The translations under genes were made by a program, and so were the position numbers. DNA of 64,000 nt from Luteibacter sp. UNC138MFCol5.1 (lineage in GTDB: Bacteria; Pseudomonadota; Gammaproteobacteria; Xanthomonadales; Rhodanobacteraceae), in assembly GCF_900110505.1 (NCBI RefSeq), contig NZ_FODZ01000002.1, positions 725,227-789,226 of the forward strand, read 5' to 3'. Shown piece after piece: positions 1 to 64,000 of this stretch (positions are counted from its first letter, which is position 1; the number at the start of each line of letters is the position of its first letter). The notes beneath the pieces were generated by a model. That model was not told the DNA's origin. It searched no databases and saw nothing but the letters and a program-made list of their open reading frames with translations.

Positions 1-97
1 CTGTGGGAGCGGACCTGGCCGCGACGGCTCTTCGCCGAACGCCACAGGCCCTGTTGCTCTTCGCGAAAAGATGTCGCGGCCGGGGCCGCTCCCACAG
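1..97. repeat. REP-like inverted doublet (REPIN-like) downstream of fliK
   Basis: Two arms of 25 bases, at 1-25 and 73-97, are inverted copies of each other with two mismatches. Each begins with the head CTGTGGGAGCGG and contains its own small palindrome around CCTGGCC. The same head recurs in other doublets in this window (49029-49095, 51457-51563, 51671-51776, 61384-61487). It lies past the 3' end of fliK and may be cut by the window edge. Confidence 0.75.
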
Positions 98-122
98 CGT
101 CCGGGCGGGCCCGGTGCTCTGG

Positions 123-1217
123 TCATGCCACCTCGTCGACCAGGCCACGCGGCGAGATGCGCGTGGTGGTGACGACGTCGGGAGCGGAACCCTCGATATC
201 GCCGCCCTGCCCAGCCGCGCCATTCTGGCCGTCGGCGCCCTGCCCCGCCTGGCGCTGCCCGACGTCGGCCTGGCCGAGGGAGAGCCCGTGGTGCGCGAGC
301 ATGGTGTCGAGATGCGACAGCGTCTGCTGGACGGCGTGAACCGCCGCCGGATGCTGCGCGATGATCGCGACGTTGACCTTGCCGCCATCCATGTTGACGC
401 GCACGTCCATGCTGCCGAGCTCCTCGGGATGCAGCTTGATCCGCGCCTCCTTCACCTGGCCCGAGCCCATCCACGCGATCTGGTCGCCCAGTTCCTGCGC
501 GAACTGCGGCGATGTGGCCGCCTGGGTGGCCTGCATCTGCACGACGGGCGCGGCGCCATGCGCCATCGGCTGGCCATGCACGAGCGGCATCGGGCTTCCG
601 TTCGCCATGTCGATCGCCGAACCGGGATCGTCCTTCCCGATGGCGGCACCGCTCGCCTGGGCGGCCATCAGCGCGTCGAAAGGCGATGCCGTCGCCGCCG
701 GCGCCACGGCAGCCGCCGCGAGCGCACCGCCCGCGTCGGCCGCCGTCGCCAGAAGGCCGGCCTCGGCGTTCTGCGGCTTCGCCGCGTCGCCGGGCAACAG
801 CGCCGCAAGGGCAGCCGTCGCACCCAGGGCGCCGTCCACGGGACCTGCGGTCGCGCCCTTCACGGCGCCCAGGACGCTCGTCGCGGCCTCCGTGACCTTC
901 ACGGGCACGCCGATGAGCGAAAGCATCGTCGCGGCGATCGACGGGTCGCCGGTGACCGCGGTGTCGTCTTTCTTGTCGGCCGCCTTTTCGTCGACGGCGG
1001 CGTCCTTCGCGGGCGGCGCCTTCGGCGGAGGAGCCGCTTTATCGGTGCCCGTCGCCGTCGACGGATGCTGCGTCTGGCGCGCGTCCGCGTGAGCGGCGTC
1101 GAGGGCGGCGTCGAACCGCTTCGACGGTGCCGCGTCGTCCTGCACGCGCGGGCCCGTGGGCGTCGGGGACGCAGCGGCAGCGTGTGCGGTCTGGAGGGCG
1201 AGCGTGGCGTTGTTCAT
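123..1217 (-). CDS. fliK: Flagellar hook-length control protein FliK
   Basis: FliK is the secreted molecular ruler that measures hook length and makes FlhB switch export from hook to filament substrates. The 364-residue protein has a long Ala/Pro-rich, low-complexity N-terminal part and a conserved C-terminal domain at about residues 235-320. That domain contains the LHPEELG motif at about 262-268 followed by a Val-rich strand and an Ala/His-rich helix, which is the usual FliK C-domain signature. The Gln/Gly-rich tail after residue 315 is also typical. It is the last gene of the fliEFGHIJK operon, 45 bases after fliJ. The N-terminal part is too variable to recognise alone; position and C-domain carry the call. 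Confidence 0.93.
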   Translation of the reverse strand: MNNATLALQTAHAAAASPTPTGPRVQDDAAPSKRFDAALDAAHADARQTQHPSTATGTDKAAPPPKAPPAKDAAVDEKAADKKDDTAVTGDPSIAATMLSLIGVPVKVTEAATSVLGAVKGATAGPVDGALGATAALAALLPGDAAKPQNAEAGLLATAADAGGALAAAAVAPAATASPFDALMAAQASGAAIGKDDPGSAIDMANGSPMPLVHGQPMAHGAAPVVQMQATQAATSPQFAQELGDQIAWMGSGQVKEARIKLHPEELGSMDVRVNMDGGKVNVAIIAQHPAAVHAVQQTLSHLDTMLAHHGLSLGQADVGQRQAGQGADGQNGAAGQGGDIEGSAPDVVTTTRISPRGLVDEVA

Positions 1218-1262
1218 GGGGGGGGTGATCCGTTCGTTTCGTTCGGTGATGGGCCAGGCGCG

Positions 1263-1697
1263 TCAGCCGTCGTCGCGCGGCGCGCGACGGTACTGCGAGC
1301 GCTCGTCGGCCTGCTCCTGCTCGCGGCGATCCTGCTGCTTGCGCTCCTGGTCCCGGTATTTCGTGGCGACGGAATCCAGCGCCTTCGCGCGACCGCGCGC
1401 CGTCGCCCAGTCGTCGCGCGCGCGCTCGAGCGCCTTGCCGCGCCGTTCCACTTCGCTCATCTGCTGGACGATGGCCATGTCGATCTTCTGCAGGAACTGC
1501 TGCCGGTTGAGCAGCGCCGTGACCCCGATGCCGTCCGGCATGCCCGCATACTCGTTGCGATAGCGGCGCAGTTCCGACAGCTGGTGCTCGGCATCCGCCA
1601 CGGCGCGCTGGTGGGTGGCAAGCGCGAGCGTCGCCTTCTCCGCGCGCTCGGCGGCGAGGTCGACGACGGGTTGCAGACGGTCGGCGCGGGAAGGCAT
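1263..1697 (-). CDS. fliJ: Flagellar export chaperone/stalk protein FliJ
   Basis: FliJ is the small coiled-coil protein of the flagellar type III export ATPase complex; it sits in the FliI ring and couples it to FlhA. The 144-residue product is almost wholly helical and charged, with no membrane segment, as expected. The C-terminal 35 residues are very rich in Arg, Gln and Asp. Its start codon overlaps the fliI stop by one base (TGATG), showing translational coupling. Sequence conservation of FliJ is low, so the name rests on length, coiled-coil character and its position between fliI and fliK. Confidence 0.9.
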   Translation of the reverse strand: MPSRADRLQPVVDLAAERAEKATLALATHQRAVADAEHQLSELRRYRNEYAGMPDGIGVTALLNRQQFLQKIDMAIVQQMSEVERRGKALERARDDWATARGRAKALDSVATKYRDQERKQQDRREQEQADERSQYRRAPRDDG

Positions 1698-3058
1698 CAG
1701 CCGGCCTGCGTCGTTTCGGCGAGACCCGCTTCGGCCTCGTCGAGATTCACGGGCACGTCGGTCTCCTGCTGCAGGAACGCCGACAGACGCGGATACAGCG
1801 CGATGGCCTCGTCGGTGCGGGGATCGCTGCCCTTCTGGTACGCGCCCACGGCGATGAGGTCGCGCTGCTGGCGGTAGGCCGAATAGACCTGGCGGAAGCG
1901 CTGCGCAGAGCGCATGTGCTCCTTCGACACCACCGCCGGCATGACGCGGCTGATGGAGGCCTCGATGTCGATCGCCGGATAGTGTCCGGCCTCGGCCATG
2001 TCACGCGATAGCACGATGTGGCCATCGAGGATCGCGCGCGCGGAGTCGGCGATCGGATCATGGCGATAATCGTCGCCCTCGGTGAGCACCGTGTAGAACG
2101 CGGTGATGGAGCCGCGGCCCTCGGCGTCGTTGCCGGCACGCTCGACGAGCGCCGGCAGCATGGCGAACACGGACGGCGGATAGCCCTTGGTCGCAGGCGG
2201 CTCGCCGATCGCGAGCGCGATCTCGCGCTGCGCCTGCGCGTAACGCGTCAGGGAGTCCATCAGCAGCAGCACACGCTTGCCCTGGTCGCGGAAATGTTCC
2301 GCCACGGCGGTCGCCACCTGCGCCCCGCGCAGGCGGGACAGCGGCGGCGCGTCGGCCGGCGCGGCGATGACGACCGCGCGGCGGCGGCCTTCCTCGCCCA
2401 GCGTGTGGTCGACGAATTCCTTCACTTCGCGGCCGCGTTCGCCGATCAGCCCGACGACCACGACATCCGCGTCCGTGAAGCGGGTCATCATGCCCATGAG
2501 CGTGGATTTACCCACGCCGGAGCCGGCGAACAGGCCGATGCGCTGGCCGCGACCGACGGTCAGCAGCGAGTTGATGGCGCGGACCCCGGTGTCGAGCGGC
2601 GTGTCGATCGGCTGGCGCAGCATCGGGTTGATCGGATCGCGGCGCAGCGGGACGCGCTCGCGCGCGTGGAGCGGCCCCTGTCCGTCCAGCGGCGCGCCAT
2701 CCGGACCGATGACGCGTCCCAGCAGCGAATCGCCCACCGGGATGCCCGAGACGGCCGCGACCGGCGTCACCCTGGCGTTCGGCAGGACGCCGTGCATTTC
2801 ACCCGTGGGCATGAGCAGGAGACGGCCGTCGGAGAAGCCGACGACCTCGGTTTCGAGCTGCTTGCCATCGGCGCCGGCGACCATGCACCGCGCGCCCACC
2901 GGGGCTTCACAGCCGACGGCCTCGAGCGTGAGGCCCACCACGCGGCGCAGCTTGCCTTCGGCCTGCATCGGCCGGACGTGCTCCGCGCCGGCGCGCTGGG
3001 CGGCGAGCGTCTCGCGCCAGCGCGCGTTGCGCGACGCGACGTGCTGCTCGGCGTTCAC
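1697..3058 (-). CDS. fliI: Flagellum-specific ATPase FliI
   Basis: FliI is the hexameric F1-beta-like ATPase that energises and unfolds substrates for flagellar type III export. In the 453-residue protein the Walker A loop GSGVGKST is at residues 179-186 and the Walker B strand LLLMDSLTR at about 264-272, together with the ATPase signature [16 protein letters not shown] near 294. Length matches the family (about 450). The chosen start is GTG at 3058; it overlaps the fliH stop by four bases (GTGA), and an internal ATG would lose the N-terminal FliH-binding segment. Part of the fliEFGHIJK operon. Confidence 0.97.
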
Positions 3059-3714
3059 GGAGCGACGACCTCGTCGTCGTGGAGTTCGGGCTGCCCCTGC
3101 AACACGCTGTCGATGACGGCAGCCATGCGCGTGCGCACGCGACCGTCGAGGCGCGAGTGTCCGCTTTCGAGACGCACGTCGCCACGCGATAGCGCGGCGT
3201 CGTCGACGACGGTCCCTTCGTGATCGAGCGACGAACGATGCTCGCGAACCAGCGCCGCGTCGGCGGGATGCAGGTGGATCTTCAGGTGTCGGGTCGCCGC
3301 CGGCAGCGCGTCGACCGCCTGGCGCACCACGTCCACGATCATCTCCGGTCGCGTCGCGATCTCGTAGCCGAGGACGCGCTCGGCGATCACCGTCGCTAGC
3401 TGCGCGAGGTCGCCCGCCACCTCGTCGTCGAGGTCGGCGAAGGGACGCTGGACCGCAGCGACCAGCGCGTCGAGGCGCGCGACCTGCTCGGCGAGCTCAC
3501 GCTTCGCCATCGCGCGGCCTTCCGCGAGGCCGGCGCTGAAGCCCTCCTCGCGCGCCTGCCGTTCGATCGCCTCGATCTCGGCGACGGTGGGCCGATGCGG
3601 CCCCTCGTCGTCCTGCCCCGCGGGATCGGGCGCATCGACACCGCCGACGACCGGGAGCTCCCAGCGCTCGAACTGTGCGACGCTCTCGCGGGCGAGGATC
3701 GAGGTCAGGCTCAT
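3055..3714 (-). CDS. fliH: Flagellar assembly protein FliH
   Basis: FliH is the negative regulator and peripheral stalk of the FliI ATPase, similar to the b/delta stalk of F-type ATPases. The 219-residue product starts at the ATG at 3714, which overlaps the fliG stop (ATGA); the open frame runs further upstream only by chance inside fliG. Residues about 45-75 contain Gly/Ala-spaced repeats ([15 protein letters not shown]) like the GxxxG repeats typical of FliH, followed by a helical section and a C-terminal domain with [13 protein letters not shown], the usual FliH/YscL core. It overlaps fliI by four bases at its 3' end. Confidence 0.93.
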
Positions 3715-4727
3715 CAGACGAATTCTTCCCCGCCACCGGCGAGATTGATCTGGCCGGCGTCGGCGAGACGCCGCGCGGTGGCCAGCACTTCTTTCTGCGC
3801 CGCATCCACTTCGGACAGACGCACCGGACCCTTGACCTCGAGGTCGTCGCGCAGCATGTCGGCGGCACGCTTGGACATGTTCGAGAAGATCTTCTCGCGG
3901 ATGGCGGCCTCCGCGCCCTTGAGCGCGGTGATCAGCCGTGCCGACGGCACTTCGCGCAGCAGCGTCTGCATGCTGCGGTCGTCGAGATCGGCGAGATCGT
4001 CGAAGACGAACATCAGCTCCTCGATGCGCTCGCCCAGGCCCGAATCGATGCCGCGGATCGACGCCATCAGCTCCGCCTCGCGCGAGGTCTCCATCGCGTT
4101 GAGGATGTCGGCGGCGGCCTTGAGGCCACCCACGCTCGCGGATTTCAGCTTGTTGGAATTGCCCGAGAACTGGCGCTCCATGATCTCGTCGAGTTCGTTC
4201 AGCGCGTGCGGTTGCACGCCGTCGAGCGTCGCGATGCGCATGACGACGTCGCTGCGCGTGCGCGCCGGCAGGTAGCCAATGACTTCGGCGGCCTGGTCGG
4301 ACTCGAGGTGCGCCATGACGAGCGCGATGATCTGCGGATGTTCCTGTCCGATCATCTCGGCGATCGCGCGGCTCTCCATCCACTTCAGCGACTCCAGGCC
4401 CTTGCTGCTGCGGCCGAGGAGGATGCGGTCGATGAGGCCGCCGGCCTTGTTCTCGCCCAGCGCGTTGACCAGGATGCGGCGGATGTATTCCTCGGTGCCG
4501 ACACCGATGGAGGTGTGCTGGCCGACGTCCTCCTGGAGGCGCGTCAGGACCTGATCCACCTGCTCCTTGCTCACGTTCTTCAGCGCGGCCATCGCCGTCC
4601 CCACGGCCTGCACGTCGCGTGCGCCGAGGTGCTTCAGGATCGATGCCGCGTCTTCCTCACCGAGCGTGAGGAGCAGGATCGCGGCGCGCTGCGCGCCCGT
4701 CAGGGCTTCCTTCTGCTCAGCCGCCAT
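3714..4727 (-). CDS. fliG: Flagellar motor switch protein FliG
   Basis: FliG is the rotor protein of the C-ring: it binds FliF, transmits torque from the stator, and sets rotation direction with FliM and FliN. The 337-residue length matches the family. Visible landmarks are the N-terminal FliF-binding domain (TGAQRAAILLLTLGEEDAA), the conserved EHPQ motif at about 129-132 in the middle domain, and the C-terminal torque helix with charged residues (MFVFDDLADLDDRSMQ, then LREV and a later MSKRAAD). It overlaps the fliF end by 11 bases and the fliH start by one, so translation is coupled throughout. Confidence 0.97.
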   Translation of the reverse strand: MAAEQKEALTGAQRAAILLLTLGEEDAASILKHLGARDVQAVGTAMAALKNVSKEQVDQVLTRLQEDVGQHTSIGVGTEEYIRRILVNALGENKAGGLIDRILLGRSSKGLESLKWMESRAIAEMIGQEHPQIIALVMAHLESDQAAEVIGYLPARTRSDVVMRIATLDGVQPHALNELDEIMERQFSGNSNKLKSASVGGLKAAADILNAMETSREAELMASIRGIDSGLGERIEELMFVFDDLADLDDRSMQTLLREVPSARLITALKGAEAAIREKIFSNMSKRAADMLRDDLEVKGPVRLSEVDAAQKEVLATARRLADAGQINLAGGGEEFV

Positions 4728-6426
4728 CGTCGGACACCCAGCTCTTCACCACTTGCGCCACCTGCTTCGGATTCTCGGCGGCCATGCGCTTGGCGAGGCC
4801 CACCTTCTGTTCATAGGCCAGCAGCGCGGGCGAACCGAGCTGTGCCTGGGAGCCCGTGCTGACGCGATCGGGCGTCATGTCGTCGTCGTCGACCATGACC
4901 GACACGGTCGGCATGGGGCCGGCGAGCGCGACATTGTTCATGGCCAGCGGCGCCGGCTTCAGCAGGCCCTTGAGGATCGGGCGCAGCACGAAGAAGCCGA
5001 CGATCAGCGCGATCATCACGCCGAGGCCCTGCTTGATCAGGTCGAGCATGCCCGGGCGTTCCCAGAACGGCGTGCTCTGGGGCGCCTCTTCGGCCACGTT
5101 GCCGTGGAAGGCCTCGTTGATCACGCTGACGCTGTCGCCGCGCGCCGCGCTGAAGCCGACGGCATTCTTGGTCAGCTCGGTCAGGCGCGTGAGCTCTTCG
5201 GGCGTGAACGGCACGCTCTTCGTCTTGCCGTCCTTGTCGGGCACCTGTTTGTTGTCCACCACCACCGCGACGGAGAGGCGCGCAACCTTGCCGGCCGGAT
5301 CGGTGACATGGCTGACGGTGCGGTCCAGCTCGTAGTTGCGTGTCGCGTTCTGCGTCTGCTGCGTGGGCGTCTGCGTGGCCTGCGTGCTGGCCGTCTGCGC
5401 GCCCGCCTTGCCACCGGCGGCGGGATTCGCCGCCGTGGCGTTGGCGCCGGTGTTCGGCGGCTGGTTGCTTAGCGCGCCCGGCACGCCGCCGTTGTTCGCC
5501 GGCTCCGTGCGCGTGTCGCTGCTGGTCTGTTCGCTGCGCAGCGCGGGATTGTCGTGGTTGAACGTTTCGCTCGCCTTTTCGGTCTGCGAGAAATCGAGAT
5601 CCGCGAATACCTGCGCGCGCACCTTGCCCGCGCCGACCAGCGGCGTCAGGAGGTCTTCGACGCGCTGGGTGTACGTCGCTTCGATGCGGTTCGACAGGCG
5701 CAGCCGACTATCGCCGATCGCCGAGGCGCTGTCGGGATCGCTGACGGTGAGCAGGTTGCCGGCCTGGTCGATGACCGACACCTGGCGGGTGTCGAGATCC
5801 GGAACGCTGGCCGCGACCAGATGGACGATCGCGGCGACCTGGCCCTGGTCGAGCTGGCGACCGGGATACAGCGTCACGACGACGGACGCGCTGGCGGGCT
5901 TGTTGTCGCGGATGAACGCCGACGGCTTGGGCAGCGCGAGGTGGACGCGCGCCGCACGCACGGACTGCAGCCCGGCGATGGTGTTCGAAAGATCGTTTTC
6001 CAGCAGCGACTGGTAGCGGGAGCGCTCGGCCATGTCGCTCATGCCGAACGGCGAATCCGTCTGCGGCACGGCGCTGGCCGCGCTGCCCTGCGGGAGGCCC
6101 TGCCCCGCGAGCTTCAAGCGGACGCCAGCGACGTCGGCCGCGGGCACGAAGATGGAACTGCCGTCGGTGCTCAGGGTGTACGGGGTATTGCCCGCCTGGA
6201 GCGCCTGCGTGACGGCGGCGGCGTCCTTCTGCTCGAGGCCGCCGTAGAGCAGACCGTAGTTCGGAGCGCGGGACCACATCACCGCGGCGATGCCGATCGC
6301 GACGGCGCCGGCGATGCCGGCCAGCATGAAGAGCTGGCGGGCCGCCGGCGTCTGCGCCAGCGACTTCAGCGAATCCATGCGTGACGCCGTGTTGCTATCC
6401 GTGGTGGCTACGCCGTTGTCTGCCAT
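4717..6426 (-). CDS. fliF: Flagellar MS-ring protein FliF
   Basis: FliF builds the membrane/supramembrane ring on which rotor, rod and export gate assemble. The 569-residue product has a first membrane segment at about residues 33-52 and a second near 462-483. Between them are the ring-building motifs, including AVPQTDSPFGMSD and the segment with ARVHLALPKPSAF near 160. The low-complexity linker at about 305-350, rich in Asn, Ala, Thr and Gln, is the usual variable FliF periplasmic loop. The cytoplasmic tail after 485 ends in the FliG-binding region KQVAQVVKSWV. Length is typical. Confidence 0.97.
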   Translation of the reverse strand: MADNGVATTDSNTASRMDSLKSLAQTPAARQLFMLAGIAGAVAIGIAAVMWSRAPNYGLLYGGLEQKDAAAVTQALQAGNTPYTLSTDGSSIFVPAADVAGVRLKLAGQGLPQGSAASAVPQTDSPFGMSDMAERSRYQSLLENDLSNTIAGLQSVRAARVHLALPKPSAFIRDNKPASASVVVTLYPGRQLDQGQVAAIVHLVAASVPDLDTRQVSVIDQAGNLLTVSDPDSASAIGDSRLRLSNRIEATYTQRVEDLLTPLVGAGKVRAQVFADLDFSQTEKASETFNHDNPALRSEQTSSDTRTEPANNGGVPGALSNQPPNTGANATAANPAAGGKAGAQTASTQATQTPTQQTQNATRNYELDRTVSHVTDPAGKVARLSVAVVVDNKQVPDKDGKTKSVPFTPEELTRLTELTKNAVGFSAARGDSVSVINEAFHGNVAEEAPQSTPFWERPGMLDLIKQGLGVMIALIVGFFVLRPILKGLLKPAPLAMNNVALAGPMPTVSVMVDDDDMTPDRVSTGSQAQLGSPALLAYEQKVGLAKRMAAENPKQVAQVVKSWVSDDGG

Positions 6427-6463
6427 GGTTCGGGTCGAATCCTGTCGGTGGGATCAGCGTCGA

Positions 6464-6793
6464 TCAGATCGACATGTTCATGATTTCTTTGTACGCATCG
6501 ACCATCTTGTTGCGCACCTCGGTGAGGGCGCGGAACGAGAGGTCGGCTTTCTGGCCCTGGATCATCACCTGCGCGAGATCGATGCCGGGATCGCCGCGCT
6601 CGAACGCCATCGCCATGTCCTTCGCCTTGCCCTGCTGCTGCGAGACGCCTTCGATCGACTGCTTCAGGAGGTCGCCGAAGGCACCCTTCTCGGCCGCCGC
6701 CGTTTCGCCGACGCCCCGGATCGCGGGCATCTCGGTCTGCGCGCTGATGCGGCGCATCTGGAGCAGGAGGCTGTTGACGTCGATCGTGGTCAT
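6464..6793 (-). CDS. fliE: Flagellar hook-basal body protein FliE
   Basis: FliE is the small adaptor that joins the MS ring to the proximal rod and is among the first exported subunits. The 109-residue protein carries the conserved C-terminal core: DLAQVMIQGQKADLSF, then LTEVRNKMVDAYKEIMNM at the end. It is the first gene of the fliEFGHIJK operon, 37 bases before fliF, and a sigma-54-type promoter lies about 40 bases upstream of its start (6835-6849). Start ATG at 6793 gives the normal family length. Confidence 0.96.
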   Translation of the reverse strand: MTTIDVNSLLLQMRRISAQTEMPAIRGVGETAAAEKGAFGDLLKQSIEGVSQQQGKAKDMAMAFERGDPGIDLAQVMIQGQKADLSFRALTEVRNKMVDAYKEIMNMSI

Positions 6794-6834
6794 GACGGTT
6801 TTCCAACGCTTGCATCGGGTTTACGACACACGAT

Positions 6835-6849
6835 GCACGACCTGTGCCA
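6835..6849 (-). promoter_or_regulatory. Sigma-54-type promoter for the fliE operon
   Basis: Read on the minus strand, TGGCAC, five bases, then GTGC matches the -24/-12 sigma-54 consensus TGGCAC-N5-TTGC with only one base off in the -12 box; the invariant GG and GC dinucleotides are kept. It points into fliE, with a start site predicted near 6824. It fits control by FleQ, whose gene ends just upstream. Confidence 0.75.
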
Positions 6850-6861
6850 ACCGACGCGGCA

Positions 6862-8280
<1,419 letters not shown>

Positions 8281-8497
8281 CTGGGATACCTCGCTTCATG
8301 CGTGTGATCGAAGTGCCTGGCAGGTTCCGCGATGGAATCCCGTCGGCTTCGTTGCAAGGTATCAATCAAGGAGCGTGCCAACGGCGGAATTCCGCCGCGC
8401 GAAGGCGGAAATTTACGTCGCGGTGCGGCGGAAAGGCGTCGCGGCCGGTCCCTACCGTCCGTGAGTGGAGCCCGCCGTGAAGGTCCGAAGCGTCAAG

Positions 8498-8562
8498 CGT
8501 GACGACAGGCGTCACGAATGTGACGCGGGGCGCCATGCGACGTTTCTACGTCACGTGACGTA
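8498..8562. promoter_or_regulatory. Cluster of GTGACG/CGTCAC palindromes between the PilZ gene and fleQ
   Basis: Two inverted repeats lie close together: CGTGACG-N5-CGTCACG at 8498-8516, and the perfect 16-base palindrome TACGTCAC-GTGACGTA at 8547-8562, with an extra GTGACG between them near 8520. They lie about 220-280 bases upstream of fleQ and directly after the PilZ gene. They could be operator half-sites of a dimeric regulator, or the second could act as a hairpin ending the fliD operon. No specific factor can be named from sequence. Confidence 0.45.
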
Positions 8563-8567
8563 AAAGG

Positions 8568-9149
8568 TCACATGCCTTCGGAAGAGCTTTCGACTGGCCG
8601 GGAATGTGCACGCGCTTCGGCCACCTGGCGCCGGTGCTGGCGGAAAACCAGGCGCTCGATGCCGTCGCGGACGGCCTCCGTCAGCCCTTCGAAGACGATG
8701 AACCCCTTCCCGTCCGTGGGGCCGGCGGTGCGCACGCCCGGCAGTTCGAGCGGCAGCGCCCGGCAGACGTCGAAATGGATCTTGAGCAGTACCGGCTGAC
8801 CGACCGGCGGAAGGCCGGCCCAGGGCAGGACCGCGCCGATGGCGTTGAAGCGCAGGTTCAGACGCGAAGGCAGGCCCGCCTGCGGGAGCAGCAGCCGGTT
8901 CACTATCTCCATCAGAACGTTGAGCTTGGCGTCGAGCCGGGCCACTTCCTGGGTCAGCGGGCTGTCGTCCTCGGAGGTGTCGCTGCGCCGGTCCATCAGC
9001 GCCGACACCGCGACCAGCACGCTGGTGTTCCGGTCGTTGATCAGGGCGAGGGCCGCTCCGTCGGGTCTCGCGACGCTTTCGACGGTCGCGTGGAAGGCGG
9101 CATCCCAGGCCACCCGGTCGGAAAAAGCCTTCCAGCCGTCGTCACTCAT
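8568..9149 (-). CDS. PilZ-domain protein of the atypical tetrameric (XC_6012-like) type
   Basis: PilZ domains are cyclic di-GMP effectors or their degenerate relatives. This 193-residue protein has two PilZ-like beta regions (about residues 15-60 and 100-175) separated by a strongly amphipathic helix at about 65-92 (LTQEVARLDAKLNVLMEI and on) with heptad spacing of Leu, Val and Ile. An inserted long helix is the hallmark of the tetramer-forming PilZ proteins described in Xanthomonas. I see no clear RxxxR plus D/NxSxxG pair, so direct c-di-GMP binding is doubtful. It is the last gene of the fliD-fliS-fliT-like operon, suggesting a role in filament export or motor control; that role is inference. 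Confidence 0.75.
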   Translation of the reverse strand: MSDDGWKAFSDRVAWDAAFHATVESVARPDGAALALINDRNTSVLVAVSALMDRRSDTSEDDSPLTQEVARLDAKLNVLMEIVNRLLLPQAGLPSRLNLRFNAIGAVLPWAGLPPVGQPVLLKIHFDVCRALPLELPGVRTAGPTDGKGFIVFEGLTEAVRDGIERLVFRQHRRQVAEARAHSRPVESSSEGM

Positions 9150-9178
9150 GCGCCCTGCCCCCTGCCGAGAGATTGCGG

Positions 9179-9472
9179 TCAGAACGAACTATACGCGGCC
9201 ACGGCGCGACGGACGCGACGCGACGCTTCCCAGGCGATCGCCGCTTCGTCGCGGGCCACGGCGACGAGGTCCTTGATCAGGCCGTCGAGGAGCATGATCG
9301 ACTTGAGCGACTCCAGCGTTTCGGGCGCCGGCCGCATGGTTCCGGTGCGGAGCACGGGGTCGCGCTCTGCTTCGAGCTCGACCAGGTCGTCCCAGCGCGA
9401 ATCGCTGGCCGCGGCGTGCATCGACTCGGTCAGAGCCAGGGCCCGCGGCAGGTCGCACCAGACGTCGGTCAT
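9179..9472 (-). CDS. FliT-like flagellar chaperone (putative)
   Basis: This is a 97-residue, helical, soluble protein in the place where FliT is normally found, directly after fliS with a four-base start/stop overlap (ATGA). FliT-type proteins are export chaperones for the filament cap FliD and can modulate flagellar gene expression. The sequence shows an N-terminal helix (ALALTESMHAAA), a DDLVELEAERDPVL turn and a long C-terminal helix, consistent with the helical-bundle fold, but similarity is too weak to prove the family. The call rests mainly on size, helicity and operon position. Confidence 0.65.
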   Translation of the reverse strand: MTDVWCDLPRALALTESMHAAASDSRWDDLVELEAERDPVLRTGTMRPAPETLESLKSIMLLDGLIKDLVAVARDEAAIAWEASRRVRRAVAAYSSF

Positions 9473-9885
9473 GCGCCGGCTCCGGCCACCTGGCGCGCCG
9501 CGACGGGAATCGCGACCCAGCTGTCACGTACCTGCCCGAGCAGGCGGGTGACCTCGTCGAGGGCCTCGGTGTCGTTGTTCAGGTTGGCGTGCAGGAGACG
9601 ACGGCTCAGGTAGTCGTACAGGCCATCCAGCTGACCGACCAGCGGCGTCTCCACCTCGTGGTTCAGGCCCGCCTGGAGCGCGCCGACGATCTCGATCGCC
9701 TTGGAGATGGCCTCGCCCTTGGAGGCGACGTTGCCCGTGGCGATGCACGCCTGCGCGAGGCGGATGCGCTCGAGCGCACCGTCCATGAGCATGGTGACGA
9801 GACCGTGCGGATCGGCGGTTTCGAGGCCGCCCTGCGTGCGGATCTGCTGGTAGGCGCCTGCGCCCTGGGAATATCCGAGTGCCAT
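9469..9885 (-). CDS. fliS: Flagellin export chaperone FliS
   Basis: FliS binds the disordered C-terminus of flagellin and keeps it export-competent in the cytoplasm. The 138-residue product shows the typical start (GYSQGAGAYQQIRTQGGLETADPHGLVTMLMDGALERI) and later GEAISKAIEIVGALQAGLNHE and LYDYLSRRLLHAN segments, both conserved in FliS four-helix bundles. It sits 24 bases after fliD and overlaps the next gene by four bases. The start ATG at 9883-9885 fits family length. Confidence 0.95.
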   Translation of the reverse strand: MALGYSQGAGAYQQIRTQGGLETADPHGLVTMLMDGALERIRLAQACIATGNVASKGEAISKAIEIVGALQAGLNHEVETPLVGQLDGLYDYLSRRLLHANLNNDTEALDEVTRLLGQVRDSWVAIPVAARQVAGAGA

Positions 9886-9909
9886 GTCTGCGTGTCCTGG
9901 AGTCGTGCG

Positions 9910-11283
9910 TTACTTGCTGGCCGTCAGCGCGTCGAACTGCTGCTGGAGGTAGCTGCTGGTCCCGGCCAGCTTGGTCATCATCGCGTCGAGCGCGCTGTAC
10001 TGTTTGGTCAGGCGCTTCGAGTAATCGTCCATCTGGACGTCGAAGGCGGCCATTTCGTCCTTGATGTCCTTGGCCTTGTTCTGCAGGTTGGCCGTGCGCT
10101 GGGTGAGGATGCCGTTCGAAGCCGTCCACCCCGCGATCAGCTTGTCCAGTTTCGGCGCGACACCGTTGTCTCCGCTCAGGAGGCTCTGCGCCTCCTTCGG
10201 GTTGTTCGCCATCACCTTCGTGAGCTTGTTGGTGTCGAGCTTGAGCGTGCCGTCGGTCTGAAAGGCCACGCCCAGGTCGCTCAGCGAACGCGGCCCTGAC
10301 GTGTTCCCCGCGAACTGCGAGCCCAGCACCGTCGCCACCTGGCTCTTGATCGAGTTGACCGTGGCGTCGCCGATCAGGGCGCCGACCTGCTGGTTGGTCT
10401 GGTCGTACTTCGTGAGCTGCTTGTAGGTCGCGATGAACGAGTTGTAGGCCGTGACGAGCGAGTTGAGCGCGGTCGTGACCGCACCGGGATCGTTCGTGAT
10501 CGTCAGCGTCGTCGGCTGGTCCGGATTCGTGGGGGTGACCGCCGTCAGCGAAAGCGTCACGCCATCGATCGCCGACGTCGCCGTATTCGACGCGCTCGTC
10601 GCCTTGACTCCGTCGACCCAGAAGACCGCGTCCGCCGCGGGCGTCTGCGCGGTACCGGTGGCCGGATCGAAGTCGAGCTGAGCCAGGCCGCCATCACCGC
10701 CGCTGGTCGTGACCGTGAACGCGTTGGCGGCGCCGGTCGACACGGACGTCAGCACCAGGTGGGCGCCGTCCGAACCAGTGACGATGCTGGCGGTGACGCC
10801 AGGATTGTCCTTCGCCTTGTTGATGGCGTCGCGGACGTTCTCGAGGGTGTTGGCGCCGGAAGCGACATCGAGACTCATCGACTTGTCGCCGATCGCGATC
10901 TTGAGGGTGCCCGTACCGATCGCCGTCTTGCTGTCGCTGAACGCGCTCGACATCGTCTTTTGCGCGGTCGCCAGCTGATCGACCTTGATCTTGTAGGTGT
11001 TGGGCTGCGCGGTCGAGTCGACCGTCGCGGTGAGCGCCTTGCTGTCGCCCACGCTGACTTTCTGCGTTTTGAACGCCGTGCCGTCCGTCAGCGCCTTGAT
11101 GGCGCTCTGCAGGCTCGTCAGCGACGAGGTGAAGTTACCGACGGCCGAAATCTGGGTGGTGTTCGCCTGCGAGTCCGCGGCGTATTTCGCGTCCTGCGCC
11201 TTGCGCTTGTTCGCGACGAGGTTCGTGACGATCGACGCGACGTCGATCGAGCTGGAACCGATGTTGACGGGACTGGTGGCCAT
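9910..11283 (-). CDS. fliD: Flagellar filament cap protein FliD (HAP2)
   Basis: FliD forms the pentameric cap at the filament tip and folds incoming flagellin. The 457-residue protein has the conserved N-terminal export/coiled region (IGSSSIDVASIVTNLV), a variable centre and a C-terminal coiled coil beginning near residue 390 with the pattern YSKRLTKQYSALDAMMTKL. Residues 165-260 are Thr/Ala/Gly-rich surface domain sequence. It is first in the fliD-fliS-fliT-like-PilZ operon, preceded by a sigma-54-type promoter at 11370-11384. Length is typical. Confidence 0.95.
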   Translation of the reverse strand: MATSPVNIGSSSIDVASIVTNLVANKRKAQDAKYAADSQANTTQISAVGNFTSSLTSLQSAIKALTDGTAFKTQKVSVGDSKALTATVDSTAQPNTYKIKVDQLATAQKTMSSAFSDSKTAIGTGTLKIAIGDKSMSLDVASGANTLENVRDAINKAKDNPGVTASIVTGSDGAHLVLTSVSTGAANAFTVTTSGGDGGLAQLDFDPATGTAQTPAADAVFWVDGVKATSASNTATSAIDGVTLSLTAVTPTNPDQPTTLTITNDPGAVTTALNSLVTAYNSFIATYKQLTKYDQTNQQVGALIGDATVNSIKSQVATVLGSQFAGNTSGPRSLSDLGVAFQTDGTLKLDTNKLTKVMANNPKEAQSLLSGDNGVAPKLDKLIAGWTASNGILTQRTANLQNKAKDIKDEMAAFDVQMDDYSKRLTKQYSALDAMMTKLAGTSSYLQQQFDALTASK

Positions 11284-11330
11284 GAAGCTCTCCTGGAAGA
11301 CGCCTCACTGCCCTGGGCGCCAATTTGTCG

Positions 11331-11360
11331 ACGGCTGGCCCCCTTTCGAGAGCCAGCCGT
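11331..11360 (-). other. Inverted repeat in the fliD leader
   Basis: Arms ACGGCTGG and CCAGCCGT at 11331-11338 and 11353-11360 are perfect reverse complements separated by 14 bases. With the start site predicted near 11359, the hairpin would form the very 5' end of the fliD transcript. Function unknown; mRNA stabilisation is one possibility. Confidence 0.5.
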
Positions 11361-11369
11361 GACAACTAA

Positions 11370-11384
11370 GCAATTACCCTGCCA
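11370..11384 (-). promoter_or_regulatory. Sigma-54-type promoter for the fliD operon
   Basis: On the minus strand the sequence reads TGGCAG, five bases, TTGC, one base off the consensus TGGCAC-N5-TTGC. It lies between the fliC hairpin and fliD and points into fliD, with a start site expected near 11359, about 75 bases before the fliD start codon. Confidence 0.75.
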
Positions 11385-11385
11385 A

Positions 11386-11408
11386 ACCCCGGGAAATCTC
11401 CCCGGGGT
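11386..11408 (-). terminator. Probable transcription terminator of fliC
   Basis: A strong GC hairpin (CCCCGGG, six-base loop, CCCGGGG) starts 19 bases past the fliC stop. On the minus strand it is followed only by TTT then GGC, so the U-tract is short and the terminator may be leaky or work with the next hairpin. Confidence 0.55.
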
Positions 11409-11426
11409 CCGGTGAGCCCTTCCCCG

Positions 11427-12854
11427 TTACTGGAGGAGCTTCTGGACGATCTGCTGGCTCTGGTTCGCCTGGGCGAGGACCGAGACGCCGGCCTGCTGCA
11501 GGATCTGAGCCGAGGACATGTTCGCCGTTTCCTGGGCGAAGTCGGCGTCGGTGATGGCCGACTTCGAAGCCGTCAGGTTCTGCGAGATGTTCTGCAGGTT
11601 CGAGATCGTGGACTCGAAGCGGTTCTGCACCGCGCCGAGGTTGGAGCGCAGATCCGAGATCGACTGCAGGGCGGCGTCGACGCGATTGATGGTGTCGTTG
11701 GCGCCATCGACCGTCTTGATGCTCGAGTCGGCGAGCGTGGACGTCGTGGAGACGTCGATCGCACCGGCCGTCAGGCCCGTCGTCGTCAGGTCAGCCGCCG
11801 CGCCGGACACCGTGATGGTGGAGGCCGAGGCGAACTTCACGGCGCCGTCGGAACCGACGTAGGCGTTGATGCCGTCGCCCGACTTGGCGTTGATGGCGTC
11901 GGCCAGATCCTGCGCCGTGTTGAACGTGCCACTGAGCTTGAACGCGGTGCTGCTGCCGACCTGCAGCGAAACGTCGGTCAGGGTGAGCGGCGCGGTCGAA
12001 CCGGCGTCCACACCGGCCACCGTCTTCAGCTGGCCAAGCTGGGCGGCGCCCGCACCGGCGATCAGAGGAGCGGCCGAGTCCTTGCCCGTAGTGCCGGCGG
12101 TGAACACGAGGTGGTTCGTGGCGTCGAAGCTGGCGGTGACACCCGAGGTACCGGCGTCCAGCGACGTGTTCAGGGCGGCGAGGAAGCTCGTCTGGTCGGT
12201 CGCGCCGGTGACGCTGGCAGCCTGGCCACCGACCGTGATGTTGAAGTTGGCCGTGTAGTCGGCGATGACGCTGGAAGCGGTGGTGACGCCCGCCGTGTCG
12301 GCAGCAGCCTTGAAGCCGCCGATCGAGCCGGTGGCCAGCTGACCGACCTGGTTCGCCTTCACGCCCTTGTCGAGGCCCACGGTGATGACTTCACCGACGT
12401 TGGCGCCGACCTGGAAGCTCAGTTCCTTCGCCGAACCGTCCAGCACCTTCATGCCGTTGAAGTTCGTCTGCGTGGCGATACGCGTGACTTCCGACAGACG
12501 CTCCTGCACTTCGGCGTCCAGAGCGGCGCGGTCGCTGGAGGAGTTCGACGCGTTGGTCGACTGCACGGCCAGCTCGCGGATGCGCTGCAGGTTGTTCGTG
12601 ACTTCGTCGAGGGCCGACTCGGTCGTCTGCGACAGCGAGATGCCGTCGTTGGCGTTGCGCACAGCCTGGTTCAGGCCGTTGATCTGCGTGGTGAAGCGGG
12701 TCGAAATGGCGAGGCCGGCGGCGTCGTCCTTCGCGCTGTTGATGCGGTTACCCGACGACAGACGCTCGATGGCGGACGACAGCTTCGTCTGCGAGGTGCC
12801 CAGGTTACGCTGAGCATTCAGCGACATGATGTTGGTGTTGATGGTCAGAGCCAT
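11427..12854 (-). CDS. fliC: Flagellin FliC
   Basis: This is the filament subunit. The 475-residue protein has the strongly conserved D0/D1 termini: at the N-terminus LTINTNIMSLNAQRNL and LSSGNRINSAKDDAAGLAI, at the C-terminus AITDADFAQETANMS ending in QSQQIVQKLL. The centre (about 175-370) is Ala/Thr/Gly/Ser-rich and variable, forming the exposed D2/D3 domain. It is a single flagellin gene in this window, transcribed from a sigma-28-type promoter at 13053-13079 with a leader of about 190 bases. Its chaperone FliS and cap FliD follow directly downstream. Confidence 0.98.
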   Translation of the reverse strand: MALTINTNIMSLNAQRNLGTSQTKLSSAIERLSSGNRINSAKDDAAGLAISTRFTTQINGLNQAVRNANDGISLSQTTESALDEVTNNLQRIRELAVQSTNASNSSSDRAALDAEVQERLSEVTRIATQTNFNGMKVLDGSAKELSFQVGANVGEVITVGLDKGVKANQVGQLATGSIGGFKAAADTAGVTTASSVIADYTANFNITVGGQAASVTGATDQTSFLAALNTSLDAGTSGVTASFDATNHLVFTAGTTGKDSAAPLIAGAGAAQLGQLKTVAGVDAGSTAPLTLTDVSLQVGSSTAFKLSGTFNTAQDLADAINAKSGDGINAYVGSDGAVKFASASTITVSGAAADLTTTGLTAGAIDVSTTSTLADSSIKTVDGANDTINRVDAALQSISDLRSNLGAVQNRFESTISNLQNISQNLTASKSAITDADFAQETANMSSAQILQQAGVSVLAQANQSQQIVQKLLQ

Positions 12855-13052
12855 GGGATTGATCCTTGGTAAGCGGAACCGAAATGCCGGATTGATGTGC
12901 GGCGTAGTCCGGCGGGGTTCCGTTAGGAAAGCCTTCCGCCTCAGAGAGGTTTACGGCACGCCGGGGAGAAACTTGAGGACTTTTTCTACCTGTCAACCAC
13001 TTTTCGATCAGCGCCCGCCCCGAAAGCCCGTGCCGGCCGCTGTCAGGGTTAT

Positions 13053-13079
13053 TTATCGGCACACCCGGCGAGGGGTTTA
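13053..13079 (-). promoter_or_regulatory. Sigma-28 (FliA) promoter of fliC
   Basis: On the minus strand TAAACCCC, 11 bases, GCCGATAA matches the consensus TAAAGTTT-N11-GCCGATAA: the -10 is perfect and the -35 keeps the leading TAAA. It points to fliC with a start near 13046. Confidence 0.88.
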
Positions 13080-13141
13080 GGCCTTTTTTCAAGGAATGCA
13101 ATGCCGCAATACGGCAAGGTCGAGGCCTACCCGGCGCCTAT

Positions 13142-13166
13142 AAAAAAAGGCGGCCCTAAGGCCGCC
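13142..13166 (-). terminator. Rho-independent terminator of the flg operon (after flgL)
   Basis: On the minus strand the 7-bp stem GGCGGCC/GGCCGCC with a four-base loop is followed by seven T residues. It lies about 30 bases past the flgL stop and ends the long flgB-flgL transcription unit. Confidence 0.9.
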
Positions 13167-13196
13167 CCAAGCACGTCGCCGCGCGTCTCGACGTTC

Positions 13197-14393
13197 TTAT
13201 TTGAGGTAATTGAACAGCGTGAGGCCCTGCATCTTCACGAAGGCCTGCTGCGCGGCATTGAGTGCCGTCTGCTGCTGCGCGAACTTGCTCGACGCACTGG
13301 CGTAGTCGAGCTCGGTGAGGTTCGACAGCGTGCTGGCGTACTGCAGGCTGACGTCCGCGCCGATCTGCGTCTGCTGATCGAGCGTGTTCATGCGCGCGCC
13401 GATCTTCGTGCGCGTGTCGAGAAAACTCGTCGCGGCCTGATCCAGGTTCTGCAGCTGCGCGTTGATCTGGTTGTTCATCGGGGCGCCACCACCCGGTGTC
13501 TCGAACGCGGCGATGATGCCAGCCACCGTCGAGAAGACGTCCTGCGATGACGACGGCGCGACGGCGAAGGTATCGCCCGTCGCGGGCGTGCCCGTGAGGT
13601 TGAGCTGCGTACCCTTGAAATTGATGGTGCCGGTTTCGCCGGTGTAGGTGCCGGTGGAGACGGGTGGCAGCGTCGCATCGGTCGCATCGCGCACTTCGTA
13701 CGTGGTCGGCGACGTGAACGTGATCGAATACTTGCCGCCATCCCACGCGGAGGCGTCGGTCACCGATGTCGCGCCCACCACCGCGGTACCGGTATTGGCC
13801 GCGCCCGCCGACGTGATGAAGGTGCCGTTGCCGCCACGGATCTGCATGAAGACGTCCGAACCGCTGTCGCCCGTCGCCACCTGCATGCCGGCCGCTGCGG
13901 CGACCATGCGCTGGTTCTGGTCGCCGCCATAGCTGACGCTGAGGTCGTCGATCGTGAAGGGCTGCGTACTGGTCCGGCTGCCGGCGAAAATGTACTCGCC
14001 CTGCCCGTCGCGGGTGTTGGCGAGGGCCACGAGTTGCTTGAGCGTCTGGCGCAGCTCGGTGGCGATGGACTGACGCGACTCGTTGGTCTGCGTGCCGTTC
14101 ATGCCCTCGAGCGTGATCGAGCGGATGCGATCGAGGATGTCGCCCGCGGAGTTCAGTGCCTGCTCCTCGGTCGACAGGCGCGACGTCGCGGACTGGATGT
14201 TGCGCGTGTACTGGTCGTTCTGCGCGGCGGCGGAACTGGTATCCACCGCGCGCGCGGCGGCGGCGGGATTGTCGGAGGGCGACTGGATGGCCTTGCCGTT
14301 GCCGAGCGCCAGCTGCGTCTGCGACAGCTGGTACTGGCGATCGAGCATCGTGTTGACCGCCTGCTGCTGGCCCCAGGACGTTGAAATGCGCAT
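13197..14393 (-). CDS. flgL: Hook-filament junction protein FlgL (HAP3)
   Basis: FlgL is the second junction protein between hook and filament. The 398-residue product begins MRISTSWGQQQAVNTMLDRQ and contains the flagellin-like N-terminal helix GNGKAIQSPSDNPAAAARAV and the C-terminal helix TELDYASASSKFAQQQTALNAAQQAF. The central 200 residues are Thr/Gly-rich and variable. It is separated from flgK by two bases and is the last gene of the flg operon, followed by a clear terminator. Start ATG at 14393. Confidence 0.94.
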   Translation of the reverse strand: MRISTSWGQQQAVNTMLDRQYQLSQTQLALGNGKAIQSPSDNPAAAARAVDTSSAAAQNDQYTRNIQSATSRLSTEEQALNSAGDILDRIRSITLEGMNGTQTNESRQSIATELRQTLKQLVALANTRDGQGEYIFAGSRTSTQPFTIDDLSVSYGGDQNQRMVAAAAGMQVATGDSGSDVFMQIRGGNGTFITSAGAANTGTAVVGATSVTDASAWDGGKYSITFTSPTTYEVRDATDATLPPVSTGTYTGETGTINFKGTQLNLTGTPATGDTFAVAPSSSQDVFSTVAGIIAAFETPGGGAPMNNQINAQLQNLDQAATSFLDTRTKIGARMNTLDQQTQIGADVSLQYASTLSNLTELDYASASSKFAQQQTALNAAQQAFVKMQGLTLFNYLK

Positions 14394-14395
14394 CG

Positions 14396-16270
14396 TCAGC
14401 CTCGTACCGCGCTCAGGAGGGAATCGAAAATGGTGTTGGCCGCGTTGATCACCTGCGCCGACGCCGCGTACGCCTGCTGGAAACGAAGCAGGTTGGAGGC
14501 CTCTTCGTCCAGGTTGACGCCGGAAAGGCTCTGCTGCGACGCCATGGCCTGATCGAGGATGCTCTGTTGCGCGTCGAGCGCGGTGTTGGCCTGCGCGCCT
14601 GCCGTGCCCACCTGGGCGATCAGCTGGCTGTAGGACTTGCCCACCGTCGTGACGCCGTTGTCCAGCACGCCCTTGTTGGCGACGTCCGCCAGCGCGAGCG
14701 CGTTCCCGTTGTCGCCGCTGGCCGAACCCGCCGGCTTCACGGAGAACGTGTCGTTAGCGGCAGGAACACCCGACAGCTTTAGCGTCCAGCCGTTTCCGGT
14801 GATCGTGTCGCCGTCCGTGTAGTTCTGCAGTGGGCCTCCATTGACCCGGTAGGTGGTGGGCGATTCGAAGACGATATCGACGGGCGTCCTGAAGTTCGGA
14901 TCCGCGACGTCCGTCACCGTCAGCTTGCCGGGGACGCCCTTGCCCGTATTGGTCGATGCCTTGGTGGCCGCCAGCGGACCGGAGGCCGCGATCTTGTTGG
15001 TATCGGACACAACCACGCTGATCGTGGAGGCCGCGTTGCGCGTGGGCTGGATCTGCACGCTGTCGCCGGCCTGCGGGGTACCGGAGGGCACCGTGATCGC
15101 GAGGCCGTCGATGAGGATCGGGTCGCCGGGCGCGCCGGTACCCGTGGAAGGCACCGTGACGCCCGCGGTGGTCGACACCACCCACTTGGCACCGTCGTAA
15201 CGCACGATGTAATCGGAGGCACCGAGCTTGCCGACGTCGGTGACGGTGGCCGTGACCTGCGCGTTGCCCTTGTTGTTGCTGTTGTTGAGCACCGCCGGAT
15301 CGGCGATGTCGAAGAACTTGCCGCCGGCGTCGCCATTGAGGTCGATGCCCTGCGCGTGCTGCTTGTTGAACGCGTCCGTCATCGCGATCGCCGCGCGCCC
15401 GAGCTGGTTCCTCGCTGGATCCAGCACGTTCGTGCGGAAATCGAACGTGGCGCCCAGCGAGCCGGAACCGAGCTGGCTGCTGATGATCGAACCGCTCGGG
15501 CCGACCACTTCGAGGCGGGACGCGTCGTACGGGTTGTTGGCGGTGGAGAGCTGGGTGGACGCCGTGCCGTTCACGAGCGGCAGGCCGTTTCCTACCGAGA
15601 CGGTGACCATGTTGTTGCCGGCATCGCTGACGTTGACGCCGACGATCTGCGAGAGCTGCGAAATCGCCTGGTCGCGCGCGTCGAGAAGGTCGTTCGGCGC
15701 CGCGCCGCCGACGGACGCGCGCTGGATCTGGCCGTTGAGGTCCGCGATGCTCTTGGCGAGGCTGTTGATGGAGTCGACGGACGTGCTGATCTGCTGGTTG
15801 GTCTGCTTGTCGATCTGCTGGAACTGCGACGACAGCGAGCGGAACGTGGCCACCAGCGTGTTCGCCTTGCCGATCAGCGCCTGGCGGCTCGCCGTGTCGA
15901 TGGGCGCGTTCGCGACGTCGCTGACCGCGCCGAAGAAACCATCGAGCGCCGTCTGCAGGTTCGCCGAGCCGCTGACCGCATTGTTCGCCGCGGCCGTGAA
16001 ACCGGCGTACTGCACCGCCCTGCTCTGCCCGGAACTGGCCGACCAGACGGCTTGCGTCAGGAACTGGCTGTACGCGCGCTGGACACTGGTCGCGTCGGCG
16101 CCCTGTCCGATGTAGTAGCCGCCGCTGAACTGCGGGGCCCGCGCGTTGAAGGTCGTCGTCTGCCGCGTGTAACCCGCGGTGTTGACGTTGCTGATGTTGT
16201 GTCCGACGGTCGACAGGCCGACTTGCGAGGCAAGCAGGCCCGAAATTCCGGTGGAGAGCAGATCGGCCAT
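14396..16270 (-). CDS. flgK: Hook-filament junction protein FlgK (HAP1)
   Basis: FlgK is the first junction protein at the hook tip. The 624-residue protein has the conserved FlgK N-terminus (LLSTGISGLLASQVGLSTVG followed by HNISNVNTAGYTRQ) and a C-terminal D0 helix (GVNLDEEASNLLRFQQAYAA) that matches the rod-hook family. The variable middle (about 330-520) is Thr/Gly/Asp-rich. It lies 27 bases after flgJ within the same operon. Length is within the family's range (about 550-680). Confidence 0.96.
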   Translation of the reverse strand: MADLLSTGISGLLASQVGLSTVGHNISNVNTAGYTRQTTTFNARAPQFSGGYYIGQGADATSVQRAYSQFLTQAVWSASSGQSRAVQYAGFTAAANNAVSGSANLQTALDGFFGAVSDVANAPIDTASRQALIGKANTLVATFRSLSSQFQQIDKQTNQQISTSVDSINSLAKSIADLNGQIQRASVGGAAPNDLLDARDQAISQLSQIVGVNVSDAGNNMVTVSVGNGLPLVNGTASTQLSTANNPYDASRLEVVGPSGSIISSQLGSGSLGATFDFRTNVLDPARNQLGRAAIAMTDAFNKQHAQGIDLNGDAGGKFFDIADPAVLNNSNNKGNAQVTATVTDVGKLGASDYIVRYDGAKWVVSTTAGVTVPSTGTGAPGDPILIDGLAITVPSGTPQAGDSVQIQPTRNAASTISVVVSDTNKIAASGPLAATKASTNTGKGVPGKLTVTDVADPNFRTPVDIVFESPTTYRVNGGPLQNYTDGDTITGNGWTLKLSGVPAANDTFSVKPAGSASGDNGNALALADVANKGVLDNGVTTVGKSYSQLIAQVGTAGAQANTALDAQQSILDQAMASQQSLSGVNLDEEASNLLRFQQAYAASAQVINAANTIFDSLLSAVRG

Positions 16271-16297
16271 CGTCGTTATCCTTTACCTTGCGTTCCG

Positions 16298-17293
16298 TCA
16301 GAGGTCTTCGGCGAAGCGTTCCAGCGCCGCGAGCGCCTGCTTCATGACGGGACCGTTGGCGATATCGGTGAGCTTCTTGGCGTAGCTGGGATCGGTCGCG
16401 TAGCCGCCCTTGACGAGCGCGTACGCGAAACCGGCCACATCGTCGCCGCGTCCCACGGCCGCCGCGTAGCGGGGACTGCTCGAAACCATGTCGGCGTAAT
16501 CCTGGAAGGATTCGGACGGCGAGTCGTACGCGCGGAAGCTGTCCTTCCTGCGCACCGCCACGCCGTCTTCGTATTCCAGCGTCGGGACGTTGACGCGCTT
16601 GCCGTCCCAGCTGCTGCCCGCCTTGATGCCGAACATGTTGAAGCTGGTGGTGCCGCCCTGGGCGGGCATGTGCTTGCCCCAGCCGGTCTCGAGCGCCGCC
16701 TGCGCGAGGAGCGCGCGCACGGAGACGCCGAGCTTCTTCGCCGCCTCGATCGCGTGCGGCGCGAGCTTCTGGACGAAATCCTCGGGGCTGGTCATCTTGC
16801 CCACCGCGTTGGCGACCGCGTTGGCTCCCTCGCCGACGGCGCGCCCGGCGCGACCGATCATGCGCTCGAGCGAGTTCATCAGGCCGCTTTCCTGGTCCGA
16901 CGGCGACGACACCGCGGCCGCCGTGCTGGCGTCGCCGGTGACGCCGGCGAAGAGGTCGGCGGACCCGCCGGTCGACGGCGCGGCGCCGCCGAGCTGGCGG
17001 ATGAGCATGTCGGCGATACCGATGCCCTTGCCCTGCGACAACGTCAGCGAGAGCTGGTGGTCGAACATGTCGCGGTAGGCCGTGCCGGCCTGCGATCCCA
17101 TGATGTCGTCGCCCATGGCCGCGCTCGCGTCGCGCATGGACTTCAGCATCATCTGGGTGAAGATCGATTCGAACTGCTTCGCGACGACCGGAAGGGCCGT
17201 CTTCGAATCCGTCTGCGCGGCCGAGCGCAGGCCGGCGAACGCGGACATGTCCGTGTAGGTACCGAGCCGCTGGTTGTCGACCGTGATCGCCAT
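16298..17293 (-). CDS. flgJ: Rod-capping protein and peptidoglycan hydrolase FlgJ
   Basis: FlgJ caps the growing rod and digests the peptidoglycan so the rod can pass. The 331-residue protein has both halves of the dual-domain form: N-terminal rod-cap domain (about 35-100, VAKQFESIFTQMMLKSMRDA) and a C-terminal glucosaminidase domain (about 170-325) with the catalytic Glu at about 202 in QAALETGWGKH and the downstream NMFGIKAGSSWDGK motif. A 70-residue Ser/Ala/Gly linker joins them. It lies one base after flgI. Confidence 0.96.
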   Translation of the reverse strand: MAITVDNQRLGTYTDMSAFAGLRSAAQTDSKTALPVVAKQFESIFTQMMLKSMRDASAAMGDDIMGSQAGTAYRDMFDHQLSLTLSQGKGIGIADMLIRQLGGAAPSTGGSADLFAGVTGDASTAAAVSSPSDQESGLMNSLERMIGRAGRAVGEGANAVANAVGKMTSPEDFVQKLAPHAIEAAKKLGVSVRALLAQAALETGWGKHMPAQGGTTSFNMFGIKAGSSWDGKRVNVPTLEYEDGVAVRRKDSFRAYDSPSESFQDYADMVSSSPRYAAAVGRGDDVAGFAYALVKGGYATDPSYAKKLTDIANGPVMKQALAALERFAEDL

Positions 17294-17294
17294 G

Positions 17295-18419
17295 TCAGAT
17301 CACCACGAGTTCGGCGTGCAGGGCACCGGATTCCTTGAGCGCCTGCAGGATGGAGATGAGGTCGCTCGGCGACGCCCCGACCTGGTTGACCGCTCGCACG
17401 ATGGCGTCGAGGCTGGTGCCCGGGCCGAACTTGAACATGTGGCCGCCCTCTTCGCTCACGGCGACCTGGCTGCTCGGGACCACCGCCGTCTGCCCGCGGC
17501 TGAACGGCGCCGGCTGGCTGACCTGCGGCTGCTCGCTGATCGTGACCTGGATCGCGCCGTGGGCGACCGCGGCCGCCCCGACCTTGACGTCGGAACCGAT
17601 GACCACCGTGCCGGTGCGCGAATTGACGATGATGCGCGCCGGCGCGTCGCCGGGCGTGACCTCCAGAGCCTGGATCGTCGACAGCCAGGACACGCGCTGC
17701 GACGGATCCATCGGCGCGCGCACCGCGACCGAGCCGGAGTCCAGGGCGTTCGCCGTTCCGGCGCCGAAGTTCTGGTTCACGGCCTGCGCGATGCGCGCCG
17801 CGGTGGTGAAGTCGGCCGTGTTGAGGTTCAGCATGAGGTCGCCACCCTTGTCGAAGGACGTGGCGACGCTGCGCTCGATGCTCGCGCCACCGGGAATGCG
17901 GCCGCTGGCGGAAATGTTCACCTGGACGCTGGAGCCGCTCTTGCCCTGCGCGCTGACGCCGCCGACGACGACGCTGCCCTGGGCGATGGCGTAGACCTGT
18001 CCATCGGCGCCCTTGAGGGGCGACATGAGCAGTTCGCCACCGCGGATGCTCTTGGCGTTGCCGATCGAGGCGACGGTGACGTCGATGCGCTGACCGGGCT
18101 TGGCGAACGGCGGAAGCTCGGCCGTGATGGTCACGGCCGCGGCGTTCTTCAGCTGCGGGCGGACGTTGGCCGGCACGTTGACGCCGAACTGCTGGAGCAT
18201 GTTCTCCAGGCTCTGCGTCGTGAAGGGTGCCTGGCTGGTCTGGTCGCCGCTGCCGTCGAGGCCGACCACGAGGCCGTAGCCGATCAGCTGGTTGCTGCGG
18301 ACGCCGCCAACCTGCACGAGATCGCGGATGCGGTCGGCGTGCGCCGGCACGATGGCGCCGAGCGCGAGCACGGCCGCGACGGTGCGCGCGATGGCGCGGA
18401 AGCGATGCATGGCGCTCAT
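17295..18419 (-). CDS. flgI: Flagellar P-ring protein FlgI
   Basis: FlgI forms the periplasmic P ring, the bushing around the rod in the peptidoglycan layer. The 374-residue product has a Sec signal peptide (about 1-28, cleaved near AHA) and the conserved mature start [21 protein letters not shown]. Later motifs [19 protein letters not shown] and the C-terminal GALHAELVV are standard. The ATG at 18419 overlaps the flgH stop by one base (TGATG); an alternative in-frame ATG at 18410 would shorten the signal peptide slightly. The longer upstream frame is a chance extension into flgH. Confidence 0.96.
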
Positions 18420-19099
18420 CAGAACGGCATCCACTTGGAGTCGAAGAAGCGCGACAGCCAGCCGCGCGTGTTCGAATCGGCGAGCGTGCCCTTGCCCACG
18501 TATTCGATACGGGCGTCGGCGACGCGGCTCGACGCGACGATGTTGTCGTTGCCGATGTCCTGCGGACGGACGATGCCCGAGATGCGCACGAGCTCCTCGC
18601 CCTGGTTGATCGTGAGCCACTTCTCGCCGCGCACCACGAGGGCGCCGTTGGACAGGCGCTGCGCCACCGTCACGGTGATCTCGCCGGTCAGCTGGTTGCT
18701 CTGGCTCGACGCGCCGTCGCCATCGAACGCGTTGTTGCTGGACAGCGCGCTGTCGGCGCTCTTGCCGCCGATGCGCAGACCCTGCCCGAGAATCGTGGGC
18801 GATGCGATGTTGTTGCCGTTCTTCTTGCTGGTGCTGGTCGCGGCCTTCTTGCTGGCCTGCGTCGACTCGACCAGCGCGATCGTCAGGATGTCACCGATGC
18901 GATGCGCGCGCGGGTCGGCGAACAGCTCCATCGACTGCTGATCGGCATAGATGGACCCGGTGGCGCGCGGCTGCGCGGCGGGCTCTTCGGGAAGCGTCGC
19001 CGTATACATCGGCTTCGGCGTGGGCGGCACGATCGCACAGCCCGCGAGCGTGGCGAGCGGCAGCGCGGCGGCGAGAAGGCGGACGAAGAAACGGTTCAT
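18419..19099 (-). CDS. flgH: Flagellar L-ring lipoprotein FlgH
   Basis: FlgH is the outer-membrane L-ring lipoprotein. The 226-residue product starts at ATG 19099, has a lipoprotein signal peptide with lipobox LATLAGC (Cys about 21), and shows conserved family segments [39 protein letters not shown] and [16 protein letters not shown]. The C-terminus [13 protein letters not shown] is typical. The open frame extends far upstream by chance through flgG-flgE; the start was chosen for the lipobox and family length. It lies eight bases after flgG. Confidence 0.96.
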
Positions 19100-19107
19100 G
19101 ACGTGTC

Positions 19108-19893
19108 TCAGGTCTTGTTGGAGATGAACTGGAGCATCTGGTCCGCGGCGGAGATCGCTTTCGAATTCATCTCGTAGGCGCGCTGCGTCTCGATCATGTT
19201 CACCATCTCCTCGACCACGTTGACGTTCGACGTTTCGAGGGAGTTCTGCTGGATCGTGCCCAGGCCATTGAGCCCGGCCGTACCCGTCTGCGGGGCGCCG
19301 CTGGCGGCGGTTTCGAGATAGAGGTTGTCGCCGCGCGGCTCGAGACCCGCGGGGTTGACGAAGTCGGCCAGCTGGATGGTGCCGATCTGCTGCGAGGCCG
19401 CGCTGCCGGCCGTCGTCACGCTGACGGTGCCATCCTTGCCGATGCTGATCGTCGACGCGTTGGCGGGAATGGTGATCGCCGGCTCGATCGGATAGCCGTC
19501 GTTGGTGACGATCTGGCCGTCCTGGTCGCGCTTGAGGCCACCGTCGCGCGTGTAGCCGACGGTGCCGTCCGGCATCGTCACCTGCAGGAAGCCACGGCCG
19601 TCGATGCGGACGTCGAGGGGGTTGTCCGACTGCTGCACGCCGCCCTGCTCGAACATCTTCTGCGTGCCGACCACGCGCACGCCGGTGCCGATCATGAGGC
19701 CCGTCGGCGACTGCGTCTGTTCCGTCGTCTGCGCGCCGGCCTGGCCGCGGTTCTGGTAGGCGAGGTCTTCGAACTCCGCGCGCGAGCGCTTGAACGCGGT
19801 GGTGTTCGTGTTGGCCAGGTTGTTCGAGACGACGTCCATGCGCGTCTGCTGCGCATCGAGGCCGGTCTTGGCGATCCAGAGGGACGTGAACAT
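19108..19893 (-). CDS. flgG: Distal rod protein FlgG
   Basis: FlgG builds the distal rod. The 261-residue protein, exactly family length, starts with [20 protein letters not shown] and the rod/hook signature [17 protein letters not shown], and ends with [20 protein letters not shown] and MLQFISN. The distal-rod-specific insert ([18 protein letters not shown] at about 46-64) distinguishes it from FlgF. It lies 63 bases after flgF; that gap shows only a poor sigma-54-like match. Confidence 0.97.
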
Positions 19894-19956
19894 CGTTGAC
19901 TCCTGCGCGTGCGCGCTTGACGTGCCGGCGACGGGTTTCCGTCGCGGCGGCGGTGG

Positions 19957-20697
19957 TTACCCCACCTGTAGCAATTTCGATGCCGACTGGGCGTTTTCGT
20001 CGGCCGTCTTGATCGAGCGAACCTGCATTTCGAACTCGCGGGAGAGCGAAATCATCTTCACGAGCACGTCGGAAGGGTTCACGTTGCTGGCTTCGATGGC
20101 GCCGGAGACCACCTTCACGTCGGCGTCGGCCTGGGCCTGGCTGCCGTCCTTCATGTGCATCAGCCCGTCCGATCCGAGGCTGATCTGGTCGTTGCCGGGA
20201 TTGACGAGCTTGATCCGGTCGGTCGTGGCGACCGTCGCGGGCGATTCGCCCAGCGGCACGATCGAGATCGTTCCGTCCGAGCCGATCTTCACGCTGGAGG
20301 CCTGCGGGATGGTGATGGGACCGCCGCCGCCCAGCACCGCGTTGCCGCGCGCGTCGGTCAGGAGGCCCTGGTCGTCGATGCGCAGGTTGCCGGCGCGCGT
20401 GTAGCCCTCGGTGCCGTTCGCCGTCTGCACGGCGATCCAGCCGTTGCCCTGCACGGATACGTCGAGGTCGTTGCCGGTCTGCGTCTGGGTGCCCTGCGTG
20501 GTATCCCATCCCGTGCCCTGCGCCACGCCGTTGATGCGCGTCTGCAGGCCATCGCCCTGCACCGGCACGCTCTGGAACGCGGACAGCTCCGCCTTGAATC
20601 CGGTGGTGTTGGCGTTGGCGAGATTGTGCGCCACTTCGGCCTGCGCCCGCATGATCTGCGTGGCGCCGGTCATCGCGACATATACGGAGCGGTCCAT
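19957..20697 (-). CDS. flgF: Proximal rod protein FlgF
   Basis: FlgF is a proximal rod subunit. The 246-residue protein begins MDRSVYVAMTGATQIMRAQ with the rod signature HNLANANTTGFKAELSAF, and ends with VSGAIEASNVNPSDVLVKMI and REFEMQVRSIKTADENAQSA, all standard for FlgF. Length is typical. It lies 57 bases after flgE in the flgB-flgL operon. Confidence 0.95.
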   Translation of the reverse strand: MDRSVYVAMTGATQIMRAQAEVAHNLANANTTGFKAELSAFQSVPVQGDGLQTRINGVAQGTGWDTTQGTQTQTGNDLDVSVQGNGWIAVQTANGTEGYTRAGNLRIDDQGLLTDARGNAVLGGGGPITIPQASSVKIGSDGTISIVPLGESPATVATTDRIKLVNPGNDQISLGSDGLMHMKDGSQAQADADVKVVSGAIEASNVNPSDVLVKMISLSREFEMQVRSIKTADENAQSASKLLQVG

Positions 20698-20754
20698 GGC
20701 GGGATCCCTGTCTGATGGGCGGTACGCGGCCTGTGCCGCGTACCGCCGTCACGC

Positions 20755-21981
20755 TTAGTTGCGGATGTTGATGATCGTCTGGGTCAGCTTGTCGTCGGTC
20801 GAGATCACCTGCGCGTTCGCCTGGTAGTTGCGCTGCGCCTTGATCATGTTGACCAGCTGGGCCGTGAGGTCCGCCGTGTTGGACGACTCCAGCGAGCCCG
20901 CGACCACCGTGCCGACGTCGCCCGAGTTCGCCACGCCACGGATCGGCTGGCCCGACTCCGAGGACGGCACCCAGTTGGTGTCGTTGAGCTGGCGCAGGCC
21001 CTGGTTGTTGGCGAACGTCGCGATGGCGACCTGGCCCAGCGGCGTGGTCACGCCGTTCGAATAGATGGCCGAGACGGTGCCGTCCTTCGCCACGTCGATC
21101 TTCGAGAACTTGCCGGCGGCGTAACCGTCGGTCGGGGCGGCGGTCGTGGCGAAGGTGTCGCCGAACTGCGTGACCTTGTTCACGTCGATCGTCAGGTCGA
21201 TCGGGGCCGCGCCCGGATTCGGGGACGCCGCGCCGAAGTTGAGCTTGCCGCCGACCGGCGTGGTGATCGCGCCACCGCTGGTGAACGCGATGGGCTGCGC
21301 GCCGCCGACCTGCGTGCCGTCGACGGTCATGTACGCGTTCCACGTGTTCGGGTTGGTCGCGTCCTTCACGTAGTACACGTTGGTGGTGTGCGACGCGCCC
21401 AGCGAATCGTAGGCCTGGAACGTGGAGAGGTAGTTGTAGGTCTTGTCGTTCGTCGGATCGAACGCGCCGCCGGTCGGCGCCGTGGCGCTCGACGACAGGT
21501 TCGCGGTCAGCGAGACGGTCGAGCTGGCCTTCGCGGGGCTCGTGCCGGTGGTGATCTTCAGGTCGGTGAGCGAGCTCATGTCGAAGCCACCCGAGGCGGT
21601 CGGCGGATACGCCTGCACGTACTGGCCCGTGGCCGTGACGATGTTGCCCTTGTCGTCCGGATGGAAGTTGCCCGCTCGCGTGTACGAGTAGCCGGAACCG
21701 TCGCGGATCGTGAAGAAGCCCGCGCCGCTGAGCGCGAAATCGTACGAGTTGCCGGTCTGGGTGTTGTTGCCGTCGCTGAACTGCTGGGCGATGTTCGTCA
21801 GGCGGACGCCGCTACCGGCCGCGTTGGCCGAGAGGTTCTGTCCCGCCACCGAGTAGACCTGCGAGAACTCGGCGCGCGAGCCCTTGAAGCCGACGGTGTT
21901 GACGTTGGCGATGTTGTTCGCGGTGACCTCGAGGTCGGCGGACGCCGCGTTGATGCCGCTGAGGGCGATATCGAAAGGCAT
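20755..21981 (-). CDS. flgE: Flagellar hook protein FlgE
   Basis: FlgE is the hook subunit, the universal joint between rod and filament. The true start is the ATG at 21981 (MPFDIALSGINAASADLEV), giving 408 residues; the frame opens further upstream only by overlap with flgD. The rod/hook motif NNIANVNTVGFKGSRAEF is near residue 20, and the C-terminus has LTAQLVNMIKAQRNYQANAQVIS and TDDKLTQTIINI. The central part is variable and Thr/Gly-rich as usual. It lies 19 bases after flgD, with a GAGGAAT ribosome-binding site. Confidence 0.96.
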   Translation of the reverse strand: MPFDIALSGINAASADLEVTANNIANVNTVGFKGSRAEFSQVYSVAGQNLSANAAGSGVRLTNIAQQFSDGNNTQTGNSYDFALSGAGFFTIRDGSGYSYTRAGNFHPDDKGNIVTATGQYVQAYPPTASGGFDMSSLTDLKITTGTSPAKASSTVSLTANLSSSATAPTGGAFDPTNDKTYNYLSTFQAYDSLGASHTTNVYYVKDATNPNTWNAYMTVDGTQVGGAQPIAFTSGGAITTPVGGKLNFGAASPNPGAAPIDLTIDVNKVTQFGDTFATTAAPTDGYAAGKFSKIDVAKDGTVSAIYSNGVTTPLGQVAIATFANNQGLRQLNDTNWVPSSESGQPIRGVANSGDVGTVVAGSLESSNTADLTAQLVNMIKAQRNYQANAQVISTDDKLTQTIINIRN

Positions 21982-22000
21982 GGTGGATTCCTCGCTGTAC

Positions 22001-22645
22001 TTACAGGATTTGCGCGATCTGACTGAGCAGGGCGCCGCCGTAGCCGGCCACCTGCAGGTACGTGCCGTCGGTGCCCGAAGCACCGACGCCTTCCACCTTG
22101 CCGCGAACGAACGTGTCGATCGCGGTTCCGCCGGAAGTCGCGGAAAGCTGGTAGACGCCGTCGGCGAGCTGCGTGCCGTCGTCGGACTTGCCGTCCCAGG
22201 TGAACTTGACGAGGCCGGCATCCGGCTGGCCGAGCGACATCGTGCGGACGACGTTGCCCGCCTGGTCCTTGATCTGCACGTTGACGTACGTACCGGAATT
22301 GCCGACGTTCACGGCGCCGCCGAGCGTGCCATCCGTCAGCTTCGCCGCCTTCGACGGCACCAGCACCTCGGTGCCGACGAGCGACGCCGCGCGCACGAAC
22401 TGGTCGCCGCTGAGGTTGCTCGCCAGCGAGTCGAACGACTGCTGGAGCTGCTGCGTCGCGGCCACCTGCGAGAACTGCGCCAGCTGGGCGACAGTCTGGG
22501 TGGCGTCCATCGGCTTGGTGGGATCCTGGTTGGTCATCTGCGTGACGATGAGCTTGAGGAAATCCGACTGGCTCAGGGTCTGCTGCTGGAGCTGGCTGGA
22601 CGACGAGGCCGCCGCGCTGCCACTACCGATGGAATCGACTGCCAT
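22001..22645 (-). CDS. flgD: Hook-capping protein FlgD
   Basis: FlgD is the scaffold at the growing hook tip and is discarded after hook completion. The 214-residue protein has the N-terminal motif LSQSDFLKLIVTQMTNQDP with DATQTVAQLAQFSQV, which is diagnostic for FlgD, and a C-terminal FlgD/FlgE-type beta domain (about 110-195). The start ATG at 22645 and length match the family. It follows flgC by 10 bases. Confidence 0.96.
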   Translation of the reverse strand: MAVDSIGSGSAAASSSSQLQQQTLSQSDFLKLIVTQMTNQDPTKPMDATQTVAQLAQFSQVAATQQLQQSFDSLASNLSGDQFVRAASLVGTEVLVPSKAAKLTDGTLGGAVNVGNSGTYVNVQIKDQAGNVVRTMSLGQPDAGLVKFTWDGKSDDGTQLADGVYQLSATSGGTAIDTFVRGKVEGVGASGTDGTYLQVAGYGGALLSQIAQIL

Positions 22646-22655
22646 GGGTTGGTCC

Positions 22656-23069
22656 TTACTTGCCGAGGTCGAGCGTCTTCTGCATGAGCTGCTTGGCGCT
22701 GTTCATGACTTCGACGTTGTTCTGGTAGGAGCGCGACGCGGAGATCATGTTGACCAGCTCGTCGACCGGGTTGACGTTGCTTGAATAGACGTAGCCGCTT
22801 TCGTCCGCGAGCGGATTGGAGGGCTCGAAGCGCGACTGGATGGGCGCCTGGCTTTCCGTCACCCCCATCGTGCGCACGCCCGCGTTCTCCATCTGGCCGT
22901 TGACCTGCTGCTGCACCGCGGAGAACAGCGGCTGCTTCGCGTGGTAGGCGGCCGCCTCGCTGCTGGCGACGCTGTCGGCGTTGGCCATGTTGCTGGCGGT
23001 GGTGTTCAGGCGCGCGGACTGCGCGGCCATGCCGGAGCCGGCGACGTCGAAAATCTTGATCAGGCTCAT
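22656..23069 (-). CDS. flgC: Proximal rod protein FlgC
   Basis: FlgC is a proximal rod protein. The 137-residue product starts at the ATG at 23069 (MSLIKIFDVAGSGMAAQSAR) and contains NTTASNMANADSVAS, the rod signature, then SNVNPVDELVNMISASRSYQNNVEV at the C-terminus. It overlaps the flgB stop by four bases (ATGA). The much longer open frame upstream is a shadow of flgB and its leader. Confidence 0.96.
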   Translation of the reverse strand: MSLIKIFDVAGSGMAAQSARLNTTASNMANADSVASSEAAAYHAKQPLFSAVQQQVNGQMENAGVRTMGVTESQAPIQSRFEPSNPLADESGYVYSSNVNPVDELVNMISASRSYQNNVEVMNSAKQLMQKTLDLGK

Positions 23070-23485
23070 GAGCTGCTCCCGGTGATCGCAAGACGCATGG
23101 TGTGGATCTGGCCGTTGATGAAGCCGAGCGAGGCCTGGTAGTGGATCGCGTTGGCCGCGAACTGCGCCTGCTCGACCTGCGTGTCGACGGTGTTGCCGTC
23201 CATGGTGGGCTGGGTCTCGACCCGGTAGGCCATGCGGTCGGCGTCGGCGAGGGCCACCGCGGGATTGCCGCCGATGTGCCCCGACGAGGTCGCGGTCATG
23301 GGCAAGGCATTGCCCTCCACGGCGCCGGTCGCCGCGGCCATCACCTTGCGGAAGTCGAGGTCGCGGGCCAGGAAGCCTGGCGTATCGGCGTTGGCGAGGT
23401 TCGAGGAGATCACCTCGGCACGGCGCTGCCACAGGCCCAGGGCCTGCGCGTGGACGCCGAACAGCGAATCGGGTTTGTCGAGCAT
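23066..23485 (-). CDS. flgB: Proximal rod protein FlgB
   Basis: FlgB is the first rod subunit and first gene of the flgBCDEFGHIJKL operon. The 139-residue product starts at ATG 23485 (MLDKPDSLFGVHAQALGLW) with the signature VISSNLANADTPGFLARDLDF, exactly family length. A GTG further upstream at 23554 would add 23 residues but that start lies upstream of the predicted start site (near 23513) and is rejected. A near-perfect sigma-54 promoter is at 23524-23538. Confidence 0.96.
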   Translation of the reverse strand: MLDKPDSLFGVHAQALGLWQRRAEVISSNLANADTPGFLARDLDFRKVMAAATGAVEGNALPMTATSSGHIGGNPAVALADADRMAYRVETQPTMDGNTVDTQVEQAQFAANAIHYQASLGFINGQIHTMRLAITGSSS

Positions 23486-23523
23486 GGGTCCTGCCCCCTC
23501 GTGACCTTGGCGAAGAGGCAGGA

Positions 23524-23538
23524 GCAAGTCGCGTGCCA
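23524..23538 (-). promoter_or_regulatory. Sigma-54 promoter of the flgB operon
   Basis: On the minus strand TGGCAC, five bases, TTGC is an exact match to the consensus -24/-12 boxes. Start site is expected near 23513, about 28 bases before the flgB ATG. This is the best sigma-54 site of the window. Confidence 0.92.
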
Positions 23539-23555
23539 TGCATGCGACGGCCACG

Positions 23556-23580
23556 AAAAACGGCGCCGTGGCGCCGTTTT
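23556..23580. terminator. Bidirectional terminator between cheV and flgB
   Basis: A hairpin with arms ACGGCGCC and GGCGCCGT and a two-base centre, flanked by A-run on one side and T-run on the other, can end transcription from either strand. It lies after cheV (minus strand) and isolates the flgB promoter. Confidence 0.75.
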
Positions 23581-23669
23581 CCGGGATCGGGGAGCGGGGT
23601 CGAACCGACTGGCGCCGGAATTCCGACGCGCCGTACGCGCTGTGACGACGGTGATCCGTCGCCCGGCGA

Positions 23670-24587
23670 TCAGGCCGGGAGCAGTTCGAGGACGGTCGTC
23701 GCCAGGATGTCGGGCTGGAACTTGGCGATGAAGCGGTCGGCGCCGACGCGGTCGACCATCGCCTCGTTGAACACCCCGCTCAGGGAGCTGTGCAGCAGGA
23801 CCTTCAGATGACGCAGCTGCGCGTCGTCGCGGATGGCGCGCGTGAGGGCGTAGCCGTCCATCAGGGGCATTTCGATGTCGGACACGACCAGCGCCACGCG
23901 CTCGTCGACCGGGCCCATGGCCAGGGTGCCGAGCACGTCCAGGCCTTCACGGCCGTCCTTCGCCACCACGCACTCGAGGTCCATCTTGCGGAACAGGTCG
24001 ACCAGCTGCGTGCGTGCCACGAGGGAATCGTCGACCACCAGCACCCGGCGGTTGCGCGCGTGCTGGACCACGGCGGCCTGCTGGATGCGGTCCGAGAGCT
24101 CGACCGCCTGGGGGTCGACGCTCGCCAGCACCTGCTCCACGTCGACCACCGCGAGGAGGTCGCCATCGAGCCGCGTGACGGCGTTGACGCGGGCGCCGTA
24201 ACCCAGCGCGGCGGGCGGCGCCGTCATGTTGGCACCGTCGACATGCACGATGCGGTCGACGTCGGACACCAGAAAACCCTGCACCGAGCGATTGAACTCG
24301 GTCACGATCAGGTGCGCCGTCTCCACCGCGGCGAGCGGTGGGTAGCCCATGGCGGCCGCGAGGTCGATCACGGGAATGGTGTTGCCGCGGTAGTCGAAGC
24401 TGCCCGCGACCAGCGCGTGCATGCTCGGCATGCGCTCCAGCCGCGGCCGGCGCAGCACTTCGCGCACCTTGAAGACGTTGATGCCGAAGGCCTGGCCGTC
24501 GCCCAGGCGGAACAGCAGCATCGCCACGCGGTTGTGCCCGGCCAGCCGGGTGAAGGTTTCGACGGTGTCGAGGAGCGGTCGGGCCAT
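23670..24587 (-). CDS. cheV: Chemotaxis coupling protein CheV
   Basis: CheV is a CheW-receiver hybrid that couples chemoreceptors to CheA and can be phosphorylated. The 305-residue protein has an N-terminal CheW domain (about 15-160; FGINVFKVREVLR, then YRGNTIPVIDLAAAMG) and a C-terminal receiver domain (about 180-300) with the acidic pair VVDDS at about 184-188, phospho-acceptor Asp at about 237 in VVSDIEMPLMDG, and Lys in RFIAKF. Start ATG at 24587 gives the standard CheV beginning; the frame upstream is non-coding and overlaps the promoter. A sigma-28-type site lies at 24622-24648. Confidence 0.95.
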   Translation of the reverse strand: MARPLLDTVETFTRLAGHNRVAMLLFRLGDGQAFGINVFKVREVLRRPRLERMPSMHALVAGSFDYRGNTIPVIDLAAAMGYPPLAAVETAHLIVTEFNRSVQGFLVSDVDRIVHVDGANMTAPPAALGYGARVNAVTRLDGDLLAVVDVEQVLASVDPQAVELSDRIQQAAVVQHARNRRVLVVDDSLVARTQLVDLFRKMDLECVVAKDGREGLDVLGTLAMGPVDERVALVVSDIEMPLMDGYALTRAIRDDAQLRHLKVLLHSSLSGVFNEAMVDRVGADRFIAKFQPDILATTVLELLPA

Positions 24588-24621
24588 GGCTGCGCGGCGT
24601 CTGCGGATGGTGTCGCGAACC

Positions 24622-24648
24622 GTATCGGCCAGCCGGCGCGTTTCTGTA
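24622..24648 (-). promoter_or_regulatory. Sigma-28-type promoter of cheV
   Basis: On the minus strand TACAGAAA, 11 bases, GCCGATAC fits the sigma-28 layout: seven of eight bases in the -10 and a weaker -35. It points into cheV, about 35 bases upstream of its start. Confidence 0.7.
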
Positions 24649-24657
24649 GCCGGGCCG

Positions 24658-24673
24658 TGGCATGTGGATTGCA
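24658..24673 (+). promoter_or_regulatory. Sigma-54-type promoter of the chemoreceptor-flgA operon
   Basis: TGGCAT, five bases, TTGCA matches the -24/-12 consensus with one mismatch. The start site is expected near 24684, about 57 bases before the chemoreceptor ATG. It is divergent from, and only ten bases away from, the cheV sigma-28-type promoter. Confidence 0.75.
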
Positions 24674-24740
24674 TGGCTCAAGATGTCACGCCCCCTGACG
24701 ATCTACTGGGGCGACCACTAAAACAAGCGAAAGCGAAGCC

Positions 24741-26048
24741 ATGACCCTCCTCTGGAGCCAGCACGTCCGTCTCATCGCCCACGCGGCCGCCAGCGGCGAC
24801 GCCGCGCGCGTCCGTGCGCTGTCCGCCCAGTACCCGGCGGCCGCCAGCGCGCTCGGCGCGCTGCTCAAGCCCGCGGAACCGCGCACCGTGGCGGCGACCA
24901 CCATCCAGGCGATCGAGCAGCAGGGGATGGTCCTGACGAACGCGCAGGCGCTCGGCGCGACGCTGCAGGAACTCGGCGCGGCCGTCGAGGGCGCCCGCGA
25001 TACCGCCGGTCGTTTGACGGAAGCCGGCGCCAGGATTTCGACGGCCATCGACCAGGCCCACGCGGGCGTGGCCGGCATGGCCGACGCCGGCGGCCAGGGT
25101 CAGGCGACCTCGGCCGAACTCGACGGCCAGCTGCGTCTTCTGCGGAGCGCCCTGTCGGGCATGAGCCGCAACCACGCGCAGTTCTCCGAATACTTCACGG
25201 CCATCCGCAAGCTGACGGCCACGGTGCAGGACATCGCGCACCAGACCAACCTCGTCGCGCTGAACGCCGCGATCGAGGCGGCCCGCGCCGGCGAGGCCGG
25301 CCGTGGGTTCGCGGTCGTGGCCGACGAGGTCAAGCAGCTGGCCGAGAAGACCACGCAGGCCACCGCGGAGATCGACCAGGTCACGCAGGCGGTCGGCGAA
25401 TTCGCCGGTCACCTGGACGACGCGGTCCAGACCAGCCTTCGCCGCCTCGACCAGTCCCAGGCGGGCATCGCGGGCATGCAGGCCTCACTGGGGCGCGTCG
25501 ACGACGCGGTCCGCGGCGCCCGTGGCAGCCTCGACGCCGCCCGCGAAGGCATGTCCGCCCTCACGGGCCGTGTCGCCACCATCCAGTCGACGCAGGCCTC
25601 GCTGGGCCGTGTCACCAACGAGGCACGCCGTCAGGCCGACGCCGCCGCGCGCGCCGCGGTGCTCGCGCACCGGCTCGGCCTCGCCCGCCTGGAAACGGAA
25701 GGCAATCTCGACGCCGCCAGCCTCAGCCAGATGATCCGCGAAGCGAGCCAGGGCCTGCGCTACGCGCTCGAGCTCGCCTCGCGCGATCCGTCGGGCCTCG
25801 ATCGTCGCTGGCTCGATACCACGCCGCTGATGCGCTGCATCGACCAGCTGCGCGCGTTGCGCCCGGACGGCACGGCCGATGGCGTCCGGGCCGCCGGCGA
25901 GCGCTTCTCCGTACTCGCATCGCAGTACGCGATCACGCTCGGCGAAGGGCGTCACGCCGACGCCAGCCATATGCTTCCGGGCCTGACGCGCGAGCTCGAC
26001 GCCATCGCCCAGGGCCTCTCCGCCTCGCTCGCGGAGCGCGCGGCGTGA
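24741..26048 (+). CDS. Soluble methyl-accepting chemotaxis-like protein
   Basis: The 435-residue protein has no signal peptide and no membrane segment. Residues about 160-205 form the conserved MCP signalling hairpin ([19 protein letters not shown], then [19 protein letters not shown]), which contacts CheA and CheW/CheV. It is flanked by about 90-residue helical coiled-coil arms. The N-terminal 50 residues and the C-terminal stretch after about 325 match no sensory domain I know, and no CheR/CheB tether pentapeptide ends the protein. It overlaps flgA by four bases and has a sigma-54-type promoter, so it is expressed with flagellar class II genes. Its signal is unknown; a cytoplasmic energy or assembly sensor is only a guess. 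Confidence 0.88.
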
Positions 26049-26746
26049 TCCATCGTCTCCTCGCCGCCGGCGTCGTGCTTCCCGCGCTGCTCGCCTGCCC
26101 GCTTCCCGCGGCGGCGACGCAGTCGCTGGACGCCGTGCGCGCGCTGGCGGTGGACTGGCTGCAGGCGAACCGCAATCTTCCCGGTGCCCGCATGACTGCA
26201 GAAGCCGGTCCGCTCGACAACCGCCTGCGCCTGGCGGATTGCGCCGCCCCGTTGCAGGCGTCGCTGCCGGGCAACCGCCCGCTGGGCGCGCGTGCCAGTG
26301 TCGTCGTGCGCTGCCCGGTGCCCGGCGGCTGGACCGTCCGCGTGCCGGTCAAGGTGCAGATGTTCGCGAGCGTGCTGGTCACCAGCCGCCCGCTGGCGCG
26401 GGGCGACGGTCCGGGCGCGGCCGACGTGCATAGCGAGGAGCGCGACGTCGCCAGCCTCGCCTATGGCTACATCGCCAGCCTCGACCAGATCGGCGGCCGC
26501 GCACTTGCTCGGCCATTGAACGCGGGCACCGTCCTGACCCCTGGCATGCTGGCCGGACGCCAGGCCGTGCGTATCGGCGACGCGGTGAGCATGGAAGCCA
26601 CCGTCGACGGCGTCACCATCCGTGCCGAGGGCGTCGCGATGGGCGCCGGCGACGCGGGCGCACGACTCAAGGTCCGCAACGCGTCGTCGGGCAAGGTGCT
26701 CGACGCCGTGGTCAGCGGACCCGGGGTGGTCGCGGTACTGCCCTGA
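26045..26746 (+). CDS. flgA: Flagellar P-ring assembly chaperone FlgA
   Basis: FlgA is the periplasmic chaperone needed for FlgI to form the P ring. The 233-residue product has a Sec signal peptide (about 1-24, ending LPAAA), a middle region with [12 protein letters not shown] (the conserved Cys motif) and a C-terminal SAF domain (about 105-230: [16 protein letters not shown], then [15 protein letters not shown]). The start is GTG at 26045, overlapping the chemoreceptor stop (GTGA). Length is typical. Confidence 0.95.
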
Positions 26747-26788
26747 ACGAAACAGCGACACGGTCACATTCCCCGGCCCCGGGCCGGT

Positions 26789-26815
26789 TAAAGTTCGCCG
26801 ACAGGCTGCCGTTAA
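26789..26815 (+). promoter_or_regulatory. Sigma-28 (FliA) promoter of flgM
   Basis: TAAAGTTC, 11 bases, GCCGTTAA matches the consensus with one mismatch in each box. It would start transcription near 26822, about 30 bases before flgM, so the anti-sigma factor is itself FliA-dependent, as in enterics. Confidence 0.88.
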
Positions 26816-26852
26816 AGGGTCTGACGGAACACAAGCTCCGAGGGAAACACCC

Positions 26853-27161
26853 ATGACGACGACGATCAAACCCGGCATCCAGGCTCCCCAGCCGCAGGTG
26901 CAGCTGCGCACCCAGAATCCCGCGACCGGTTCCGCCGGTTCGGCGCAGGGCGCCGCCACGGTTCGTCCGACCGACGACAGCGTCAGCATCACCGATTCGG
27001 CCAAGGCGCTCGACGCCGCCAGCCGCGGCGAAGGCATCGACACGAAGCGCGTGGACGAAATCCGCGCCCGCCTCGCCGACGGCACGTACAAGCCCGACGC
27101 CCAGGCCATCGCCAGCAAGTTTCTCGCGCTGGAAGGCCAGATGGGTAGCGGCAAGGCATGA
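26853..27161 (+). CDS. flgM: Anti-sigma-28 factor FlgM
   Basis: FlgM binds FliA in the cytoplasm and is exported after hook completion, releasing class III genes. The 102-residue protein is disordered and Pro/Gln/Thr-rich at the N-terminus; the C-terminal FliA-binding part contains DSVSITDSAKALDAAS and VDEIRARLADGTYKPDAQAIASKF, the last being the conserved helix. Start ATG at 26853 with a GAGGGAA ribosome-binding site; upstream frame overlaps flgA. Its stop overlaps flgN by four bases. Confidence 0.94.
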   Translation: MTTTIKPGIQAPQPQVQLRTQNPATGSAGSAQGAATVRPTDDSVSITDSAKALDAASRGEGIDTKRVDEIRARLADGTYKPDAQAIASKFLALEGQMGSGKA

Positions 27162-27601
27162 GCGCAGCGCACGGCGCCGATTTCGATGCCGCGCTGGTCG
27201 CCGTGATGGGCGACCTGGCGCGTGACATCGACGCCCTGCACGCCTGCCTCATCGAAGAACGCCTCGCGCTCGACGCCACGGATCCGCAGGCGCTCGACGC
27301 CGCGACCCGCGCGAAGGGCGAGCTGCTCGACCGCATCGAATCGCTCGACGTCGAGCGCCGCCAACTCAGCGAGGCGGCCAGTCTCGACAGCCTCGCCGAC
27401 GCGCGCTGGGTCGTCGTCTTCGAGCGCCTTCGCGAATGCAGGCAGCTCAACGAAACCAACGGCCGCATCGTCGGCCAGCGCATCGGTCACGTGCGCCAGG
27501 CATTGGCCCTGATATCGGGCGATTCGCCCGGTGGATCGACTTACGGCCGCAACGGAGAGGCGAAGATAAACCTCCGTTCCGCGACGCTTGCACAGGTCTG
27601 A
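27158..27601 (+). CDS. flgN: Flagellar export chaperone FlgN
   Basis: FlgN is the cytoplasmic chaperone of the junction proteins FlgK and FlgL. The 147-residue product is all-helical with the typical opening (a long helix with LHACLIEERLAL DATD, then AKGELLDRIESLDVERRQL) and a C-terminal helix ending NETNGRIVGQRIGHVRQAL. It follows flgM with a four-base overlap, the standard arrangement. Sequence conservation is modest, so the position adds much of the confidence. Confidence 0.9.
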   Translation: MSAAHGADFDAALVAVMGDLARDIDALHACLIEERLALDATDPQALDAATRAKGELLDRIESLDVERRQLSEAASLDSLADARWVVVFERLRECRQLNETNGRIVGQRIGHVRQALALISGDSPGGSTYGRNGEAKINLRSATLAQV

Positions 27602-27655
27602 TCCCGACAGAACAGCGACAATCAAGCTCACCCAAGACGGCGCAAGAAGGAAGCA

Positions 27656-28930
27656 ATGGCAGCAACTCCCCAGCCGACAGCGGTGAACGACGACGGCATC
27701 CTTCCGATCGTCCGCATTCCCATCCTCGACAAGAAGCAGTCGCTGTTCGCCTACGAACTGCTCTTTCCGCGCCCGGTCGGCAGCGACATCGACGCCGCCT
27801 CCCTCGCACATACCCAGGCCACCCTGAGCGCCATCGCCGACGGCAGCCTCAAGCGCCTGGTCCGAGACAACCGCGCGTTCCTGCACATGTCCCGCGACCT
27901 GCTCATGGAGCACGCGGACATCCTCCGCCACAACGCGCGTCTCGGCGCCAGCATCAGCGCCGACGTCGGTCTCGACGAACAGCTGCTGGCGAAACTGCGC
28001 GAGCTGAAGGGGCACGGCTGCCTGTTCATGCTCGAGGACTTTAACCTCCCCGCCGATCCCGAGCATCGCGCCGGCGTCGACGCGCTGCTGCGCATCGTCC
28101 AGTTCGCCAAGATCGCGGTGGATCACCGCCATCCCGTCGCCGCGCGCGCACACATGGATTACGTCCACGCGTTCGGCGTGAAGGTGATCGTGACCGGCAT
28201 CGACACGCACGAGACGTTCGTCGACTACGCCGACCAGGACGTCGATGGGTTCCAGGGCAAGTACCTGCTGCGTCCGGAACGCGTGGACATGCCACGCCTC
28301 ACGCCGAGCAAGCTGGGCGTGCTGCGTCTCATGGGTGCGCTGCAGGATCCCGACAACGGTCCCGTCGAACTGGGCAAGATCATCCGCGACGACGCGATCC
28401 TCAGCTACAAGCTGCTCGGCTGCGTCAACTCCGCGTATTTCGCCCTGCCCCGCCAGCTCAAGTCCGTGGAACAGGCGGCCGTGTTCTTCGGCGTCAACCG
28501 CATGCGCAACTGGATCTTCACCATGGCCGTCTCGGGCATGGACGAACGTCCGCCCGAACTGCTCCGCCTCGCCCTCATTCGCGCGCACATGTGCGAGAAG
28601 CTCGCGCGTGCCATCAAGCCCGAGCTCCAGGAAATGGCGTTCACCGCCGGCCTGTTCTCGCTGCTCGACACGCTGATGAACGCCTCGATGTCCTACGTGC
28701 TCGAACACCTGCCGCTGGCGATCGAGATCCGCGAAGCGCTCCTGGACGGCACCGGACCCTTCGCCGCGATCCTCGACCAGATCCGCCATTGGGAGCAGGG
28801 CGAGCTTGAGAACGGCTCGACGCTCGACGAGGAACACGTGGCCAAGATGGCCACGGTGTACGTCGAGGCGGCCAGCTGGGCCGACCACGTCTACGCGTTC
28901 GCGGACGGCACGCAGACGGCGGAAGCCTGA
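27656..28930 (+). CDS. EAL/HDOD-domain signalling protein (YuxH family)
   Basis: The 424-residue cytoplasmic protein has an EAL-like N-terminal half (about 15-205) and a HDOD half (about 210-400). In the EAL part the key motif reads YELLF rather than EAL and the DDFG loop is EDFN, so phosphodiesterase activity on cyclic di-GMP is unlikely; the domain may only bind or regulate. The HDOD part has DDAILSYKLLGCVNSAYF and VEQAAVFFGVNRMRNWIF. It lies 54 bases after flgN on the same strand, and such proteins often sit beside flagellar or c-di-GMP genes, so a role in the motile/sessile choice is plausible. Confidence 0.88.
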   Translation: MAATPQPTAVNDDGILPIVRIPILDKKQSLFAYELLFPRPVGSDIDAASLAHTQATLSAIADGSLKRLVRDNRAFLHMSRDLLMEHADILRHNARLGASISADVGLDEQLLAKLRELKGHGCLFMLEDFNLPADPEHRAGVDALLRIVQFAKIAVDHRHPVAARAHMDYVHAFGVKVIVTGIDTHETFVDYADQDVDGFQGKYLLRPERVDMPRLTPSKLGVLRLMGALQDPDNGPVELGKIIRDDAILSYKLLGCVNSAYFALPRQLKSVEQAAVFFGVNRMRNWIFTMAVSGMDERPPELLRLALIRAHMCEKLARAIKPELQEMAFTAGLFSLLDTLMNASMSYVLEHLPLAIEIREALLDGTGPFAAILDQIRHWEQGELENGSTLDEEHVAKMATVYVEAASWADHVYAFADGTQTAEA

Positions 28931-28934
28931 GCGG

Positions 28935-29345
28935 TCAGACCCCGGACGCGGTGATCACGTGGATCACCAGGTATTGCCAGACGAGCAGCAATGCCATCGC
29001 CACCATGGCCAACAGGGTCAGGGCCGCGCCGATGGCGCGGCCCGCCGAGATCCCGGGTGAGCGCGACAGACCGAACGCGTGCAGCAGTCGCGCGACGATG
29101 AGCGCGATACCGAAGACATGCAGCAACAGCGGCATGGTCTGGTTGAGTTCGAGGATCAGCAGCAGGATCAGCGCCAGCGGGATGTACTCGATGGCATTGC
29201 CATGACTGCGGACCGCGCATGCCACCGTCCGGTCGCCGCCGTCGCCAAGGCCGATGCTGGTTCGCTTGCGCAGGAGCATGACGCGAACCGCCAGGCCCAG
29301 CGTGATGAGCACCAGCAATGCCGCATACAGTCCGGTGATACGCAT
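28935..29345 (-). CDS. MAPEG family membrane protein
   Basis: MAPEG proteins are four-helix membrane proteins of the glutathione S-transferase/eicosanoid group. The 136-residue product has four hydrophobic segments (about 5-23, 48-70, 75-95, 110-130) and the conserved cytosolic segment with RSHGNAIEYIPLALILLLILE, the family's hallmark (an Arg-x-His/Asn-x-x-Glu-x-x-Pro pattern). The substrate is unknown; in the neighbouring operon ggt suggests a glutathione connection, but that is inference. Start ATG at 29345; the longer frame is a shadow of the upstream gene. Confidence 0.9.
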   Translation of the reverse strand: MRITGLYAALLVLITLGLAVRVMLLRKRTSIGLGDGGDRTVACAVRSHGNAIEYIPLALILLLILELNQTMPLLLHVFGIALIVARLLHAFGLSRSPGISAGRAIGAALTLLAMVAMALLLVWQYLVIHVITASGV

Positions 29346-29356
29346 GGACGACTCCC

Positions 29357-30409
29357 TCAGTGAACCTGCGCGGTGCGTTGTTGCACCCGCCAGATGGCGA
29401 GGCCTGCACCGAGTACCGCGAAAAGCAGCCAGACGCTGGCGGCCATGGCGTCGCCGGCGAGCCACATGACGCCTGCGACCGCCGACACGACGACAGCACC
29501 GATACCCAGGGCGAACAACGCGTCGCGTCGCATCCGGCCGGTGAGCGCGAGCAGCAGCGCGCCAGTGCTCGAGAGCAAGAAGGCGATGACGCGCAGCGGA
29601 AGCACGGCCTGCGGCGGCTCGGGAAGCGCCGGCACCACCTCCAGCAGGCTGCGTTCGCCGACCTGCACGTCGAATCCGGCGTCGCCCTCCTTCGCGGGCG
29701 CGGGGATCAGCGTGTCGCCGTCGATCCGGGCGAGCACGGTCATCGACTGCAGGGGAACAGCCTCCCAGCTGACGCGCAGGTCGCCCAGTCGCGGATGCGC
29801 GGGTTTGGCGCTGGTGACCAGCGCATCGTCCACGCGCTGGAACGTCGCGGCCAGATTGGCGGGCAATGTCTTTTCGTCCGGCGCCACGGTGGTACGGCCA
29901 GGGAATGCGCGGAGAATCTTCTCCGACAGTCTGAAATTGCCGAGCTTCACTTCGCCTGCCTCGAACTGCCTGCCCTGGATGGGGAAAGCGCCCGGGTTCA
30001 CGTGGCCGGCCGGCCGGGCGAACGTCGAGGCATCGATCGGACGATCGACCCAGTCGAGCTCGTAATGCGTGGCACCGCCGACGGTGATTTCGCGCCACTG
30101 GAACATTTCGACATGGCGGACCAGGATCGGGGTGTCCGCGCGCACGTTGAATTCCGGGTCACGCGGCGCATCGACGATCTGCGGCATGCCGCTCACGCGC
30201 GTCTGCGAGCCGTACTGTCCGGCGGCCGGTCGGCCGGCGGCACCGAGATCGAGCACCGGCGCGCCATGCCGCTGGATCGCGGCGGCGTAATCCATCACCC
30301 GGCGCTCGTTCCACGCGATGAGGCCCAGCCCCGCGAGCAACAGCACGGCGCCCGCGAGGCGCGTGCCCCAGGCCATGCCGCCATGCTTCACCTTGTACGT
30401 CGACGTCAT
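29357..30409 (-). CDS. TMEM43 (LUMA)-family membrane protein
   Basis: The 350-residue protein has one N-terminal membrane segment (about 15-32), a periplasmic domain of about 220 residues, and three to four hydrophobic segments at about 268-340. This layout, with the opening TRLAGAVLLLAGLGLIAWNERR and the DAPRDPEFNVRADTPILVRHVEMFQW section, fits the TMEM43 family found in bacteria and animals (PF07787). No enzymatic residues are visible. It is followed after 11 bases by the MAPEG gene and preceded after 10 bases by the metallo-hydrolase gene, so all belong to one operon. Function in bacteria is unknown to me. Confidence 0.85.
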   Translation of the reverse strand: MTSTYKVKHGGMAWGTRLAGAVLLLAGLGLIAWNERRVMDYAAAIQRHGAPVLDLGAAGRPAAGQYGSQTRVSGMPQIVDAPRDPEFNVRADTPILVRHVEMFQWREITVGGATHYELDWVDRPIDASTFARPAGHVNPGAFPIQGRQFEAGEVKLGNFRLSEKILRAFPGRTTVAPDEKTLPANLAATFQRVDDALVTSAKPAHPRLGDLRVSWEAVPLQSMTVLARIDGDTLIPAPAKEGDAGFDVQVGERSLLEVVPALPEPPQAVLPLRVIAFLLSSTGALLLALTGRMRRDALFALGIGAVVVSAVAGVMWLAGDAMAASVWLLFAVLGAGLAIWRVQQRTAQVH

Positions 30410-30419
30410 CCTGCCCCCG

Positions 30420-31283
30420 TCATGCGCCGGCGCGGGCCTCTAGCCCGTCCAGCCTATCCAGCGTATCGACCGCCGTGTAGCGGCCTTTAGCATCCTTTTC
30501 CACCGCCGCGAGCGCGCAGCCATGATCGTGCGTGAAAAAAAGCCTCACGCCCCGGGCCATCTTGTCGTCAAGGAATGTCTTTTTCTCGTCGATGAGTTTT
30601 TCCGGCCAGCGGTCGTATCCCATCGTCACCGGCAGGTGCACCCACGCACGCCCCGGAATGAGGTCGGCGCAGAAGACCACGCCACCCACCTCGGCGAGCA
30701 TCAGTCCGGGCGTATGCCCTTCCGAAAATTCGAAGCGCACGGCATCGCCCAGCGACGACGGGACGCCGGCCTCGACCCGTTCCAGCCGTCCGCTCTCCTC
30801 GAGCAGGCGGATGATGTCCGGGATGAACGAGGCCCGGTCGCGCGGGTGCGGATCGCGCGCTCGCGCCCAGTGTTCCGCGCCCACCAGGAAGCGCGCATTG
30901 GGAAACAGCAGCCGCGGTGCCTCGCCCTCCGCCCATGGCGCGAGCAGTCCGCCGGCGTGATCGAAGTGCAGGTGCGAGAGCACCACGGCGTCGATGTCCT
31001 CGTGCGACAGGCCTGCCCCGGCGAGCGAATCGAGCAACACATGCCGATCCTCCACCACGCCGTAGCGCTCGCGCATCGCAGGTTCGAAGAAGGCGCCGAT
31101 ACCGGTTTCGAACAGCACGTTGCGCCCGTCGAGACCGGTCACCAGCAAACAGCGGCAGGCCAGCGGGATGCGATTGTGTTCGTCCGGCGCGATCCAGCGG
31201 GACCACATCGCGCGCGGCGCGTTGCCGAACATGGCGCCGCCGTCCAGCTGCTGGGAATTGCCGATCAAGGACCAGAGTTTCAT
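30420..31283 (-). CDS. Metallo-beta-lactamase-fold hydrolase
   Basis: The 287-residue protein has the zinc-binding motif HLHFDH at residues 104-109, the later His in SEGHTPG (about 203-209), Asp in CADL and a final His in FTHDHG, giving a complete two-metal set as in glyoxalase II- or lactonase-like enzymes. There is no signal peptide, so it acts in the cytoplasm. The substrate cannot be read from sequence; N-acyl homoserine lactonase-like and glutathione-linked hydrolysis are both possible. Start ATG at 31283 chosen for family fit. It lies 10 bases after ggt. Confidence 0.88.
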
Positions 31284-31293
31284 CGCGACGACC

Positions 31294-32994
31294 TTATTGC
31301 ACCTTGCCCAGACCGGACGGACGGCGCGGATCGCTCGCGGCATCCAGCGTGTTCGTCCGGTGATCCCACGTGACCACGTTCATGAAGCCCCAGGGCGAGC
31401 GGTTGCGCAGCACGTGTCCCATGTCGACCAGCGTCTTCGTCGTCGCTGCGTCGAACACGCCGTCTTCCACGTCGACGCGGTCCGGGAGGTACTGGTGGTG
31501 GTAGCGCTTCTGCGCCGTGATCTCGGAGGCGCTCTTGCCGTCCACGAAAGCGAGAATGCCTTCGAGCACCTGCGTGATGATCGTCGAACCGCCTGGCGAG
31601 CCGATGACGGCCGTGCGGTTCGCGCCCAGCACGAAGCTCGGCGACATCGACGACAGCATCCGCTTGCCCGGCTCGGGCGCGTTCGCGAGCGCGCCGCGCA
31701 GACCGAACGCGTTCGGCTGGCCCGGCACGAGCGCGAAGTCGTCCATCTCGTCGTTCAGCACCACGCCCGTGCCCTTCGCGACGAACGCCGAACCGAACTC
31801 GAGGTTCACGGTCAGCGTCGACGCGACCATGTTGCCGTCGGCATCGATCACCGAGAAGTGGGTCGTGTGCATGCCCGGCTCCGGCGCCATGGACGTCGGC
31901 AGCAGGTCGGAGGGCGTGGCCTTGTCCGGCGAGATGGTGGCGCGCAGCCCGTCGGCGTAATGGCGCGACAGCAGCATGTCGAGCGGCATCTTCACGAAAT
32001 CAGGGTCGCCCAGGTATTCGTTGTGATCGCGGAACGCGCGCCGCATCGCTTCGATGGTGAGGTGCGTCGAATGCGCGAGGTCCATCTTCGTGAGGTCGAA
32101 ACCCGAGAGGATGTTGAGGATTTCCGCGATGGCGACGCCACCCGACGACGGCGGCGGCGCGGTGACGATGCGGTAGCCCTTGTAGTCGACCGTGAGCGGC
32201 TCGCGCTCCTTCACCTTGTAGGCTTCCAGGTCCGCGGCCGTCCAGTTGCCACCGGCCTCGCGCGAGGCGGAGACCAGCAGCTTCGCGGTTTCGCCCTTGT
32301 AGAAGCCGTCCGCGCCCTTCGCGGCGATGCGCTCGAGCGTCTTCGCGAGGTCCGGCTGGCGCAGCGTCCAGCCCTGCGCCGGCACCTTGCCATCCGGCAG
32401 ATAAAGGGCGGCGGAGGCGGGATAACGCGCCAGCGTGTCCTTGCGGTCGTCGATCGCACCGAGGAAACGCTTGTCGGGCTGGAAGCCTTCCTTCGCGATG
32501 CGGATCGCGGGCGCGAGCGACACCGACAGCGGCAGCTTGCCGTAGTGCTCCGCCATCCACGCGAGGCCGGCGGGCTCGCCAGGAATGCCGGCCGACAACG
32601 GTCCGTTGGTCGACACGTCGCGGTTCGGCTTGCCGTCCTTGCCGACGTACACCTTCATGTCGACGGCTTTCGGCGCGGTCTCGCGTGCGTCGATGAAGAC
32701 GTCGCGCTTGTCGGACGCCCGGTGCAGCAGCGCCATGAAGCCACCGCCGATGCCGGAACTCTGCTGTTCGACGACCGCGAGGGTCGACGAGACCGCGATC
32801 GCGGCATCGAACGCGTTGCCGCCCTTGGCCAGCACTTCGAAGCCGGCATTGGTCGCGAGGAAATTCGCGCTGGCGATGGCGGCATGGCCGGGACCGCGCG
32901 CCGCGGAAAGCGCATCCTGGGCGGCGGCATGTCCGGCGCCGGCGACGAGGAACAGGCTCGCGGCGACGATGCGCCACGACGGGGCATGAACCAT
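31294..32994 (-). CDS. ggt: Gamma-glutamyltransferase (gamma-glutamyltranspeptidase)
   Basis: Ggt is a periplasmic N-terminal nucleophile enzyme that cleaves and transfers the gamma-glutamyl group of glutathione. The 566-residue precursor has a signal peptide (about 1-25, ending AAA/QDA), the N-terminal motif [11 protein letters not shown], and the self-processing site: nucleophile Thr at about 377 in HTTHFSV, followed by [15 protein letters not shown]. The oxyanion SSMS-type motif LSSMSPSF and the [12 protein letters not shown] loop are present. Length is standard. The start ATG at 32994 restores the signal peptide; upstream frame is not coding. First gene of a four-gene operon. Confidence 0.95.
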
Positions 32995-33047
32995 GGGGAT
33001 GGATCTCCGGGAAATATCTTCAACCCCCGAGATTAACCCATGCCGCC

Positions 33048-33906
<859 letters not shown>

Positions 33907-33923
33907 GATGATCACCTTTGTTT

Positions 33924-34454
<531 letters not shown>

Positions 34455-35027
34455 CTAGCTTAACGGATCGGCCGGTGTGCGGCGATAGAGGGTGTAGGCC
34501 ACCTCCCCTGCCGTTCCCTGCCGGTGTGGCAGCCAGGTGTCGGGCAGGGCGAAGGCCGCGCCGCGCGGGGCTTCGACGTAGATCCACGCGCGCGGCGACA
34601 GCCAGCCGCCATCCTCCAGCGCCCGGGCCGTATCGGCCCACAGATCGAGCGCGAACGGGGGATCGAGGAAGACGAGGTCGAACGGCCGCGCGGCGCCGCG
34701 CAGCCAGCGGGCCGCATCGTCGCCGGCGACCTCGCCGCCCGTCGCCTTCAGGCGGACGAGGTTGGCCTTCAACGCCGCCACGAGACGCGGCTCGCGCTCC
34801 ACGAAGGTGACGCCGGCCGCGCCGCGCGACAGCGCCTCGATACCGAGCGCCCCCGTGCCGGCGAACAGATCGAGGCAACGCGCCCCTTCCACCACGGGCA
34901 GCAGCCAGTTGAACAGGGTTTCGCGGACGCGATCCGTCGTGGGCCGCAGACCCGGCAGGTCGGGCACCTCGATCCGCGAGTTGCGAAGGGATCCGCCGAT
35001 GACGCGGATGCGGCCGGGAGCGCTCAT
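34455..35027 (-). CDS. rsmD: 16S rRNA (guanine-966-N2)-methyltransferase RsmD
   Basis: RsmD methylates G966 of 16S rRNA. The 190-residue protein has the SAM-binding motif DLFAGTGALGIEALSRGA near residues 56-73 and the catalytic motif DPPFA near 122-126, plus the opening RIRVIGGSLRNSRIEVPD. It is divergent from ftsY with a 64-base gap, and it forms an operon with coaD and the lipoprotein gene. Confidence 0.95.
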   Translation of the reverse strand: MSAPGRIRVIGGSLRNSRIEVPDLPGLRPTTDRVRETLFNWLLPVVEGARCLDLFAGTGALGIEALSRGAAGVTFVEREPRLVAALKANLVRLKATGGEVAGDDAARWLRGAARPFDLVFLDPPFALDLWADTARALEDGGWLSPRAWIYVEAPRGAAFALPDTWLPHRQGTAGEVAYTLYRRTPADPLS

Positions 35028-35091
35028 CGCTCAGCGGCCAGTGAGGGCGGGGGTGATAGCATTCGCCCATTGTCTTTGAATCCCTCGCGCA

Positions 35092-36243
<1,152 letters not shown>

Positions 36244-36249
36244 CCCGGC

Positions 36250-37311
36250 GTGCCGATGAACAGGCGGCTGCGGATCGGCCTGATCGCCGCGGGCGGCCTC
36301 GTGCTCGCGCTGGTGCTCGCCGCCTTCATCGCCACCTACGTCGTGCTGCAGCCGGACCGCTTCACGGCGATGCTGCAGTCGCGGGCGCGCGCCGCCGGAC
36401 TCGAGCTGACGCTGGCCAGCCCGGCCAGCCCCACGCTGTGGCCGAAGCCCGCGCTGGAACTCGACGGCATGATCGTGCGCGCGAATGGCGCCGGCGCGCC
36501 GCTCATCGTCGCGTCGCGCGGCAAGCTGGTCCTGCCGTGGCATACGCTGCTCGGCGGCGACGCCCGCATTTCCCGTCTGGAGATCGAGGGCGCCCGCATC
36601 GATGTCGACGCCATTTCGGATTACCTGGACACCCTGCCCCCGCGCCCGTCGACCGCCGGCGCCATCCTGCCGACGATCGACGCCGGCTTCCGCGTATCGC
36701 GCGGCACGCTGACGCGCGGTAACCAGCTGCTGCTGTCCGATGTCGACATCGACGCCGGGCGCCTCGCGAACGGCCGGCCATTCACCCTGGCCTTCGCCGC
36801 GCATACGGCCGATACCACGCCCTACTCGCTGGACCTCGAAACCACGCCGACGCTGAGCCGCGGCGTGCTGACGCTCGGCGACGCCAAGGTCAACGTCGCC
36901 AGCGCCTCGCGCTTCGACGCGACGCTGCACGGAGAGGCCACCTGGCGCGGAGCGGCCGACGTCGGCGCTTCGCTCGCCGGCCGCGTCACGCGCGAAGCGG
37001 GTGCGCCCTACGACATCGTGCTCAACGTGACACCGGCCAACCAGCGGGATCCCCTCTACATCGCGCTCAAGCTCGACGGTGAAAACGACCACACCGACCT
37101 GCGCATTCCTCCGCTCGCGCTCGGCGAGTGGTGGGGCGGCATCCGTGCCGGTGGCCGGCCGACGCTCCCGCCGTTGCTCGGTACCGTCGAAGCGAAGACG
37201 CTCGACGTCGGCGGCGTGCAGGCGACGGGCCTGCGCATCCACGCCACCCCCAACGTGCCCGTGCCGGCCGGCACCGCGCCGGCGCCTGCCAGCACCAGCG
37301 CCACGCCATGA
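36250..37311 (+). CDS. AsmA-like envelope protein
   Basis: The 353-residue protein has one N-terminal membrane anchor (about 5-28) and an extended periplasmic part that fits the AsmA N-terminal domain: DRFTAMLQSRARAAGLELTL, then repeated beta-strand modules with Leu/Ile/Val alternation (ISRLEIEGARIDVDAI, SDVDIDAGRLANGRPFTLAF). AsmA-family proteins are implicated in lipid handling between the membranes, but no direct function is visible. It ends with a Pro/Ala-rich tail. Its stop overlaps the mutY start by four bases (ATGA), and it lies six bases after ftsY, so the three are co-translated. Confidence 0.7.
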   Translation: MPMNRRLRIGLIAAGGLVLALVLAAFIATYVVLQPDRFTAMLQSRARAAGLELTLASPASPTLWPKPALELDGMIVRANGAGAPLIVASRGKLVLPWHTLLGGDARISRLEIEGARIDVDAISDYLDTLPPRPSTAGAILPTIDAGFRVSRGTLTRGNQLLLSDVDIDAGRLANGRPFTLAFAAHTADTTPYSLDLETTPTLSRGVLTLGDAKVNVASASRFDATLHGEATWRGAADVGASLAGRVTREAGAPYDIVLNVTPANQRDPLYIALKLDGENDHTDLRIPPLALGEWWGGIRAGGRPTLPPLLGTVEAKTLDVGGVQATGLRIHATPNVPVPAGTAPAPASTSATP

Positions 37312-38354
37312 AGCCCTTCGCGCGCGAACTCCTGCGCTGGTACGACCACCACGGGCGCAAGGATCTTCCGTGGCAGCATCCGCGCGACGCCTATCGCGTG
37401 TGGCTTTCGGAGATCATGCTGCAGCAGACGCAGGTGGTCACGGTGATCGGCTACTTCCAGCGATTCGTCGATAGGCTGCCGACGCTGGCCTCGCTCGCGG
37501 ATGCCGACGAAGACACGGTGCTCGCGCTGTGGTCGGGCCTCGGGTATTACCGCCGCGCACGCTTCCTCCATCGGGCCGCGCAACTGTGCGTCGAACGCCA
37601 CGGCGGCGAGCTGCCGCGCGACCTCGACGCCCTGATGGCGCTGCCGGGTATCGGCCGCTCGACGGCCGGCGCGATCCTCGCGCAGGCATACGGACTGCGT
37701 TTCCCGATCCTCGACGGCAACGTCAAGCGCGTGCTCGCGCGCTACCACGGCATCGTCGGCTTTCCCGGCGAAAGCGCCATCGAGAAGCAGCTCTGGAAGC
37801 ACGCGGACGAACACACGCCGTCCGAGCGCACCGCCGACTACACGCAGGCGATCATGGACCTCGGTGCCACCGTCTGCGTGCGCAGCAAGCCGCTCTGCCC
37901 GCTCTGTCCGCAGGCGGCGACGTGCGTCGCGCATCGCGACGGGCTGACCGCCGTGCTGCCCACCGCGAAGCCGGGCAAGAAAGTGCCGACGCGCGCGCTC
38001 GCGATGCTCCTGCTGCGCGATCGCAGCGGACGCGTCCTCCTCGAAAAACGCGGCCCCCAGGGCGTCTGGTCCGGCCTGTGGAGCCTGCCCGAAGCCGCGG
38101 ACGCGGAAGCCGCTCCGCACGTGGCGGCGGGCTTCGCCGCGGTCGGCGACGCGAATCCCCTCCCCGCCTTCACCCACGTGTTCAGCCACTACAGGCTGGA
38201 CGTATCGCCCATCCTGTTCGACCATGCGGCCCCGCTCGCCGCCGTGGCCGGACGCGACGACCGCCGCTGGTGCGACCGCGACGACATCGCCTCGCTCGGC
38301 CTCCCGGCGCCCGTCCGCACCTTGCTCGACCATCTTCCGGAGATCACCCCATGA
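37308..38354 (+). CDS. mutY: A/G-specific adenine DNA glycosylase MutY
   Basis: MutY removes adenine mispaired with 8-oxoguanine. The 348-residue protein has the catalytic Glu at 35 ([10 protein letters not shown]), HhH motif LPGIGRSTA (about 112-120) with catalytic Asp136 (ILDGNVKR), the [4Fe-4S] cluster Cys at 190, 197, 200 and 206, and a C-terminal NUDIX-like recognition domain (about 225-345). The start ATG at 37308 overlaps the previous gene; the in-frame upstream extension is a shadow. It overlaps yggX by four bases. Confidence 0.96.
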
Positions 38355-38629
38355 CGCGCATGGTCCATTGCGTGAAACTCGGCCGCGACGCCGAAGGCCT
38401 CGATTTCGCCCCCTGGCCCGGCGACCTCGGCAAGCGCATCTACGAGAACGTCTCGAAGGAAGCCTGGGCCCAGTGGCTCAGCCACCAGACCATGCTCATC
38501 AACGAGATGCGCCTCTCCCCGCTCGACCCGAAGACCCGTACGTTCCTGAGCGGCGAAATGGAGAAGTACTTCTTCGGCGGCGACGTCGTCCAGCCCGCCG
38601 GTTACGTCCCGCCCGAACGAGACGCTTGA
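38351..38629 (+). CDS. yggX: Oxidative damage/Fe(II)-trafficking protein YggX
   Basis: YggX protects iron-sulfur clusters and limits Fe(II)-driven damage; it is usually next to mutY. The 92-residue protein shows the family core: [25 protein letters not shown] with the conserved Cys6, then [16 protein letters not shown] and LRSPLDPK-like [22 protein letters not shown]. Length is exact. The ATG overlaps the mutY stop, confirming the same operon. Confidence 0.95.
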
Positions 38630-38695
38630 CGCCGACGCCCACACCCGATTTAATACGCGGCTCCACACGCCGCAACGCTCGTTGCAGGCACTCGT

Positions 38696-38771
38696 GGCTC
38701 GGTAGCTCAGTTGGTAGAGCAGGGGATTGAAAATCCCCGTGTCGGCGGTTCGATTCCGTCCCGAGCCACCA
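38696..38771 (+). tRNA. tRNA-Phe (anticodon GAA)
   Basis: A full cloverleaf can be read. The 7-bp acceptor stem GGCTCGG pairs with CCGAGCC, the D stem GCTC with GAGC, and the anticodon stem GGGGA with TCCCC. The loop is TTGAAAA, with anticodon GAA at 38729-38731. The T loop is TTCGATT and CCA is encoded. A terminator follows 18 bases later, and an accessory-looking stretch starts right after it. Confidence 0.98.
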
Positions 38772-38788
38772 TTTATTCAAGCGACTTA

Positions 38789-38810
38789 GGCCACCCTCGG
38801 TGGCCTTTTT
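38789..38810 (+). terminator. Rho-independent terminator after tRNA-Phe
   Basis: A 7-bp stem GGCCACC/GGTGGCC with a three-base loop is followed by TTTTT. It ends transcription from the tRNA gene (and possibly mutY-yggX). Confidence 0.9.
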
Positions 38811-39099
38811 CATTTGTGGCCGCGCTGTGGCCGCAGATTCCGCGTGGAAATTCCCGAAGCATCCCCAGGCCGGCGCCGCATGATTCTGTGTGTGGCCGCG
38901 AAGTAAGCTCAGGGCATGACAATGATGCGGCGCGCCACGAGCAGGCCTCGTCCGAACGGGAGGGCCTGTAAAAGGCGCTCCCCGTGGGACCACGAGTGCG
39001 GACCATCAAGCTGCTATAGCTCTCCCGCCCTGCACGCCGTAAAGACTCGGTGGATGGCGGTCAGGGAGCCGATGCGAGGATTCGGATGCCTGTTTTGAC
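38811..39099. other. Intergenic region after tRNA-Phe, possible integration scar
   Basis: No gene is supported. The repeated GTGGCCGC (38816-38832 and about 38892-38899) and a minus-strand open frame whose C-terminus runs GHSAATNEKGHRGWPKSLE into the tRNA flank look like the tail that integrases and island genes often have at tRNA attachment sites. Direct att repeats were not found in this window. Confidence 0.35.
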
Positions 39100-39615
39100 T
39101 CACCCTTGGGTCTTAGGCGGAAAATTAATGGAGTAGGCGATCGAGCTTATCTTCCAGCCTTGCTCTGTCTTAACCATGAGCCATGCCTCCTTGCCTAGGT
39201 TCGCAGGCTTTCCATCTGCCAGAAACGTAAAGTCGAATGACACAGCCGCCACCGTTCCGTCAGAGTCAATTTTGACATTGGAGAACTTTTCTTCTGCCGT
39301 CATTTTGAGCTTAGCCATCTGACCGGCAAATTTGCCGCCGGTCGAATCGAGCACCTTGGGAGCGTCTGCTTTCTTTGTTGCCCGCACGAACTCAAACGCC
39401 GCTTGGCTCGCAGCGCCCGTCACCGGCGCATCCGGGTTCGTAAAGAGTTTCGCGAGACCGCTCTCGCTCTTAGCCTTGAGCGCCTCCTGGAACTGAGCAA
39501 TCACAGACTTGATGCCCGCTTCATCGCGGTCAGGCGTAGCGATGTTTTCGGCGCGGGCATGGGCGAAGATTGTCATGGCCGCAAGCACAGTCGTGGCCAG
39601 CACTAGTCGATTCAT
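39100..39615 (-). CDS. Secreted protein of the NTF2/DUF4440-like kind, unknown function
   Basis: A 171-residue protein with a Sec signal peptide (about 1-22, ending ARA/EN). The mature part starts with a helix (DEAGIKSVIAQFQEALKAKSESGLAKLF) followed by beta strands ending SFDFTFLADGKPANLGKEAWLMVKTEQGWKISSIAYS, the arrangement of SnoaL/NTF2-like proteins. No catalytic residues are evident. The gene has visibly lower GC and different codon use from its neighbours and lies just after tRNA-Phe, suggesting recent transfer. The end is followed by PPKTQG. It has a reasonable ribosome-binding site (AGGAGCTC). Confidence 0.75.
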   Translation of the reverse strand: MNRLVLATTVLAAMTIFAHARAENIATPDRDEAGIKSVIAQFQEALKAKSESGLAKLFTNPDAPVTGAASQAAFEFVRATKKADAPKVLDSTGGKFAGQMAKLKMTAEEKFSNVKIDSDGTVAAVSFDFTFLADGKPANLGKEAWLMVKTEQGWKISSIAYSINFPPKTQG

Positions 39616-40224
39616 GCAGAGCTCCTAATTGGTCAGGAAGGGCTGTTCTAGGCACGGGATCGCAAACGCAATCTTAAGCGAAGCCATCCGTCCAAGTGAG
39701 CGTCTTGGCGCATACTCTTCCTGCCTGGTCGCGTCCTCTACCGAGGGGCGCAGATGGCAGAGGCGAACTGCGCGACGGTCATTCCCACAAAAGGCTGCGG
39801 TGCCTCTGCGAACGCGCCTGTTTGCGAAGGCTTCGCTGACGGACCTTGGTCATCGGTGGGATGGCGCTGTCCGCGGCTCCGTGCAGCAGCAAGACAAGCT
39901 GAGCATGGGTGTCGCGTCCTACCGGGGACAGTCTGCAATCGGCATTGGCTATGTGCATGGCTTCGAGAATGACCGCGTTGCCGTCGCCGTGAGTGGGGCG
40001 TTTGCGGGAGGGGGTTGCTCTCGCTGTCAGTGTGTCCGTCGGCCTCGGGCAGTAGAAACCCGTGGCCGGCGACTCCTTCGGGGCGCGGGTAGATCTGTGG
40101 GAAGGCCGGGAAGCAGTCTCCGCGAGGGGCCTGTTTTGTATGTCAGACGGCCGGCCGCATAAGTGGGTACCGGCCCGTGCGCTCCATCGACCATCCTCCA
40201 TCACACCCACGAGCGCATTGGCGA
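39616..40224. other. Accessory region without intact genes
   Basis: A 609-base stretch between two minus-strand genes. It contains the frameshifted YadA-anchor remnant at 39849-40055; the rest has no recognisable coding or RNA signal in any frame. Confidence 0.6.
39849..40055 (+). pseudogene. Remnant of a YadA-type trimeric autotransporter anchor
   Basis: Three pieces in different frames together resemble a YadA C-terminal membrane anchor. At 39849 a frame gives VIGGMALSAAP before a stop; from about 39899 another gives LSMGVASYRGQSAIGIGYVHGFEND and VAVAVSGAFAGGG; after the G-run near 40010 a third gives ALAVSVSVGLGQ and a stop at 40053-40055. The order, the TYRGQSA-like core and the terminal strands fit the family, but two frameshifts break it and no passenger domain is present. 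Known anchors are about 70-80 residues, matching this span. It is a decayed end of a longer gene, now 5'-truncated. Confidence 0.6.
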
Positions 40225-40965
40225 TCAGGCAATGGCACCGCCATCGGCGGTGATCGTGGCGCCGGTGATGATGTCTGCCGCGGGGCTTGCCAGGAAAGCC
40301 ACCACGTTCGCGATGTCGCTCGGCTCCGCGAAGCGTCCCAGCGACGTGAGGCTGCGCTGGAAGTCGGCCCCCTCGCCATTAGCCGGATTCGCATCGGTGT
40401 CGGTCGCGCCGGGCTGAACCATGTTGACGGTGATGCCGCTCGGTCCGAGTTCTCTTGAGAGGCCACGGGTGAATGAGTTCAGCGCGGCCTTCGACATCGC
40501 GTAGGCCGTGATACCGGGGAACGGCACGCGCTCACCGAGTGCGGAACCGATCGTGATGATCCGGCCGCCTTGCCTGAGGTGCGGGATCGCTGCCTTGGCG
40601 AAGAGCACGGGGGCGCGAACGTTGATGTCCATGAGTGTCTGGAACGCGTTGATGTCGATATCCGCAATCGTTCCCGTGTGGCCGATGGCCGCGCTGTTGA
40701 CCAGGATGTCGAGGCCGCCCAACGTGGAAATCGTTTCGTCGACCGCACGCGCGATGTCGGCAGGACTGGCGCTGTCGGCACGGATGGCGACGCCGCGGCG
40801 CCCCGACTGTTCGACCGCGCGCGCGATGTCTTGCGCCTTTCCGGACGCCTGCCGATAGGTGAACGCCACGTCGGCCCCCATCGCCGCCAGCGTCCTCGTG
40901 ATGGCGGCGCCGATGCCGCGGGAGCCTCCCGTGATCAGGGCCCGCTTTCCGGTCAGATCTATCAT
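40225..40965 (-). CDS. Short-chain dehydrogenase/reductase (SDR), 3-oxoacyl-reductase-like
   Basis: A 246-residue NAD(P)-dependent oxidoreductase. The nucleotide motif TGGSRGIG is at residues 12-19, NSAA near 91-94, catalytic Ser141, Tyr155 and Lys159 (YAMSK), and the C-terminal GATITADGG is the classical SDR end. The R at SRGIG and RQAS after strand two suggest NADP. Substrate cannot be read; the family is mostly FabG-like or sugar/alcohol reductases. It starts at ATG 40965; the longer frame upstream lacks an SDR reason to be used. It is an isolated gene in an accessory-looking area. Confidence 0.9.
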   Translation of the reverse strand: MIDLTGKRALITGGSRGIGAAITRTLAAMGADVAFTYRQASGKAQDIARAVEQSGRRGVAIRADSASPADIARAVDETISTLGGLDILVNSAAIGHTGTIADIDINAFQTLMDINVRAPVLFAKAAIPHLRQGGRIITIGSALGERVPFPGITAYAMSKAALNSFTRGLSRELGPSGITVNMVQPGATDTDANPANGEGADFQRSLTSLGRFAEPSDIANVVAFLASPAADIITGATITADGGAIA

Positions 40966-41303
40966 GCCGTGTTCCTTGATTTCAGATGTTGGTGTGGAAG
41001 GCTGTGTGTCGCTCGTTCGATGCGACGTGCAGCCTTTCGACGGCATTCGGTGCCGCGTTTTCAACATCGGGGGCCTGTCCCTGGTCCGGTAGCCTCATCT
41101 CAGGGGCCACCTTGTCGCAGTTTGGGGAACGCCGAACGGCGTCATTCGCACGATGCCCGCTGGCGCGGGATCGCCGGTACGATCGGCTCCCACCGGAGCT
41201 GCCTTCGTGCGGGATCGCCGATGCGATCGGCTCCCACCCGACGAGAGTGGGCCGCCTATTCAGTTCGAGGGGGCAGGCCTAGGCTCGTGCGGGGCCGAAG
41301 TGG
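40966..41303. other. Intergenic region with a direct-repeat pair
   Basis: A 338-base stretch with no supported gene. It carries the repeat pair at 41164-41237; the SDR promoter should lie near 40990-41090 but no clear boxes are seen. Confidence 0.6.
41164..41237. repeat. Direct pair of REP-like 30-base elements
   Basis: Two 30-base copies at 41164-41193 and 41208-41237, differing at two or three positions, have the same orientation and a 44-base period. Each ends in GGCTCCCACC, the complement of the GTGGGAGC head seen in the other doublets, and has an internal ATCGCC/ATCGGC palindrome. Unlike the others they are direct rather than inverted. Confidence 0.75.
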
Positions 41304-41486
41304 TCAGTGGCGGCGACGGAGGTGGGCGCGCACGTCCTCGGCGATCGGACCGACCCGCTTCACGGCTTCGGTCAGCTGTTCGCGGGAAATGCCGAGTTCC
41401 TTGGTCCAGTACTGGACTTCGTAGTCTTCGTTGACGTTGATGCGCTTGGCGTCGGCCGGGCCGCGCTTGGTCTTGTCGTCGGACAT
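41304..41486 (-). CDS. DUF3606 family small protein
   Basis: A 60-residue basic/acidic protein: after a charged start (SDDKTKRGPADAKRIN) it has VNEDYEVQYWTKELGISREQLTEAVKRVG and ends EDVRAHLRRR. This helix-turn-helix-like pattern is the DUF3606 family found in proteobacteria, often stress related. Function is unknown. A GGGAG ribosome-binding site precedes the ATG at 41486. It is monocistronic. Confidence 0.88.
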   Translation of the reverse strand: MSDDKTKRGPADAKRINVNEDYEVQYWTKELGISREQLTEAVKRVGPIAEDVRAHLRRRH

Positions 41487-41631
41487 GTGTCTGCTCCCGT
41501 GTTCGTTGCTGGAAGCGTGGTACCGCGGGTGTTGAGAGGTTGCGAAGGAATCGTGGGGTTTTTCGGCTTCGGGATGGCTCGCGGCGCGATGGCCGCGAGC
41601 CAGGCTTTCGCCGAACGCCTTGTCCGGAGGA

Positions 41632-42099
41632 TCAGGCCGCTTCGCTGTGCAGCTGCTTCACCGTCGACGTGGATGCGCCGGCGCTGTCGATCGCGATGCG
41701 CCGCGGCTTCATCGCCTCGGGCACCTCGCGCTTGAGCTCGATCGAAAGCAGTCCGTTGGCGAGTCGCGCACCGGTCACGTAGATGTGCTCGGCGAGCTCG
41801 AACCGGCGACTGAACGCGCGGTTCGCGATGCCACGATGCAGGAACTCGCCCTCGGGATCGGTCTTGTGCTCGCCGCTCACCAGCAGGAGGTTGCCCTGCG
41901 CGGAGATGCTGAGCTCATCTTCCGTGAAGCCGGCGACGGCCATGGTGATGCGATAGGCGTCGTCGCTCAGCTTGACCGAGTCGAAGGGAGGGTAGTTGTC
42001 GCCCTGCTGCGTGCGGGCGGCCGATTCCAGCAGGTCGAACACGCGATCGAAGCCGATGCTCGAGCGGTGAAGCGGGGTGAAGTCGAGAAGAGTACGCAT
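41632..42099 (-). CDS. Small heat-shock protein (Hsp20, IbpA type)
   Basis: A holdase chaperone that binds unfolding proteins on stress. The 155-residue protein starts MRTLLDFTPLHRSSIGFDRVFDLLE, matching IbpA-type N-termini, has the alpha-crystallin domain (about 40-130; YRITMAVAGFTEDELSI, GEFLHRGIANRAFSRRFEL) with the LANGLLSIELKREVPE strand and ends with a short flexible tail. Two ATGs (42105 and 42099) are in frame; the second has better spacing (nine bases) to the AAGGAG ribosome-binding site. A sigma-32-type promoter lies at 42191-42219. Confidence 0.94.
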   Translation of the reverse strand: MRTLLDFTPLHRSSIGFDRVFDLLESAARTQQGDNYPPFDSVKLSDDAYRITMAVAGFTEDELSISAQGNLLLVSGEHKTDPEGEFLHRGIANRAFSRRFELAEHIYVTGARLANGLLSIELKREVPEAMKPRRIAIDSAGASTSTVKQLHSEAA

Positions 42100-42190
42100 G
42101 GCCATATTCTCCTTGAAGCAACATGGAATGGGTTCTCAGCGCCGCCGTCGCCCGGCGGCCAGGCCAGTCCCGAAGCGGCTGGCGGGAGAA

Positions 42191-42219
42191 ATAATAGGGC
42201 GGCGTCGCGGCGTTTCAAG
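42191..42219 (-). promoter_or_regulatory. Sigma-32-type heat-shock promoter of the hsp20 gene
   Basis: On the minus strand CTTGAAA, 13 bases, CCCTATTAT closely fits the heat-shock consensus CTTGAAA-N11-16-CCCCATNT; TATTAT could also serve sigma-70. The predicted start near 42184 gives a leader of about 85 bases, rich in GC stems. Confidence 0.8.
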
Positions 42220-42258
42220 CCCCTGCTTTCAGCCATCGTTTAGGCGAAATCGGCGCAT

Positions 42259-42288
42259 AAAAAACGCCGCCTGTAGGAGCAGGCGGCG
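42259..42288 (-). terminator. Rho-independent terminator of the TonB-dependent receptor gene
   Basis: On the minus strand a perfect 9-bp stem CGCCGCCTG/CAGGCGGCG with a six-base loop is followed by six T residues. It lies 60 bases after the receptor stop. Confidence 0.93.
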
Positions 42289-42348
42289 ATCTGGGGATGC
42301 ATGCCCCATCCCTGGGGCTTTGTTCTTGTCGTAAGCGTGAGGCGTGTA

Positions 42349-45300
42349 TCAGAAGTCGTACGTGGCGGTGAGGCGCGCGTAGCGAGGCGTCTGGTAGAAC
42401 TGGCCCAGGTCGTAGTTGTTGTTGACCGTGACCGGGCCCGCTTCGTACGTCGAGAAGCTGTTCAGCGGCTTGCGCTCGTTGGTCACGTTGAACACGCTGA
42501 GACCGAAGGCGAGCTTGCCGTCGAAGTAGTTCGGACGGTAGGTGACGGCGAGGTCGAGCTGGCGGTACCACGGGTTGCGCTTGTCGCCCGGGTGCGACGG
42601 CATGCCGTTGCAGTTGTGGTACGACGAGCCGTAGCCCAGCGGATCCGGATCGGCCTCGGCATCCTCGAAGCCCAGGCACGACTTCGGCGCACCGGAAGCG
42701 AGGCGGAGGTTGCCCGAGACCATCCATTCCGGCGTGAACTGGTACGCGCCGTACGCCTTGATCTGGTGCGTGCGGTCGTTCGACAGCAGGCCGTTGGCGT
42801 AGCGCATCAGTTCGGCCGAATCCCAATCCTGCGTCTTGGAGATGTCGGTCTGGCCGATGTCGGACTTCGTCTGGCCTTCGGTGTTGCCGTAGCTACGCGA
42901 GAACGTGTAGTCGACGCGACCCTGCCACTTGCCGTCGAACGGATGGTCGAGGTACAGGTCGAGCGCGTAGTAGTTGCGCTTGGCCTTCTGCGTGAAGCCC
43001 CAGTCCTGCTGGTTCATCTTCACTTCGGTGCGGCCGCCGTCGACGTTGGCGAGGCTGAACGTGTTGGTGGCGCCCGGGTTGAAGATCACGCAACCGGGGA
43101 TGATCACGTTGTCCGGATTGCCGCCGTCCGCGGCGATCTTCTCGCCCAGCAGGCCCGTGTCGCACACGTCGTCGATCGCGCTCTTGAGCTTGCGCACCGT
43201 CACCTTCGCACCGGTGACCCAGCCATCGCCCAGCGTCTTGTCGAAGCCGAGGATGCCTTCGTCCTGGTACTGCGACTTCAGGTCACGCGCGCTGACCGCG
43301 ATCGGATCGACCGGCTGGCCGTACTCGCCATCGGGCGACACCGCGCCCGGGCTGATCTCGGTCAGGCCCGTCGGACGGCCGAGCGAATCGATGCCGGTAT
43401 AGGTGTAGAACACGTCCGTGTACGTCGACGGCGATGCGCCGCGCACGGCCACGTTGTTCGGCAGTGCGAGGTAGTAGCGACCGAGGTTGCCGTAGATCTT
43501 CAGCGACGAGTCGCCGAACACGTCCCAGCTCGCGCCGATACGCGGGGCCCACTGCGGGCCGCTGTTCACGTACGGACGGTTCTTGTCGTTGAAGTTCTTG
43601 AAGCTGTCGTTACGCACGCCGACGCTCAGCAGGAAGCGGTCGGTGATCTGCCAGCGGTCTTCCAGGTACTGGGCCTTCTGGTCGAGCGACATGCTCGTGA
43701 CGGTGGAGAAGATGCGCTCCGTCACGTAGTAGCCGTCGCCACCCGGCGCGCCGACCCCCTGCGACGGACGGATCGGCACGTTCTCGTTACCCTCGGACGC
43801 GCGGCGATAGCGCAGGTAGTAACCCGGGCCGCTGGTGTCCTGGCCTTCGTTGCTGGCCGAGTAATGCATGTTGTCGATACCACCGGCGAGGTGGTGATCG
43901 CCCAGCTGCCACTCGAGGTCGAGGCGCAGGCCGTGCGTCCGGCTGCCGGCGTTGGGGGCCTGCGTCGTGGACGACGTGTTGAGGTTGGTGATCGGCGTGC
44001 CACCGTTCAGCGCCGGGTTCTGCAGGAACGGGCTGTCGATGTACGGCTGCTGGTCGAGGCCGGGCGTCGGGTTGTGCAGGTAGTCGGTCGTCCAGCCCTT
44101 GCCGTACGTGGCGGTGAAGGTCAGGTCGTCCGTGATGTAGCTGGTGTACTTGGCGATCGCGTACTTCGAGGTGAGCTTCGACGTATCGGCGTTGGAGCCC
44201 AGCGGGCCGCCGACGGTACGCGTGTCGTAGTCGTAGTTGTAGTACGTGCCGCGCTGCTCGTCGGTGGAATGGATGCCCGTGAGCTCGAGGATGTTCGAGT
44301 CGGTGATGTTCCAGTCGACCTTCGCGTAGTACTTCGGCAGGTTGTACGTGTAGTGGTTGTTGGCGACCGGGTTGGCTTCCACCGACGCCGTGCTGACGCC
44401 CTCGCTCTTTTCCGCTTCCGCGGCGACGAAGAAGAACAGCTTGTCCTTGATCAGCGGACCGCCCACGTACGCGCTGTACGTCGTGGTCCACTTGGTGTTG
44501 TCTTCGCGATTGCGATAGATCGAACCGACGAGGCTCGGATCGGCGTAGCCGTAGCCCGGAGGCAGGGCCTTGTTGCCGTAGTAGATGCTGCCGGCGGTGG
44601 AGGAGGCGAACTTCGGCTCCCACAGCACCTGCGCGCCGAAGTGCCAGTCGTTCGTGCCGCGCTTGCCGACCTGGCTGATCACGCCGCCATCCGAACGGCC
44701 GTACATGGCGCTGTAGCCGCCGGTGTAGACCTCCTGCTGGTCGATCGCGCCGTACGGCAGGCCGACGCCGCCGAGGTTACGGTACGGATCGGACGTATTG
44801 TAACCGTTGATGTAGTACGCATTTTCGGACGCGCCCGAACCACCGAACGACACCGTGCGGTAGCGGCCGTTGCCGAGGTTGCTCGAACCCGGCACCGCGC
44901 CCGGCGCCAGCAGCGCGATCGCTTCGGCGTTACGGCCGAGCGGCAGGCGGGCGAGGGTCTGGGCCGTGACGATCGTGCGCGAGTCGACGGCGGTGGTGTC
45001 GATCGGCGGCAGCGTGTTCGCGGTCACCGTGACCTGATCGAGCGACTGGGCGCTGGCGGACGTGGTGGCGGCGGCGAACGAAACGTCCGTGGCGCCACCG
45101 ACCTTGAGCTGCACGCCCTTGCGGGAGTCGACGACGGCGCCGTTGCGAAGCAGGTTGACGTCGTACGAGCCCACCGGGAGGTTACCGATGCGGTAACGGC
45201 CCTGCTCGTCGACGGCGACGGAACGGGTCAGACCCGTGCTGCTCGTGACCTGGACGGTTTCGCCGGCGGCCGCGGGCACCTGGCCGAAGATGTCGGCGGT

Positions 45301-45408
45301 GGTGGACTGCGCGAAGACCGGAGCGCTGGCGCCGAAACCGACGGCCAGGGCGACTGCCAGCAGGGACGGCCGAAGCCCTCCGCGGTGGCGGATGGAATGA
45401 AACTGCAT
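42349..45408 (-). CDS. TonB-dependent outer-membrane receptor (Oar-like)
   Basis: The 1019-residue protein has a Sec signal peptide (about 1-34, ending PVFA/QST), a carboxypeptidase-regulatory-like beta domain (about 38-100), a plug domain (about 120-225; residues including NAYYINGYNTSDPYRN and QQEVYTGGYSAMYGRSDGGVIS) and a 22-strand-type barrel ending in a C-terminal Phe (RLTATYDF). This layout fits Oar/CarboxypepD-reg receptors, which in Xanthomonadales take up sugars, peptides or other substrates energised by TonB-ExbBD. The substrate is unknown. Start ATG at 45408 with a GGGGAGA ribosome-binding site. It is monocistronic. Confidence 0.92.
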   Translation of the reverse strand: MQFHSIRHRGGLRPSLLAVALAVGFGASAPVFAQSTTADIFGQVPAAAGETVQVTSSTGLTRSVAVDEQGRYRIGNLPVGSYDVNLLRNGAVVDSRKGVQLKVGGATDVSFAAATTSASAQSLDQVTVTANTLPPIDTTAVDSRTIVTAQTLARLPLGRNAEAIALLAPGAVPGSSNLGNGRYRTVSFGGSGASENAYYINGYNTSDPYRNLGGVGLPYGAIDQQEVYTGGYSAMYGRSDGGVISQVGKRGTNDWHFGAQVLWEPKFASSTAGSIYYGNKALPPGYGYADPSLVGSIYRNREDNTKWTTTYSAYVGGPLIKDKLFFFVAAEAEKSEGVSTASVEANPVANNHYTYNLPKYYAKVDWNITDSNILELTGIHSTDEQRGTYYNYDYDTRTVGGPLGSNADTSKLTSKYAIAKYTSYITDDLTFTATYGKGWTTDYLHNPTPGLDQQPYIDSPFLQNPALNGGTPITNLNTSSTTQAPNAGSRTHGLRLDLEWQLGDHHLAGGIDNMHYSASNEGQDTSGPGYYLRYRRASEGNENVPIRPSQGVGAPGGDGYYVTERIFSTVTSMSLDQKAQYLEDRWQITDRFLLSVGVRNDSFKNFNDKNRPYVNSGPQWAPRIGASWDVFGDSSLKIYGNLGRYYLALPNNVAVRGASPSTYTDVFYTYTGIDSLGRPTGLTEISPGAVSPDGEYGQPVDPIAVSARDLKSQYQDEGILGFDKTLGDGWVTGAKVTVRKLKSAIDDVCDTGLLGEKIAADGGNPDNVIIPGCVIFNPGATNTFSLANVDGGRTEVKMNQQDWGFTQKAKRNYYALDLYLDHPFDGKWQGRVDYTFSRSYGNTEGQTKSDIGQTDISKTQDWDSAELMRYANGLLSNDRTHQIKAYGAYQFTPEWMVSGNLRLASGAPKSCLGFEDAEADPDPLGYGSSYHNCNGMPSHPGDKRNPWYRQLDLAVTYRPNYFDGKLAFGLSVFNVTNERKPLNSFSTYEAGPVTVNNNYDLGQFYQTPRYARLTATYDF

Positions 45409-45616
45409 GGATATCTCCCCAGAACGACCCAGTGCATGGGCCACCGAAATGGCCATGACCGCCGGCGCGTCGACGCGTGCTGCGAGGAAGTCCTGCCGAT
45501 GCGGCACCCACTCCCCCGAGCGGTCGTGCCGTTCCCCCGTAGCACAGCGAAGAAGCCGTGCAGTCACGGTGTCGCGAGCCCCGATCAAATGATGGGGTAT
45601 CACTCGCGACAGACGA

Positions 45617-45646
45617 AACTTAGGGGGCTTTGATGCACCGTGTCAA
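45617..45646 (-). promoter_or_regulatory. Sigma-70 promoter of the TonB-dependent receptor
   Basis: On the minus strand TTGACA, 18 bases, TAAGTT: perfect -35 and a fair -10. The start site near 45610 gives a leader of about 200 bases. Confidence 0.82.
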
Positions 45647-45652
45647 CGAAAA

Positions 45653-45670
45653 TTTGAGCTTTTACTCAAA
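45653..45670. promoter_or_regulatory. Palindrome upstream of the receptor promoter
   Basis: TTTGAG-N6-CTCAAA is a perfect inverted repeat, six bases upstream of the -35 box. This is the usual place for an activator or repressor dimer; the identity of the binding factor is not visible. Confidence 0.5.
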
Positions 45671-45771
45671 AAAGTTTCCCTGACACGTTTTCGCAAGAAA
45701 TCGCGCTGAAATGAACGACCTGGCTCGTCTTACCGAATGCAAACGCTCGCGGCCGCATACCGGTTACGGGC

Positions 45772-46236
45772 TCAGATGTCCACGTCCCTTCCACGCTGGG
45801 CCTCGCATTGCCGCAACGTCGTCGCCAGGACGCCGGCCTCGTCGGGGTTCCTGTCCGACCCGCCTTCGCGAAGGATAAGCACGCGGACCTCCATCGCCTT
45901 GCGCAGGTTGTCGCGCGCTTCCTGGCCGCAGGGCGTGCGCGGCTTCCACGACGACAGCGCTTCACCGCGCTCGACGAGCCGCCCGAGCACCGTGGCGCGA
46001 TCCCCGGCGGCGGCCCTGCCCGCCTCGTCGACCTGTGCCTGCCATTCGCTCACCACGCCACGCAGGTCCGCCGTGTCGGCCGCCAGGGCTTTCGCATCGG
46101 CTTCCCGGGCGCTGTGCGAGGCCGTGAAGGCGAGCATGGCCGTGGTCGCCGATGCCAGGAAAGCGACCACGACGACGCCGATCGCGGCCTTGCGTCCGCT
46201 GGTACCACTGGAGCTTTTGTCGTTTCCGGCCGTCAT
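45772..46236 (-). CDS. Single-pass membrane protein of unknown function
   Basis: The 154-residue product has a short cytoplasmic start (MTAGNDKSSSGTSGRK), a membrane segment at about 18-38 (AAIGVVVVAFLASATTAMLAF) and a periplasmic helical, Glu/Arg-rich part that contains two Cys (CGQEARDN and RQCEAQRG). I recognise no family. ATG at 46236 was chosen over an earlier frame start since it fits a typical membrane anchor. Nothing in the neighbourhood hints at function. Confidence 0.7.
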   Translation of the reverse strand: MTAGNDKSSSGTSGRKAAIGVVVVAFLASATTAMLAFTASHSAREADAKALAADTADLRGVVSEWQAQVDEAGRAAAGDRATVLGRLVERGEALSSWKPRTPCGQEARDNLRKAMEVRVLILREGGSDRNPDEAGVLATTLRQCEAQRGRDVDI

Positions 46237-46389
46237 GGACACCTCGATGCGTGATCGCACTATTCTGCCCCAGCGACGCGTCCGGGGCGGCACGATGCGA
46301 CAACGACGCATGGTCGCAGGACGCCTGTCACGACAACGATGTCGTTACGTCGATATAGTCGGGCGCTCACCCAAACGAAGCCGGAGCCC

Positions 46390-47220
46390 ATGACTCGTCT
46401 CTCGCGCATTGCGTTCACGCTGATCGCCGCCGCCATCGCCCTCCCCGCCACCGCCGACGACCTGAAGGTCATGTCGTTCAACGTCCGCACCATGACGGGC
46501 AACGACGGAGCGAACGGCTGGGAGCATCGACGCGACCTCTTCGCCGACACCATCCGCCAGCTGCACCCGGACGTGATCGGCACGCAGGAGCTCTACAAGC
46601 AGCAGGGCGACGACACGGTGGAGCGCCTCCCCGAATACGTCTGGTTCGGTCGCGATCGTTACGGCAAGCACACCGACGAGCACATGGGCATCTTCTACCG
46701 GAAGGACTCCCTCAAGGTGATCGAGACGGGGGACTTCTGGCTTTCGGACACGCCCGACAAGGTCGCCAGCATCACGTGGGGCAACATCTTCCCGCGCATG
46801 GTGAACTGGGCCCTGTTCGAACGCCTCTCGGACCACAAGCGCTTCTACCTGCTCGACACGCATTATCCCTATCGCGACCAGGACGAAGACGCGCGCTCGC
46901 GCAGCGCCCGCGAGATGGCGGCATGGGTCGCGAAGCTGCCCAAGGGCGTGCCGGTGATCATCACGGGCGACTTCAACACGGGCCCGGACAGCGAGGCGCA
47001 CAAGGCCCTGACCGCCACGTTCAAGGACGCATGGGACACCGCGCCGAAACGCGAAGGCCCCGCGGAAACCTTCCACAACTTCACCGGCCAGGCGAACAAG
47101 CGGATCGACTGGATCCTTTATCGTGACATCAAGGCGATCTCGGTTCAGACCGTCACCACATCGAAGGACGGCCGCTACCCGTCGGACCATTTCCCGGTGC
47201 AGGCGGATTTCGCGCTCTGA
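46390..47220 (+). CDS. Secreted endonuclease/exonuclease/phosphatase-family protein
   Basis: The 276-residue protein has a Sec signal peptide (about 1-19, ATA/DD) and the EEP fold motifs: MSFNVRTM (Asn near 27), GTQELY with catalytic Glu near 60, DTHYPYR, GDFNTGPDS (Asp, Asn near 198-200) and the final SDHFPVQADF (catalytic His near 270). Members cleave phosphodiesters of DNA, RNA, phosphoinositides or sphingomyelin; the substrate is unknown here. It is a single gene; start ATG at 46390. Confidence 0.9.
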   Translation: MTRLSRIAFTLIAAAIALPATADDLKVMSFNVRTMTGNDGANGWEHRRDLFADTIRQLHPDVIGTQELYKQQGDDTVERLPEYVWFGRDRYGKHTDEHMGIFYRKDSLKVIETGDFWLSDTPDKVASITWGNIFPRMVNWALFERLSDHKRFYLLDTHYPYRDQDEDARSRSAREMAAWVAKLPKGVPVIITGDFNTGPDSEAHKALTATFKDAWDTAPKREGPAETFHNFTGQANKRIDWILYRDIKAISVQTVTTSKDGRYPSDHFPVQADFAL

Positions 47221-47304
47221 GTCAGGCCATCGTACCGAGCGAGCTTCCGGCGACGCCGGAGGCTCGCGCGATGCTTACGGAATGTGCAATGAGTTCGCTG
47301 CCTG

Positions 47305-47835
47305 CTACGGCAGGCCCGAAAATATGCGGACTTCCGCACACCGAAGTCCGGCCCCATCCTCTTCGCACGGACGGAAGCTCTGGATGAAATTGCGAATGTG
47401 TTGGCCGGCCATGGAGTCCCCGCTAGCCTCGACATGCACGTCGAGATACTCGCCGTCTCTCCCGTACAAAAGATCGATGGATGTCCGGGATCGCACCATC
47501 GAGCATTGGTCGGTGGTGCCACCTTGCCGGCATGGCGAAGCACGCTCGAATCGCGATTTATCAGGATTGTAGCCGCTGTAAATCCTGGCTTTCGCACCGT
47601 CCGAAAGCGTCACGTCGTACAGGACGTAATCGTGCAGCGGGGAAGTTACGACCTTGCCGCCGCGCCCTATGCCAAAGCAGGCATTCGCCGTGTAGACGTT
47701 GCAGTACGGGAAAACGGTCCTGGCGTTCGCCGAACTCCTCAGGACCGAGCTGCATCCCGCGACCAGCGGTGCCAAGAACAGAAGCGCACAGACCGGGCGT
47801 GCAAGCCAGCGCACGGCAACGAGTGTCGGATTCAT
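47305..47835 (-). CDS. Predicted lipoprotein of unknown function
   Basis: The 176-residue product has a lipoprotein signal peptide with lipobox LVAGCSS (Cys about 27) and a Cys-rich mature part. Six further Cys, among them YCNVYTANACFG, SPCRQGG, TDQCSM, RPCEED and LRCAE, suggest disulfides in the periplasm. No family is recognised. The ATG at 47835 gives the signal peptide. It lies in a lower-GC pocket, and is convergent with the endonuclease gene and divergent from the hydrolase. Confidence 0.72.
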   Translation of the reverse strand: MNPTLVAVRWLARPVCALLFLAPLVAGCSSVLRSSANARTVFPYCNVYTANACFGIGRGGKVVTSPLHDYVLYDVTLSDGAKARIYSGYNPDKSRFERASPCRQGGTTDQCSMVRSRTSIDLLYGRDGEYLDVHVEASGDSMAGQHIRNFIQSFRPCEEDGAGLRCAEVRIFSGLP

Positions 47836-47961
47836 GGGCCTTTCCTTTGCTCCGTCGACGCGTAAGATTGCACGATCCCCGTAGCGCGACAACGTGCGTC
47901 CCCGTCGCCCGCCGGCAGGCCATGCGGCGGGAAGGGGCCGCCCACGCAGAGAGGAACACCG

Positions 47962-49014
47962 ATGTTTCGCAAGCCCATGGCCCTTCTGCTGCTGGTCGCC
48001 GCCAGTCTGCTGACCTCGATACCGGCGCTGGCCGCGTCACCCAGGCCCGGCGCCCAGACCTCCTATTTCGACAACACCGGCCGCGACGACGTGCTTTCCG
48101 GCGGGCAGAAGACGATCGTCATCGACACGCCCAAGGGCAAGTTCAAGGTGTGGACCAAGCGGGTCGGCAACAACCCGACGATCAAGGTTCTGCTGCTGCA
48201 CGGCGGGCCGGGCGCCACGCACGAGTATTTCGAGGCGTTCGACAGCTATTTCCCCGGCGCGGGCATCGAGTACTACTACTACGACCAGCTCGGCTCGGGG
48301 TTCAGCGACAAGCCCACCGATCCGTCGCTGTGGGATATCCCCCGTTTCGTCGACGAGGTGGAGCAGGTGCGCCAGGCGCTGCATCTGGATAAGGACAACT
48401 TCTTCGTCCTGGGCCATTCCTGGGGCGGCGTGCTGGCGATCGAGTACGCGCTGAAGTATCCGCAGCACCTCAAGGGCGTGATCATCTCCAACATGATGGA
48501 CAGCATCCCCGCGTACAACGCGTACGCGAACAAGGTGCTGATGCCGGCGATGGATCAGAAGAAGCTCGCGGAGGTGAAGAAACTTGAAGCGGAGAAGAAG
48601 ACCTCCGATCCGCGGTACATGGAGCTCCTGATGCCCATGCACTACGAACAGCACGTGCTGCGCATGCCGGCGGCACAGTGGCCCGAGCCCGTCGAGCGCT
48701 CGTTCGCGCACCTCAACGAGCAGGTGTACGTGATGATGCAGGGCCCGAGCGAACTGGGTGCCAGCGGCAAGCTGCTTCACTGGGATCGCAGCAAGGACCT
48801 GAAGAACATCACCGTGCCCACGCTGGTGATCGGGGCGAAGTACGACACGATGGATCCCGCGTACATGGAAGCCATGGCGAAGAAGCTGCCCAACGGGCGG
48901 TTCCTGCTCTGCCCGAAGGGCGCCCATATGGCGATGTACGACGATCAGGCGACGTATTTCACGGGGCTGATCGGGTTCCTCAAGGATGTGGATGCGGGCG
49001 AGCCGATGAAGTGA
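47962..49014 (+). CDS. Proline-iminopeptidase-like alpha/beta hydrolase
   Basis: The 350-residue protein has a Sec signal peptide (about 1-24, ALAA/SP), then the S33 signature: HGGPGATHEYF (oxyanion loop near 80-84), nucleophile Ser in GHSWGG near 152-157, catalytic Asp in KYDTMD near 293 and His in GAHMAM near 321. This fits prolyl aminopeptidases and tripeptide hydrolases that free N-terminal Pro; being secreted it could act on extracytoplasmic peptides. Substrate not proven. A REP-like doublet follows its stop. Confidence 0.9.
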   Translation: MFRKPMALLLLVAASLLTSIPALAASPRPGAQTSYFDNTGRDDVLSGGQKTIVIDTPKGKFKVWTKRVGNNPTIKVLLLHGGPGATHEYFEAFDSYFPGAGIEYYYYDQLGSGFSDKPTDPSLWDIPRFVDEVEQVRQALHLDKDNFFVLGHSWGGVLAIEYALKYPQHLKGVIISNMMDSIPAYNAYANKVLMPAMDQKKLAEVKKLEAEKKTSDPRYMELLMPMHYEQHVLRMPAAQWPEPVERSFAHLNEQVYVMMQGPSELGASGKLLHWDRSKDLKNITVPTLVIGAKYDTMDPAYMEAMAKKLPNGRFLLCPKGAHMAMYDDQATYFTGLIGFLKDVDAGEPMK

Positions 49015-49028
49015 GGGTCCTTGCTGTC

Positions 49029-49095
49029 GTGGGAGCGGCCTTGGCCGCGATGGGGGCTTGCGGCTAGCACCCATCGCGGCCAAGGCCGCTCCCAC
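49029..49095. repeat. REP-like perfect inverted doublet
   Basis: Two perfectly complementary 26-base arms (49029-49054 and 49070-49095) with a 15-base loop. Each has the GTGGGAGC head and a GGCCTTGGCC centre. It lies after the hydrolase gene and could act as its terminator or as a REPIN. Confidence 0.9.
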
Positions 49096-49193
49096 AGGGT
49101 TCGCCGCTGTCATATGTGCTGGCAGTCTTCGCTCCTGAGACGGCTTTCTGGCAACATCGCCCGGTTAACGACGCGCCGTGGCGCGCCTGCCGG

Positions 49194-51446
49194 ATGCCGA
49201 AACCCATGAATCTGCAAGCCAATTACGAACAGATCCCGCTCAAGGACTACGCCGAGCGGGCCTATCTCGACTATTCGATGTACGTGGTGCTGGATCGCGC
49301 CCTGCCCTTCGTGGGCGACGGGCTGAAGCCGGTCCAGCGCCGCATCGTGTACGCCATGAGCGAGCTGGCGCTGGGCGCCACCGCCAAGCCGAAGAAGTCC
49401 GCCCGCACCATCGGCGACGTGATCGGCAAGTTCCATCCCCATGGCGATTCGGCCTGCTACGAGGCGATGGTCCTCATGGCGCAGCCCTTCTCGTACCGCT
49501 ATCCGCTGGTGGACGGCCACGGCAACTTCGGCTCGCCGGACGATCCGAAGAGCTTCGCGGCCATGCGTTACACGGAGTCGCGCCTGACGCCCATCGCCGA
49601 GGTACTGCTGTCCGAGCTGGGTCACGGCACGGTGGACTGGGTCCCGAACTTCGACGGCACGATGGACGAGCCGTCGTGGCTGCCGGCCCGCGTGCCGCAC
49701 GTGCTGCTGAACGGTTCGATGGGCATCGCGGTCGGCATGGCCACGGACATCCCGCCGCACAACCTGCGCGAGGTCGCCAGCGCCTGCATCCGCCTGCTCG
49801 ACGATCCGGACGCCACCATCGCGGACCTCTGCGAGCACGTGCACGGCCCGGACTACCCGACCTCGGCCGAGATCATCACCCCGCGGCGCGAACTCGCGGC
49901 GATGTACCAGAACGGCACGGGCTCCGTGCGCGCCCGCGCCATCTACGAACGCGACGACGGCAACATCGTCATCACGGCCCTGCCCCACCAGGTCTCTCCG
50001 TCGAAGATCCTCGAGCAGATCGCCGCGCAGATGCGCGCGAAGAAGCTGCCGATGATCGAGGACCTGCGCGACGAATCCGACCACGAGAACCCGATCCGCC
50101 TCGTCCTCGTCCCCCGCTCTAACAGGGTGGATGTCGAGGAGATGATGCAGCACCTTTTCGCCACCACCGATCTGGAAAAGAGCTTCCGCGTCAACCTGAA
50201 CATGATCGGCCTCGACGGCCGGCCGCAGGTGAAGGATCTCAAGACGATCCTCGGCGAGTGGCTGCGCTTCCGCACCGATACGGTCACGCGCCGCCTGAAC
50301 CACCGCCTCGGACGCGTGGAACGCCGCCTGCACTTGCTCGAGGCGCTGCGCATCGCCTACCTCAACATCGACGAGGTGATCCGCATCGTCCGCACCGAGG
50401 AAGAACCGAAGCCGGTGCTCATCGCCCGCTTCCGCCTCGACGACGAGCAGGCCGATTACATCCTCGAGACGAAGCTGCGCCAGCTGGCCCGCCTCGAGGA
50501 AATGAAGATCAACGAAGAGCGCGACAAGCTCGAGGAAGAGCGCGCGCGCATCAACGTGCTGCTGAAGTCGCCGGCGAAGCTGAAGGGCCTGATCAAGGAA
50601 GAACTGCGCAGCGACGCCGAGAAATACGGGGACGAACGCCGTTCGCCGCTGGTGGAGCGCAGCGCCGCGCAGGCGCTCGATGAAAGCGCGCTGGTCGCGT
50701 CCGAACCGGTGACCGTGGTGCTCTCGCAGAAGGGCTGGGTGCGCGCAGGCAAGGGGCACGACGTCGACGGCGAGGCGCTGTCTTACCGCGAGGGCGACAG
50801 CCTGCTGGCGATCTCGCGCGCGCGCACGACGCAGCAGGTCGCGTTCATCGACTCGACAGGCCGCGCCTACACCACGCCGGCGCACACGCTGCCGTCGGCA
50901 CGCGGCAACGGCGAGCCGCTGACGGGTCGATTCAGCCCGCCGGCCGGCGCGCGCTTCGACGCGGTCGTGACCGCCGACAACGACACCCGCGTGATCCTCG
51001 CCACCGACTTCGGCTACGGCTTCGTCACGCGTTTCGAAGCCCTCACGGGCCGCCAGAAGGCGGGCAAGCAGATCATCTCGCTGAGCGACGGCGCGCGCGT
51101 GCTGGCGCCCGTCATCACCGCCGATCCGTCGCGCGACCGCGTGGTCGTGGTCACGGGCGAGGGGCATCTGCTCATGTTCTCGGTCGCCGAACTGCCGGAA
51201 CTCGACAAGGGCAAGGGCAACAAGCTGATCGAGATTCCGAAGGCGAAGCTCGCCTCGGGCGAGGAACGCGTGGTCGGCGTCGCCGTCGTGGCCGAGGGCA
51301 AGGGCGAAGTCACCCTGTATGCCGGGCAGCGCAAGCTCACGCTGAAGTGGGCCGATCTCGTGGAATACGGCGGCAACCGCGCCACGCGCGGCGGCGTGCT
51401 GCCACGCGGCCTGCGGCGCGTGGAGCGGATCGAGACCACCGGATGA
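49194..51446 (+). CDS. parC: DNA topoisomerase IV subunit A (ParC)
   Basis: ParC is the DNA-breaking subunit of topoisomerase IV, which separates daughter chromosomes. The 750-residue protein has the quinolone region [12 protein letters not shown] at about residues 81-92, the catalytic Tyr126 in [10 protein letters not shown], and the C-terminal beta-pinwheel repeats (about 500-740; [12 protein letters not shown] and so on). Ser86 and Glu90 match the sensitive wild type of E. coli ParC Ser80 and Glu84. The start is ATG 49194 or 49206; the first gives [20 protein letters not shown]. Its last 30 bases recur at 51631-51660 in a tandem duplication. Confidence 0.96.
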
Positions 51447-51456
51447 TCGCCACCTC

Positions 51457-51563
51457 GTAGGAGCGCGCCCTGCGCGCGACATGTTCTGGAGCCGAATCCA
51501 CGAGCTGGCGCGCCAGCCCGCTGACCGAGGCGCAGAGCTGTCGCGCGCAGGGCGCGCTCCTAC
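51457..51563. repeat. REP-like inverted doublet, first copy
   Basis: Perfect 24-base inverted arms at 51457-51480 and 51540-51563 begin with GTAGGAGCGCG and contain a CGCGCCCTGCGCGCG centre. The 59-base spacer differs from the other doublets. Confidence 0.88.
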
Positions 51564-51670
51564 CCGACGACGGTGCGCCAGAGCCGGGTGTAGTTCCAGC
51601 CGTCCTTGTATGGCATCACGCCGTGGAAGGCGCGTGGAGCGGATCGAGACCACCGGATGATCGCCACCTC

Positions 51671-51776
51671 GTAGGAGCGCGCCCTGCGCGCGACATGTTC
51701 TGGAGGCGAACGCGAGCTGGCGCGCCAGCCCCGCGGACCGGGGCGCAAAGCTGTCGCGCTCAGGGCGCGCTCCTAC
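51671..51776. repeat. REP-like inverted doublet, second copy
   Basis: Arms at 51671-51694 and 51753-51776 are the same as in the first copy, except that one arm has a single change (CGCTCAGG). It comes from the tandem duplication. Confidence 0.88.
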
Positions 51777-51790
51777 CTGAAGACGGTGCG

Positions 51791-52279
51791 TCAGAGCCGG
51801 GTGTAGTTCCAGGACACCATCCGGCCGTCCTTGTACGGCATCACGCCGTGGAAGGGCCGGGGGTCGGCATCGAACACCAGTGGGAGGAAGTGACGGTCGC
51901 CCTCCCACATCGGCAGCGTGTCCAGGGCGTCGACGGGAACCCATTCGAGCGCGCCTTCGGGATTCGACTCCAGCGGCGTGCCCTCGTAGCGCGTCACCAC
52001 GAAGATGAAGCCCAGCCAGTCCTCGCCGTGCTTGCCGAAGCCCGGCCAGTTCAGCGTGCCGCGCAGGCGCATCTCCAGGCACTCGATGCCGGCTTCCTCG
52101 CGGATTTCCCGGCGCATGCACGCCGCGATGTCTTCCTCCGGCTCCATCTTTCCGCCCAGGCCATTGTACTTGCCCAGGTGATGATCGTCCTTGCGGGCGT
52201 TGCGGTGGATCATGAGCACGCGCTTGCCGTCCGGGGACAGCACGTAGCCGAGCGTGGCGACGATGGGCGTATAGGGCAT
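51791..52279 (-). CDS. NUDIX hydrolase (8-oxo-dGTP diphosphatase-like)
   Basis: A 162-residue pyrophosphohydrolase. The complete NUDIX box is at residues about 42-66: GLGGKMEPEEDIAACMRRE, then IREEAGIE, with the catalytic REUXEE pattern. The R-H-N-x-x-K-D-D-H start and WPGFGKHGEDW section resemble MutT/YvcI-type enzymes that cleave oxidised nucleotides, though other nucleoside diphosphate derivatives are possible. It converges on parC, and its 3' end is part of a local duplication. The intact C-terminus here is KDGRMVSWNYTRL. Confidence 0.9.
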   Translation of the reverse strand: MPYTPIVATLGYVLSPDGKRVLMIHRNARKDDHHLGKYNGLGGKMEPEEDIAACMRREIREEAGIECLEMRLRGTLNWPGFGKHGEDWLGFIFVVTRYEGTPLESNPEGALEWVPVDALDTLPMWEGDRHFLPLVFDADPRPFHGVMPYKDGRMVSWNYTRL

Positions 52280-52385
52280 GGCGTTGGAGGGAATCGGTTA
52301 AAAGCGCCGGAGTTTACGCCCTCCACGCGAAGAGCGCGTCGCCGCCCCCTTGCGCCGCCCGCCTGCCCCGGCGAACATCCGGGAC

Positions 52386-53201
52386 ATGCTGTTCCCTCGC
52401 CTCCCCCGTTTCATCCGTCGAACCCTTCCCCGCCTCACCATCGCCGCGGCACTGGTCGCGGCGGCCGGCGCATGCGCCGACGCCGCCGACGCACTGGAAG
52501 GCCACGACATCGTGTTCGACAGCCAGTCGTATTTCACGGTCAGCGTGGATCTGACGCGGGAAGACATCGAGCTGCACTGGCGCAATCCCGACAACGGCCA
52601 GCCGTTCGCCACCATCGAGACGCTGCGGACCTGGACGGCCGGCAAGGGTCGCCCGTTGGTCTTCGCGACCAACGCGGGCATCTACGATCGGGATTTCAAG
52701 CCGCTCGGGCTCTACGTGGAGGATGGCAAGACCGTCGTGCCGCTTAACCTCGCGCACGGCAATCCCCGCTCGGGCAATTTTTCGCTGCTGCCCAACGGCG
52801 TCTTCGCGATCTACGACGACGGCACGGCCGACGTGCACACCAGCGACGCGTTCCGCGCCGCGGCCCGCAAGCCGCGCTGGGCCACGCAGTCGGGGCCGAT
52901 GCTCGTCATCGACGGACAGATCAACACGCAGTTCGAGAACGGCTCGGACAGCATGAAGTGGCGCAGCGGCGTCTGCGCGCGCACGCCTCGCGAGGTGGTG
53001 TTCGTCGTCAGCCGGACGCCCGTCAACTTCCATAGTTTCGCGCGGCTGTTCCGCGACGAGATCGGCTGCAAGGACGCCCTGTTCCTCGACGGCACGATCT
53101 CGCAGTTCTACACCCCCGACGACGGCTACGTCGGCGCTCCGGCGTTCATGACCAAACCCTACGCCGGCATGGTCGCGGTGTACCCGAAACAGCGGCGCTG
53201 A
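52386..53201 (+). CDS. Phosphodiester glycosidase (NAGPA)-like secreted protein
   Basis: The 271-residue protein has a hydrophobic N-terminal signal (about 1-37, CADA/AD) and the DUF2233/NAGPA domain. Motifs seen are VFATNAGIYDRDFKPLGL, GNFSLLPNGVFAIYDDG, TQSGPMLVIDGQIN and the C-terminal GCKDALFLDGTISQFY. Such proteins hydrolyse sugar-phosphodiester or act on exopolysaccharides; the substrate is unknown. The start at ATG 52386 keeps the signal peptide; the ATG at 52350 would add 12 residues without a recognisable role. Confidence 0.87.
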   Translation: MLFPRLPRFIRRTLPRLTIAAALVAAAGACADAADALEGHDIVFDSQSYFTVSVDLTREDIELHWRNPDNGQPFATIETLRTWTAGKGRPLVFATNAGIYDRDFKPLGLYVEDGKTVVPLNLAHGNPRSGNFSLLPNGVFAIYDDGTADVHTSDAFRAAARKPRWATQSGPMLVIDGQINTQFENGSDSMKWRSGVCARTPREVVFVVSRTPVNFHSFARLFRDEIGCKDALFLDGTISQFYTPDDGYVGAPAFMTKPYAGMVAVYPKQRR

Positions 53202-53214
53202 CGCGCCGCTGTCT

Positions 53215-54348
53215 TCAACCGGCGAGCATGCGCTCGCAGATCGCCTCGTAGAGATCCGGCAGGCGTTCCAGGTCGGCGATGCTGACGCATTCGTCGACCT
53301 TATGGATCGTGGCGTTCACCGGCCCCAGCTCGATCACCTCGGCGCCCATCGGCGCGATGAAGCGTCCGTCGGACGTGCCGCCGCCCGTGCTCTGTTCCGG
53401 ATCGATGCCGCAGAGATCGCGGCAGACGGCGGCCACGACCTCGCGCAACCGGCCGCCCGGCGGCGCCAGGAACGGGTGGCCCGACAGGTGCCAGTCGATG
53501 GCGAAATCGACGTCGTGCGCGCGCAGGATCGCCTCGGCGCGCTCGCGAAGCGCGTCGGCCGTGCTCGCCGTCGAGAAACGGAAGTTGATCAGCGCCACGA
53601 GCTCGCCGGGGATCACGTTGTTGGCGCCCGTGCCGGCGTTGAGGTTGGACACCTGGAACGAGGTCGGCGGGAAATCGGCGTTGCCCTCGTCCCAACGCTC
53701 CGCGGCCAGCGCGGCGAGCGCCGGTGCGAACGCGTGGATCGGGTTCTTCGCTTTTTCCGGATAGGCGACGTGGCCCTGCACACCGCGAACGGTGAGCGTG
53801 CCCGAGAGCGAGCCGCGCCGCCCGACGCGGATGAGGTCGCCGAGCCGCTCCTTCGCCGAAGGCTCTCCCACGACGCACGCGTCGATGCGCTGGCCCGTCG
53901 CGGCGAAGTGTTCCACCACCTCGCGCACACCGTGCAGCGCCACGCCCTCCTCGTCGCTGGTGAGCAGCAGGCCGACGGTACCGGCGTGCAAGGGGTGCGC
54001 GCCGACGAAGCGCTCCAGCGCCACCACCATCGCGGCCACCGATCCCTTCATGTCCGCCGCGCCGCGCCCGTAAAGCATGCCCTCGTGCTCCGTCGGCTCG
54101 AAGGGCGGAAAGCGCCAGCGATCCTCGGGGCCGGTGGGCACGACATCGGTGTGGCCGAGGAAGGCCAGCACGGGGCCCTCCGTCCCGTGGGTGGCCCAAA
54201 GGTTGTCGACGTCGCCGAAGCGCAGGTGCTCGATACGGAAGCCGAGCTTTGCGAGGCGCGCCGCGATGAGCGGCAGGCAGCCGGCGTCCTCGGGCGTGAC
54301 CGAACGGCGGGCGATGAGGTCCTTGGTGAGGGCGAGCACGGGGGTCAT
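53215..54348 (-). CDS. dapE: Succinyl-diaminopimelate desuccinylase DapE
   Basis: DapE converts N-succinyl-LL-diaminopimelate to LL-DAP in lysine and peptidoglycan synthesis. The 377-residue protein has the two-zinc M20 core: GHTDVVPTG with His near 67, [10 protein letters not shown] with Asp near 100, SDEEG near 134, and the GGTSDGRFI motif near 323-331. Length is exact. The start ATG at 54348 is chosen for family fit; the open frame upstream is not coding. It is the last gene of the glnD-dapD-yffB-dapE unit. Confidence 0.96.
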
Positions 54349-54442
54349 GGCTGGATCGTTACCTGGGAAGCGTGGTCGCGAAAACCGCGCGTTCCGCCGT
54401 GGGCACCGGCGTGCGCCGGTGCGACGGGTGTGGCTGGCCGGA

Positions 54443-54796
54443 TCACTTTCCGAACCGCTTCTTGAACGCGTTATCGGAAAAACCGACCGACACGTCGTCG
54501 CCATCAACGACGACGGGCCGCTTGATCAGCGCCGGGTATTCCTTGAGCAGCAGGGTCCACTCGGGATCGGTGCGCGGATCCTTGCGCTGCGGGAGCAGCG
54601 TCCGCCACGTGGTCGACGCCTTGTTGATCAGCTTTTCCCATCCGCCGAGTTTCTCCGCCCACGCCTTCAGCGTGGCCGCGGGCACCGGGTTCGCGCGATA
54701 GTCGACGAACGTGTACCCGACGCCGAAGCGGTCGAGCCAGTTCCTCGCCTTCTTGCAGGTGTCGCAGGTCGGCAGGCCATAGAGCGTGATCGTCAT
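54443..54796 (-). CDS. ArsC/Spx-family thioredoxin-fold protein (YffB-like)
   Basis: A 117-residue thioredoxin-like protein starting [21 protein letters not shown] with the CxxC at about 10-13 and the conserved [15 protein letters not shown] segment. It belongs to the arsenate-reductase fold, but the E. coli relative YffB sits next to dapE and is not a proven arsenate reductase. It lies between dapE and dapD, three bases after the latter, so it is in the same operon. Confidence 0.92.
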
Positions 54797-54799
54797 GGA

Positions 54800-55633
54800 T
54801 CAGTCGCCGCTGCGCAGGAGTTCGTTGATGCCGGTCTTCGAACGCGTCTTCTCGTCCACCTGCTTGACGATCACCGCGGCGTAGAGGCTGTGGCTGCCGT
54901 CCTTCGAGGGCAGGCTGCCGGAAACGACGACGCTGCCGGCCGGGACGCGGCCATAGGTCACCTCGCCCGTCGCGCGGTTGTAGATGCGGGTGGACTGGCC
55001 GAGGAACACGCCCATGCCGATCACGGAACCCTTCTCCACCACGACGCCCTCGACGACTTCGGAGCGCGCGCCGATGAAGCAGTTGTCCTCGATGATCGTC
55101 GGGTTGGCCTGCAGCGGCTCCAGCACGCCACCGATGCCGACGCCGCCGGAAAGATGCACGTTCGCGCCGATCTGCGCGCAGGAGCCAACCGTGGCCCAGG
55201 TATCGACCATGGTGCCGGCGCCCACGTAGGCACCGATGTTGGTGTAGCTCGGCATCAGCACCGCGTCCTTCGCGATGTGCGCGCCGCGACGGACGAGCGC
55301 CCCAGGAACCACGCGCGCGCCGAGGCTCGCGTATTCGGTGGCGTCGCCGTCGGTGAAGCGCAGCGGCACCTTGTCGAACGCGCTCGACGGGCCGCCGTCC
55401 ATCACGCGGTTGCCGTTCATGCGGAAGTACAGCAGCACCGCCTTCTTCAGCCACGCGTTGACGATCCAGCCGCCCTTGCCGTCGGGTTCGGCGACGCGGC
55501 GTTCGCCGGATTCGAGCAGGTTGAGCACCTGGTCGACGGCTTCGCGCAGGTTGCCCTCGATCTCGTTCTGCGTGAGGTCGGCGCGGCGTTCGAAGGCGTC
55601 GTCGATCAGGGATTCAAGGGTTTGCATCTGCAT
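54800..55633 (-). CDS. dapD: Tetrahydrodipicolinate N-succinyltransferase DapD
   Basis: DapD succinylates tetrahydrodipicolinate in the DAP/lysine pathway. The 277-residue protein has an N-terminal helical domain and a left-handed beta-helix of hexapeptide repeats (about 105-230; [42 protein letters not shown] and following). Both ATG codons at 55633 and 55627 are in frame; the former overlaps the glnD end by 20 bases. Length matches the family (about 274). Confidence 0.96.
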
Positions 55634-58271
55634 GTACGGGAGTCCTGGGGCTTTCGGAACCGATGTGACGCAGCAGGCACGTGCGCAGAATCTCCCGGCG
55701 CTCGGGAGACAACGGCGCGTCGCTGCGATCGGTCAGTTGGAAGAAATCTTCGACGCGTTCGCCGAACGTGGCGATACGCGCATCATGCACGCGCACTTCC
55801 GCTTCGGCCAGCGCCTGCGCGACCGCGGCGAGCAGGCCCGGCCGGTCGGTGCAGACCAGCGCGAGCTGCGTGCGCTCGCCCGCGTCCACGAACTCGATGC
55901 GCGGCGCCATCTGGAAATGGCGCAGGTGACGGGAAATGCCGCGCTTGGTCGGCGCATGCCCGGCCGCCTGCTCCAGCGCGTGCAGCATGCGCGCGCGCAA
56001 CTCCTCCGCGCGCTGCAACGAGGCCGGTGCCTGCGAATCCGATTCGAGCAGCAGGAAGGTGTCCAGCGCCTTGCCGGTGCTCGAGACGAGGATGCGCGCC
56101 TCGACCACGGAGAAACGCAGGCGATCCAGCACGGCGGTCACCGTGGCGAACAGGCCGTCACGGTCGGGCGTGTAGATGAACAGCTCGGTGCTTCCGCGCA
56201 CGGAGAACGGATGCACCTCGACCAGCGGCGTGGCGCCATGGGCGCGCAGGATCGCCGCGGTCTGCCACGCGATCTGCTCGGGGCGATGACGCAAAAAGCT
56301 CGTGTCCGGAAATTCCGCCCAGACCGATGCGATGTCGTCCGCGGGAACGCGCTCGGCGGCGAGCATCACGAGCGCGCGCTCGCGGCATTCACGCACGCGC
56401 ACGCCGGAGTGGCCGGGCGGCTTGAGGTCGCTGCGCAGCGCGAAGCGCGTGGACGTATAGAGGTCCGCGAGCAGCCGGTCCTTCCACGCGTTCCACAGCT
56501 TCGGGCTGGTGCCGATGATGTCGGCGATCGTGAGCAGGTAGAGGTGGTCGAGGTGTTCCCAGTCGCCGACTTCGGCACCGAACCGGTGTACGACGTCGGG
56601 ATCGGTGATGTCCTGGCGCTGGGCGGTCGTGCTCATCGAGAGGTGGTGACGCACCAGCCAGGCGACGAGATCGATCTGCTCTTCCGGCAGGCCGAGCCGG
56701 CCGCAGAACGCGCGGGCGTCTTCTTCGCCCAGCACGGAGTGGTCGCCACCCCGACCCTTCGCGATGTCGTGGAACAGCGCGGCCAGCAGGAGCAGCTCCG
56801 GCCGCTCCAGGTGCGGCCAGATCTCGCAGGCGATGGGGAACTCGCGGCGCGCGGCGGGATCGGCGAAGCGCGCCACGTTGCGCAGCACGCGCAGCGTGTG
56901 TTCGTCGACGGTGTACACGTGGAAGAGGTCGTACTGCATGCGGCCGACCACCTTGCCGAATGCTGGCAGGATCGCGGCGAGCAGCCCATGCCGGTTCATG
57001 CGCCACAGCGCCTCCACGGCCGGCGCGCCGCGACGCAGCAGCGCGAGGAACGCCGCGAGCACCTGCGGATCGTCGGCCAGGGATTCGCCGTGCTGCGACA
57101 CGGCGTGCTGGATGCGGCGCATGGTTTCGGCGGTGAAGCCCGTGATGCCGGGCTCGTCCAGGCGCGCGATGAAGATTTCCACGAGCGCGGAAGGCCGGCG
57201 CACGAAAAGGTGCGGATTGCGCGGCGCGATGCGCGATCCGTAGCGCACGTAGTCGCTTCCCACCGGCTGTGGCTCGACATCGGGATCGAGCATTTCCTCG
57301 AAGCGCTCCACCAGCTGCGTGCCGGACCGCTCGATCTGGGTCGCCGCGCGGTAGTAGCCCTGCATGAACTGCTCGACGCCCAGGTTCTTCGCGTGTTCGT
57401 CCTCGAAGCCCAGGCGCGTCGCGAGCGCGCGCTGGTAGTCGAACAGCAGCCGCTCTTCCGCGCGGCCCGCCTCCAGGTGCAGGGCGTAGCGATAGCGGCG
57501 CAGCGTTTCCTCCGCGCGCGTCAGGCGCGTCACCTCCACGGGCTCCAGCAGTCCCTCGGCGACCATGGCGTCGAAATCGGGCGCGTCGGCGAGGCGGCGA
57601 CCGAGCCAGCGCAGCGCGTCGAGCGTGCGCAGCCCGCCGGGGCCGTCCTTGAGGTTCGGTTCGAGGTTCTGCGCGGTGTCGTCGTAGCGCGCGTGGCGCG
57701 CGTCGCGTTCGGCCAATCGCGCGGCGAGGTATTCGCGGGGCGGCCAGATCGCGGGATCGTCGAGGATGCCGCGCAGTTCGTTGGCCAGGATGGGCCAGCC
57801 CGCGAGGCGCCGGGCATCGAGCAGGCTGGTGAACACGCTGATGTCGCGAGCGGCGAGCTCGCGGCATTGCTGGATCGTGCGCACCGCGTGCCCCGGCTTG
57901 AGGCCGATGTCCCAGAGGCAGGCGAAGAAATTCTCCAGCGCGCGGTTCAGCGCCGGCGACGTCTCGCCGACCAGCGCGAGCAGGTCGACGTCCGACCGCG
58001 GGAACAGCATGCCGCGCCCGAAACCGCCGACCGCGAAGAGCGCGCCGGCGGCGATGTCGCCGAGGCAGGCCCCCCAGACATGCACCACGATGCGATCGAC
58101 GATCTCCGCGCGACGCCGCGCGAGAGCCGAGGCGTCTTCGCCGTCGCGAAATGCGACCGTGAGCGCGCGGTCGATGTCGCCGAGCAACTGGCGCAGCGAG
58201 CGTCGCGCCTCGGGCGATACGCCCGAGCGGGGCACCACGGCGGGCAGGCGTGGTAGCGGTGGCAGCGTCAC
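55614..58271 (-). CDS. glnD: Bifunctional uridylyltransferase/uridylyl-removing enzyme GlnD
   Basis: GlnD senses glutamine and uridylylates or deuridylylates the PII proteins. The 885-residue protein has the nucleotidyltransferase domain ([19 protein letters not shown] near 80-98), the GlnD linker, an HD phosphohydrolase domain ([15 protein letters not shown] near 500, LVRHHLSM) and two C-terminal ACT domains (about 690-770 and 800-880) that bind glutamine. Start is GTG at 58271. It lies 70 bases after map and overlaps dapD by 20 bases. Confidence 0.96.
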
Positions 58272-58341
58272 GTCAGGAGCCCCTCGTCGGTGTGTCGTCG
58301 GTCGCTGTGGGAGGGTCGCCCCGGATGTCGGTCCGGCCCCT

Positions 58342-59109
58342 TCAGGCCGCGTCCGGCCAGGGGGTGAGGATCTCGAACCCGTCGTCGGTCACCGCGATCG
58401 TGTGCTCCCATTGCGCGGAGAGCGAATGGTCCTTGGTCACCACGGTCCAGCCGTCCGGCAGCGACTTCGTCTGCGGCTTGCCGGCGTTGATCATCGGTTC
58501 GATCGTGAAGGTCATGCCGGGCTTCAGCTCCAGGCCCGTGCCGGCGCGCCCGTAGTGCAGCACCTGCGGCTCGTCGTGGTAGACCTTGCCGATGCCATGG
58601 CCGCAGTACTCGCGGACCACCGAGAACCCCGCCGCCTCGGCGTGCTTCTGGATCGCGGCGCCGACGTCGCCCAGGGTGGCCCCCGGCTTCACGGCCTCGA
58701 TGCCCTTCATCATGGCCTCGTAGGTCGTCTCGACGAGGCGCTTCGCCAGCACGCTCGGGGTGCCCACGAAGTACATGCGGCTCGTGTCGCCGTGCCAGCC
58801 GTCCTTGATGACGGTGACGTCGATGTTGACGATGTCGCCGTCCTTGAGGACCTTGGTCGGGCTCGGGATGCCGTGGCAGATCACGTGGTTGACCGAGGTG
58901 CAGGTCGTCGCCGGATACCCTCGGTAGCCCACGTTCGCCGGGATCGCCTTCTGCACGTTGACGATGTGGTCGTAGGCCAGCTTGTCGAGGTACTCGGTGG
59001 TGACGCCGGGCTTCACGTGCGGCACCAGCATCGCCAGCACCTCGGCGGCCAGACGGCCGGCCTCGCGCATCGCCTGGATCTCTTCGGGGGTCTTCGGTTG
59101 CACTGCCAT
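58342..59109 (-). CDS. map: Methionine aminopeptidase, type I
   Basis: Map removes the initiator methionine from new proteins. The 255-residue enzyme has the metal and substrate ligands in CHGIPS (His near 79), NIDVTV and GDTSRM (two Asp), YCGHGIG (His near 171), FTIEPM (Glu near 204) and QWEHT (Glu near 235). No N-terminal extension, so type Ia. It is divergent from rpsB as in most Gammaproteobacteria and starts the minus-strand map-glnD-dapD unit. Confidence 0.97.
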   Translation of the reverse strand: MAVQPKTPEEIQAMREAGRLAAEVLAMLVPHVKPGVTTEYLDKLAYDHIVNVQKAIPANVGYRGYPATTCTSVNHVICHGIPSPTKVLKDGDIVNIDVTVIKDGWHGDTSRMYFVGTPSVLAKRLVETTYEAMMKGIEAVKPGATLGDVGAAIQKHAEAAGFSVVREYCGHGIGKVYHDEPQVLHYGRAGTGLELKPGMTFTIEPMINAGKPQTKSLPDGWTVVTKDHSLSAQWEHTIAVTDDGFEILTPWPDAA

Positions 59110-59488
59110 GGCGGGTCTCTTTGAATTTTCCTTTGCCGTCAGGGGATTGGGCCTGCCAGCGGAGATGGCGGCGCCCCCGCCGGAATTCCACCCCGACTTG
59201 CGGCCAGGGGGAGCCGGAGGCTACAATTAGCGAGTTTTGCTGTCCGGCGAAGCCACTGTCACGTGGCCACGGCGGCGAATCGAAGCGCGATTGTAACCGC
59301 ACGGCGCCATTCTTGGCCCGGCGCGAGGCCATCGCTTTTAACGCCACACACGCATCGGCACCGCCTTCGGGGTGCCTGTCCCACCGTCGTCGCGAAAGGC
59401 GCCGCGGCCGGGTCGGGTCGAAGCCGGGGATGCGTGGAGGTCCCAACCCCCATAGAACCGCACGAGCGGTTCGCCCAGGAGTAATTCC
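59110..59488. other. Divergent map-rpsB regulatory region
   Basis: A 379-base gap holding the rpsB promoter (59198-59227) and a leader of about 255 bases before rpsB. In other Gammaproteobacteria this leader is bound by S2 for autoregulation; no gene is supported in it. Confidence 0.7.
59198..59227 (+). promoter_or_regulatory. Promoter of the rpsB-tsf operon
   Basis: TTGCGG, 18 bases, TACAAT: a good -35 and near-consensus -10. Start site expected near 59234. Confidence 0.72.
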
Positions 59489-60337
59489 ATGGCACAAGTC
59501 ACCATGCGCGAGATGCTGGAAGCCGGCGTCCACTTCGGTCACCAGACCCGTTACTGGAACCCCAAGATGGCTCCGTACATCTTCGGCGCCCGCGGCAAGA
59601 TCCACATCATCAACCTCGAGAAGACCCTTCCGCTCTTCACCGACGCGATGAACTTCCTCTCGGGCCTGGCCCAGAAGGGCGGCACCATCCTGTTCGTCGG
59701 CACCAAGCGTTCGGCCCGCGAGGCCCTCGCCGAGGAAGCCGGCCGCGCCGGTCAGCCGTTCGTCACCGCCCGCTGGCTCGGCGGCATGCTGACCAACTTC
59801 CGCACGGTCAAGCAGTCGGTCGCCCGCCTGAAGGAACTCGAAGCCGCCGAAACCGACGGTTCGTTCGACCGCCTGGTCAAGCACGAAGTGCTGGCCCGTC
59901 GCCGCGAGCGCGAGAAGCTGCAGAACTCGCTGGGCGGCATCAAGGACATGAACCGCCTGCCGGACGCCCTCTTCATCGTGGACATCGGCCACGAAGACAT
60001 CGCCGTCCAGGAAGCCCGCAAGCTCGGCATCCCGGTCGTCGCCGTCGTCGACACCAACTACGACCCGGCCCTCGTCGACTACGCCATCCCGGGTAACGAC
60101 GACGCCATCCGCGCCATCCAGCTGTACGCCCGTGCCGCCGCCGACTCCATCCTGGAAGGCAAGGCCGCCGCTCCGAACGCCGCCCGCGGCGACGCGAACG
60201 AGTTCGTCGAGCTGGACGAGGAAGGCAACCCGGTCGCCAAGGACGAAGCCCCGCGCGGCGATCGTCGTGGCGCCCCGGCCAAGAAGGGTGCCCCGCGTCG
60301 CGAAGGCGGCCGTGACGGTGGTCGTGGCCGCGCGTAA
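59489..60337 (+). CDS. rpsB: 30S ribosomal protein S2
   Basis: S2 is a small-subunit protein needed for S1 binding. The 282-residue product starts [26 protein letters not shown] and has [28 protein letters not shown] with [13 protein letters not shown], the standard S2 core. Compared with E. coli (241 residues) it has an extra 40-residue basic, Gly/Arg-rich tail (about 255-282). It opens the rpsB-tsf-pyrH-frr-uppS-cdsA region; a GGAGTAA ribosome-binding site precedes the ATG. Confidence 0.97.
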
Positions 60338-60421
60338 GCGCCCCGCCCCGTAACACGCTCTTCCGTTTCACCGGCGCCGCGGCACCTCGCCGCGGCGCCC
60401 ATCAAACTTTGAGGAATTACC

Positions 60422-61300
60422 ATGGCTGAGATCTCTGCAAGCCTCGTCAAGGATCTGCGCGAGCGTTCCGGCGTTGGCATGATGGAGTGCAAGAAGGCGC
60501 TCGTCGAAAACAACGGCGACATCGAAGCGGCGATGGAATGGCTGCGCAAGAACGGTCTGGCCAAGGCCGACAAGAAGGCCGACCGCGTCGCCGCCGAGGG
60601 CCTGATCGCCGTCGCGCAGGACGCCGGCAAGGCCGTCCTCGTCGAGGTCAACAGCGAGACCGACTTCTCGTCGCGCAACGAGCAGTTCATCCAGTTCACC
60701 AAGGACGTCGCCAAGGTCGCGCTCGAGTCCGGCGCCTCCGACATCGAGGCCCTCAAGGCCGCGAAGCTCGGCGACGCCACGGTCGAGGAAGGCGCCAAGG
60801 CCCTCACCCTCACCATCGGCGAGAAGTTCGAAGTCCGCCGCATGGCCAAGGTCGAGAACGACGGCCCGATCGGCGCGTACTCGCACAGCGGCCGCATCGG
60901 CGTGCTGGTGGCCCTGAAGGGCGGCTCGGAAGAGCTGGCCAAGGGCATCGCGATGCACGTCGCCGCGATGAACCCGAAGTTCGTCAGCGAGAAGGACGTT
61001 CCGGCCGACTTCCTCGAGAAGGAAAAGGAAATCGAGCTCTCGAAGATGTCCGACAAGGAAAAGGCCAAGCCGGCCGAGATCCTCGAGAAGATCGTTTCGG
61101 GCAAGGTCAACAAGATCCTCGCCGAAGTGACCCTCGTCGGCCAGCCGTACGTGCTCGACGGCGACGTCACCGTGGCCGAGGCCCTCAAGAAGGCCGGTGC
61201 CGAGATCGTCTCGGTCCAGCGCCTGGCCGTGGGCGAAGGCATCGAGAAGGTGGTGGACGACTTCGCCGCCGAAGTGATGAAGCAGGCGGGCCTGGCGTAA
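60422..61300 (+). CDS. tsf: Elongation factor Ts
   Basis: EF-Ts recharges EF-Tu by releasing GDP. The 292-residue protein starts with the UBA-like domain [26 protein letters not shown], has [15 protein letters not shown] near 76-90 (contacts to EF-Tu) and ends [13 protein letters not shown]. It follows rpsB by 84 bases and a strong terminator (61323-61350) follows it. Confidence 0.97.
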
Positions 61301-61322
61301 AGCCACATCGCTCCGCTGAACG

Positions 61323-61350
61323 AAAAGGCCCCGGAGACGGGGCCTTTTTT
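61323..61350 (+). terminator. Rho-independent terminator after tsf
   Basis: A 7-bp stem GGCCCCG/CGGGGCC with a GAGA loop is followed by six T residues, 23 bases after the tsf stop. It ends the rpsB-tsf transcript. Confidence 0.92.
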
Positions 61351-61383
61351 ATGTCGCCATGCTCGTTACCCAAGGCGCTTTCC

Positions 61384-61487
61384 GTGGGAGCGCACCTGGG
61401 CGCGACAGCTTCTCGCCAAGACCCCGCAGCTGGCGCGCGAGCCCGGGTACAGGGCCGAAGAGCGGTCGCGCCCAGGTGCGCTCCCAC
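61384..61487. repeat. REP-like inverted doublet between tsf and pyrH
   Basis: Perfect 23-base inverted arms (61384-61406 and 61465-61487) begin with GTGGGAGCGCACC and have a CCTGGGCG centre; the 58-base spacer is different from the others. Confidence 0.9.
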
Positions 61488-61591
61488 CATGGCATCCGGC
61501 ATTCGTGACATGGATCGGCATTTCATCTGCCCGTAACAAACGACGCGCGGTAAACTACGCCCGTTTTGCCCCACACAATTCGGAGACCCCC

Positions 61592-62314
61592 ATGAGCAAC
61601 CCGCTGAACCACCGCCGCATCCTGCTCAAGCTCTCCGGTGAAGCCCTTATGGGTAGCGAGGACTACGGCATCGATCCCAAGGTGATCGGCCGTCTCGCCA
61701 AGGAAATCCTGGAAGTCCGCGATGCCGGCGTCGAAGTCGGCGTGGTGATCGGCGGCGGGAACATCTTCCGTGGCGCCGGCCTGGCCGCGTCCGGCATGGA
61801 CCGCGTCACCGGCGACCACATGGGCATGCTCGCCACCGTCATGAACGCGCTGGCCATGCAGGATGCCATCGAGAAGCTCGGCGGCGAGGCGCGCACCATG
61901 AGCGCGATCAAGATCAACGAGGTCTGCGAGGACTTCATCCGCCGCCGCGCCATCCGCCACCTCGAGAAGGGCCGCGTCACCCTGTTCGCGGCCGGCATCG
62001 GCAACCCCTTCTTCACGACCGACTCCGCCGCCGCGTTGCGCGCCGTCGAAGTGGGCGCCGACCTGCTGCTCAAGGCCACCAAGGTCGACGGCGTGTACTC
62101 GGCCGATCCGAAACGCGACCCGACCGCGGAACGCTACGAGCACCTCACCTACAACCAGGTCATCGAGCGCCGCCTCGAGGTCATGGACACGGCCGCCATC
62201 GCGCTGTGCCGCGAGAACAAGCTGCCGCTGCGCATCTACGACATGACCCAGCCCGGCAACCTCATGAAGATCATGCGCGGCGAGCCCGTCGGCACCCTCG
62301 TCGACGCCGGCTGA
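61592..62314 (+). CDS. pyrH: Uridylate kinase PyrH
   Basis: PyrH phosphorylates UMP to UDP and is hexameric in bacteria. The 240-residue protein starts with [14 protein letters not shown], has [11 protein letters not shown] near 51-61, [15 protein letters not shown] and, near the end, [14 protein letters not shown], all family motifs. The start ATG at 61592 is chosen for family length; the frame upstream overlaps the intergenic region. It starts its own unit after the tsf terminator. Confidence 0.97.
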
Positions 62315-62372
62315 CGCCCCGCCTGCCGGGCGCCTTGGCGCGGTGCGGCACGGCCGCGCCGCGAGCCCCTGC

Positions 62373-62378
62373 TATACT
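62373..62378 (+). promoter_or_regulatory. Possible extended -10 promoter of frr
   Basis: TGCTATACT is a strong extended -10 (TG-N-TATACT) 34 bases before the frr start. No good -35 is seen at the normal distance, so it depends on the extended element. Confidence 0.5.
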
Positions 62379-62411
62379 CGTTTGCTGACCCGTTCCACCG
62401 GAAACAAGCCC

Positions 62412-62969
62412 ATGATCAACGACATCAAGAAAGATGCTGAGACCCGCATGGGCAAGAGCATCGACTCGCTCAAGCACGACCTGAAGACGATCCGCACCGG
62501 TCGCGCCAACCCGTCGATCCTCGAGAACATCGTGGTGCCCTACTACGGGACGCCCACGCCGCTCGCCCAGGTCGCCAACGTGACCACGCCGGACGCCCGC
62601 TCGCTCTCCGTGAAGCCGTTCGACAAGAGCATGGTCGGCCCGATCGAGAAGGCCATCATGGCCTCCGACCTCGGCATCACGCCGACGACGATGGGCATGG
62701 ACATCCGCCTGAACTTCCCGCCGCCGACGGAGGAGCGGCGCAAGGAGCTCGCCAAGAGCGTGTCGAAGGAAGGCGAGTCCGCGAAGATCGCCATCCGCAA
62801 CGTGCGTCGCGACGCCATCCAGCACGTCGACAAGCTGCTGAAGGACAAGACGATTACCGAGGACGACAAGAAGCGCGCGGATGACGACATCCAGAAGCTG
62901 ACCGACAAGTACGTCAAGGAAGTCGACAGCGTCGTCGCCGAGAAGGAAAAGGAGCTGATGGCGCTCTGA
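62412..62969 (+). CDS. frr: Ribosome recycling factor
   Basis: RRF frees ribosomes after termination together with EF-G. The 185-residue protein is exactly family length, with the conserved INDIKKDAETRMGKSIDSL start, RTGRANPSILENI near 30-42, and the helical ending VDSVVAEKEKELMAL. The ATG at 62412 fits length; the upstream frame is chance. It lies 97 bases after pyrH. Confidence 0.97.
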   Translation: MINDIKKDAETRMGKSIDSLKHDLKTIRTGRANPSILENIVVPYYGTPTPLAQVANVTTPDARSLSVKPFDKSMVGPIEKAIMASDLGITPTTMGMDIRLNFPPPTEERRKELAKSVSKEGESAKIAIRNVRRDAIQHVDKLLKDKTITEDDKKRADDDIQKLTDKYVKEVDSVVAEKEKELMAL

Positions 62970-62989
62970 CGCGCCATCGGACGCCACCC

Positions 62990-63724
<735 letters not shown>

Positions 63725-63736
63725 CGCCGGACACCC

Positions 63737-64000
63737 ATGCTCAGACAACGCATCACCACCGCCGCGATCCTCATTCCGCTGGTCCTGGCCCTGATCCTGC
63801 TGCCGCCGACCGGCTTCTTCGCCTCGGTCGTCGCCCTCGTCTTCGTCGCCGCCGCGTGGGAATGGAGCCTGCTCGCCGGCTGCCGCACGATGGTCGGTCG
63901 CGGCATCGTGGCCGCCGCGGCCGCCGCGATCTTCGTCGCGCTGCTGCTCGTGCGCACGCCCGGACTGCTCACGGCGCTGACGATCGCGGGCGTGGCCTGG
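63737..64000 (+). CDS. cdsA: Phosphatidate cytidylyltransferase CdsA (5' part, cut by window end)
   Basis: The first 88 codons are present. They give MLRQRITTAAILIPLVLALI and at least two to three hydrophobic segments (about 9-43, 57-71 and 75-88) with the conserved AAWEWSLLAG near 38-47, as in CdsA. CdsA makes CDP-diacylglycerol for phospholipid synthesis and normally follows uppS. It lies 12 bases after uppS. The C-terminal signature is beyond the window. Confidence 0.9.
   Translation, partial: MLRQRITTAAILIPLVLALILLPPTGFFASVVALVFVAAAWEWSLLAGCRTMVGRGIVAAAAAAIFVALLLVRTPGLLTALTIAGVAW

Follow-up and report, generated by a model that had tools for sequence, protein, structure and literature searches.

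A gene for a soluble chemoreceptor of 435 aa lies at 24741-26048 on the forward strand of the window, the whole 64-kb stretch of Luteibacter DNA that was analysed. It is followed on the same strand by flgA (26045-26746), which encodes the P-ring chaperone (ChapFlgA, E 1e-26; TIGR03170 above cut-off), by flgM (26853-27161; Pfam, NCBIfam), which encodes the anti-sigma-28 factor, and by flgN (27158-27601), which encodes an export chaperone (PF05130, E 2e-16). Upstream, cheV (23670-24590, reverse strand), whose product joins a CheW domain to a receiver (Pfam), is read divergently from a start at 24590. The receptor frame and its neighbours, cheV and flgA-flgM-flgN, were verified by translation, Pfam and NCBIfam. 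The TGA of the receptor and the GTG start of flgA share a GTGA at 26045-26048 (+), the four-base overlap that the first-pass annotation of this DNA had described; it would couple translation of the two genes. Directly after flgN is a gene for an EAL-HDOD protein (27656-28930, forward strand) with an EAL domain barely above cut-off, and matches to it occur near flgN in three other loci (L051, L056, L057).

A cytoplasmic chemoreceptor with an intact signalling tip

The receptor belongs to the MCP, or chemoreceptor, superfamily: MCPsignal (PF00015) covers residues 144-265 (E 5e-28; 98.4 bits against a curated cut-off of 34.6) and the tip of the signalling hairpin is intact. Besides MCPsignal, Pfam gave nothing over cut-off on the whole receptor. 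No membrane segment is present, the highest 19-residue Kyte-Doolittle mean being 1.01 in the window protein and at most 1.58 across 80 orthologues, and the C-terminus reads ASLAERAA, with no CheR/CheB pentapeptide. This pentapeptide is also missing from many true MCPs. A scan for methylation motifs found one motif-like stretch in the window protein, at residues 72-81, and some match in 43 of the 80 orthologues. Judged by its sequence, the protein is a cytoplasmic MCP with an intact tip, in agreement with the first reading of it as a soluble receptor with an MCP hairpin and no pentapeptide, and the tip would bind CheA, CheW and CheV, as expected of the MCP family. To our knowledge, soluble receptors are common, and the inputs and kinases of most of them are not known.

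An AlphaFold2 model of the full receptor (20 orthologues; mean pLDDT 84, pTM 0.49) has an unbroken helix over residues 50-319 with further helices to 434, and a fold search with this model returned chemoreceptor hairpins. The N-terminal part, residues 1-49 (24741-24887, +), is modelled as three short helices spanning 3-42, with pLDDT below 50 at 1-3 and 43-49, and S6, Q7, G19 and P32 are conserved in it (alignment A1). The coiled-coil signalling hairpin, residues 50-319 (24888-25697, +), matches the chemoreceptor structures 2ch7 and 1qu7, and both an alignment of 20 orthologues and a reading of tips find its tip, residues 162-204 (25224-25352, +), to be nearly invariant. No heptad length class was assigned to the hairpin: single-sequence alignments to solved receptors hinted at extra length relative to the E. 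coli type, but profile alignments gave no net length difference.

The C-terminal helical bundle

Beyond the hairpin is a helical bundle, residues 325-434 (25713-26042, +), defined from the AlphaFold2 model and the alignment and lacking a Pfam match; indeed, no Pfam family matched residues 291-435 of the window protein. Modelled alone from 46 sequences, the C-terminal part again forms a helical bundle (pLDDT 87, pTM 0.81). R333, E334, P350, D354, R356, W357 and G403 are identical in all 46 aligned C-terminal regions, and the same alignment contains one conserved His and no conserved Cys (Cys in at most 23/46 in any column).

The first-pass annotation had recognised no known sensor domain at either end, and the Pfam, NCBIfam and fold searches gave none. 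Pfam and NCBIfam searches of the receptor and Pfam searches of 14 and 46 orthologous C-terminal parts produced no consistent family. PKHD_C, DUF1631 and MLTR_LBD each appeared in one to three members at E 0.01 or worse and were put down to chance. The TarH HMM matched the C-terminal regions weakly, with a best E of 0.047 in 2/46 and of 0.0088 in 1/14. CZB was not among the Pfam matches of the 46 regions at E≤5, a search in which the HMMER filters drop most matches above 0.1; from these sequences, the bundle does not appear to be a CZB-type domain of the TlpD kind. Foldseek returned nothing below 1e-3 with the C-terminal model, a result that excludes no fold family. VIA-align gave Z scores of 10.7-12.6 among the matches listed, with talin, PsbQ and designed bundles scoring much like bacterial sensor domains such as PcaY_PP; since unrelated bundles score alike, the scores reflect a common arrangement only and indicate no function. 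The bundle, perhaps together with the short N-terminal helices, would be the likely input for an intracellular cue.

Promoters and conservation of the locus

A strict match to the sigma-54 promoter pattern, TGGCATGTGGATTGCA, lies at 24658-24673 (+) before the receptor-flgA operon, and nine bases away is a sigma-28 (FliA)-type site for cheV, TACA-N15-GCCGATAC, at 24622-24648 (-). Both promoters, which the first-pass annotation had also picked out, are pattern matches. The strict sigma-54 pattern occurs twice in the 64 kb, against 0.07 in shuffles, and the second site (23523-23538, -) is placed before flgB. Genome-wide (4.2 Mb) there are 11 matches, against two for the reversed control, and the genes downstream of five of the 11 are glnA, fliN, fliL, flgB and the receptor (names from reading). 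A loose sigma-54 pattern with two mismatches was not above chance in the window and proved uninformative.

Two overlapping sets of orthologue loci, with at least ten Luteibacter genomes in common, were compared: one of 30 loci and one of 80, the latter being the best 80 of 87 found with two peptide patterns in Luteibacter, Dyella, Rhodanobacter, Frateuria, Fulvimonas, Pinirhizobacter and MAGs, a set that cannot show absence elsewhere. The sigma-54 site was present in 30/30 loci at -76 to -85 and, as a strict match, in 80/80 (best 80 of 87) at -76 to -97, against 0.015 loci expected from local shuffles. A sigma-28 site for cheV was found in 26/30 loci and, among the best 80 of 87, in 68 within 400 bp and in 65 within 250 bp, against 0.5 expected at the shorter distance. 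Automatic calling missed cheV in L013, L029-L031 and L037 of the 30-locus set. The window also encodes FleQ, a sigma-54 activator with a FleQ domain (6862-8280, reverse strand; L153:12089-13507; Sigma54_activat 3e-73, FleQ 6e-11). The conserved -24/-12 promoter and the presence of fleQ in the window would place the receptor in the sigma-54/FleQ early flagellar class, and RpoN with FleQ would transcribe receptor-flgA alongside the early flagellar genes. Given its position at the head of an early flagellar operon, the receptor is probably made whenever the flagellum is built.

The cheV/mcp/flgA arrangement, which the first-pass annotation had proposed to check across the family, is conserved. 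Divergent cheV lies upstream of the receptor in 75/80 loci (best 80 of 87), and flgA is directly downstream, on the same strand, in 75/75 receptor genomes. In all 79 loci with FlgA (best 80 of 87), the FlgA frame can be read back without a stop to an NTG that overlaps the receptor TGA (ATG 60, GTG 14, CTG 5); the 80th locus is truncated by a contig end. The five loci with no cheV within 3.1 kb upstream of the receptor (L081, L103, L131, L132, L134) are all from Dyella, and in L131, L132 and L134 flgB is found there; cheV seems to have been lost or moved in these five and the receptor kept.

Several loci depart from the common layout in other ways. In L021, L035, L059 and L137 the receptor-cheV distance is about 0.7-1.4 kb rather than the usual 0.15-0.3 kb, with something in between and the sigma-54 site kept. 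A longer receptor-flgA frame near 2806 in L010 (G002) reads PSFLRRQESR after the receptor stop, which we take to resemble the translation of a REP-type repeat that entered the signal region of flgA. The flgA match directly after the receptor is in two pieces at G161:C1:4717397-4717760, possibly through a frameshift or sequencing error. The same receptor arrangement occurs in L124, on a contig labelled Candidatus Eremiobacteraeota that is perhaps a mis-binned contig of Rhodanobacteraceae.

Distribution and origin of the receptor

A search of 147 family genomes for the C-terminal region of the receptor (alignment A2) gave 75 genomes with it, once per genome. A sample of 200 genomes of the order gave the region in 24 genomes of the same family and one weak 50-residue match elsewhere (G277); outside the order, the search for this domain was by peptide pattern only. 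FlgA is present in 85 of the 147 family genomes, 75 with the receptor and 10 without. Among the 80 family genomes with a full FlgA, or with FlgA at this site, 75 have the receptor, two a diverged receptor and three none. The genomes with a full FlgA but no match to alignment A2 are G028, G062, G099, G105 and G131. G028 and G099 carry a diverged receptor between cheV and flgA. The flagellated genomes G062 and G105 lack a receptor; each encodes one MCP and one CheA, the latter of ChpA type with an open frame of about 1900 residues. G131 has flagella and both flagellar CheA types, and in it cheV adjoins flgA with no receptor between. Two further genomes that were read, G065 and G172, have no receptor or cheV nearby; G033, G091 and G181 were not read, and G033 and G181, with weak partial FlgA matches and no receptor, were left out of the flgA-linkage count. 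Because the flagellated, receptor-less G062 and G105 are also without a flagellar CheA, the receptor seems to follow flagellar chemotaxis rather than flagellar assembly, with one exception among the genomes read.

As an outgroup, 23 genomes from other families of the order were used, seven of which have FlgA, and all seven regions were read. In four of them cheV and flgA are divergent neighbours, in two flgB takes the place of cheV and in one the contig ends; none of the seven has a receptor between cheV or flgB and flgA. A sigma-54-like site precedes flgA in 7/7 by a relaxed pattern and in 3/7 by the strict one, and a sigma-28 site for cheV is present in 3/4 of the cheV-flgA regions. Weak MCP-like matches in L219 and L223 (E 0.002-0.004) lie away from flgA and were set aside. 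Comparison with these outgroups suggests that the divergent position of cheV is older than the receptor, and that flgA probably already had its sigma-54 promoter when the receptor gene arrived; the gene would have entered between this promoter and the flgA start in an ancestor of most flagellated Rhodanobacteraceae. Insertion behind an existing flgA promoter explains the 'early' placement of the receptor without any special function. CheV is regarded as an adaptor that serves certain receptors (PMC4742279). Since the position of cheV appears to predate the receptor and five Dyella loci have no cheV there, linkage alone does not show that CheV serves this receptor.

Chemoreceptors and CheA kinases of receptor genomes

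The Luteibacter genome encodes seven MCPs and three CheAs. One CheA (open frame 2139) is near PilJ. A second is clustered with CheW, the membrane MCP L001, CheR, CheD, CheB and a second MCP, L007. The third has fliA, cheY and cheZ before it and motCD-, parA- and cheW-like genes after it (several names from reading), and this fliA-linked cluster contains no MCP, CheR or CheB. We take it to be an F6-type cluster, the grouping of the two che clusters being drawn from gene order. FliA-type sites at L154:14459-14485 (-) and 11259-11285 (-) lie before STAS-cheY-cheA and cheW-mcp of the second che cluster.

Receptor genomes carry at least four MCPs, which rules out the receptor as the sole receptor of flagellar chemotaxis, and 12 have exactly four. 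In 7/7 of the four-MCP genomes that were read (7 of the 12), each with three CheAs, the scheme is the same: PilJ is about 5 kb or less from a ChpA-type CheA, and the CheR cluster has two MCPs about 4 kb apart, the nearer of them 2.6-3.6 kb from the CheA of that cluster. That leaves the soluble receptor as the one MCP not in a CheA cluster, and the fliA-linked CheA as the one CheA with no MCP in its cluster. No MCP lies closer than 9.6 kb to the fliA-linked CheA in these seven genomes; in all of them and in the Luteibacter genome, this CheA and the receptor are on different contigs or separated by about 38 kb or more. The CheR-cluster CheA is 11 kb from the receptor in G086 and less than 4 kb in G028.

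The tips differ by class in the 25 of 28 that were read, which left out L158-L160: AHQTN in the soluble receptor, AFQTN in the cluster MCP, AEQTN in PilJ and AEETN in the second cluster MCP. The last of these (L007; L177-L183), a conserved MCP present at the CheR/CheB cluster in all seven genomes read, also has an unusual descending helix (HSNQFNE and similar). The order fleN-fliA-cheY-cheZ-cheA is contiguous in 10/10 genomes (the Luteibacter genome and nine others), and the stretch from fliA to cheA contains no sigma-28 site in any of the ten. In 2/9 relatives, fleN contains a sigma-28-like site that could drive fliA-cheYZA. In 7/10 genomes a sigma-28 site lies shortly before the other CheA cluster.

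Discussion

On balance, the data lean towards a cytoplasmic receptor that was inserted into the flgA operon, serves the fliA-linked CheA and has the C-terminal bundle as its likely input. The likely kinase would be the CheA of the fliA-cheY-cheZ-cheA-motCD-parA-cheW cluster, and the output would pass through CheY to the flagellar switch. This reading is favoured by the intact, nearly invariant tip, by the sigma-54 site at every one of the best 80 of 87 loci and by flgA downstream in every receptor genome. The fliA-linked CheA is the best partner by elimination and by promoter class, as no FliA-type site was found before either it or the receptor. Against this, the pairing is by elimination, the receptor is far from the proposed kinase, and the receptors of G028 and G086 are nearer the other CheA. 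Furthermore, G131 has the fliA-linked CheA type and no receptor, and the sigma-28-like sites in fleN of two of nine relatives could drive the fliA-linked cluster. MCPs often serve unlinked kinases.

The least unlikely of the alternatives is that the receptor is mainly structural, its end domains recruiting or nucleating the chemosensory complex at the flagellated pole with no ligand involved. Its production with the early flagellar genes and the ParA-like gene in the fliA-linked che cluster (identified from reading) would fit such a role, as would H. pylori TlpD, a soluble receptor of 433 aa whose C-terminal end is required for polar localisation and function in the part of PMC13001251 available. 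The seven residues that are identical in all C-terminal regions suit a signal domain equally well, however.

It also appears unlikely that the receptor serves as an additional input to the other flagella-linked array, that of the CheA with CheR, CheB, CheD and membrane MCPs. This CheA type is present in 10/10 receptor genomes whose CheAs were examined, including the two with diverged receptors, and the short distances in G028 and G086 point the same way. On the other hand, one tip position is H in the soluble receptor and F in the cluster MCPs read, a position that is presumably a trimer contact in E. coli Tsr, and the promoter class differs, with a FliA-type site before most of the CheR clusters.

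An extension of the favoured pairing, in which the receptor and the fliA-linked CheA, with no CheR or CheB in its cluster, are made before the FliA-controlled array and the bundle senses energy, export or assembly as an internal state, must be rated improbable; if it were true, the motor would from the outset receive a cytoplasmic input, perhaps a non-adapting one. Least probable of all is that the receptor monitors flagellar assembly, for example the state of the P-ring or of export, and reports to CheA: the constant flgA linkage and sigma-54 control would suit this, but the linkage is accounted for by insertion into an existing operon, Pfam found no export or basal-body domain in the receptor, and the receptor-less flagellated genomes, G062 and G105 without a flagellar CheA and G131 with both types, speak against the assembly part of the original suggestion that the receptor monitors assembly or internal energy.

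In a family that has two che clusters linked to flagella, the favoured reading connects the receptor with a flagellar component through their shared operon and, by elimination, with a single kinase. Its partner and its input can be tested for directly through the receptor gene, and its C-terminal domain is a defined, undescribed structure to solve. In the open-access part of the literature, the only part covered, no description of a receptor in the flgA operon of Rhodanobacteraceae was found.

Among known systems, the nearest for the locus is that of Pseudomonas, where flgA is a class II gene (sigma-54/FleQ) and the che genes are class IV (FliA) in Table 1 of PMC8036289, the part of that paper used here, and where the FleQ ChIP-seq targets given in the accessible part of PMC6120874 include cheV-3 and flgA, with adjacent locus numbers. 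As in Luteibacter, a flgA of the sigma-54/FleQ class has cheV for a neighbour; the difference is that the consecutive locus numbers suggest no receptor between cheV-3 and flgA, whereas here an MCP gene precedes flgA. The first-pass annotation had thought an early flgA beside a late cheV unusual, a view that these classes do not support. The combination is in fact ordinary, as a receptor-less pair of cheV and flgA is found in four of the seven outgroup regions and in one family member. Within the same genome, the membrane MCP L001 of the second che cluster shares the MCP signalling domain family with the receptor but has a membrane segment (Kyte-Doolittle 3.04), three methylation-motif matches, a WKEF end, an AFQTN tip and FliA-type sites before its cluster.

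For the C-terminal bundle, the model superposes on entries for PcaY_PP (such as 6s33), a ligand-binding domain of 4HB/TarH type, with Z 11.4-12.2 over 113-115 residues, but the receptor bundle is cytoplasmic and C-terminal, and talin, PsbQ and designed bundles score equally. The closest whole-protein parallel is TlpD: as described in the sections of PMC13001251 available, it is 433 aa long against 435 here, its hairpin spans 152-287 against the Pfam match at 144-265, and it too is cytoplasmic, with an unannotated N-terminus and a domain C-terminal to the hairpin. That domain is a CZB in TlpD, whereas the Luteibacter receptor has no CZB match, has a sigma-54 site and heads the flgA operon. Soluble MCPs with a C-terminal domain are already known in the form of TlpD; what is described here is a receptor that heads the flgA operon and carries an undescribed end domain.
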